This document shows positions 1-36,239 of a stretch of 36,239 nt of DNA, piece by piece. The stretch comes from an uncultured Spirochaetota bacterium. Its GTDB lineage: Bacteria; Spirochaetota; UBA4802; UBA5550. The notes beneath the pieces were generated by a model. The model was not told the origin of the DNA, searched no databases, and was given only the letters and a program-made list of their open reading frames with translations. A program made the position numbers and the translations under genes. The stretch's first letter is position 1. Each line of letters begins with the position of its first letter. The stretch is taken from contig CALMRZ010000075.1 of NCBI GenBank assembly GCA_937872225.1, forward strand, positions 1 to 36,239, read 5' to 3'.

Positions 1-1747
1 GGGGGAAGATGTCCTCCTCCAGGCCGGTGAGGAACACCACCGGGTATTCGAGCCCCTTGGCGTTGTGGACCGTCATCAGGGTCACCATGGCGGCCCTGTT
101 TTCGGGATCCTCCTCGGGGTTTTCCTCGGAGGTATACAGGGAGATGTCCTGTAAAAACTGGTCAAGGGTCGCCTCGGGATAGGCCTGCTCGTAATCGTAG
201 ATGCTGTTCATGAGCTCGCTGATGTTCTCCAGGCGGGAACGGCTTTCCATCGTGTCCTCGTCCTCGAGGCTCTTCACGTAACCGGACAGCTCCAGCACCT
301 GCTCAACGAAGGCGGAGAGCTTTGTACGCGGGATATCCCGGGAAGTTTCCTGGCACTGGACCATCATGGCGCGGAAGTCGATGAGTCCCTTGGGGAGCTT
401 TTCGCCGAGGCGGTTTTCCCTGATGACGTTCCATTCGGATTCGCCGCTCCTCGCCGCGTGATCGCGGATTTTGTCGATGGTCACCCGGCCGATCCCCCGT
501 GACGGGGTGTTGATGATCCGGAGCATGGATACCAGGTCATGGGGGTTGGCGATGAACTTCAGGTAGGCCAGGATGTCCTTGATTTCCTTCCGTTCGTAGA
601 ATTTCATGCCGCCCACGACCCGGTAGGGTATGTTTTCCTTCCTGAGGCGGTCTTCGAACACGCGGGACTGGGCGTTGGTCCGGTAGAAAACGGCGAAGTC
701 GCCGTTGGAGAGGTTTTCCCGGTGCTTCAGCGACATGATGGTGTTCACTACGAACTCGGCCTCGCCGTACTCGTTGTTGGTGCGGCACCAGACCACCGGC
801 TCGCCTTCGCCCTTGTGGGCGTTCAGGTTCTTTTCCTTCCGGTTGACGTTGTTCCTGATCACCGACGAGGCGGCCGTCAGGATCGGCTGGCGCGAGCGGT
901 AGTTCCGGTCAAGGGTTATGACGGCGGCGTTTAGGTAGTCCTTTTCAAAGTTCAGGATGTTGCGGATGTCGGCGCCGCGCCACGAGTAGATCGACTGGTC
1001 GTCGTCGCCGACGACGCAGAGGTTGGTGCTGGCTGAAGCGAGGTATTTCGCTATAAGGTACTGCGCGTAGTTGGTGTCCTGGTACTCGTCTATCATGAAG
1101 TATGACCACTGCCGCTGGAGCCGCTGCAGGGCGTCGGCATCGGAGCGGAGGAGCTGGACGGTCTTGATGAGGAGGTCGTTGAAGTCAAGGGCGTTGTTCT
1201 TCGCCATCAGGCGGTGGTATTCGTCATAGATCTCCTGGAAGTCGTAGAAATGGGTCTTCTGCGTCAGCAGCCCGGGGTCGGTGCCGTCGATCAGCTCCGC
1301 CTTGTCCTTCACCTCCGATATTTTCGATACGATCGATTCGGGGCGTATTTTTTTCGGGTCCAGGCGCATCCGGAGGAGGATCTCCTTTACCAGCGTCGCC
1401 TGGTCCGAGGTGTCATAAATCGAAAACGAGGATGGGATGCCGATGCGCTCTCCGTAGCGCCGCAGGATATACACGGACGCCGCGTGGAAGGTCTTGATGA
1501 AGACGCTGGCGCCCTGGGGGCCTATGAGCCTGATGATGCGGTTCTTCATCTCTTCGGTCGCCTTGTTCGTGAAGGTGACGGCAAAGATGCCCGTCGGGGG
1601 AACGTGCTTTTCCCCCACCAGGTAGGCGATGCGGTGGGTGATCACCCGGGTCTTTCCGGATCCGGCGCCCGCAAGTATGAGGAGGGGGCCGTCGGTGTGC
1701 AGCACCGCTTTTTTCTGGTTTTCGTTGAGGTTTTCGAGAATGGACAT
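1..1747 (-). CDS. pcrA: UvrD/PcrA-type DNA helicase, C-terminus cut by window edge
   Basis: Superfamily 1A 3'-5' DNA helicase that unwinds DNA in repair and replication restart. The reading frame begins with MSILENLNENQKKAVL and runs off the left edge after about 582 residues; family members are about 650-750. Visible motifs are the Q-motif (NENQKKAV), Walker A AGAGSGKT (residues 26-33), Walker B DEYQDTN, motif III VGDDDQSIYSWRGA, motif IV NYRSRQPIL, and the late motif TVHNAKGLEYPVVFLTGLEED, which breaks off close to the edge. The ATG at 1747 has an AAAGGA ribosome site 7-8 bases upstream on the minus strand. It is transcribed away from the response-regulator gene. UvrD, PcrA and Rep cannot be separated without the missing C-terminus, so the symbol is provisional; the family assignment is secure. 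Confidence 0.95.
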   Translation of the reverse strand, partial: MSILENLNENQKKAVLHTDGPLLILAGAGSGKTRVITHRIAYLVGEKHVPPTGIFAVTFTNKATEEMKNRIIRLIGPQGASVFIKTFHAASVYILRRYGERIGIPSSFSIYDTSDQATLVKEILLRMRLDPKKIRPESIVSKISEVKDKAELIDGTDPGLLTQKTHFYDFQEIYDEYHRLMAKNNALDFNDLLIKTVQLLRSDADALQRLQRQWSYFMIDEYQDTNYAQYLIAKYLASASTNLCVVGDDDQSIYSWRGADIRNILNFEKDYLNAAVITLDRNYRSRQPILTAASSVIRNNVNRKEKNLNAHKGEGEPVVWCRTNNEYGEAEFVVNTIMSLKHRENLSNGDFAVFYRTNAQSRVFEDRLRKENIPYRVVGGMKFYERKEIKDILAYLKFIANPHDLVSMLRIINTPSRGIGRVTIDKIRDHAARSGESEWNVIRENRLGEKLPKGLIDFRAMMVQCQETSRDIPRTKLSAFVEQVLELSGYVKSLEDEDTMESRSRLENISELMNSIYDYEQAYPEATLDQFLQDISLYTSEENPEEDPENRAAMVTLMTVHNAKGLEYPVVFLTGLEEDIFP

Positions 1748-2308
1748 GGCGGTTCCTTTATACATACAGCAGATTCTTACCTGGCCGGTATTGTGGCAAG
1801 TAGAAAAAACGGGATGGGATAATTTTTACTCTGCCGCATATTTAATGACTTGTTTCAGCGTGCCCCCGACCCCCGTTCTGAAGATGAGGTTGATGCCAAC
1901 AGTGGGACAGGATGTACCGAATGGGTTGGCCTGAAGGGGGTGTGCGGGAAATAACGGTTCAGTTCGTCGCAGCTCTGAAAATTAAGCATCATGTTTCACA
2001 GAAACAATGTTATCAAGGTATAATATGCTAACGCATTGTAGTGACCGTGGTTTATTTCATGACCTGATTGAGTATGATATGGCATGCCCTTTCCGGGGGA
2101 CAGGGACCAGAAAAAATTGTATAACGATGCCATCCAATGAAGGCGGGAGTTCCTGCGTTGTATACAAACAACCCCGAAATTATTGAAAAAATTATTCTTT
2201 TATTATTTGACAAAGACGGAACACAATTAAAGGTTGTGACCGATGCGGCCCGGCGCGTCCGGGCCCGCTTTCCAGGCATGATTCCCGTGTCAGGGGGACA
2301 ATCGAAAC
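1748..2308. other. 561-bp divergent intergenic region
   Basis: It separates the minus-strand helicase from the plus-strand response regulator, so it should hold both promoters. It is markedly AT-rich around 2110-2225, unlike its neighbours. TTGTATACAA (2158-2167) is a perfect 10-bp palindrome that could be a regulator site. I could not fix a convincing -35/-10 pair for either gene. A 66-codon open frame at 2137-2337 lacks a ribosome site and overlaps the next gene; I do not call it. Confidence 0.4.
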
Positions 2309-3211
2309 GTGGCCGAAAAGATACTGGTGGTCGATGACTCCCGCATCGATACCACAACCATCACCAAACTCCTCGATGATTATTCTGTCCTGAGCGCCTC
2401 CTGCGGCGATGAGATGTGGCACGTCCTCAAGCACGAAGTTCCCTCGATCATCCTCCTGGACGTGGTCATGCCCGGGGAAGACGGTTTCCAGATAGCCAAG
2501 AAACTATCCCATATAGAGAAGTTCGCCGATATCCCCATTATTTTCATAACCTCCAAGGACACCGGCAGGGATGTTGAAAAGGGGTTCGACTCCGGCGGCG
2601 TCGATTACATTAAAAAGCCCTATAACGAGATTGAACTGCGCGCCCGCATCCGTTCCGCGTTGTTGAAAAAAAAACGGGAGCTGGATCTGCGCGCCAAGAC
2701 CATCACCGATCCCCTGACCGGGGTCCATAACCGGCGCTATTTCTTCGAATACCTCGACAAGATCGTTGAGCACGGACGGAGAAACTCGAACAAAAACTTT
2801 TCCATAGCCCTGATCGACATCGATCACTTCAAGAATATCAATGACACGAAGGGGCACCAGGCCGGCGATTTCGTCCTCAGGCAGCTCGCGGAATTCCTAA
2901 GAAAAAGCATACGCCCCTACGACCTGGTGGCCCGGTACGGCGGCGAGGAATTCATTATTCTCTTCAAAGACTGTTCCCGGAAGGATTCCCTTGAAATTCT
3001 GCAGCGGATCAAGGATGCCGTTGACCGTGAACGGTACCGGTTCCAGGACGATCCGATCCATGTCACCTTCAGCGGCGGCATAGCCGACAACAGGGAACTG
3101 GAGAAGGAGACCGCCTCAGCGGAAAGCCTGGTTAAAATCGCCGATGAACGCCTGTACCGGGCAAAGGAGGGGGGCCGCAACAGGATAGTGATTGAAACCG
3201 CCACTAAGTAG
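2309..3211 (+). CDS. Response regulator with GGDEF diguanylate cyclase domain
   Basis: Predicted to make cyclic di-GMP from two GTP when its receiver domain is phosphorylated (PleD/WspR-like design). Residues 1-120 are a receiver domain with acidic pair D9-D10, phospho-acceptor D51 in LLDVVMPGEDG, and the K103-P104 pair. Residues 135-295 are a GGDEF domain with DPLTGVHNRRYF, DIDHFKNIND and the active-site loop GGEEF at 211-215. RPYD at 202-205 lies five residues before GGEEF, the spacing of the product-inhibition I-site, so feedback by c-di-GMP is likely. The start is GTG at 2309, preceded by an AGGGGG ribosome site at 2292-2297. No kinase gene is adjacent, so the phosphodonor is unknown. The gene lies upstream of rimP but is separated from it by a repeat and a hairpin, so it is probably a separate transcript. 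Confidence 0.93.
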   Translation: MAEKILVVDDSRIDTTTITKLLDDYSVLSASCGDEMWHVLKHEVPSIILLDVVMPGEDGFQIAKKLSHIEKFADIPIIFITSKDTGRDVEKGFDSGGVDYIKKPYNEIELRARIRSALLKKKRELDLRAKTITDPLTGVHNRRYFFEYLDKIVEHGRRNSNKNFSIALIDIDHFKNINDTKGHQAGDFVLRQLAEFLRKSIRPYDLVARYGGEEFIILFKDCSRKDSLEILQRIKDAVDRERYRFQDDPIHVTFSGGIADNRELEKETASAESLVKIADERLYRAKEGGRNRIVIETATK

Positions 3212-3310
3212 CCGCTTTTTTCCCTGAAGTAATTGCTGGTCAATTTGGCTCACAGCCCGAAGGTCATCGCGAGCGCAGCGGAGCGATTCAGGAAATCAAT
3301 TGTCCAATAC

Positions 3311-3394
3311 TGTCATTTCGAACCCGAAGGGTGAGAAATCTTTTCCCGTTTTCAAATACGAGATTTCTCCTCGCTGCCGCTCGTCGAAATGACA
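3311..3394. repeat. Nested inverted repeat, REP/MITE-like
   Basis: Terminal arms TGTCATTTCGA (3311-3321) and TCGAAATGACA (3384-3394) are perfect 11-bp inverted repeats. Inner arms GAGAAATCT (3333-3341) and AGATTTCTC (3361-3369) are perfect 9-bp inverted repeats. The arms also contain related CGAA/CGCTCGTCGA tracts. A second repeat-like segment with GTCATCGCGAGCGCAGCGG lies just before it at about 3263-3281. The layout resembles short intergenic palindromic elements that occur in many copies per genome. Copy number cannot be judged from this window. Confidence 0.75.
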
Positions 3395-3516
3395 ATACGC
3401 GGATTAGTCTGCGGAAAGTATAAACCCGCAGCGGTAAAAAAAGCTTGCAATCTATATGCCCATGGTTGATAGTGGTTCAGTTAAGACGATGGTGTGTGTA
3501 TTGACGAGCGATTGAC

Positions 3517-3543
3517 AGGAGAGTGGGCCACCCACTCTCTTTT
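3517..3543 (+). terminator. Terminator-like hairpin in the rimP leader
   Basis: GAGAGTGGG (3519-3527 region) and CCCACTCTC form a perfect stem of about 9-10 bp closed by a CCA loop and followed by TTTT. This has the form of an intrinsic terminator or attenuator. It lies 8 bases before the first in-frame ATG used here for rimP. Hairpins of this type with a GTGGG/CCCAC core occur in rimP leaders of other bacteria, so attenuation of the operon is likely. It also argues against translation starting upstream at 3494. Confidence 0.65.
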
Positions 3544-3550
3544 ACTATGG

Positions 3551-4000
3551 ATGCAAGACGTGCATATTAAAGAGAGAATGTTGGAGCTTATCGAGGATAC
3601 CGCCGGCAAGCTCGGCTACCTGATTTATGAATCTTCTATCCTTTATAAAGGAGAGAATTCCCAGATTCACGTGAAAATTGACAGCCCAGCCGGCATTTCA
3701 CACCTCGATTGCGAGAAATTTTCGCGGGAGCTGTCAGCCAGGCTTGATGCCGAGGACGCCCTGCCGAACTACTCCCTTGAAGTGTCATCGCCGGGCCTTA
3801 ACCGGCTGCTTCGCAACAGCTCCGAATTCAGGCGGTTTCCCGGCGCCCCGGTGAAGGTCGTCTACGAAGAGGGCGGGAGCCGCAGGGTCGTCAAGGGAAC
3901 CATCGGCGAAATGACCGACACGACCGTTACGGTTTCTTGCGAAAAGGGCGATGTGGCCGTCCCCTTTGACGCAATTATCAGCGCTAATCTTGATTATTAA
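3551..4000 (+). CDS. rimP: Ribosome maturation factor RimP
   Basis: RimP assists 30S subunit assembly. The protein shows the N-terminal alpha/beta domain followed by the diagnostic LEVSSPGLNRLL and then a small C-terminal barrel (GAPVKVVYEEG ... VVKGTIGEM). Length is 149 residues, normal for the family. It is the first gene of the translation cluster and ends 15 bases before nusA. The start is uncertain. ATG 3551 gives about 20 residues before LGY, as in E. coli RimP, but has no clear ribosome site. ATG 3578 follows an AAGAGAG-like tract that sits very close. The longer frame from 3494 runs through the leader hairpin and is unlikely. Confidence 0.88.
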   Translation: MQDVHIKERMLELIEDTAGKLGYLIYESSILYKGENSQIHVKIDSPAGISHLDCEKFSRELSARLDAEDALPNYSLEVSSPGLNRLLRNSSEFRRFPGAPVKVVYEEGGSRRVVKGTIGEMTDTTVTVSCEKGDVAVPFDAIISANLDY

Positions 4001-4015
4001 AAAGGTGCAGGAGCC

Positions 4016-5419
4016 ATGAGCAAGAATTTTTTTGAGGCATTACACGAAATAGCGACCGACAAGGGTATCCCCCGGGAATATATCGAACAGATCGTCGAAT
4101 CTGCGATGCTGTCCGCGTTCAAGAAGCAGTACGGCATGATCGACAACGTGAAGGTCGTCTTCGACCGGGACAAGAACAGCGTGAAGGTCGTTTCCAAGAA
4201 GATGGTCGTCAAGACACCGCGGAACAGGGCGGAGGAGATATCCTTCAGCGAGGCGGTCAAGATCGCGCCGAACGCCCAGCTGGGAGACGACGTGGAAGTC
4301 GAGGAGGACCCCCTCGAGTCCTTCGGACGGATCGCGGCGCAGACGGCGAAGCAGGTCATCATCCAGAAGATCAAGGAAGCGGAAAAGAACATCATATACG
4401 GCGAATTCGTCGACAAGGAGGGAGAGCTCATCAACGGCTTCCTCCAGCGCAAGACCAAGGACGCCATCTACATCGACCTGGGCCGCACCGAGGGCATACT
4501 CCCTGCGCGGGAGCAGAACCCCCTCGAGCACTACAAGGTCGGCGACCGGGTCAAGGCCCTAATCCTTGCCGTGCAGAAAAATTCCAAGGGGCCCAGCATC
4601 ATCCTTTCCAGGACGCACCCCACCTTCATCGAGAAGCTCTTTGAGATGGAGATCCCCGAGATATATGACGGCGTCGTCCGGATCGTGAAGGTGGTCCGGG
4701 AGCCGGGCATGCGCACCAAGGTTGCGGTCACCAGCGAGCGCGACGACGTGGATTCCGTCGGCGCCTGCGTCGGCATGAAGGGAATCCGCATCCAGTCGAT
4801 CGTACGGGAACTGGAGGGTGAGAAGATCGATGTCGTCGAGTGGTTCGAGGACCGGAAGATCATGGCGGCCAACGCCCTGACCCCGGCGAAGGTCCACGAG
4901 ATCGTCGAGAAGTCCGACGGCGGCGTCATAGCCGTGGTCGACAATGACCAGAAGCACCTGGCGCTGGGCAAGGCGGGGCACAACGTCCGCCTGGCGTCGA
5001 AGCTCTGCGGCTTTGAGATCGACATCAAGACCGAAGACCAGTACCGCGATTTCCTCTCCTCGAGCGAATCCCGGGCCATCGTGGAGCAGCTCTTCTCGAA
5101 GGTCAACGAGGACGAGACGCCCCTTTCCGAGCTGCCCGGCCTTGAAATGCGCACCATCAAGCTCCTGGAAAACGGCGGAGTCTTCTCCGTAGAGGACCTC
5201 GTCGAGAAATCGCTTGAAGAGCTCATGGCAATAGACGGCATCGGCGAAAAAACCGCAAAGAAAATACTTGAGATTATCGCGGAAAGCGTTGATTTTGACG
5301 AATCAGAGGAAGAATCGGGGGAGGAAGCGGGCACAGAAGAAAGTTCTGAAGAAGGCACAGAGACATCCGGGAAAAAAGAGGAGACCGAAGAGCAGGAGAA
5401 ACCGAAACAGGACGAATAA
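4016..5419 (+). CDS. nusA: Transcription elongation/termination factor NusA
   Basis: NusA binds RNA polymerase and nascent RNA and modulates pausing, termination and antitermination. The 467-residue protein has the N-terminal polymerase-binding domain (about 1-125), an S1 domain (about 130-200, with KTKDAIYIDLGRTEGILP), and two KH domains (about 215-350, with VGACVGMKGIRIQSI and HLALGKAGHNVRLASKL). The C-terminal part carries a helix-hairpin-helix unit (LMAIDGIGEKTAKKILEII) and then a very acidic Glu-rich tail of about 40 residues. A ribosome site (AGGAG) precedes the ATG. It follows rimP closely and precedes infB by 95 bases. The ylxR and L7Ae-like genes often found between nusA and infB are absent. 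Confidence 0.97.
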   Translation: MSKNFFEALHEIATDKGIPREYIEQIVESAMLSAFKKQYGMIDNVKVVFDRDKNSVKVVSKKMVVKTPRNRAEEISFSEAVKIAPNAQLGDDVEVEEDPLESFGRIAAQTAKQVIIQKIKEAEKNIIYGEFVDKEGELINGFLQRKTKDAIYIDLGRTEGILPAREQNPLEHYKVGDRVKALILAVQKNSKGPSIILSRTHPTFIEKLFEMEIPEIYDGVVRIVKVVREPGMRTKVAVTSERDDVDSVGACVGMKGIRIQSIVRELEGEKIDVVEWFEDRKIMAANALTPAKVHEIVEKSDGGVIAVVDNDQKHLALGKAGHNVRLASKLCGFEIDIKTEDQYRDFLSSSESRAIVEQLFSKVNEDETPLSELPGLEMRTIKLLENGGVFSVEDLVEKSLEELMAIDGIGEKTAKKILEIIAESVDFDESEEESGEEAGTEESSEEGTETSGKKEETEEQEKPKQDE

Positions 5420-5514
5420 GTTCCTGGACGGGACCGCTCGGGTTTTTCGCGCGAGAGCGCCCCTGGGGATTCAGTTCCCCTGAATTATTTAATCCAAGGA
5501 AGAAAGACTGATAC

Positions 5515-7929
5515 ATGAAAGCCATTGAAATAGCCAGAAGAAATCATATCTCGATGGAAGATATGATGGAAGTGTGCCGGGAACTGGAAATCGCGTGCGA
5601 GACCGAGGAATCTGATCTTCAGGAAAAAAATATATTTCTCATAGAGAAAAAAATCGAGGCCATCAAGAAGAGAAAGGCGCAGCAGATCGAGGAAAGCAAG
5701 AAGGGCAAAAAGATAAAGCTGAAGCGGAAGGTGCAGGTCCCGAAGGAAGGGAAGGAAGCCGAAGCCGTTGAAGAGCCGGAGAAGAAGGAAGAGCCCAAAA
5801 AACCGGAGCGTGAAACCGCCCGTCCGGCGGCGGAACGGCGCGGACCCGGCACCGGCGCCCGTCCCCAGGGCCAGCGCGGCACCGGCGCCCGCCCGCAGGT
5901 CGGTGACCGTCCCCCGAGAAGGGAAGGTGGCCCGGGAGGACCCGGCCGTCCTCCCCGGAGGGAAGGCGGACCCGGGCGGCCGGGCCAGACCGGGACGGGA
6001 GCGGTACCGGCCGCCGGCGAGAAGCCGGCTGCCGCGATAGGCGAAAGCAAGGACAAGAAGCGGAAGAAGACCAAGGAAAAAGAAAAAGACAAAAGAAAAT
6101 ATAAGAAAGAGCAGGAAGAAAAGGAGATCATCCTCCGGAAGAAGACCGCCGAAGAGCGCCGGCGCGAGGCGCAGGCGCCCGGGGAGATCCATATAACGGA
6201 AAACATATCCGTCGGCGAGCTGGCCAAGAAGCTGAATATCAAGGCGGCTGACGTTATCGCCAAGCTGATGCACCTGGGGGTCATGGCGACCATCAACCAG
6301 GTCATCGACGCCGAAACAGCCGAGATCCTCGCCTCCGAGTACGGCACCAACGTGAAGGTGGTGTCCCTCTACGACGAAACGGTCATCAAGCACGTTGAGG
6401 AGGACCGTCCGGAAGACAACCTGACCCGGCCACCGGTGGTGACGGTCATGGGCCATGTCGACCATGGAAAGACCAAGCTCCTGGACGCCATCAGACAGAC
6501 CAACATCATCGACCAGGAGTTCGGCGGCATCACCCAGCACATCGGCGCCTACAGCGTCAAGATCGGCGACAAGAGGATAACGTTCCTGGATACGCCGGGC
6601 CACGAGGCCTTCACCACCATGCGGGCCCGCGGCGCCAGGGTGACGGACATCGTCGTCCTGGTCGTGGCCGCCAATGACGGCGTCATGCCCCAGACCATTG
6701 AGGCCATCAACCACGCGAAGGACGCCAACGTTCCCATCATCGTGGCGATCAATAAAGTCGACCTCCCCGAGGCCAACCCCGAAAAGGTGAAGCACGAGCT
6801 CGCGAAGTACGACCTGGTACAGGAGTCCTGGGGCGGCCACACCCTCTTCGCCGAGATCAGCGCCAAGTTCGCCAAGAACATCGACGCCCTCCTTGAGCTG
6901 ATCCTCATCCAGGCGGAAATGCTGGAGCTGAAGGCGAACCCGAAGCTCCTCGCCAGGGGCACGGTCATAGAATCGAAGCTCGACATGGGCCGCGGCGCCG
7001 TGTCGACGGTCCTCATACAGAACGGGACGCTCCACGTGGGCGATCCCTTCGTCATCGGCGTGTTCTCCGGCAAGGTGCGCGCCATGTTCGACGACCTCGG
7101 CAAGCCCATCGAGGTGGCGGGCCCCGCGACGCCGGTGGAGGTCCTGGGCATATCGGGCGTGCCGTCGGCCGGCGACCCCTTCGAGGGGGTCGAGTCGGAC
7201 AAGACCGCCAAGCAGATATCGCAGAAACGCCTCGAGTACAAGCGGGCCGAGTCGGCCAAGAAGGTCAAGAAGGTCACCCTCGAGTCCCTGAACGAGATGA
7301 TCCGCGAGGGCGAGGTGCAGGAGCTCAGGATCATCGTCAAGGCCGACGTCGACGGCTCCTGCCAGGCGCTGAAGGAATCGCTGGAGAAGCTTTCCATCGG
7401 CGAGGTGCGGGTCAAGGTGATCCACACCGGCACCGGCGGCATCAATGAGTCGGACGTCATGCTGGCGTCGGCGTCAAACGCCGTCATCATCGGCTACCAC
7501 GTGCGGCCCACCGGCAAGGTGTCGGAAATCGCAGAGCGCGAGAACGTGTCGATCAAGTTCTTCAATGTCATATTCGAAGTCACCGACTCCATCAAGGCCG
7601 CCATGGAGGGCATGCTCTCACCGGAGATCAGGGAAGAGATTACCGGTTCCGGGGACGTGAAACAGGTCTTCAGAATTTCCAAGGTGGGGACCATCGCCGG
7701 GGCGATGCTCAACGCCGGCAAGATCGAGCGGAGCTGCAAGGTGCGCCTTGTCCGGGACGGCGTGGTCGTCTTCGACGGCGCCCTCAAGTCCCTCAAGAGG
7801 TTTAAGGACGACGTGTCCGAGGTTGCCGCCGGCCAGGAGTTCGGCTTCAGCCTGGACAACTACAACGACCTGAAGGAAGGAGACAGCTTCGAGGCCTACA
7901 GGCTGGTCGAGATAGCCAAGACGATATAA
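5515..7929 (+). CDS. infB: Translation initiation factor IF-2
   Basis: GTPase that places initiator fMet-tRNA on the 30S subunit and promotes subunit joining. The 804-residue protein begins with a short helical N-domain ([20 protein letters not shown]). Next is a charged linker of about 200 residues with an Arg/Gly/Pro-rich stretch (about residues 100-165) and a Lys/Glu-rich stretch. A second IF2-N domain follows ([20 protein letters not shown]). The G domain shows G1 GHVDHGKT (313-320), G3 DTPGH (359-363) and G4 NKVD (413-416). The C-terminal domains II-IV include the fMet-tRNA binding region near the end. The ATG follows AAGGAAG. After the stop there is a 250-bp gap with a repeat before rbfA, unusual for this operon. 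Confidence 0.98.
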
Positions 7930-8015
7930 CGGGAATGGCCCCATACAAAAAAATATTAAACTGGAAATAGATGTTCCCACAAACAATTTGTTGCAAAGAC
8001 AGGTAAATCCTAAAG

Positions 8016-8157
8016 ACCCTCACTCCCCAGCCACCCCTCCGATGAATACATTGTATGTAATAAAGGCGAGGGGGTAAAGAATAAGGCCATTACCGCTGAA
8101 GCCTTCTCCTTATATCCAAGATTAATGGGAGAGGGCGTGCAGAGCGCGGGTGAGGGT
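8016..8157. repeat. Inverted-repeat element between infB and rbfA
   Basis: ACCCTCAC (8016-8023) is the exact inverse of GTGAGGGT (8150-8157). Inside are further complementary tracts: ACCCCTCC against CGAGGGGG, and CTTCTCC against GGGAGAGGG. The arrangement resembles common intergenic palindromes of the CCCTCACCC...GGGTGAGGG type. It sits in an operon where infB and rbfA are normally close. Two GTG codons that could extend rbfA lie inside its right arm, which supports the internal ATG start of rbfA. Confidence 0.6.
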
Positions 8158-8179
8158 GATAATTAAAAGACACACAACC

Positions 8180-8587
8180 ATGGGCTACAGAAGAGAAAAA
8201 CTTGAAGAGCAGATAAAGAGGATCGTATCGGAGCTCCTGGTGCGGGGGGAGATCAAGGATCCCCGCATCGGCTTCGCCACCGTGACGGGGGTGGATCTCG
8301 CCAAGGATTATTCCGCGGCGAAGATCGGCATTTCTGTCCTGGGCGATCCCCGTGACATCAGAAAAACGCTGGAGGGTCTCAAGTCGGCGACCCCCTATAT
8401 CCAGCACCGGGTCGGCAAGAGCCTCGGCATCAGGGTCACTCCGAAGTTATCCTTTTTTCTCGATTCGTCCCTCGTGGAGGGGGTGAACATGGTGGACCTT
8501 CTCAACAAGCTCGAGGAGAAAGAGAAAAAGGACCACGATCAGCGTGAAAGCGGCGGGGAGCAGGACGGTGGATCTGGCGGCGAGTAA
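8180..8587 (+). CDS. rbfA: 30S ribosome-binding factor RbfA
   Basis: RbfA helps mature the 5' end of 16S rRNA in the 30S subunit. The start is taken at ATG 8180, giving MGYRREKLEEQIKRIVSELL, the standard family N-terminus; GTG codons at 8150 and 8156 lie in a repeat. The KH-like core shows IKDPRIGFATVTGVDLAKDY and AKIGISVLG, then LRHRxGK-like IQHRVGKSLGIRVTPKLSF. Length is 135 residues, ending in a Glu/Asp/Gly-rich tail. The ribosome site is weak. The stop is 40 bases before the truB start. Confidence 0.94.
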   Translation: MGYRREKLEEQIKRIVSELLVRGEIKDPRIGFATVTGVDLAKDYSAAKIGISVLGDPRDIRKTLEGLKSATPYIQHRVGKSLGIRVTPKLSFFLDSSLVEGVNMVDLLNKLEEKEKKDHDQRESGGEQDGGSGGE

Positions 8588-8627
8588 CCGGGAACAGACC
8601 GGATCCGGCGGCTTCGGCGGGGTGGAC

Positions 8628-9536
8628 ATGAGGAACCAGATACTCCTCATCGACAAGCCTGAAGGTATAACCTCCCATGACACCGTGAGCCGCGTACAGC
8701 GCATCACCGGCGCCTCGCGGACCGGCCATGCGGGCACCCTGGACCGGTTCGCGTCGGGGCTCCTGGTCATATGCAACGGCCGGACGACCAAGCTGGCGCG
8801 CTTTCTCCTTGAGGACGACAAGAGCTATACCGGGACGGTGCGCCTCGGCGTGAGCACCGATACGGATGACCGCGAGGGGACCGTGATCGCCGAGAGGCCC
8901 ACGGACGGCATTACCCCGGAAGGGATAGCGGCGTGCGCCGCGAAGCTCACCGGCGAAATCAGCCAGCAGCCGCCGGTCTATTCGGCGCTGAAGGTCAAGG
9001 GGCGCCGGGCTTCGGACCGGGCCCGGAAAGGCGAGAGCGTCGAACTCAGGCCGCGGATGATCCGGGTCCATGATTTCGAGATCATCGGTACGGACCTTGA
9101 ATCGGGCCGTTTCACCTTCCGTGTCCACTGCACCAAGGGAACCTATGTGCGCTCCCTGGCGCGGGACCTGGGTGAAATGCTCGGCACCGGGGGACACCTG
9201 GAAAGCCTGCGGAGGACCGCGGCGGGTCTTTTCAGCATTGACCATGCCGTCACCGTCGAGGAGCTCGAGGACTGTGCCAGGGGTGAAGGGCCTGATCGGC
9301 CTTTCAGGCTGAGCCCCGCGGAGGCCCTGGCCAATTACGGCAGGATTGTGGCGGGCAGGGACGCCCGGGAGAAGGTGCTGAACGGTTCCCTGTTTCACAG
9401 GGACGGGGCCGTAGCGATCGATGACCGGGGCGGAAAAACATTCATTATTATGGATGAAAATGAAAATCTTATTGCAATTGCGGATGTGGATATCCAAAAA
9501 TGGCATATTAAATATTTGAACGTATTTAATTACTGA
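8628..9536 (+). CDS. truB: tRNA pseudouridine-55 synthase TruB
   Basis: Converts U55 of tRNA to pseudouridine. The ATG at 8628 is chosen because MRNQILLIDKPEGITSHD matches the family N-terminus and a GGCGGGGTGG tract precedes it; the open frame extends to 8544 inside rbfA without support. The catalytic aspartate is D39 in GHAGTLDRFASGLL. Most bacteria have LDP at this place; here arginine replaces the proline. Further motifs are the KSYTGTVRLG strand, QQPPVYSALKVKGRRA, and GTYVRSLARDLGEML. At 302 residues it is of normal length. The C-terminus extends into a short PUA-like segment (GAVAIDDRGG...). The ribF gene that often follows truB is missing. Confidence 0.95.
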   Translation: MRNQILLIDKPEGITSHDTVSRVQRITGASRTGHAGTLDRFASGLLVICNGRTTKLARFLLEDDKSYTGTVRLGVSTDTDDREGTVIAERPTDGITPEGIAACAAKLTGEISQQPPVYSALKVKGRRASDRARKGESVELRPRMIRVHDFEIIGTDLESGRFTFRVHCTKGTYVRSLARDLGEMLGTGGHLESLRRTAAGLFSIDHAVTVEELEDCARGEGPDRPFRLSPAEALANYGRIVAGRDAREKVLNGSLFHRDGAVAIDDRGGKTFIIMDENENLIAIADVDIQKWHIKYLNVFNY

Positions 9537-9547
9537 AAAGGGACATA

Positions 9548-9672
9548 ATAGTATGGGGCTGACTCAGACCCCCCACCCACCAGACGGGGCTTTTGATTGA
9601 TTTGATCAAGAAGGCCCCCCTCGGGGGGATGTAGGGGGTTTCGGTGAAGTCCCTGAGGGGAGAGCGTACTAT
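9548..9672. repeat. G/C-tract inverted-repeat element between truB and rpsO
   Basis: ATAGTA (9548-9553) and TACTAT (9667-9672) are outer inverted arms. Inside are CCCCCC (9569-9574), CCCCCC (9615-9620) directly facing GGGGGG (9623-9628), and GGGGG (9634-9638), so several alternative stems are possible. TTGATTGATTTGATCAA lies between them. It resembles a mobile palindromic element inserted in the operon. The CCCCCC/GGGGGG hairpin has no T-run and is not a classical terminator. Confidence 0.5.
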
Positions 9673-9711
9673 CACGCACTTGCCCGAAACAAACTCATTG
9701 GGAGGATAGTA
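9667..9711 (+). promoter_or_regulatory. rpsO leader stem overlapping the ribosome-binding site
   Basis: TACTATC (9667-9673) pairs perfectly with GATAGTA (9705-9711). The second arm overlaps the end of the strong ribosome site GGGAGGA (9700-9706) of rpsO, whose ATG is at 9718. Closing this stem should hide the ribosome site. Ribosomal protein S15 is known to repress its own translation through leader structures in several bacteria. The role here is inferred. The same first arm can also pair with ATAGTA at 9548-9553. Confidence 0.4.
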
Positions 9712-9717
9712 ACAAAG

Positions 9718-9975
9718 ATGAATCAGAAGAAAGAGATTATCGAAAAATTCAAAACTCATGACAAGGACACCGGATCCCCCGAGGTTCAGATTGCCCTGCT
9801 GACTGAGCGCATCAATCAGTTGACGGAGCATTTCAAGGTCCACGCGAAGGATTTTCATTCCCGCAGGGGCCTGCTGAAGCTCGTCGGCCAGAGAAGGCGT
9901 CTCCTTGACTATCTGAAAAAGAAAGACCTTGGCCGCTATCGCGGTCTTATCAAGGAACTGGGCATCCGGAGATAA
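9718..9975 (+). CDS. rpsO: Ribosomal protein S15
   Basis: S15 binds the central domain of 16S rRNA early in 30S assembly. The 85-residue sequence is typical throughout: [19 protein letters not shown], then [39 protein letters not shown] and the final [12 protein letters not shown]. The ribosome site GGGAGGA is strong and lies in a potential regulatory stem. The next gene is pnp, the order known from E. coli and many other bacteria. Confidence 0.98.
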
Positions 9976-10004
9976 CCGGGCCCGGATTAACGCTCCCCGG
10001 AGAC

Positions 10005-10147
10005 GCTGAACATTCGCTGAAGATGGATGTGCGGGATGTCCGGAATATAGGAGCCAGACATTGCCCCGACCGCGGTCGGAACGATCTCTGACCTCTATAT
10101 TCCAGCGTAACCGTTTTCACGAACAGCATCCCGGCGGAGCGTTCAGC
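10005..10147 (+). promoter_or_regulatory. Long nested stem-loop between rpsO and pnp
   Basis: Most of the 192-bp gap can fold into one nested structure. From outside inwards: GCTGAAC (10005-10011) with GTTCAGC (10141-10147); GGGATG (10033-10038) with CATCCC (10127-10132); GGAATATAG (10042-10050) with CTATATTCC (10095-10103); CAGA (10055-10058) with TCTG (10087-10090); and the 14-base perfect palindrome CCGACCGCGGTCGG (10066-10079) at the tip. The pnp ribosome site (ACGAGGT) follows directly. In E. coli, RNase III cuts a long stem here and PNPase then represses its own mRNA; the same design is likely. Confidence 0.7.
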
Positions 10148-10167
10148 AACAAAACGAGGTAAAACGT

Positions 10168-12240
10168 ATGTCTATTGAATTCAATGTAGAGGTTGGCAAG
10201 GAGAAGCTCAGCTTCAACACCGGGTACCTTGCGAAACAGGCCGACGGGGCCGTCGCGGTTTCCTACGGGGAAGTGATCGTCTTCGCCTCGGCCGTCATGT
10301 CGCGGGAAGTGAAGGAGGGACAGGACTTTTTCCCCCTGACCGTCGACTACCGCGAAAAGTCGTACGCCGCCGGCAAGATACCGGGCGGCTTCATCAAGAG
10401 GGAGTCGCGTCCCAGCGACAAGGAAGTGCTCACCAGCAGGCTCACGGACCGGCCGATCCGGCCGCTCTTCCCGGCAGATTTCATCAACGAGGTGCAGGTC
10501 ATCATCTACGTGCTCTCGGCGGACCAGAAGAACCAGCACGATATCGTGGCAATCAACGCGGCGTCAGCCGCTCTCACGATATCGGGGATGCCCTTCAACG
10601 GGCCGGTGGGCGCGGTGCGCGTCGGACGGGTGAAGGGGCAGTGGATCGTGAACCCCACCTTCGCCGAGGACGATGAGAGCGACATCGACGTCGTCGTCGC
10701 CGGCACGAAGAGCGCCGTGACCATGATCGAGGGCTCCGCGAAAAACATCTCCGAGGACGACATGATCGCCGCGGTTGAGATAGCCCATGAGCAAATCAAG
10801 AGGATCTGCGCGGTGCAGGAGGAGCTGAAAAAGGCGGTGAACAAGACGCCGCTGTCGTATACGCCCTTCGTCAGCGACGCAAAACTCAAAGAAGAAATAA
10901 AGAGCCGGTACCTGAACGATATCGACAATCTGGTGCAATTGCGCATCAAGCACGAGCGCGAGAACGCCAAGGTCTCCATCATCGAGAAGGCGAAGCAGGA
11001 GCTGGCGGAACAGTTCCCGGACACCATCGGGCAGGCCGCCGGCATCATCGACGAACTGGACGGCGAGTTCGTGCGGAAGCGCATCCTCGAGAAGGGGGAG
11101 CGCGCTGACGGACGCGGTCTGAAGGAGATACGGCCCATCGACATCATGGTCGGCATACTCCCGCGGGCCCATGGCTCCGCGGTGTTCACCCGGGGCGAGA
11201 CCCAGAGCCTCGGCGTTACGACGCTCGGGTCCGTCGATGATGTTCAGCGCATGGACGACATCGAGGGCGAGGGCGAAAAGCACTTCATGCTCCATTACCA
11301 TTTCCCGCCCTTCTCCGTGGGCGAGACCGGCCGTCACGGCGGGGTGGGCCGCCGCGAGATAGGCCACGGCATGCTGGCCGAGCGCGCCCTCCAATACGTG
11401 ATACCGGACAAGAACGATTTTCCCTACACCATCCGACAGGTATCGGAGATACTCGAGTCCAACGGCTCGTCCTCCATGGCCTCGGTCTGTTCCGGGTCGC
11501 TGTCGCTCTTCAACGCCGGCGTTCCCTGCAAGGCCGCCGTGGCGGGCATCGCCATGGGCCTGGTCATGGAAGGGGACAAGTACGCCATCCTGAGCGACAT
11601 CTTAGGTCTTGAGGACCACCTGGGAGACATGGACTTCAAAGTGACCGGCACCGAGACCGGCGTCACCGCCTTCCAGATGGACATCAAGATACAGGGGATC
11701 ACCCCGGAAATCATGAAGGTCGCGCTCCAGCAGGCGAAGGAGGGGCGCCTCCATATACTCGGCATCATGAACCAGATCATGCCGAAGCCCGAGAAAAAGC
11801 TCTCGCCGTACGCCCCGCTCATCAAGACCATCATGATCAACCCCGAGAAGATCGGCGCGGTCATAGGTCCGGGCGGCAAGGTGATCCGGCAGATCATCGA
11901 GGAGACCGGGACCGATATCAACGTCGAGGACGACGGTTCGGTGACCCTCACCGGTCCGGACCAGGAATCGGTCGCCAAGGCGGAGGACTTCATCATGGGG
12001 CTCACCGAGGAGGTCGAGATCAACAAGGTGTATGAGGGAACGGTCCGGCGGATATTCGAGTTCGGCGCCATGGTTGAGATCATGCCGGGGAAAGAAGGCC
12101 TCATCCACATTTCCAAGCTTGACGCCAAGCGGGTCAATAAGGTCGAGGACGTCGTCAATATCGGCGACCGGGTCAAGGTCAGGGTCATCAAGGTCGATGA
12201 CCGCGGCCGTATCGACCTGAGCAGAAAGGACGCAATGTAA
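10168..12240 (+). CDS. pnp: Polyribonucleotide nucleotidyltransferase (PNPase)
   Basis: Phosphorolytic 3'-5' exoribonuclease, a core enzyme of mRNA decay and degradosomes. The 690-residue protein has two RNase PH-like domains: the first with GKIPGGFIKRESRPSDKE and LTDRPIRPLFP, the second with RADGRGLKEIRPI and FTRGETQSLGVTTLGS and the catalytic region around SNGSSSMASVCSGSL and MGLVMEGDKYAILSDI. An all-helical linker lies between them. The C-terminal KH domain (about 550-610, with IGAVIGPGGKVIRQI) and S1 domain (about 617-686, with EGTVRRIFEFGAMVEI) are complete. It is preceded by a long stem structure. The next gene starts 16 bases after the stop. Confidence 0.98.
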   Translation: MSIEFNVEVGKEKLSFNTGYLAKQADGAVAVSYGEVIVFASAVMSREVKEGQDFFPLTVDYREKSYAAGKIPGGFIKRESRPSDKEVLTSRLTDRPIRPLFPADFINEVQVIIYVLSADQKNQHDIVAINAASAALTISGMPFNGPVGAVRVGRVKGQWIVNPTFAEDDESDIDVVVAGTKSAVTMIEGSAKNISEDDMIAAVEIAHEQIKRICAVQEELKKAVNKTPLSYTPFVSDAKLKEEIKSRYLNDIDNLVQLRIKHERENAKVSIIEKAKQELAEQFPDTIGQAAGIIDELDGEFVRKRILEKGERADGRGLKEIRPIDIMVGILPRAHGSAVFTRGETQSLGVTTLGSVDDVQRMDDIEGEGEKHFMLHYHFPPFSVGETGRHGGVGRREIGHGMLAERALQYVIPDKNDFPYTIRQVSEILESNGSSSMASVCSGSLSLFNAGVPCKAAVAGIAMGLVMEGDKYAILSDILGLEDHLGDMDFKVTGTETGVTAFQMDIKIQGITPEIMKVALQQAKEGRLHILGIMNQIMPKPEKKLSPYAPLIKTIMINPEKIGAVIGPGGKVIRQIIEETGTDINVEDDGSVTLTGPDQESVAKAEDFIMGLTEEVEINKVYEGTVRRIFEFGAMVEIMPGKEGLIHISKLDAKRVNKVEDVVNIGDRVKVRVIKVDDRGRIDLSRKDAM

Positions 12241-12256
12241 CTGAACCGGTCACTTG

Positions 12257-13516
12257 ATGGTATACAGGTACAGACAGGATAACGGATTATCCGTGGTACT
12301 CGAGCCGATCGAGGGCGTCGTTTCCGTTTCGGTAGGGCTCTGGATCAAGTCCGGGTCCCGGAACGAGAACGAGGACCAGCACGGCTACGCCCACTTCATC
12401 GAGCACATGCTCTTCAAGGGCACCGCGCATTATTCCGCGCGGGACATCGCCCGGATCGTGGACCGCGTCGGCGGGCAGCACAACGCGGCCACGAACCGGG
12501 AATACACCTGCTACTATATCAATGTCGTGTCCGACTACATTGAACTGGCCATGCAGCTTCTCGCCGAGACCTTCTACGATTCCCTCTTCGATGCCGGCGA
12601 GCTCGAAAAGGAAAAGAACGTGGTCATGGAGGAGATACGAATGTACGAGGACGCCCCCGACGAGCTGATCCATGACATGTTCATGGAAAACATGCTCAAG
12701 GGACATCCCCTGAGCCATCCCATCCTCGGGACCCATGAAAGCATACGCGGGACGACCCGGGCGAAGCTTGTCGACTTTTTCCAGAAGCAGTACCGCAGCG
12801 ACAACGTCATCCTGGCCATAGCCGGAAATTTTGACCGGGCCGTGGCCGAACGGCTGACGGCAAAATATTTTTCCCGCACCACCGGCAAGGCCCCGGCGGC
12901 AACCGGAGTGGCCGGCGCTCCCGACCGCATCGGCTACTTCCACCAGGAGAAGGAGCTCGAGCAGGTCCATTTCTGCCTCGGCACTGACGGGATCAAGCGC
13001 GACGACAATGACCGATGGGGCCTCTACATCATGAGCACGGTCCTCGGCGGCAGCATGTCTTCGCGGCTCTTCCAGAACATCCGTGAAAAGGAAGGGATAA
13101 GCTATTCGATCTACTCCTTCCACTCCTCTTACAGCGACAGCGGCGTTTTCGGCATCTACTGCGCGACGCTGCCGGAAAATTACATCAGGGCCGTCGACCT
13201 GATCGCGGCGGAATGCCGCGACTTGATCGCGAAGGGGATCACCGAGGAGGAACTCCAGGACGCCAAGGACTTCATGAAGGGCAACCTGGCCCTGAGCCTT
13301 GAAAGCGTTGAGGTGCGGATGGGGCAGCTCGCCAAGGACGAAATCACCTTCAACAGGAGCTTCACCTTCAGCGAGGTGGTCGATTGCATCAACAATGTCA
13401 CCATGGATGATTTCAAGAGAATATGCGGCCGGATTTTCGGAACGAGAACCCTTTCGGTGGTTTCGGTGGGACAGCTTGAAGACCTGAAAATCCCTGAAAC
13501 TTCCATCACGTTTTAG
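12257..13516 (+). CDS. M16-family zinc peptidase (processing-protease-like)
   Basis: Zinc metallopeptidase of the pitrilysin/MPP family, commonly encoded after pnp in bacteria; its natural substrate is unknown. The inverted zinc motif HFIEH is at residues 46-50 (H46, catalytic E49, H50), and the third ligand is E126 in VMEEIRMYEDAPDE, 76 residues later as in the family. The second, inactive half shows the RLFQNIREKEGISYSIYSF motif. At 419 residues it has normal length. The ATG at 12257 is used; a TTG directly before it is possible. It lies 16 bases after pnp and is probably cotranscribed. No signal peptide is seen, so it is likely cytoplasmic. Confidence 0.93.
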   Translation: MVYRYRQDNGLSVVLEPIEGVVSVSVGLWIKSGSRNENEDQHGYAHFIEHMLFKGTAHYSARDIARIVDRVGGQHNAATNREYTCYYINVVSDYIELAMQLLAETFYDSLFDAGELEKEKNVVMEEIRMYEDAPDELIHDMFMENMLKGHPLSHPILGTHESIRGTTRAKLVDFFQKQYRSDNVILAIAGNFDRAVAERLTAKYFSRTTGKAPAATGVAGAPDRIGYFHQEKELEQVHFCLGTDGIKRDDNDRWGLYIMSTVLGGSMSSRLFQNIREKEGISYSIYSFHSSYSDSGVFGIYCATLPENYIRAVDLIAAECRDLIAKGITEEELQDAKDFMKGNLALSLESVEVRMGQLAKDEITFNRSFTFSEVVDCINNVTMDDFKRICGRIFGTRTLSVVSVGQLEDLKIPETSITF

Positions 13517-13628
13517 GGAAATCCGTAACATCCCGGCCGTGCGGGACTCTTATCCAGGGCCGATTAAAAATTTTTACCGTTTGCTATTTTTTGCTTTACT
13601 TTGTGCTGCGCTGCTTTTACTAGATTAA

Positions 13629-13700
13629 GGGCACATTGTAAAACCGTTGTAATCACCATCAGTAGTTAGTAAAAAAAGCGGTTTTACTTAAAGAGTGCCC
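13629..13700. repeat. Two-step inverted repeat between the peptidase and bactofilin genes
   Basis: GGGCAC (13629-13634) pairs with GTGCCC (13695-13700), and GTAAAACCG (13638-13646) pairs with CGGTTTTAC (13679-13687). The loop is about 32 bases and contains TAGTTAGTAAAAAAA. It lies in a 260-bp gap that marks the end of the translation cluster. It may be a small palindromic element or act as a transcription terminator; no T-run follows the right arm. Confidence 0.55.
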
Positions 13701-13776
13701 CCAGGGAAACAAGACGAAATGGGTTTAAGAGTTTCCTTTAAAATTCAATTCCAATAACGGCACGTGGAGTAATGAT

Positions 13777-14205
13777 ATGGCGTCGAAAAATGATGGCATG
13801 AACAGCACCATCGGAGAAGGTTCGGTCTTCGAGGGTAAATTTTATATCAGCGGGTCGCTCCGGATCGACGGCAAGTTCGAGGGAGAGATCAAGACCGACG
13901 AGGAACTTGTCGTGGGGGAGACCGGCAAGGTCAAGACCGATATCGTCGCCAAATCCGTCGTCATAGCCGGCACGCTGATAGGCAACATATCGGCGCGCAG
14001 CGAGGTGCGTCTGCTGGAGACCGGCAAGATACTCGGCGACATCACCGCTCCCTCCGTGCTGCTGCAGAAGGGCGTTGTCGTTTCCGGAAATTTCAATATA
14101 ACCGGGGGCCATAAAAAAGACACCAGGAAAGTCATAGAGGAATCCTTTCACGGCGGCTCTTCGCAGAGCGATACTTCTGAAATCAGGAATATCGGTTCTC
14201 GATAA
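13777..14205 (+). CDS. Bactofilin (polymer-forming cytoskeletal protein)
   Basis: Bactofilins assemble without nucleotides into cytoplasmic, membrane-associated filaments that position cell-wall enzymes. The 142-residue protein has the usual core of short parallel beta-helix repeats (about residues 14-110): GEGSVFEGKFYISGSLRIDG, GEIKTDEELVVGETGKV, DIVAKSVVIAGTLIGNI, LLETGKILGDI. Disordered tails flank the core, the C-terminal one Ser- and Lys-rich. The ATG follows GTGGAG. Downstream lies a LysM-M23 peptidase gene, and bactofilin plus M23 peptidase is a known functional pair in several phyla, with roles in cell shape or curvature. Confidence 0.93.
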   Translation: MASKNDGMNSTIGEGSVFEGKFYISGSLRIDGKFEGEIKTDEELVVGETGKVKTDIVAKSVVIAGTLIGNISARSEVRLLETGKILGDITAPSVLLQKGVVVSGNFNITGGHKKDTRKVIEESFHGGSSQSDTSEIRNIGSR

Positions 14206-14222
14206 CCCGGGCCGGGGGACCG

Positions 14223-14369
14223 GTGTCGATCATTCTGGGATCCCTTGATGCCGTTCATGATTTACATACCGATACGATTAAACATATTATTAAATCTGTC
14301 GAATCTGCCGACTATGAAATGACGGGATTTTTCTGTCCTGTCGAAAAGATCAGTTCCGCGGCATTATGA
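14223..14369 (+). CDS. Possible 48-residue small protein, translationally coupled
   Basis: A GTG at 14223 follows a GGGGGA ribosome-like site at good spacing and opens 48 codons. They end in TGA, which overlaps the ATG of the M23 peptidase gene (bases 14366-14369 read ATGA). The product begins VSIILGSLDAVHDLHTDTIK and has no recognisable domain, signal or membrane segment. The coupling geometry is the main support, and the peptidase gene has no ribosome site of its own. It could be a leader ORF that lets ribosomes reach the peptidase start, or only chance. Confidence 0.35.
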   Translation: MSIILGSLDAVHDLHTDTIKHIIKSVESADYEMTGFFCPVEKISSAAL

Positions 14370-15484
14370 AAAAGATATTTTCAAAAACGATCAAGATCAG
14401 TAAATTCACCATTTCGATTTTTTCAAACGAAATCGTTATCGTGTATATCGGCGATAAAAAAATCTTCATCAAGACCATCAGGATGAAGGTACCCGAAATA
14501 GGCCTGTTTCGGCACCGGGCACCGCGGATGAAAAAAAACCTGTTCACGCTGCCCCGTGTTGCCATTCTTTCCCATCCGAAAATGTCGGCCCATCGCAGAA
14601 AGCTGGCCGTTGCCCTCGGGTTCGCCCTGGTGGCCGCAATCGTCGTATTCTCCCTCTATCCTTCTAAACAGAAGGAGGCCGTTATTTCCGATGATGAAAT
14701 GATCAAAAAGAACCTGCTGCAGTCGAAACAGACCGATTATTCCTCCCCGGAAAAAACAGAGAAGCTCGTGATCAGTGAACACCGCATCCAGAAGGGCGAG
14801 TCCCTGCAGAAAATAGCCAAGAAGTACGGCGTGTCCGTTGATACCATACGGGGCACCAACAATCTCACGGCGGACAGCGTCCTCAGGGACGGTATGGTCC
14901 TGAAGATTCCCAACAAGGACGGCCTGCTGCTGAAGATGCAGAAGGGGGGTGATCTGGTTTCAATCGCGCGCAGGTACAGGGTTTCCCTGAAAAAAATAAT
15001 AGAGGAGAACAATATCAGAAACCCTGATTTTGTCGCCTCCAACACGGTCCTTTTTATCCCCGACGCGAAGCCGCTGAATACCTTTTCGGGCTTCCTGTGG
15101 CCCGCCTTCGGCCGGTTCATCACCTGCGGATACGGATGGAGAAGGGACCCCTGGGACCCGAGCCACACTGAATTTCATCCCGGTCTTGACATACGCTGCA
15201 TATTCCAGTCGGTACGCGCCTCTAAATACGGCCAGGTCACCTATACCGGATGGCTGGGGGGGTACGGCAAGACCGTGGTTATCGCCCATCCCGGCGGATG
15301 GAAAACGCTCTACGCGCACCTTTCCCGGATCATGGTCAGGCCCGGGCAGTATGTTAAACAGGGCCAGAGCATAGCGGTCAGCGGCAACACGGGACGTTCC
15401 ACCGGCGCCCACCTCCATTTTGAGATCATTCAGGGCGGAAGGAACATCAATCCCTATATCTATTTTCGCAAGAAAAGGGGCTGA
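14366..15484 (+). CDS. Membrane-anchored LysM-M23 peptidoglycan endopeptidase
   Basis: Predicted to cut peptide cross-links in peptidoglycan. The 372-residue protein starts with a basic, probably cytoplasmic tail (1-79), followed by one transmembrane helix (about 81-97), two LysM domains (about 138-182, HRIQKGESLQKIAKKYGVSV; and 188-232) and a C-terminal M23 domain (about 241-365). Zinc ligands and active-site residues are present: H271 and D275 in HPGLDIR, H318 in YAHLS, H349 and H351 in HLHFE. A soluble tail of nearly 80 residues is long for a simple anchor and may contact the adjacent bactofilin, as described for bactofilin-associated M23 enzymes. The start is at a coupled ATGA; M55 is an alternative that would remove most of the tail. 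Confidence 0.9.
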   Translation: MKKIFSKTIKISKFTISIFSNEIVIVYIGDKKIFIKTIRMKVPEIGLFRHRAPRMKKNLFTLPRVAILSHPKMSAHRRKLAVALGFALVAAIVVFSLYPSKQKEAVISDDEMIKKNLLQSKQTDYSSPEKTEKLVISEHRIQKGESLQKIAKKYGVSVDTIRGTNNLTADSVLRDGMVLKIPNKDGLLLKMQKGGDLVSIARRYRVSLKKIIEENNIRNPDFVASNTVLFIPDAKPLNTFSGFLWPAFGRFITCGYGWRRDPWDPSHTEFHPGLDIRCIFQSVRASKYGQVTYTGWLGGYGKTVVIAHPGGWKTLYAHLSRIMVRPGQYVKQGQSIAVSGNTGRSTGAHLHFEIIQGGRNINPYIYFRKKRG

Positions 15485-15501
15485 TCAATACGCCCCATAT
15501 C

Positions 15502-15969
15502 TCATTGTCTTATTTCCGCCCTGCCGTCCGCCCGGTGATATTTATCGATCTGCACTTGAATTGAATCCATTTCGGCAACCTCAAAAATTCCCGTGCCCCA
15601 GTAGCCTCCCTGCACCGCAGCATGTTTTTTAAACACGGCGATAACTATCTGACCTTCCGCCACATCCCGGGGAGTGGGGGGAAGTATGTAATGAACGCTG
15701 GGGCACCCCTTATCCTCACGCCAGAAATGAATGCTGTAATAAAAGGATATTTTTTCCTCGGTAAAGGTCCCCAGAAGGATTTTCTCCGGTATTAATTGAT
15801 ATCCATAACCGGTTTTGCAGGTGCCCTTCGCGATTGTTATTTTATGGATTTTTGCGGTCATGACCAGGTCTGCCTCGGCAATTATGATCTCCATGTCCTT
15901 GTTGTATACCTTGTGGGCCGTGAGCAGCGCTGGAACAATGATAAAAAGCGTCAAAAATGTCTTTTTCAT
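15502..15969 (-). CDS. Small exported protein of unknown function
   Basis: 155 residues starting at ATG 15969 behind a strong GGAGG ribosome site; the frame continues upstream to 16071 without a better start. The N-terminus MKKTFLTLFIIVPALLTAHK is a signal peptide. The mature part shows alternating hydrophobic strands (ADLVMTAKIHKITIAKGTC, GYGYQLIPEKILLGTFTEEK, EGQIVIAVFKK) and two cysteines, consistent with a small beta-barrel such as those seen in secreted proteins of unknown role. I do not recognise a family. It is convergent with the M23 gene, with 17 bases between the stop codons. Confidence 0.8.
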   Translation of the reverse strand: MKKTFLTLFIIVPALLTAHKVYNKDMEIIIAEADLVMTAKIHKITIAKGTCKTGYGYQLIPEKILLGTFTEEKISFYYSIHFWREDKGCPSVHYILPPTPRDVAEGQIVIAVFKKHAAVQGGYWGTGIFEVAEMDSIQVQIDKYHRADGRAEIRQ

Positions 15970-16293
15970 GGTGCCTCCGATGTTATTATATCCTGCTTTC
16001 TGAATTATAGTTGATGTTTCCAGGCGAATCATTGATGACATCATGGGTGTTGATTCAGAGCGATCAGTCAATGGTAGCGCTTCCGGAGAGCTTCGTCAAT
16101 CCGTATTCGGTTTGGTCCTCGCGATGTGCCATGTGTTCAATAGCCCTCCATGAACCGGGAAGATCATGGCCTTCCCAAAAAATGAATTGACTCATTTTCC
16201 GGCCGGCCTCCCTTTATACACAGGCATCTGCGTAGGTGAGCGCGGGACATGACGTCCCGGGCGCCGATCTAATCATGCACCGGAGTGAGTCAC
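15970..16293. other. 324-bp divergent intergenic region before glyS
   Basis: It separates the exported-protein gene (minus) from glyS (plus). CGGGAC-ATGAC-GTCCCG (16243-16259) is a 6-bp stem with a 5-base loop, 35 bases before the glyS ATG, and could affect glyS expression. CCGGCCGG near 16200 is a palindrome. TTGACT near 16187 resembles a -35 box, but no -10 lies at normal distance. No T-box features were recognised and no gene is seen. Confidence 0.4.
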
Positions 16294-18372
16294 ATGCTGA
16301 AGGACGCTAATTTCCTGCTGGAGCTGGGCACCGAGGAAATACCCGCCGGGTATATCCCGCCCGCCATCGAGGCCGTGAAAAAGGTATTCGTCGAGAACCT
16401 TGGCGGGAACCGCATCAATTTCGATTCCATTGAGGTCTACGCAACGCCCCGGCGGATCGCGGTCATCATATCGAAACTCGCGGCGTCGCAGCGCGAGGAG
16501 GAGGTGGAGCTGAAGGGGCCCTCGGTGAAGGCGGCCTATGACCCGGAGGGGAAGCCCACGAAGGCCCTCGAGGGGTTTATCAAGGGAAACGGCATCAGCG
16601 CGGCCGATGTGTTCACCCGGGAATCGGACAAGGGCTCCTACGTGTTTGCGAAGAAAAAGCTGGAAGCGAAAAAAACCGAGTCCCTGCTTCCGGCGATTAT
16701 AACCCAGATCGTCGGCGCGATCCCTTTTCCCAAGCGGATGCGGTGGAGCGACAAGACCGTGACCTTTCCCCGGCCCATCCGCTATTTCGTGATACTTTTC
16801 GACAACAGGGTCATTCCGTTCGAGATAGACGGCATCGCTTCGTCGAACATGACCCGGGGCCATTACATACAGAACAATCGGATGGTCGAGATCGGGGACA
16901 TCGGCTCCTATGATGATATTTTGAAGATGAACGGCGTTATCGTGGACCAGGCCGAGCGGAAGGAGATGATCCGGAAAGACCTCGCCGCAGCCGCGAAGCA
17001 GGCCGGCGGGAAGCTTCTCGATGACGAGGATCTCCTTGATGCCGTGACCTACCTGGTGGAGCGTCCCTATATATGCGAGTGCCGCTTCGACCGCCAGTTT
17101 CTGGCGCTGCCCGACATCGTGCTCATAGCGGAGATGCGGGAGCACCAGAAGTATTTTTCCGTCGTTGACGGCGGCGGGAAGCTGACCGACGCCTTCCTGG
17201 TCGTGTCCAACAACCCGCCGACGGCGAACGTCAGGGCGGGGAACGAGCGCGTCATATCAGCGCGGTTCAATGACGCGCGCTTTTTCTACAGCGAGGATCG
17301 TAAGATGAAGCTCGGTGACCGCGTCGAATCCCTGAAGACCGTCCTCTTTCACAAGGAGCTGGGGTCCATATACGACAAGGTGGCGAGGATGCACGCCATC
17401 GCGGCCTATATTGGGGAGCGGCTCGGGCTGGATGCCGCGCAGCGGGACCGGATCGCCCGCGCCGTCGACCTGTGCAAGACCGACCTGATGACGGCGGTCG
17501 TGTTCGAATTTCCTTCCCTGCAGGGGCATATCGGAAAGATCTACGCCCTGGAGGACGGCGAGGCGCAGGACGTGGCTGACGCCATCGAGGACCATTACAA
17601 GCCGCGCTTCAGCGGCGAGGCGCAGCCGACGGGCATGACCTCCATCGTCCTTTCCCTGGCGGAGAAGATCGATAATATCTTCGGCTCCTTTTCCGTCGGG
17701 AACATACCGAAGGGATCGGCCGACCCTTACGCCCTGCGGCGCCAGTCCAACGCGATCGTCGAGCTCCTCATCAGGAACGAGATAAACCTGGAGCTGAAAG
17801 ACTTGCTGGATTCAGTGGCGGGCAATTACCGCGGAGGGAAGGAACTGGCGGGCAAGATCGTCGAGTTTGTCGCTGTCCGCGCGAAGACCATATATGCAGA
17901 AAGCGGCCTGTCCCACGACGAGATCGACGCGTGCCTGTCGACCGGCGCGAGCGATTACCTGGAGCTCTACCGGCGGGCGAAGAGCGTCAACCAGTTCCGC
18001 AAGAACGAAAATTTCTCCCGGATGCTCCTCAGTTTCAAGCGGATGAACAACATTGTGTCGGCCTTCAGGAAGGAGAACGCCGCCTATGCGCTTTCCCTGG
18101 ACCCGTCCCTCTTTCAGTGCGACGAGGAAAGGGACCTCCACCGGTTTTTCGATTCCCGGGCCGAAGCCATCGACGCGCGCATCGCGTCGAGCAGCTATAT
18201 CGAGCTCTTCGAGCTTCTGATCGAGGGCAAACCGATCATAGACCGTTTCTTCGACAAGGTGCTGGTCATGGACAGGGACGTGAAGCTCAGGGACAACAGG
18301 CTTGCCGTGCTGGAAAACATTTTGAAGCATTTTACGACTCTCATGGATTTTTCGAGAATAGAAGACCGGTGA
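16294..18372 (+). CDS. glyS: Glycyl-tRNA synthetase beta subunit
   Basis: Beta subunit of the bacterial alpha2-beta2 (or fused) GlyRS, needed for tRNA-Gly binding and aminoacylation. The 692-residue protein opens with FLLELGTEEIPAGYIPPAIE, the family hallmark, followed by YATPRRIAVII, the B3/4-like middle, MREHQKYFSVVD, FNDARFFYSEDRK, KLGSIYDK-type FHKELGSIYDK, and an HD-domain-like stretch FEFPSLQGHIGKIYAL. The anticodon-binding C-terminal region contains GSADPYALRRQSNAIVELL and VMVMDRD-type KVLVMDRDVKLRDNRLAVL. ATG 16294 is chosen because GGAG lies 8 bases upstream; a GTG at 16285 is less likely. The catalytic alpha subunit gene glyQ, usually immediately upstream, is not in the window. Confidence 0.96.
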   Translation: MLKDANFLLELGTEEIPAGYIPPAIEAVKKVFVENLGGNRINFDSIEVYATPRRIAVIISKLAASQREEEVELKGPSVKAAYDPEGKPTKALEGFIKGNGISAADVFTRESDKGSYVFAKKKLEAKKTESLLPAIITQIVGAIPFPKRMRWSDKTVTFPRPIRYFVILFDNRVIPFEIDGIASSNMTRGHYIQNNRMVEIGDIGSYDDILKMNGVIVDQAERKEMIRKDLAAAAKQAGGKLLDDEDLLDAVTYLVERPYICECRFDRQFLALPDIVLIAEMREHQKYFSVVDGGGKLTDAFLVVSNNPPTANVRAGNERVISARFNDARFFYSEDRKMKLGDRVESLKTVLFHKELGSIYDKVARMHAIAAYIGERLGLDAAQRDRIARAVDLCKTDLMTAVVFEFPSLQGHIGKIYALEDGEAQDVADAIEDHYKPRFSGEAQPTGMTSIVLSLAEKIDNIFGSFSVGNIPKGSADPYALRRQSNAIVELLIRNEINLELKDLLDSVAGNYRGGKELAGKIVEFVAVRAKTIYAESGLSHDEIDACLSTGASDYLELYRRAKSVNQFRKNENFSRMLLSFKRMNNIVSAFRKENAAYALSLDPSLFQCDEERDLHRFFDSRAEAIDARIASSSYIELFELLIEGKPIIDRFFDKVLVMDRDVKLRDNRLAVLENILKHFTTLMDFSRIEDR

Positions 18373-18456
18373 CGGCGCATATTCCCGGGACTCCGCAGAA
18401 ACAACAGAAAACCAGACCAGGGCCCCCGCGGCGCATCTCCGGTGCAGGTGTGAACC

Positions 18457-19134
18457 ATGTTTGATACTGACGCGAAAAAGACCGTTTTTACGTATATTAA
18501 GGCATTCCTCTATCTGGTACGTTCGTATTTATACTACCAGCTCTCTTTCAAAAGAAAGTTCGCCCATATCGCCGCCGTGCCCAACGTGTGGGGAATCTGG
18601 AACGTCGTCGTCTTCGGCCCCAATATCAGTCTCGGCAAGGGGGTGGTCATCGTCGCCGGGAACGGCTACCGGACCAATCTTTCCACGATTAAGCTCGGGG
18701 ACATCGAGGGAAGCATCACCATCGGTGACAACGTTCTGGTCATGAACGGCGTGCGCGTCAGCTCGGCGTCCTCCATCACCATCGGCGACGGGTGCATGCT
18801 GGGAAACTTCTGCTACCTGTCCGATTCCGACTGGCACGATATTCATGACCGCACCTGCATGCCCGGGGGGAGCGCCCCCATCGTGCTGGAGCGGGGCGCG
18901 TGGATAGGCGACTCCGCCATCGTGCTGAAGGGGGTCCGCGTCGGCGAAAACTCCATCGTCGGCGCGGGGGCGGTGGTGACCAAGGACGTGCCCCCCAACG
19001 TCATCGTCGCCGGCAACCCGGCCCGGGTGGTGAAGCATCTCGACCCGGACAAGGTCATACTCCATGGCGAGTGGGAGCGGAAAAAGCAGATGCGGCAGCC
19101 GCCGATCACCGTGCGGCGCGAGGCCCGGCGATGA
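18457..19134 (+). CDS. Hexapeptide-repeat acyltransferase (LbH, WbbJ/LacA type)
   Basis: Predicted O- or N-acyltransferase of the left-handed beta-helix class, acting on a sugar or lipid-linked sugar with acetyl- or acyl-CoA. The 225-residue protein has many [LIV]-G-x4 hexapeptides (ISLGKGVVIVAG, ITIGDNVLVMNGVRVSS, ITIGDGCMLGNFCYL) and the C-terminal signature WIGDSAIVLKGVRVGENSIVGAGAVVTKDVPPNVIVAGNPA, cited here in shortened sense. A catalytic His is likely in SDWHDIHD. The stop overlaps the next start as ATGA at 19131-19134, so it is coupled to the glycosyltransferase. Together they suggest a small surface-glycan or glycolipid step. Confidence 0.9.
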   Translation: MFDTDAKKTVFTYIKAFLYLVRSYLYYQLSFKRKFAHIAAVPNVWGIWNVVVFGPNISLGKGVVIVAGNGYRTNLSTIKLGDIEGSITIGDNVLVMNGVRVSSASSITIGDGCMLGNFCYLSDSDWHDIHDRTCMPGGSAPIVLERGAWIGDSAIVLKGVRVGENSIVGAGAVVTKDVPPNVIVAGNPARVVKHLDPDKVILHGEWERKKQMRQPPITVRREARR

Positions 19135-20369
19135 ACGCGGGCCGCCCCCTGAAGATATGCCTCCTCTGCTACCGGGGGAATCCCTATTCGGGGGGGCAGG
19201 GCATCTATCTCAAGTACATAGCGGACGAAATGGTGCGCCAGGGCCACGAGGTCCACGCCATCGTGGGGCCGCCCTATCCCTTCCCGATGAAGGGCGTCGT
19301 CCTCCACACGATCCACAACAACCAGTATTTCATTCGCAAGAAATTTGATATCATAGAGCCGGATGATCCTTTCGCGATTCTCCGGCCCGTCAATTTTTAC
19401 GAATACCTGGCCACCCGCACCGGCGCCTTTTCGGAGATCAGCACCTTCGGGTGGCGCGCCTACCTGCTCCTGCGAAAGCTCCACGAGGAGCACGGCTTTG
19501 ACGTGATCCACGACAACCAGTCGGTGGGCTACGGACTCCTCATGATGAAGTATTTCGGGATCCCGGTGATCGCCACCATCCACCATCCACTGTCGATCGA
19601 CCTGGTGAACGTGCTGGAGCGCACCCAGAAGTTCAAGAACAAGGCGAAGACCGTTATGTTCTATCCCACCCTGATGCAGTCGATCGTGGCCAGGCGCCTG
19701 GACCACATCATCACCGTGTCGGAAGACTCAAAAAAAATGATCCGCCGTGATTTCGGCGTGCCCTTGGAAAAACAGACCGTGGTGTACAACGGCATCGACC
19801 GGAGCGTGTTCCGGCCGCTGCCCGGAGTGAAGAAGAAAAAAGGGAACATCATCTTCGTGGGCAACGTGGAGGACGGCAAGAAGGGCTTTGCCTACCTCCT
19901 GAAGGCCATGCCGCGCATCGACCGGCGGGTTACCGTGACCGCCGTTGAGGGCGGCGCGCCCCATCACAAGGTCACGGACCGGCTCATGGAGAAGTTCGGC
20001 CTGGAGGGCCGCGTCCGGTTCACAGGCAAGACAACCACCGAGGACCTGGTGCGCCTCTACAGCGAATCGGAACTGGCCATCGTGCCTTCAGTGTACGAGG
20101 GCTTCGGCCTGCCCGCGGCCGAGGCCATGGCCTGCGGCGTGCCGGTCGTGTCCAGCGACGGCGGGGCGCTGCCCGAGGTGGTGGGCGACGCCGGCGTGGT
20201 GGTCCCGGCGCGCGACGAGTCCGCCCTGGCGGACGCGGTCAACGCCCTCATCGCTGACCCGAGGAGGATGCACGTCCTGGGGGAAGCCGGCATTGAACGG
20301 GTGAAAAAACACTTCAACTGGGAAAAGGCCGTTCACGAAATCGTGGCAGTGTACCGGCACTTCCTGTAG
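19131..20369 (+). CDS. GT4-family glycosyltransferase
   Basis: Retaining GT-B glycosyltransferase, likely using a nucleotide-sugar donor to build a glycolipid or surface polysaccharide. The true start is the ATG at 19131 that overlaps the acyltransferase stop; the frame stays open further upstream only as a shadow. The 412-residue protein shows the N-terminal glycine-rich donor/acceptor loop (CYRGNPYSGGQGIYLKYIA), the central link VYNGIDRSVFRPLPG, and the C-terminal E-x7-E motif region YEGFGLPAAEAMACGVPVVS with GALPEVVGDAGVVVPARD. No transmembrane segment is seen, so it should act at the cytoplasmic face. The acceptor is unknown. Confidence 0.93.
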   Translation: MNAGRPLKICLLCYRGNPYSGGQGIYLKYIADEMVRQGHEVHAIVGPPYPFPMKGVVLHTIHNNQYFIRKKFDIIEPDDPFAILRPVNFYEYLATRTGAFSEISTFGWRAYLLLRKLHEEHGFDVIHDNQSVGYGLLMMKYFGIPVIATIHHPLSIDLVNVLERTQKFKNKAKTVMFYPTLMQSIVARRLDHIITVSEDSKKMIRRDFGVPLEKQTVVYNGIDRSVFRPLPGVKKKKGNIIFVGNVEDGKKGFAYLLKAMPRIDRRVTVTAVEGGAPHHKVTDRLMEKFGLEGRVRFTGKTTTEDLVRLYSESELAIVPSVYEGFGLPAAEAMACGVPVVSSDGGALPEVVGDAGVVVPARDESALADAVNALIADPRRMHVLGEAGIERVKKHFNWEKAVHEIVAVYRHFL

Positions 20370-20416
20370 ACCCTCCGTCGCGCTACCAAGTTATTTGCCG
20401 CGGTAATTACTTCATC

Positions 20417-20443
20417 TTGACAGAATGATCTTCCTTTGATAAT
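20417..20443 (+). promoter_or_regulatory. Candidate sigma-70-type promoter of the chemoreceptor gene
   Basis: TTGACA (20417-20422) is a perfect -35 box and GATAAT (20438-20443) matches five of six -10 bases, with a short 15-base spacer. The region is AT-richer than its surroundings and lies 74 bases before the chemoreceptor ATG. The spacer is two bases shorter than optimal, so activity is uncertain. Confidence 0.45.
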
Positions 20444-20516
20444 GTTCCTATAAGATTCGTTGATTATGGTCAGGCGCGGCATCTGAAATCATGCATCATA
20501 CCCATGGAGGTGTCTT

Positions 20517-22091
20517 ATGAATATTGGAATCGATTCCGTCCTGAGCAGGTATGACGCAAAATCGTATGACCTTCGCGGGAGGGTGCAGGCGATCTGGTAT
20601 TTTTTTATGATAATCCTGCCGATACTTCTCGTTTTTTTAATTATAATGAATGTCCTCCTGCAGCGCGGCCTGTTCCAGGCGCTGAACATTATTATTGTCG
20701 GAATATTCGTGATACTTCTGGTCAGCATGGCCCTCATCGCCCGGGGTTATTATAACACCGCGGTAACGATCATGGCATTCGGCGTGCTGGGCAGCCTTAT
20801 ATTCAACGTCTTCGGGACAGAAGCCTCGGGATCGGCCCAACGCTTCCTTGTCAGTGAATTTTCCTTCATGATGCCCGTCATGTTTTCCCTGCTCTTCTGT
20901 AAAAGATGGGTTCTCGTTGCCGTGTCGGCAATCGCGGAAGCGGCAATACTTTATACGGTTCTTTCATCCCCGATCGTTGACCCGGGCGTTAAATATGTCG
21001 TTACCGCCTCGATGAGCGTCACACTCCTTATTACATTCGTCATTGCCCTGTTGATGACCAATATCACCGAGACCGCGAAGCGACTGAAGTTTGAGGACGC
21101 GAAGCGTCAGGAGCTGGCCCAGCGAGAAGTAAATGAAAAGCTGATGGAGTCGATGCGGAGCGTGTCGGCGCGCCTGGACGATTCGTCCCGGGACCTGTCG
21201 GGTGACGCGCTGCATTTCGCCGAGAACATCCAGGGCCAGGCCTCGTCGATCGAGGAGATCACCGCCACGATGGAGCAGATTTCATCGGGGGCCGAGGAGG
21301 TAAGCGAGAGCGCCCGGTGCCAGTCCGAATTTATGGACGCCCTCATGAAGAGGATGAACGACCTGATGGGGCTGGCGCGGGACATGGAGGCCCGCATAGC
21401 CGCCACGCTCAAGAGGACGGACGCGATAGCCGCGACGGCCCGCGCCGGCGAGGGCTATATCGGCCGCATGGACGCCAGCATGAGCGAGATCGGGTCAACG
21501 TCGAAGGAGATGACGGGGATACTGGGCATCATAAACGACATATCGGACCGCATCAACCTCCTGTCCCTGAACGCCGCCATCGAAGCTGCGCGGGCGGGAG
21601 AGTACGGGCGGGGTTTCGCAGTGGTAGCAGATGAGATCTCCAAGCTCGCGGACCAGACCTCGTCGAGCGTCAAGGAAATTTCCGCGCTTATCGCCAAAAG
21701 CGAAAACGAAATCGGCAAGGGAGCCGCCGCGGTGCAGGACACGGTGAAGATAATGCGCGAAATACTGGCAGGGGTGGAGGAATCAAACCGGATGATGGAG
21801 GCGGTCAATGCCGCCATGGACACGTCTATCGATAACACCGGAGAGGCGCACAACGCCGTCATGACGGTCAAAGAGCGCTCGGAGGAGATCACAACGGCCT
21901 CGTCGGAGCAGAAGACCGCCGCCCTCGAGGTGATGAACACCATCACGGACATCAACCATCTGTCGCAGACCAACGCGGCCAGGGCCGAGGACATCACGGG
22001 GCATTCCCGTGACATCGCGGCCATGGCAAAGGACCTTAGGGAAAAGATAACATTCCTCAAAGAGGAGGCTCCGGTCGGTGCTATGAAATGA
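20517..22091 (+). CDS. Methyl-accepting chemotaxis protein with six-helix membrane domain
   Basis: Chemoreceptor that should control CheA kinase activity. The first 185 residues form about six transmembrane helices (about 27-49, 54-74, 81-100, 112-130, 132-150, 158-183) with only short loops, so there is no periplasmic sensor domain; sensing may be within the membrane or of membrane state. Residues 200-510 are the coiled-coil signalling domain, with the tip [20 protein letters not shown] followed by [20 protein letters not shown]. The ATG has a strong GGAGGTG ribosome site. No che genes are nearby, so it is an orphan receptor. A HisKA_2 kinase follows 263 bases downstream. Confidence 0.94.
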
Positions 22092-22354
22092 TGAAATGGT
22101 AAATGGCTCCACCCGCAAATTGTCATCATTAGGAAGGCTGGGACTGCAATAATGATATTTTGCTAAATTTATGAAAGGGAATTTCCTGACAAAATCACCA
22201 GAAAAATCCACTAAAAAGAAACAATGTTTTTAATTATAGGGCACTCAGGTATTTTTTTGTAATATTAATAATAAATGAGGCAGAATATAAAAACTATTCA
22301 ATGTATTATTAATGCTAATAATTCCGGTTCCTAAAATGAAAGAAACGGATAATT

Positions 22355-25090
22355 ATGACTGATTTCTTTGTAGTGAACACTGACTATATCACTTTTTTCA
22401 GCGGTGTCAGTTTTATCATACTGGCCACCATGGCATTACCCCTTGTACGCAGAAAAGAAGAAATACTGCCATGGATTTATGGCGTTGTTTTCAGCCTGGT
22501 ATATGGCATCGCCCTATGGCTCGAAGTTATCGCCATGGGATTGAACGAAAGCGTGGCGTTTAAAATTGGAAGGATAATCCTCTACATCATAAGTTTTTCA
22601 GCCCTGCTTGAATTCTGCCGCGCCGCAACTGCCATGCTCAACCCGAAGATCCCCGGCAGGTGGATCCATGCGCCATTCCTGGCCCTTGCGCTGTCCGGCG
22701 GGATTTCCGGCATCGAGGGATTGAACGCCTCGGTTCGCTATTTCATAGGGCTGCCGGGAGTTTTATGGACCGTTTGGGTCCTATGGCGATACCGGGTCTT
22801 TACACAAAAGAGACGGGTAATCTTAACGGCAGCCATGATACCGGTGGCGTTATTTGCGCTTGTCCTGGCCGTGGTACCGCCCCCGGCGCCCTTTCCTCCG
22901 GCATCGGTGCTCAATGAAGGATCATTCATGTCCATGACCGGCTTTCCTATTCAGCTGGTCCTGGGTATAATAGCGATTACAGCATCCTTTGTGGCCTGGC
23001 GATATGGCCGGGCCCTGCAGCCGAAACTGTCACTGGCGGCAAAAAGGATCCGCATAATCCGCGAAATAACACTGATCCTGCTGCTCATTATCGTGATTTT
23101 TGCCGGGTGGGGCATCACTGATTATTCGGGAAAGAATAGCGAAGATAAAGAGCGTAAAAATATCGCCAATTATATAAAGACCGGCGCGGCGGCCATGGAT
23201 CCAGACAGGGTTTCGCGCCTTACCGGCACCGGTGCCGACCTGGCAAGCCCCGACTACCGGCGCCTTAAGGAGCAGCTGACGGGGATGAAAAAGGCCGTGA
23301 AGGAGATCCGCTTTTATTACCTGATGCGCATGGTGAATGACAGGGCCATATTCCTGGTCGATTCCGAACCGGAGAATTCCCCTGATTATTCGCCGCCGGG
23401 CCAGGTGTACGAGGAACTTTCAGAGGAGGCCAGGGTGGGTTTCACAGCCAGGGAACCGCATATCATGAACCCGGAAAAGGACCGGTGGGGGACCTGGATA
23501 TCCGCATCACTGCCGGTGATCACCAACGATGGACGCAATGTCGGTCTCCTTGGCTTTGATATCGAGGCATCGAAATGGAAACAGATGATAGCCAGGGAGC
23601 GCCTGCGGACGATCCTTGTAGTGATGTTTTTTTCCTGTATGGTGTTGCTATCGTACTCGGCGCAGCGCAGGACCCGGGACGCGCGGGAATTGATTGAAGC
23701 GGTTGCGGACGAACAGTCGTTGCTCCTGAATACCATCAACATCCAGATCTGGTACCTGTCCGATCCGGAAACCTACGGCATGGTGAACGAGGCCCACGCC
23801 GCATTTCTGGGGCGCACGGTCGACGAAGTGAATTATCGGCAGCTGAAAGGATTCCTGCCTGAGGATGAGACCCAGAAGCGCATCGAGAGCAACCGGCAGG
23901 TTTTTTCCACCGGGAAGCGTACAGAGTTTGAATCGTGGTTCACGAACGGGGAAGGGGAATTGCGATATATAAGGGTCGTCAAGACACCGAAGCTTGATTC
24001 CCGGGGCAACGTGGAATACCTGGTATGCGCGGCTGAGGACGTTACCGACCGCAAGTTCATCGAGGCGGAGCTCATGGTGAGCGAAGAGCGGTACCGGCTT
24101 ATCGCACAGAACTCCACAGACGTTATCTGGACCATGTCACTTGACGGCCATTTCCAATACGTGAGCCCCTCGGTGACGGAGCTTTCCGGTTTTACGCCGG
24201 ATGAGGTCAAGAATATCCCCCTGAATGAATATATCCTTCCGGAATACATTCCAGCCGTCATGGGGGAACTGGCAAAGGAATTGGGGAAATCCCCTGAGGA
24301 GCGTATCCGCACCAAGACACTTGAGATCAAGCAATATGCCAAGGACGGCTCTATAATCGATATAGAGGTCAGCACTGCCTGGATATACGACGAAAAGGGC
24401 GAGCCCGTCGGCATCCAGGGGGCCACCAGGGACATCCGCAAGAGGAAGAAGGCAGAGGAGGAACTGGCCAAATCGCTGGAGGAAAAAAGCGCACTGCTGC
24501 GCGAGCTCCAGCACCGCGTGAAAAACAGCTTCACGATGATGGTGGGGCTTGTCGATCTCGAATCGCACCGCATTGTTGGTCCCGCGACTCAAAAGGTCCT
24601 CGAACAGCTCCGGGACCGGATGATGTCCTTGTCAAACCTGTATGATCTCCTGTATCGCTCGGAAGAGGTGAGGGACGTCCGGCTCGATCAGTACCTGGGC
24701 CAGATCTGCCGGTCGATATTTGAATCGTATATTTCCGATAGCGAGGGGATCACGCTGAACATGCAGATGGAGGAGGTGCGGACCAAGGTGAAATCGGCCA
24801 TTCCCCTTGGGCTTGCCGCGAACGAGATCCTGACCAATGCCGTGAAGTACGCTTTCCCCGACGGCAGGCCGGGAACGATATCCGTTACGCTTCAGCCCGC
24901 GGCCGACTCGCTGGTCCTCGAGATCTCGGACAACGGCAAGGGTTTGCCGCCTGATTTCGACGAAACGGCATCGACTGGCATGGGGAGCCGGCTGATACGG
25001 ATGATGATAAAGCAGCTCAAGGGAACTCTGACGGTGACGGGCGAAGGCGGAACGGTGTACCGCATCGAGATCCCGATGGCGAAATCATAA
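22355..25090 (+). CDS. Large membrane sensor histidine kinase, HisKA_2 family
   Basis: 911-residue hybrid of several sensors. About seven to eight transmembrane helices lie in residues 10-253 (7TM-type N-terminus). An extracytoplasmic domain of about 160 residues (254-417, Cache-like) and another helix (about 418-436) follow. Then come two PAS domains (about 450-570, NTINIQIWYLSDPETYGMVN; about 580-700, IAQNSTDVIWTMSLDGHFQY), a HisKA_2 dimerisation domain with phospho-acceptor H720 in LRELQHRVKNSF, and an HATPase domain with N823 in NEILTNAVKYAF, D859 in DNGKGLPP and GMGSRLIRMM. A response regulator gene is not adjacent. The ribosome site is weak (AGAAACGG) and the upstream gap is AT-rich. 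HisKA_2 kinases often act on separate receivers, so the partner is unknown. Confidence 0.93.
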   Translation: MTDFFVVNTDYITFFSGVSFIILATMALPLVRRKEEILPWIYGVVFSLVYGIALWLEVIAMGLNESVAFKIGRIILYIISFSALLEFCRAATAMLNPKIPGRWIHAPFLALALSGGISGIEGLNASVRYFIGLPGVLWTVWVLWRYRVFTQKRRVILTAAMIPVALFALVLAVVPPPAPFPPASVLNEGSFMSMTGFPIQLVLGIIAITASFVAWRYGRALQPKLSLAAKRIRIIREITLILLLIIVIFAGWGITDYSGKNSEDKERKNIANYIKTGAAAMDPDRVSRLTGTGADLASPDYRRLKEQLTGMKKAVKEIRFYYLMRMVNDRAIFLVDSEPENSPDYSPPGQVYEELSEEARVGFTAREPHIMNPEKDRWGTWISASLPVITNDGRNVGLLGFDIEASKWKQMIARERLRTILVVMFFSCMVLLSYSAQRRTRDARELIEAVADEQSLLLNTINIQIWYLSDPETYGMVNEAHAAFLGRTVDEVNYRQLKGFLPEDETQKRIESNRQVFSTGKRTEFESWFTNGEGELRYIRVVKTPKLDSRGNVEYLVCAAEDVTDRKFIEAELMVSEERYRLIAQNSTDVIWTMSLDGHFQYVSPSVTELSGFTPDEVKNIPLNEYILPEYIPAVMGELAKELGKSPEERIRTKTLEIKQYAKDGSIIDIEVSTAWIYDEKGEPVGIQGATRDIRKRKKAEEELAKSLEEKSALLRELQHRVKNSFTMMVGLVDLESHRIVGPATQKVLEQLRDRMMSLSNLYDLLYRSEEVRDVRLDQYLGQICRSIFESYISDSEGITLNMQMEEVRTKVKSAIPLGLAANEILTNAVKYAFPDGRPGTISVTLQPAADSLVLEISDNGKGLPPDFDETASTGMGSRLIRMMIKQLKGTLTVTGEGGTVYRIEIPMAKS

Positions 25091-25104
25091 CTTCCCTGCC
25101 GGGA

Positions 25105-25448
25105 TCATTTTTCCAAATTTGTCCCGCAGCACCGTGCAATGTTCATCTGCTTTTCAGCGTTTGTCTTGATGACCGTCTGGATGAATCGATGAAGTTGAGG
25201 ACACAGGGACAGCGGAGACGGTAGGAGATGATGGTGCCCCGCTTCTCGTTGAGGACCAGGCCGGCGTTCTTCAGCACGCTCAGGTGTTTTGACACGGTAA
25301 AGACGTCGGATCCGACCATTTAGGTCAGCTCATTGACGCACCGCTCCCGCTTGTTGAGCTCCTCCAAAATGAAAAGGCGCGTGGGATGGCCCATGGCCTT
25401 GAGTATGCTTGCCCGCTCCTCGAACTGTGGGTGAAGTTTCTGTTCCAT
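25105..25448 (-). pseudogene. Broken ArsR-family metal/redox regulator
   Basis: The ATG at 25448 follows AAGGAG and opens MEQKLHPQFEERASILKAM, GHPTRLFILEELNKRERCVN, ELT, a typical ArsR winged-helix N-terminus. A TAA at 25320-25322 then interrupts the frame, directly followed by ATG and by GSDVFTVSKHLSVLKNAGL and the RGTIISYRLRCPCVLNFID wing, which are normal ArsR sequence. At about 25184 the frame shifts: continuing in another frame gives IQTVIKTNAEKQM, the expected end. Two independent lesions indicate a pseudogene unless the assembly is wrong. A CPC pair near the C-terminus could have been the metal or thiol sensor. ArsR-like regulators of this type are known beside hgcAB-like and metal-export genes. 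Confidence 0.8.
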
Positions 25449-25462
25449 GTCTCCTTCTCCCG

Positions 25463-25786
25463 TCAGCAGCAGCCGCTGTTTTGTGCGCCTGCCGGCGCCG
25501 GGCCGTCGCCGCATCCGCAGACCGGCTCCCCGCCCGTGATCATCCCCCTGATGAGGGCCGCGGCGCATCCCACGCCGGAGCCGACATAAAGGGCGCCGAA
25601 TTCGCGGTTCAATGAGCAGGCGCCGCATTCCATGCAGCGGTCGCGGTCTGTTATTGCCCCTTTCCCGTCCTTCATTTCAAACACGGCATGGGGGCACACC
25701 TCGGCGCATCTGCCGCGCCCAGTGCCCTTGCCGGCGTCATACCGGAGGGTGGTTGCGTTTTTAAAATAGTTCACAGGAGCCCCCAT
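25463..25786 (-). CDS. HgcB-like two-cluster ferredoxin with three cluster cysteines lost
   Basis: 107 residues resembling HgcB, the ferredoxin partner of the mercury-methylation corrinoid protein HgcA. It has VCPHAVFEM, the hallmark CMECGACSLN (51-60), a lone Cys in GVGC (C74) and a terminal CC pair (106-107). The family expects CxGCGxC near residue 21 and NCP near 61. Here positions 21, 24 and 61 are Gly, Arg and Arg, each one base from a TGC codon. By the known ferredoxin fold, these three belong to the same cluster (with C27), while the other cluster (C31, C51, C54, C57) is intact. The ATG overlaps the end of an upstream remnant frame. No hgcA (no NVWCAAGK-like motif) is in the window. 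HgcB-like ferredoxins also occur without HgcA, so the original function is open. Confidence 0.65.
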   Translation of the reverse strand: MGAPVNYFKNATTLRYDAGKGTGRGRCAEVCPHAVFEMKDGKGAITDRDRCMECGACSLNREFGALYVGSGVGCAAALIRGMITGGEPVCGCGDGPAPAGAQNSGCC

Positions 25787-26123
25787 GACTTGGTTTTATG
25801 ACGGATGAGAAGAATCGCCGATGCCGCCAGGCCGGCGATGTACACCGGGAGCCAGACCTTCAGCTCCTTCTTCACGCCGGAAATGGCCCCGGCGGTCTGC
25901 CCGGGACCATTCTCCGGAAACGACCGGCACAAGACCGGACGCAGTGTTCATGATGCCGGTTTGCCGGCGGGGCCTTTCGCCAAGCATGCCTTTCACGGCC
26001 TGGGCCGCCTGTTGCCGGACAGCGGTGTCGGCTGAAAGCCCCCGTTTCTTTTCGGGGAGGTGCGCAGCAGCCGTGGTCCTGGGCACTGGCTGTTTCCTGG
26101 TCGAACATTTGCAGTGGTTTCAT
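25771..26123 (-). pseudogene. Unrecognised frameshifted remnant upstream of the ferredoxin
   Basis: Three reading frames together look like fragments of one protein. An ATG at 26123 opens MKPLQMFDQETASAQDHGCC. A middle fragment in another frame reads KKRGLSADTAVRQQAAQAVK. The final fragment ends KKELKVWLPVYIAGLAASA plus ILLIRHKTKSW, one hydrophobic segment with a basic end, and stops in TGA overlapping the ferredoxin start by 16 bases. No single frame runs through. I do not recognise the family. The vicinal cysteines and single membrane segment would suit a metal-handling membrane protein, and a shrunken hgcA or permease is possible but unsupported. Confidence 0.35.
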
Positions 26124-26149
26124 ATGCGAGTTACACGGTAATTAATTGA

Positions 26150-26173
26150 ATATTTGGCAAAATAGCAAAATAT
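26150..26173. promoter_or_regulatory. Candidate operator dyad of the ArsR unit
   Basis: ATATTTGGC (26150-26158), a 6-base spacer AAAATA, and GCAAAATAT (26165-26173) form an inverted repeat with one mismatch. It lies 27 bases upstream of the first ATG of the decaying minus-strand unit, in an AT-rich gap. Its form and place suit an ArsR/SmtB-family operator. Which protein binds it is inferred only. Confidence 0.4.
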
Positions 26174-26392
26174 CGTCAGCTATTTTAATTTTATGATATA
26201 AATTTTCTTTTTATCAGCCATGGCGGTTGATTTCCCGAATTTAAAATTCATGGGTATCTTTATTTGTAAGAATGTCTAGCATTATGATGGCTATTGCGTA
26301 TGCCTTAAGAAACAGGGGATGCCATGCTGAAATGGAATAATCCGGCCGGACTGATGTGAAGATCACACAACTGCGAAAAAATAATCGCCGAT

Positions 26393-26434
26393 TTGACAGA
26401 AGTCAATGACCGGGTTTGCTTTTTATTGTATTAT
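26393..26434 (+). promoter_or_regulatory. CRP/FNR-type class II promoter of the hemerythrin-ferredoxin operon
   Basis: TTGAC-AGAA-GTCAA (26393-26406) is a perfect dyad of the FNR/NnrR type. TATTAT (26429-26434) is a good -10 box. If transcription starts about seven bases after the -10, near 26441, the dyad is centred near -41.5, exactly the class II activator position of FNR-family proteins. There is no separate good -35 box, which fits activator dependence. A second dyad, TGTGA-AGA-TCACA (26355-26367), lies 38 bases upstream with too short a spacer for CRP. Confidence 0.6.
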
Positions 26435-26538
26435 AGGAATATCAATGGATGCGGTTGAGAAACGGTTTTTTTCCCGGGGCATGGTTTTTTCACTGTTGAG
26501 CGGTTGAACGAAAAAAATGATGAAGGAGGGCGTGTATC

Positions 26539-27102
26539 ATGAAAGCGACTGATATTTTAAAACAGGAACATGAGTTGATACTGGTGATGCTCCAGATTTT
26601 AGACGCCGCCTGCGCCAAAATGGAAGAGGGCGAGACGGTGAACCGCGAGCATCTTGCCGCTATGGTAGACTTCATCAGGAATTTCGCAGACCGGTGCCAC
26701 CACGCCAAGGAAGAGAAGATCCTCTTCCCGGCCCTCAGAGAGTCCGGCATCGGCCGGGAGAACGGTCCCATCGGCGTCATGCTGGCGGAGCATGCCGAGG
26801 GCCGCTTTTTTGCGAAGGGCATGGGCGAGGCCCTGGAGGAGATCAGGGCCGGCGACAGCGTGGCTGCCGGCAGGTTCATCGGTGATGCCGGCGGATACGT
26901 GAAGCTCCTTGACGGCCACATCATGAAGGAAAACAACATTCTCTTCCGCATGGCCGATGAGCGGCTGTCGGACAGCCAGCAGAAAGAGCTTTTAAAAGAG
27001 TTCGACCGCGTCGAGCGCGAGGAGATCGGGGCCGGCGTCCATGAAACGTATCATGATATGCTTAACAGGCTGCGTGATATATACTTAGCTGTAAAAAAAT
27101 AA
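26539..27102 (+). CDS. Hemerythrin HHE-domain protein
   Basis: 187-residue four-helix protein predicted to bind a non-haem di-iron site, for oxygen, nitric oxide or iron handling. Candidate ligands are H11, H55 and E59 (CHHAKEEKILFP), H85 (MLAEHAEG), and H127 and E131 (DGHIMKENNILF), the spacing of HHE proteins. No signal peptide is seen, so it is cytoplasmic. The ATG follows a strong AAGGAGGG ribosome site. A ferredoxin gene begins 14 bases downstream and is probably cotranscribed from the FNR-like promoter. With the UspA-like and flavodiiron genes nearby, this suggests a defence against oxygen or nitric oxide in an anaerobe. Confidence 0.9.
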   Translation: MKATDILKQEHELILVMLQILDAACAKMEEGETVNREHLAAMVDFIRNFADRCHHAKEEKILFPALRESGIGRENGPIGVMLAEHAEGRFFAKGMGEALEEIRAGDSVAAGRFIGDAGGYVKLLDGHIMKENNILFRMADERLSDSQQKELLKEFDRVEREEIGAGVHETYHDMLNRLRDIYLAVKK

Positions 27103-27116
27103 CCAGGGGGCATCCA

Positions 27117-27302
27117 ATGAAAGCAAAAGTTGATCCCACCCTGTGCACCGGCTGTGAACTATGCGTCCAGACCTGCCCGGAAGTGTTCAGGATGGAGGGC
27201 GATACCGCGGTTGCCTGCGTCGATCCGGTGCCTGCCCAGCATGAAAAATTGGCGAAAGAGGCTGCCGACGATTGCCCCGCCGAGGCGATATCCATTTCAT
27301 GA
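27117..27302 (+). CDS. Small [4Fe-4S] ferredoxin
   Basis: 61 residues of the monocluster ferredoxin type. The cluster ligands are C10, C13 and C16 in LCTGCELCVQTCPEVF and C53 in DDCPAEAI. C20 is the extra cysteine often seen before PEVF. It would carry single electrons, possibly to the hemerythrin-like or flavodiiron protein; that is inferred from neighbourhood only. Start ATG 27117 follows AGGGGG. The second half-motif of two-cluster ferredoxins is missing, as usual for this subgroup. Confidence 0.9.
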   Translation: MKAKVDPTLCTGCELCVQTCPEVFRMEGDTAVACVDPVPAQHEKLAKEAADDCPAEAISIS

Positions 27303-27327
27303 GGGAATGGCAGCGTGCCTTGGGGCA

Positions 27328-27359
27328 CAAAAAACCATGATATTGACCGGATATCATGG
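27328..27359 (-). terminator. Intrinsic terminator of the UspA-like gene
   Basis: CCATGATAT (27335-27343) and ATATCATGG (27351-27359) form a perfect 9-bp stem with a 7-base loop. On the minus strand the stem is followed by a run of six or more T, giving a classic rho-independent terminator after the UspA-like gene. The hairpin may also slow transcription coming from the ferredoxin gene on the plus strand. Confidence 0.75.
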
Positions 27360-27391
27360 GATGATTTGACGTTTCAGCGATGGATGGGTGC

Positions 27392-27835
27392 TTATCTTAC
27401 CAGCATGGTCTCGCAGACCGACCTGCTGACCAGGTCTCTCGTCAGCGGATGGGTCTCGCCCAGCCAGTGGCTTCGTTTCCGGTGCGGGGCGGCCATCACC
27501 AGATCGATGGCGCGTTCACGCTCAACGGAAACGATTTCGTCAACGGTGTTGCCGAAGCGGACTTCCTTGACAATCTGCACCATGCTGTCCGGCGCGATCC
27601 TGCGGACCATTTCATCCATCCTCTGCTCGGCTTCACCGCGGAGTTTGTTTTTTTCCGCCATGATCACCGACTCGGCCAGGCAGTAGTCGACGGCGCACTG
27701 CTCGATTTCGGGAATGACGTGGAGGAGGTAAACGGTGGAACGGAACTGCTCCCCTATCCCGACCGCCTCGCGCAGGGCGGAGTCTGATTCATCGGTGAAG
27801 TCTGTTGTTACCAGGATGCGTTTTGGTTTGAACAT
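27392..27835 (-). CDS. Universal stress protein (UspA family)
   Basis: 147 residues with the UspA alpha/beta fold: KRILVTTDFTDESDSALREA at the N-terminus, YLLHVIPE as strand 2, VRFGNTVDEIVSVERERAID in the middle and a C-terminal CETMLVR strand. The ATP-binding signature G-x2-G-x9-G-[ST] is replaced by AAPHRKRSHWLGETHPLTRD, so nucleotide binding is doubtful. The ATG at 27835 has the strong ribosome site TAAAGGAGG. The gene diverges from the flavodiiron gene, and a clear terminator follows its stop. Its place in the cluster suggests induction under oxidative or nitrosative stress. Confidence 0.9.
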   Translation of the reverse strand: MFKPKRILVTTDFTDESDSALREAVGIGEQFRSTVYLLHVIPEIEQCAVDYCLAESVIMAEKNKLRGEAEQRMDEMVRRIAPDSMVQIVKEVRFGNTVDEIVSVERERAIDLVMAAPHRKRSHWLGETHPLTRDLVSRSVCETMLVR

Positions 27836-28004
27836 GAAGAACCTCCTTTATGTGTGATAGGCGGCATTTGTATTATTAATGTAACGGTGATGAAAGAAGG
27901 AGTCAACAATGTTGTACGGCAGGCGGTAATGCACAATTCATGCCTGCCTGCGTAACGGCGGGATAAATAATAAATACATTGACCAGCGCAACACGGGGAG
28001 GCGC

Positions 28005-29198
28005 ATGATGGCTTGTACAGTAAAAAACAACATAACCTGGGTGGGAAAAGTCGATTGGGAACTGCGGAAATTCCATGGCAATGAGTACTCAACGCACCGC
28101 GGCTCAACCTATAATTCATACCTTGTCCGGGAAGAAAAAACCGCCCTTATCGACACGGTGTGGGCCCCCTTCGCGAAGGATTTCGTCGCGAATTTAGAGA
28201 AGATAATCGATCTGCATTCAATCGATTACGTGATAGCCAACCATGGAGAGATCGATCACAGCGGGGCCCTGCCGGAACTGATGCGCCGCATTCCCGATAA
28301 GCCGATATATTGCACGGCCAACGGGGTCAAGTCCCTGAAGGGCCATTACCACCGGGACTGGAATTTCGTCACCGTCAGGACAGGCGACCGCCTGAGCCTC
28401 GGCTCCAAGGAACTGGTGTTTATCGAAGCACCCATGCTCCACTGGCCCGACACCATGATGTGCTACCTGACCGGCGACAACGTGCTTTTCAGCAATGACG
28501 CCTTCGGCCAGCATTACGCCACGAGCGGCATGTTTAACGATACGGCTGACCGGGATGAGCTCTACGCCGAATGCATGAAATACTATGCCAATATCCTCAC
28601 CCCCTTCAGCCCCCTGGTGACGAAAAAAATAAACGAGGTGCTTTCATTCAAGCTGCCGGTGGACATGATCTGCACGAGCCACGGCGTAATCTGGCGCGAC
28701 AATCCTGCGCAGATCGTTGAAAAATACCTGGTCTGGGCCGACGCGTACCGGGAAAACCAGGTCACGATTCTGTACGACACCATGTGGGGCGGCACCCGCG
28801 TCATGGCTGAAGCGATCGCCGCGGGCATACGGGAAGTCGACGGGAGGGTCGCCGTGAAGCTCTTCAATGCCTCCACTACCGACAAGAACGACCTTATCAC
28901 AGAGGTGTTCAGGGCGAAGGCCGTGGGCGTGGGGTCCCCCACGATCAACCAGGGCATTTTGTGTTCAGTGGCAGCCCTCCTGGAAGAGATGAGGGGCCTT
29001 AAATTCAGGAAGAAAAAGGCCTTTGCCTTCGGCTCCTACGGATGGAGCGGCGAGTCGGTGAAGATGATCGCCGAGGGCCTGAAACTCGGCGGCTTTGACC
29101 TGGTAGGCGACGGGATCAGGGCGCTCTGGAACCCGGACGATGACGCGGTGAAGGCCTGTATAGACTATGGAAGGAAGATTGCGGAAAGCCTCAACTAG
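28005..29198 (+). CDS. fprA: Flavodiiron protein (A-type, FprA-like)
   Basis: Reduces oxygen to water and/or nitric oxide to nitrous oxide in the cytoplasm, taking electrons from rubredoxin, ferredoxin or coenzyme F420 depending on the organism. The 397-residue protein has a metallo-beta-lactamase-like di-iron domain with ligands H80, E82, D84, H85 (NHGEIDHSG), H146, D165 and H226, matching the classic family numbering, and a C-terminal flavodoxin-like FMN domain (about 255-397, TILYDTMWGGTRVMAEAI, VGVGSPTINQG, AFGSYGWSGE). There is no rubredoxin fusion, so it is a class A enzyme. The ribosome site GGGGAGG precedes ATGATG; the second ATG is an equal choice. The nearby ferredoxin is a plausible electron donor. 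Confidence 0.96.
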   Translation: MMACTVKNNITWVGKVDWELRKFHGNEYSTHRGSTYNSYLVREEKTALIDTVWAPFAKDFVANLEKIIDLHSIDYVIANHGEIDHSGALPELMRRIPDKPIYCTANGVKSLKGHYHRDWNFVTVRTGDRLSLGSKELVFIEAPMLHWPDTMMCYLTGDNVLFSNDAFGQHYATSGMFNDTADRDELYAECMKYYANILTPFSPLVTKKINEVLSFKLPVDMICTSHGVIWRDNPAQIVEKYLVWADAYRENQVTILYDTMWGGTRVMAEAIAAGIREVDGRVAVKLFNASTTDKNDLITEVFRAKAVGVGSPTINQGILCSVAALLEEMRGLKFRKKKAFAFGSYGWSGESVKMIAEGLKLGGFDLVGDGIRALWNPDDDAVKACIDYGRKIAESLN

Positions 29199-29236
29199 CG
29201 TCAGAAAAAGGCCTCGGGGCCTGCGGATTAATTAGG

Positions 29237-29365
29237 GGGACGGGAGCTATTCCGCTCGTCCGCCTCGTATAATCCCGATACCTCTATATCTTCGCATGGA
29301 TATCGGGATTGACTCGGCGGAATCGGAGACATCCTGTCTGCTTCTCGCGGGACAACTCCCGTCCC
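29237..29365. repeat. Triple-nested inverted-repeat element
   Basis: Three perfect arm pairs lie one inside the other: GGGACGGGAG (29237-29246) with CTCCCGTCCC (29356-29365); ATTCCGC (29249-29255) with GCGGAAT (29317-29323); AATCCCGATA (29271-29280) with TATCGGGATT (29301-29310). The ends read TTAGGGGGAC and GTCCCTCTAA. The arrangement fits a non-autonomous mobile palindrome (MITE/REP-like). No transposase gene is in the window. It lies in the 297-bp gap after the flavodiiron gene, which otherwise holds nothing recognisable. Confidence 0.75.
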
Positions 29366-29495
29366 TCTAAAAATTCTTACACTGAGCGATCCATGCAGTG
29401 CGTAAGGTAAAAAACATTTGAAATATTTCCCGGCGCGATGTCTACTGTCTACCGGCAATTGAACAGCATCAATAATTAATGGTAAGGAGACGGTG

Positions 29496-29603
29496 ATGTC
29501 AAAAGCAGCGGACACCAAAAAAGACGCCAAGAAAAAACCTGCCAAAACCGCCAAGGAAAAGAAACTGGCCAAGCAGGAAAAGAAAAAAAACAAGAGCGTT
29601 TAA
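29496..29603 (+). CDS. 35-residue lysine-rich small protein
   Basis: ATG at 29496 follows the strong ribosome site AAGGAG (29484-29489) with 6 bases between. The product contains 15 lysines in 35 residues, begins MSKAADTKKDAKKKPAKTAK and ends in KNKSV. It has almost no hydrophobic residues and should be disordered and very basic, like short histone H1-type or nucleic-acid-binding tails. No family is recognised. The next gene starts 57 bases downstream. Low complexity makes homology hard to show; the ribosome site and the clean stop are the evidence. Confidence 0.6.
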   Translation: MSKAADTKKDAKKKPAKTAKEKKLAKQEKKKNKSV

Positions 29604-29660
29604 GACAGCAATGATGGCACAGTCCCATCGCTTCTCAAGTCCCCCGACCGGAGCGCCAGC

Positions 29661-31142
29661 ATGACCGGCACTGCCAATGACAGTCTTAAAAGGATTTTCG
29701 AGCCTGAAAGCATAGCTATCATCGGCGTTGCCACTGAAGGATTCGGCTTCGGCAGGGGGATCCTGATTTCCCTCCTCGCCTACGGCTATCCCGGGAAGAT
29801 ATACCCCGTCAATCCCAAGGGCGGCGTGACCCACGGCCTGACCATCTACCGGAGCGTGGAAGAGATCCCCGGCCGCATTGATTTCGGCATCATAGCGGTC
29901 CCGGCGCACAAGGTCCCCGAAGCCGTTGAGGCCTGCAGGAAAAAGGGGGCCGCCGGCGTTGAGATCCTCTCATCGGGCTTCAGGGAAACCGGCACCCCGG
30001 AGGGGATAGATCTGGAAGAACGGATATCCAGGATCGCGGCAGAGGGAATCCGCATCATCGGGCCCAACTGCTTCGGCGTCTATTCCCCGCGCGGTGGGCT
30101 CACCTTCCTGCCCGGCCCGGACCTTTCGCGCGAGACCGGTCCCGTCGCCTTTGTCTCCCAGAGCGGCGGGCATTCGATCGATTTCGCCCACATGGGGAAA
30201 TGGAAGGGACTTGCCTTCAGCAAGATGATCAGCCTCGGCAACGGCACCGACCTCAGGGAAACAGAGCTCCTGCGCTACCTTGGCTCCGACCCGGACACGG
30301 AAGTCATCGGTATGTATATCGAGGGGGTGAAGGACGGGCACGGCTTTTTCGACGCGCTCCACGATGTCGCTTCGCGGAAACCGGTCATCGTCCTCAAAGG
30401 GGGGCTGTCCGAGTCGGGCGGCCGCGCCGTGCAGAGCCACACCGCTTCCATGGGAGGAAGCTCGATCATCTGGGAATCGGTGTTCCGGCAGTGCAACGCG
30501 ATCCAGGCCTATGACCTCGGCGAGCTGTCCGATTACGCCCTTGCGCTGACCATGCTGCCCCACCGGGAATACCGCAGCATTGCCATAGTGGGGGGAGGAG
30601 GGGCCCTCGGGGTCTACGCGGCGGACATGGCCGAGCGGTACGGCATGAGCATCCCCGAGCTGAAGGAAGACGTCCGGAGGCAGATCGACCCGCTCCTGCC
30701 GAAGCCGGGATCAAGCGCGCGCAACCCTATCGACATAGCGAATCCCTATGTCACGCCGGAGGTGCTGAACGGGGTGCTGGTCAGGGCCGCGCAGGATGAT
30801 GTCATCGATGTCCAGATCGTGATTCAGCTCCTCTATCACTACAAGGCCCTCGCCATAAGCTTCGGCGCCGACTCGGTGAAGACCCTGACCCCCTTCAGGG
30901 AACTGGCAGACGCCATCGACGATGCCGTCAGCGCCACGAAGAAGCCGGTCATCGTGGTGCTGCCGGACCTTAAGCGGGAGGTCGAATCGATCGAGGTCAC
31001 GGAGATGATCAGGGAAACCAGGAAAATCCTCACGGACATGGGCATACCGGTCTATGACGATCTGCGCAGCGCGGTGCAATCCCTCAACGCCCTGTCAGGG
31101 TACTGCAGGAAAAAACAGGCCAGGGAAAAGGCCCTCCGGTAA
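29661..31142 (+). CDS. NDP-forming acyl-CoA synthetase, alpha chain only
   Basis: Member of the acetyl-CoA synthetase (ADP-forming)/succinyl-CoA synthetase superfamily, which couples acyl-CoA hydrolysis to ATP or GTP formation. The 493-residue protein has the CoA-binding Rossmann domain (FEPESIAIIGVA ... GYPGKIYPVNPK, RIIGPNCFGVYSP) and the two ligase domains (FVSQSGGHSIDFA, KMISLGNGTD). The phosphohistidine is likely H260 in QSHTASMGGSS, near the position known for ADP-forming acetyl-CoA synthetase. The ATP-grasp beta domain is absent, and no separate beta gene is in the window. The ATG follows CGGAGCG. It is convergent with the acyl-CoA dehydrogenase gene and may take part in ATP-yielding fatty- or organic-acid metabolism. 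Confidence 0.88.
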   Translation: MTGTANDSLKRIFEPESIAIIGVATEGFGFGRGILISLLAYGYPGKIYPVNPKGGVTHGLTIYRSVEEIPGRIDFGIIAVPAHKVPEAVEACRKKGAAGVEILSSGFRETGTPEGIDLEERISRIAAEGIRIIGPNCFGVYSPRGGLTFLPGPDLSRETGPVAFVSQSGGHSIDFAHMGKWKGLAFSKMISLGNGTDLRETELLRYLGSDPDTEVIGMYIEGVKDGHGFFDALHDVASRKPVIVLKGGLSESGGRAVQSHTASMGGSSIIWESVFRQCNAIQAYDLGELSDYALALTMLPHREYRSIAIVGGGGALGVYAADMAERYGMSIPELKEDVRRQIDPLLPKPGSSARNPIDIANPYVTPEVLNGVLVRAAQDDVIDVQIVIQLLYHYKALAISFGADSVKTLTPFRELADAIDDAVSATKKPVIVVLPDLKREVESIEVTEMIRETRKILTDMGIPVYDDLRSAVQSLNALSGYCRKKQAREKALR

Positions 31143-31159
31143 AGACAGCCGCCGGCGCT

Positions 31160-33031
31160 TCATTCCATGAGGGCGCCGGTGAATATTTCGTCCCCCGCCT
31201 TTATGACCGCCGTTTCGCCGTTCAGGAGGGCTTCAATCCTGCCGAAAAATTTCGGGAATTCGGACCTGAGGAAAAACTGCGATGACAGCACTTTGCCGGA
31301 GTAGAAGGCGGCTTCCCGGTTGTCCCTCACCAGGGCGGCGCGGGCGTCGCCCTTCGCGTCGCCCAGGACGGCCTTCAGCTTCGGCCCGGCCGCCGTCAGG
31401 GACCGGAGGTGGAGCCATGCCAGGGCGAGGAGATACATTGCCTGCTGGAAGGGGGTCGCGGCGGAAAATATATGGAAGATTTTCATCTCCGCCATCTGCT
31501 TCTTCAGCATCTCGACGACCTCGTTGAATTTCTGCAGTCCGCGGCTGACCTGTTCGATATAACCGTCATCAACAACGCCCTTCGCCGCTGCAACGGCCTT
31601 TTCAACCTCCTCGCGCCATACGCGGTAGTTATACTGGTCCCTGTTCATGAGGATTTTCCGCATAACGAGGTCTATGGATTGTATGCCGTTGGTCCCTTCG
31701 AAGAGCGAGAGGATCTTCGAGTCCCGCGCCAGCTGCTCCACCGGATAGTCGGCGATATAGCCGTACCCGCCGTATACCTGGATGGCCTCGGCAGTCACCA
31801 GCCACGCCATGTCGGTGTTCCCCGCTTTGAGGATGGGCGTCAGCAGTTCCACCATGGCCTCGGCCCTGTTCCGCTCCTCGCCGTCAAGTACCCCGGCGAG
31901 GTCGCTGTACCATGACAGGGCGTAGGTGAGCATGCGCATCCCTTCGACATAGCTCTTCATCCAGAGGAGCATCCTCTTGACGTCGGGATGGTTGATGATC
32001 GCCACCTGCGGGGCGTCGGGCTTCGCCATCTGGGTGACGTGAGCGCCCTGGAGCCTGGTGCGCGCGTAGGTGACTGCGTGCATGTAGGCGGTGCTGGACA
32101 GGGCCAGGCCGTGGAGGCCGACAAGGATACGCGCCTCGTTCATCATCCGGAACATGATCTTCATTCCCTTGCGCTCCTCGCCGAGAAGGTAGCCCACGCA
32201 GGATCCGTTGTCGCCGAAATTCAGGGTGCAGGTCGGCGACGCCTTCAGCCCCATCTTGTGCTCGATGCCGGAGCAGACCACGTCGTTGCGTTTCCCCAGG
32301 GTGCCGTCCGGGTTGACCAGGAACTTCGGCACGATGAAAATGGAGATGCCCCTGGTGCCCGGCGGGTCACCCTCGATGCGGGCGAGCACCGGGTGTATGA
32401 TGTTCTCGGCCATGTCATGTTCGCCGCAGGTGATGAATATCTTCTGTCCGCTTATCAGGTAGGTGCCGTCATCCCGCCGCACCGCCTTCGTGCGGAGCGC
32501 GCCCACGTCCGACCCGGCATTCGGCTCGGTCAGGCACATGGTGCCGCACCATGTGCCGCTGTACATCTTGTCAAGGTAGAGCCGTTTCTGATCGTCGGTG
32601 CCGAAGTTGTTGATAAGTTCCGCTGCGCCGCGGGTGAGGCCCGGGTACCCGAGGAGGGGTCCGTTGGCGGCGCTGAAAAACTCTTCACAGGCGTTTCCGA
32701 TTGTCAGGGGCATGCCCATCCCGCCGTGATCGGGCTTGCCGGTTATGTTCAAAAAACCGGCCTCGACATAGGCCCTGTACGCGGGCTTGAATACATCCGG
32801 TGTCCTGACTTCCTTTTTCTGCGGATCGTAGGAAACGCCGATCCTGTCCCCCTCCCTGTTTGCCGGGTAGAAGGTGTTGACCGCAATCCGTTCGGCAAGC
32901 TGGAGTATCTCCTCGTACATGTCGCGGTCAAAGTCGGCGTAGGCGGGGTACTGCCCGAGCTTTTCGATTTCAAGCAGTTCGAAGAGGACAAAGCGGACAT
33001 CGCGGGAATCGACGAGAGGGTTAAGAGCCAT
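31160..33031 (-). CDS. Acyl-CoA dehydrogenase with C-terminal extension
   Basis: FAD enzyme that oxidises acyl-CoA to trans-2-enoyl-CoA in beta-oxidation. The 623-residue protein is of the long class with an extra C-terminal helical domain (about 480-623). Motifs are CGTMCLTEPNAGSDVGALRT for FAD binding, GQKIFITCGEHD, EHKMGLKASPTC, RILVGLHGLALSS, VYGGYGYIADYPVEQLARD, and catalytic base E445 in SLFEGTNGIQ. The ATG follows AAGGAGG. It lies 41 bases after the acyl-CoA ligase gene on the same strand and is probably cotranscribed. Chain length cannot be read from sequence; the size suggests medium or long acyl chains. No ETF genes are nearby. Confidence 0.95.
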   Translation of the reverse strand: MALNPLVDSRDVRFVLFELLEIEKLGQYPAYADFDRDMYEEILQLAERIAVNTFYPANREGDRIGVSYDPQKKEVRTPDVFKPAYRAYVEAGFLNITGKPDHGGMGMPLTIGNACEEFFSAANGPLLGYPGLTRGAAELINNFGTDDQKRLYLDKMYSGTWCGTMCLTEPNAGSDVGALRTKAVRRDDGTYLISGQKIFITCGEHDMAENIIHPVLARIEGDPPGTRGISIFIVPKFLVNPDGTLGKRNDVVCSGIEHKMGLKASPTCTLNFGDNGSCVGYLLGEERKGMKIMFRMMNEARILVGLHGLALSSTAYMHAVTYARTRLQGAHVTQMAKPDAPQVAIINHPDVKRMLLWMKSYVEGMRMLTYALSWYSDLAGVLDGEERNRAEAMVELLTPILKAGNTDMAWLVTAEAIQVYGGYGYIADYPVEQLARDSKILSLFEGTNGIQSIDLVMRKILMNRDQYNYRVWREEVEKAVAAAKGVVDDGYIEQVSRGLQKFNEVVEMLKKQMAEMKIFHIFSAATPFQQAMYLLALAWLHLRSLTAAGPKLKAVLGDAKGDARAALVRDNREAAFYSGKVLSSQFFLRSEFPKFFGRIEALLNGETAVIKAGDEIFTGALME

Positions 33032-33072
33032 AGGAATCCTCCTTTTTTTCGGCGTTCCTCATCGGCGCCGTT

Positions 33073-34872
33073 TTAATCATCATACATCGCATCAATGGTT
33101 TTTTTGAATTGTTCGATGATGACGCTCTTTTTAAGCTTCAGGGTCGGCGTCGCGGTTCCGCCTTCTATGGTGAACTCCGGAACTATCGCGTAGCGCTTGA
33201 TGCTCTCAAAGCTCGCGAGCTGCGCGTTTACCCGGGCCATCTCGGCGTCTATCAGCGTAAGTATATCCGGATTCTCGTCAAGGTCGTGGACGCCGGTGAC
33301 GGGAATTCCTTTGGCCCTGGCGTATTCCATGATGTTGTCGATGTCCAGGGTTATGAGCGCGGTGAGATGCTTCCGGCCGTCGCCGACGACGCAGGCCTGG
33401 CTTATGTATTTCGATGAGGTGATCATGCTTTCCAGGGGCGCCGGCGCGATGTTCTTTCCTCCTGACGTGATGATGATCTCTTTTTTACGGCCCGTGATGA
33501 CGAGGTTTCCTTCGGGGTCGGTCATGCCCAGGTCGCCGGTATACAGCCAACCCTTCTTTAAAACGGCCGCGGTCTCCTTCGGCATTTTATAGTAGCCTTT
33601 CATCACGTTCCTGCCCCGGTATGCGATCTCGCCGTCATCACAGATTTTCTGCTCCACTCCGGGGGCGGTCCGGCCCACGGTGCCGAATTTCAGGTTGTCA
33701 AGGGAGGTCACGTTGGTGAAGGAGCAGTTCTCGGTCATGCCGTACCCTTCCAGGATGGCGATCCCCGCCGCGTGGAAGAACCTGGCCACGGCCGGGTTCA
33801 GGGGCGCCGCGCCGCTGACGCAGAAGCGTACCCTTCCGCCCAGGGCCTCGCGGAGCTTGCTGAAGATGAGCTTCGACATGAGGTCGTATTTCTTTCGCAG
33901 CAGGAAGGGGACCGGCTTTCCCTGCAGCACGAGGTCGCTGCGGCGGTACCCGATGGCGAAGGCCCTGTTGAACAGGAACAGCGCCAGTCCGCCCCTGGCC
34001 TCGGCGGCGGCGGTCACCCGCGTGTAGACCTTGTCGAACACCCTGGGGACGCAGGGGAACCAGTGCGGCCTGGCGATTTTCAAGTCGGTGATGACGGTCT
34101 CCATGCTGCGGCTGAAGGTCAGGGTTATGTTGCTGGCTATCGTCGCGTAGATGTCAACCCGCGCGAACACGTGGGCGAGGGGAAGAAAGAGCAGGGTTTC
34201 GTCCGATTCGTCGATGGGCACGCAGTTGCGCACCGACTGGCTGGTGAAAATCATGTTGTCATGGGTGATCATGGCGCCCTTGGGAACGCCCGTTGTCCCT
34301 GAAGTGTACACGATGGTGGCGACGTCGGCGGGCCGAACCTTGTCCATGGCAAGGGCGAGGTTCCTGCCGCTGACGGTGTAACCGCGCTTCAGGAAATCGT
34401 AAAAGGAAATCACCCATTTTTTCAGCGGCCCGCTGTAGTGGCCTTTCATCATCACCACCAGTTTTACCGATGGGATCCTTTTCCTGATCTCCAGGATTTT
34501 CCGGAGCTGGTTTTCGTCTTCGACAAAGACCACCTTTGAGGCCGAATGCCGTATTATGTATTCGGTTTCTTTGGCGGTATTGGAATGATACAGCCCGATG
34601 GTGCAGGCCCCGATGGTCATGGTCCCCAGGTCGCAGATGACCCACTGGTAGCAAGTGAAGCTGAGTATGGCAACCCGGTCCCCCTTTCTTATGCCGAGCT
34701 TGAGCAGTCCCCGGGAGACAGCCAGCGTCTCTTCGTGGAATTGCTTCCAGGTGACGGAGCCGGTGTCGCCGTTATCGTTGAGTATCCAGCGGTAAGCGGT
34801 TTTCCGGGGGTTCCTGTCAATGGTGGCTTTCACCATGTCGTGAATGTTTCTGTAGTCAATGATATTTTTCAT
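33073..34872 (-). CDS. fadD: Long-chain fatty-acid-CoA ligase (AMP-forming)
   Basis: Activates fatty acids with ATP and CoA for beta-oxidation or lipid synthesis. The 599-residue protein has the AMP-binding P-loop YTSGTTGVPKG (189-199), GYGMTENCSF, the YTGDLGMTD motif, and GRKKEIIITSGGKN near the hinge. It resembles the bacterial long-chain ligases of the FAA/ACSL group with a long linker. The ATG at 34872 is chosen because AGAGAGGGGG lies upstream; the frame has an earlier ATG at 34899 without support. It precedes the acyl-CoA dehydrogenase in the same direction, so the pair should feed beta-oxidation. Confidence 0.95.
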   Translation of the reverse strand: MKNIIDYRNIHDMVKATIDRNPRKTAYRWILNDNGDTGSVTWKQFHEETLAVSRGLLKLGIRKGDRVAILSFTCYQWVICDLGTMTIGACTIGLYHSNTAKETEYIIRHSASKVVFVEDENQLRKILEIRKRIPSVKLVVMMKGHYSGPLKKWVISFYDFLKRGYTVSGRNLALAMDKVRPADVATIVYTSGTTGVPKGAMITHDNMIFTSQSVRNCVPIDESDETLLFLPLAHVFARVDIYATIASNITLTFSRSMETVITDLKIARPHWFPCVPRVFDKVYTRVTAAAEARGGLALFLFNRAFAIGYRRSDLVLQGKPVPFLLRKKYDLMSKLIFSKLREALGGRVRFCVSGAAPLNPAVARFFHAAGIAILEGYGMTENCSFTNVTSLDNLKFGTVGRTAPGVEQKICDDGEIAYRGRNVMKGYYKMPKETAAVLKKGWLYTGDLGMTDPEGNLVITGRKKEIIITSGGKNIAPAPLESMITSSKYISQACVVGDGRKHLTALITLDIDNIMEYARAKGIPVTGVHDLDENPDILTLIDAEMARVNAQLASFESIKRYAIVPEFTIEGGTATPTLKLKKSVIIEQFKKTIDAMYDD

Positions 34873-35019
34873 GCAAAAATCCCCCTCTCTATCATTCATT
34901 CTGGTAGCGGCATGATGGACACAATCACGTGAGGATAAAACAGTGTGACCGCTAAGTTGGAAATATCAAGAAAAAAATGATTAACCGTAAATAAAAGGGA
35001 GGGCGTAAGGCAGACCGGT

Positions 35020-35379
35020 TTATTCGCTTCCTTTGTATGGCATGGATTTCCAGGGAAAAAATTCTTTCGCTTCTTTTACAGCATAGTTCTCAAGCCGTTT
35101 ATACCATTCGATATAATTATCGTGCAGTTCCCGCCCCAGTTCGGAAAGCTGATAGCCGCCCGGGGCCTTTTCCAGCACCTTGTACCCGAGCACTTCCTCG
35201 GTCTTTTTTATCCTCCCCCAGGCGGCCCGGTATGAGATGCCCATTTTTTTCGCCGCGGTACGAAGGGACCCGTATTTTTCAATGTACTCGATCAGCCTGG
35301 ACCTTCCCGGTCCCAGGATCATTCCCTTGTCCGATTCGATCCACAGGTGTATCCTGACCACCGCTTTTAAATTCTTCAT
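35020..35379 (-). CDS. ModE-like winged-helix regulator without molybdate-binding domain
   Basis: 119 residues corresponding to the N-terminal DNA-binding half of ModE: RSRLIEYIEKYGSLRTAAKK, MGISYRAAWGRIKKTEEVLG, then wing YKVLEKAPGGYQLSELG. ModE proteins control molybdenum or tungsten transport and enzymes, but the oxyanion-binding MOP/TOBE domains are missing here, as in many short ModE-like proteins. The ATG follows AGAGGC. It lies 37 bases after the FmdE-like gene and is probably in the same transcript. The ligand is unknown. Confidence 0.88.
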   Translation of the reverse strand: MKNLKAVVRIHLWIESDKGMILGPGRSRLIEYIEKYGSLRTAAKKMGISYRAAWGRIKKTEEVLGYKVLEKAPGGYQLSELGRELHDNYIEWYKRLENYAVKEAKEFFPWKSMPYKGSE

Positions 35380-35416
35380 GGGATGCCTCTGATTGAAGAA
35401 TGATGTTGGTCCCGTA

Positions 35417-36025
35417 TTATTGGGCGGTGTAGGGGTCGCCGCCCCTGCATGCCGGGCAGAGGGGGCTGTCCTTTACTTTGAAGGCCTCACCGCATTTTTC
35501 GCAATTGGCGATGCGGCTTCCGTGGGCGTGGCCCCCCAGCAGCTCGGGTTTTATCCTGATTTTCTTCATGCTGCAGAGCCCCGCGCCCGCTTCCCTGATT
35601 TGGTCGATGAGAAGCTGGTAGTTCTGTTCTTTCTTGGCCTTGAGCTTGTAGAACCAGTTTTTGATCTCGGGCCATTGTTCTATTTTTGAGGGATCGAGGT
35701 ACACCCTGATTCCTTCGCCGGTGCTTTTATCGTAGAGACTGACGGCGAACCTGCTGAAGTCCATGACCTTAAGCCAGCCGTTACCCACGGTGCAGGGGGT
35801 CAGGAGCTGTACCGCGTCGGGAAGGCAGGTTTTCGTTTCCGATATGGCGTCGAAGAATTCCCCTTCGGGGAGGTTCTTCAGGGCAAGGTCCACCATGAAG
35901 CCGCCTACCAGCAGGCCCGGGGCCAGGCTCCCGTGGAATTCCTTCACGATCCGGATGTAGTCCTCCAGGCGGTAAGAATCCATTTTGTTTTCATAAGTCA
36001 GCCTTCTGATGCGTATGTCTGCCAT
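35417..36025 (-). CDS. FmdE-family protein with C-terminal zinc ribbon
   Basis: 202 residues of the family named for subunit E of molybdenum formylmethanofuran dehydrogenase. Known FmdE proteins occur beside molybdenum/tungsten enzymes, but the biochemical role is not settled. The N-terminal domain has FHGSLAPGLLVGGFMVDLA (30-48) and CTVGNGWLK (78-86). The C-terminal zinc ribbon has C175, C178, C190 and C193. In many FmdE proteins the first motif reads HGHxCPG; here the second His and the Cys are Ser and Ala, a variant subgroup. The ATG at 36025 follows GGGAGAA. The ModE-like gene lies downstream on the same strand, which supports a molybdenum/tungsten link. Confidence 0.85.
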   Translation of the reverse strand: MADIRIRRLTYENKMDSYRLEDYIRIVKEFHGSLAPGLLVGGFMVDLALKNLPEGEFFDAISETKTCLPDAVQLLTPCTVGNGWLKVMDFSRFAVSLYDKSTGEGIRVYLDPSKIEQWPEIKNWFYKLKAKKEQNYQLLIDQIREAGAGLCSMKKIRIKPELLGGHAHGSRIANCEKCGEAFKVKDSPLCPACRGGDPYTAQ

Positions 36026-36239
36026 GCTTGTTCTCCCGGGGTTATGAATGGTTCAGGCTGTGCATTAATTTATGAAATCGATCAACCCGTTGTCAAGCGT
36101 AATCATGGCCCGATGACGGTATGGCATCCAAGATGCCGCCGCTGCTCGAAGTATCGAACAACGCCAGTCGTAATCACCTGAGCCTCCTGAACGCCGTGGC
36201 CTTTATCACCGCATAAATTTTAATACCTTTCCGTATGCC
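36026..36239. other. Right-edge intergenic region
   Basis: 214 bp upstream of the FmdE-like gene, reaching the window edge. It contains a small hairpin GGCATC-CAA-GATGCC (36123-36137) without a T-run. No gene start or promoter could be fixed. Confidence 0.3.

Follow-up and report, generated by a model that had tools for sequence, protein, structure and literature searches.

The window (the whole stretch of 36,239 nucleotides analysed here) very probably carries a recently inactivated hgcA-hgcB-arsR operon, in which the loss of iron-sulfur ligands from HgcB would reflect early pseudogene decay and not an evolved single-cluster HgcB. Both co-operonic neighbours of hgcB, itself the least damaged gene of the three, carry disabling lesions (Table 1), omega on the window branch of hgcB is raised and indistinguishable from 1, and an intact orthologue lies at the same site in the nearest relative. 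The initial annotation had noted the one-sided ligand loss and offered either chance decay or a single-cluster variant as its explanation. The broken hgcA, arsR and promoter and the relaxed hgcB favour decay; the variant is unlikely, and the HgcB copies compared gave no second example of it.

Table 1. Positions and state of the operon features in the window.
Feature	Position	Strand	State
hgcA relic	25771..26123	-	codons 1-26 in frame, +1 frameshift, ~842-bp deletion, last ~38 codons
hgcB ORF	25463..25786	-	107 codons, frame open, cluster A ligands lost at codons 21, 24 and 61
hgcB codon 21	25724..25726	-	GGC (Gly); Cys in all homologues examined
hgcB codon 24	25715..25717	-	CGC (Arg); Cys in all homologues examined
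hgcB codon 61	25604..25606	-	CGC (Arg); Cys in all homologues examined
arsR relic (ArsR/SmtB metalloregulator)	25119..25448	-	in-frame TAA, frameshift, Cys79 lost
promoter/operator relic	26150..26173	-	palindrome ATATTTGGC-N6-GCCAAATAT, one mismatch

HgcB proteins have two CxxCxxCxxxC motifs for two [4Fe-4S] clusters. In the published model of HgcAB, cluster A is bound by Cys20, Cys23, Cys26 and Cys60 and cluster B by Cys50, Cys53, Cys56 and Cys30, and cluster B is placed near the cobalt (PMC7305189). Mutation of HgcB Cys73 abolished activity, and mutation of both C-terminal cysteines lowered it by 95% (PMC7305189). The window protein departs from the two-motif pattern at Gly21, Arg24 and Arg61. 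The three codons are as first reported, and the earlier assignment of all three losses to one cluster agrees with the published ligand model (PMC7305189). Three of the eight ligand cysteines are replaced, all of them in cluster A, which has lost three of its four ligands; the other five are intact, and the cluster B set is complete. Cysteines are kept at positions 27, 31, 51, 54, 57, 74, 90, 92, 106 and 107, all encoded by TGC. These include the hallmarks that had been described as retained, namely the strictly conserved Cys past motif 2 (Cys74, corresponding to Cys73 in ND132) and the C-terminal pair (Cys106 and Cys107). Eighteen other family-invariant residues, among them Cys74 and every ligand of cluster B, are also kept. 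The protein scores 101.8 bits with the NCBIfam HgcB equivalog model and passes its cut-off of 99, and its scores with the Pfam ferredoxin domain models fall under the gathering thresholds.

In relatives, hgcB starts with an ATG that overlaps the hgcA stop codon, and alignment to these relatives gives a GTG at 25774 as the window counterpart. The true start is probably this GTG, which would place the gene at 25463-25774. The first residues of the listed frame (MGAP) are probably an out-of-frame end of hgcA lying outside hgcB, because the relatives align with a start at the GTG.

HgcA and HgcB form one complex, and each is insoluble if produced alone (PMC11588087). Both HgcB clusters have been proposed as the source of two electrons for Co(I) (PMC11588087). 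In the window, DNA alignment shows that hgcA has been reduced to 353 bp, compared with 1194 bp in the hgcA of the nearest relative (G004), by one inserted base and the deletion. The deletion, with its junction near 25886, occurred between short TCCGG repeats. It removed the corrinoid-binding domain, whose cap helix bears NVWCAAGK, together with the greater part of the membrane domain, so the window hgcB adjoins no hgcA with a cap helix; NVWCAAGK is found in every intact hgcA copy compared. When the intact HgcA encoded on contig C31 of the same assembly was used as a tblastn query, it matched the window in three different frames (residues 1-26 at 26123-26046, residues 23-87 at 26056-25862, and the C-terminal end, to residue 397, at 25947-25774). 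Because its HgcA is deleted, mercury methylation cannot be expected from the window locus alone.

The arsR gene has its TAA at codon 43 (25320-25322) and a one-base frameshift near 25182. With the C31 ArsR as query, the match is 74% across codons 1-89 and then shifts to another frame. Cys79, which is conserved in the genus, is Arg in the window. In five intact operons of the genus the promoter takes the form TTGACN, 17-18 bp, TATATT, and the -10 box sits within a ATATTTGGC-TATATT-GCCAAATAT-type palindrome. The window -10 box reads TATTTT instead of TATATT, and TTGAC was not found 17-18 bp upstream of it. Several genomes of the genus have this palindrome, spanning the -10 box, upstream of hgcA (26150-26173 in the window; L035:8645-8668; L037:8969-8992), and it is perhaps an operator for the operon-encoded ArsR.

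Conserved gene order places these lesions at a site shared with the nearest relative. In G004 (L034), an intact hgcA-hgcB-arsR operon occupies the genomic site of the window operon. Genes for a hemerythrin (78% identical), a Usp and an FprA-like protein are shared on one side, and those for a histidine kinase, a methyl-accepting protein (82%) and a glycosyltransferase (91%) on the other. Since the site is shared with an intact operon, the window operon was probably whole in the common ancestor with G004. Long frames adjoining the operon on the same contig are open. The window contig carries the sole pnp of the assembly and matches its composition, and thus belongs to it. Proteins of the same family and order are identical to ones encoded in named Spirochaetota genomes (for example L021 and L072, HGW-Spirochaetae-5), which places the window in the phylum Spirochaetota. 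A gene for a small single-cluster ferredoxin (Fer4_13) is located at 27117-27302, after the hemerythrin gene that adjoins the dead operon.

Comparison of ligand positions indicates how unusual the window HgcB is. All 30 homologues (the second copy of the assembly and copies from related genomes) have Cys at all eight positions, so the changes in the window are true losses. Among 80 further loci, drawn from named genomes across many phyla and overlapping the 30 homologues in a few identical proteins (L072, L082, L089), 79 keep the eight ligands and one lacks a single ligand. In total, 109 of 110 other HgcB places keep all eight and one lacks one, in two samples that both favour intact copies. 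The one exception, and the sole other ligand loss, is the HgcB of a Cloacimonadota draft genome (L092:510-779), in which Phe replaces the third motif-1 Cys. When 393 genomes of the phylum were scanned with a DNA pattern encoding CMECGAC and then a codon 61 with a first base other than T, the window gave the only match. A single-cluster HgcB was therefore found to recur neither in the 110 places nor, by the position-61 pattern, in the 393 genomes. The alignment proposed in the initial annotation thus gives Cys at 21, 24 and 61 in the relatives and a triple loss in the window only; such cysteines in close relatives, which it had set as a point against its own claim, are present for this lineage in the syntenic G004 copy and the C31 copy, both with all eight ligands. 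One TAA is reported inside the matched HgcB frame of another genome (G048, L014). Titles, abstracts and term counts of the papers searched yielded no case of an hgcB pseudogene, hgcAB loss or a double copy.

Relaxed selection on hgcB was seen with a two-ratio codon model written for the purpose, with four topologies for this gene. As the dN/dS check suggested earlier had envisaged, omega was raised on the window branch (0.476 compared with 0.082 for the background; P 0.015) and did not differ from 1 (P 0.54), and a control branch (G004) showed no rise. Across the four topologies, omega ranged from 0.45 to 0.50 (P 0.003-0.015; P > 0.4 against 1). With the three Cys codons masked, omega was still 0.33-0.39 (P 0.013-0.056 against background, P > 0.27 against 1), so the remainder of hgcB appears to be relaxed as well. 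In the HgcB protein tree, the window branch is 0.61 long, compared with 0.19-0.26 for the other copies of the group. Unlike hgcB, arsR has an omega on the window branch (0.125) that is not elevated, despite the broken gene; the break in arsR is thus young compared with the branch. With decay this recent, the statistical signal in hgcB is small and the open frame of hgcB is no proof of function.

The same assembly has a second, complete hgcA-hgcB-arsR operon on contig C31, with NVWCAAGK and all eight HgcB ligands. Its proteins exceed the respective model cut-offs (HgcA 386.9 bits against 275, HgcB 119.9 against 99, ArsR/SmtB 83.9 against 55). Two HgcB copies occur only in this assembly (G000) among 35 genomes with a match. 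Contig C31 has a GC content of 0.496, compared with ~0.55, and its tetranucleotide correlation of 0.91 is under that of most contigs of the assembly. It also carries genes for an ArsP-type permease, an FmdE-like protein, a Crp-type regulator and an integrase-core protein; the operon lies beside the integrase-core gene and a gene for a truncated molybdopterin oxidoreductase. In the genus, hgcAB-arsR often lies amid metal-related genes, including those for ArsP-type permeases and ACR3-, ArsC- and CcdA-like proteins (L141, L035, L036). The C31 operon as a recent duplicate of the window copy was ruled out by dS values of ~1.2 for hgcB and ~2.5 for arsR, and these values indicate that the C31 copy is old or transferred. 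Its placement differs by tree: HgcA is sister to G004, and hgcB and arsR fall outside with weak support. If the organism methylates mercury, this ability would rest on the C31 operon.

Taken with the intact operon of G004, the lesions suggest a course of decay. The hgcA gene would have been destroyed by the ~842-bp deletion and the frameshift, and arsR by the stop codon and its frameshift, with degradation of the promoter. With its hgcA partner gone, hgcB would be without selection, and missense changes would pile up. Three of these would so far have removed cluster A ligands, and the hgcB frame would still be open only because the decay is young.

A functional single-cluster HgcB, acting in trans with the C31 HgcA or serving as a Hg(II)-binding protein or one-electron carrier through cluster B, Cys74 and the terminal Cys pair, is improbable in our judgement. 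Its attraction is that those very features are kept, that the losses are confined to cluster A, and that the retained cluster is the one near the cobalt in the published model (PMC7305189). Given three ligand losses, the probability that all fall in one cluster is 0.14. If instead three of the 21 family-invariant sites are hit, counting gives 0.006 and a neutral simulation that keeps the frame open gives 0.007. This value of ~0.7%, from a simple neutral model, remains the best argument for a single-cluster protein, but it was computed after the pattern had been seen and does not outweigh the deleted partner, the broken regulator, the degraded promoter and the relaxation of hgcB, which extends to the rest of the gene. 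The ATG start and the overlap-coupled translation with hgcA are also lost, the C31 operon has a complete hgcB of its own, and neither the 110 HgcB places nor the 393 phylum genomes offered a second example. Errors of sequencing or assembly in an operon that is really intact are less probable still. The assembly is a draft of 95 contigs with 1.83% contamination, but an error would have to account for a deletion, a stop codon, two frameshifts, promoter changes and three missense changes within a single 1-kb operon, on a contig that has open long frames next to the operon, resembles the genome in composition and holds the single pnp of the assembly.

Whether the decayed operon is the only one of its organism is a matter of consequence and does not affect the pseudogene verdict, and confidence in the two overlaps. 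If C31 were a co-binned contig of a close species, the organism would be a former methylator; we regard this as unlikely, though considerably less so than a functional single-cluster protein. The deviating GC content and tetranucleotide correlation of C31 would fit such an origin, as would the restriction of double HgcB copies to this assembly and the lack of a second integrase-type gene copy linking C31 to other contigs. However, transfer is common for low-GC metal and arsenic islands beside a transposase-like gene, and further contigs in this assembly (C5, C60) deviate as much. C31 may be such a transferred metal island, with co-binning the less likely explanation.

Early decay of the operon would mean that a mercury-methylation operon is being lost at a conserved site, with an intact copy elsewhere in the assembly. 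If C31 came from another organism, the genome would represent a recent loss of the trait. The dead hgcB passes a curated HgcB cut-off, and surveys based on counts of hgcB matches would include it among the methylation genes. The case also shows how the state of neighbouring genes can account for a striking loss pattern in a single gene. Were the single-cluster reading true, HgcB would have outlived a dead HgcA, with one-electron delivery or Hg(II) shuttling in trans.

Compared with the HgcB family (NCBIfam NF040864), the window protein is alike in score, cluster B, the Cys73 equivalent, the C-terminal Cys pair and its place between hgcA and arsR; it differs in the loss of three of four cluster A ligands, the deletion of hgcA and the change of the start from ATG to GTG. 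The G004 and C31 (G000:C31, L002/L141) operons share gene order and the palindromic promoter/operator with the window, and their HgcB copies are 65-70% identical to the window HgcB; the G004 operon lies at the corresponding genomic position as well. In both of these operons the three genes and the promoter are undamaged, whereas in the window they are broken or degraded, with the hgcB frame still open. The window operon resembles ordinary bacterial pseudogene operons in its frameshifts, nonsense codon, deletion at TCCGG repeats and raised omega, and differs from them only in the identity of its genes.
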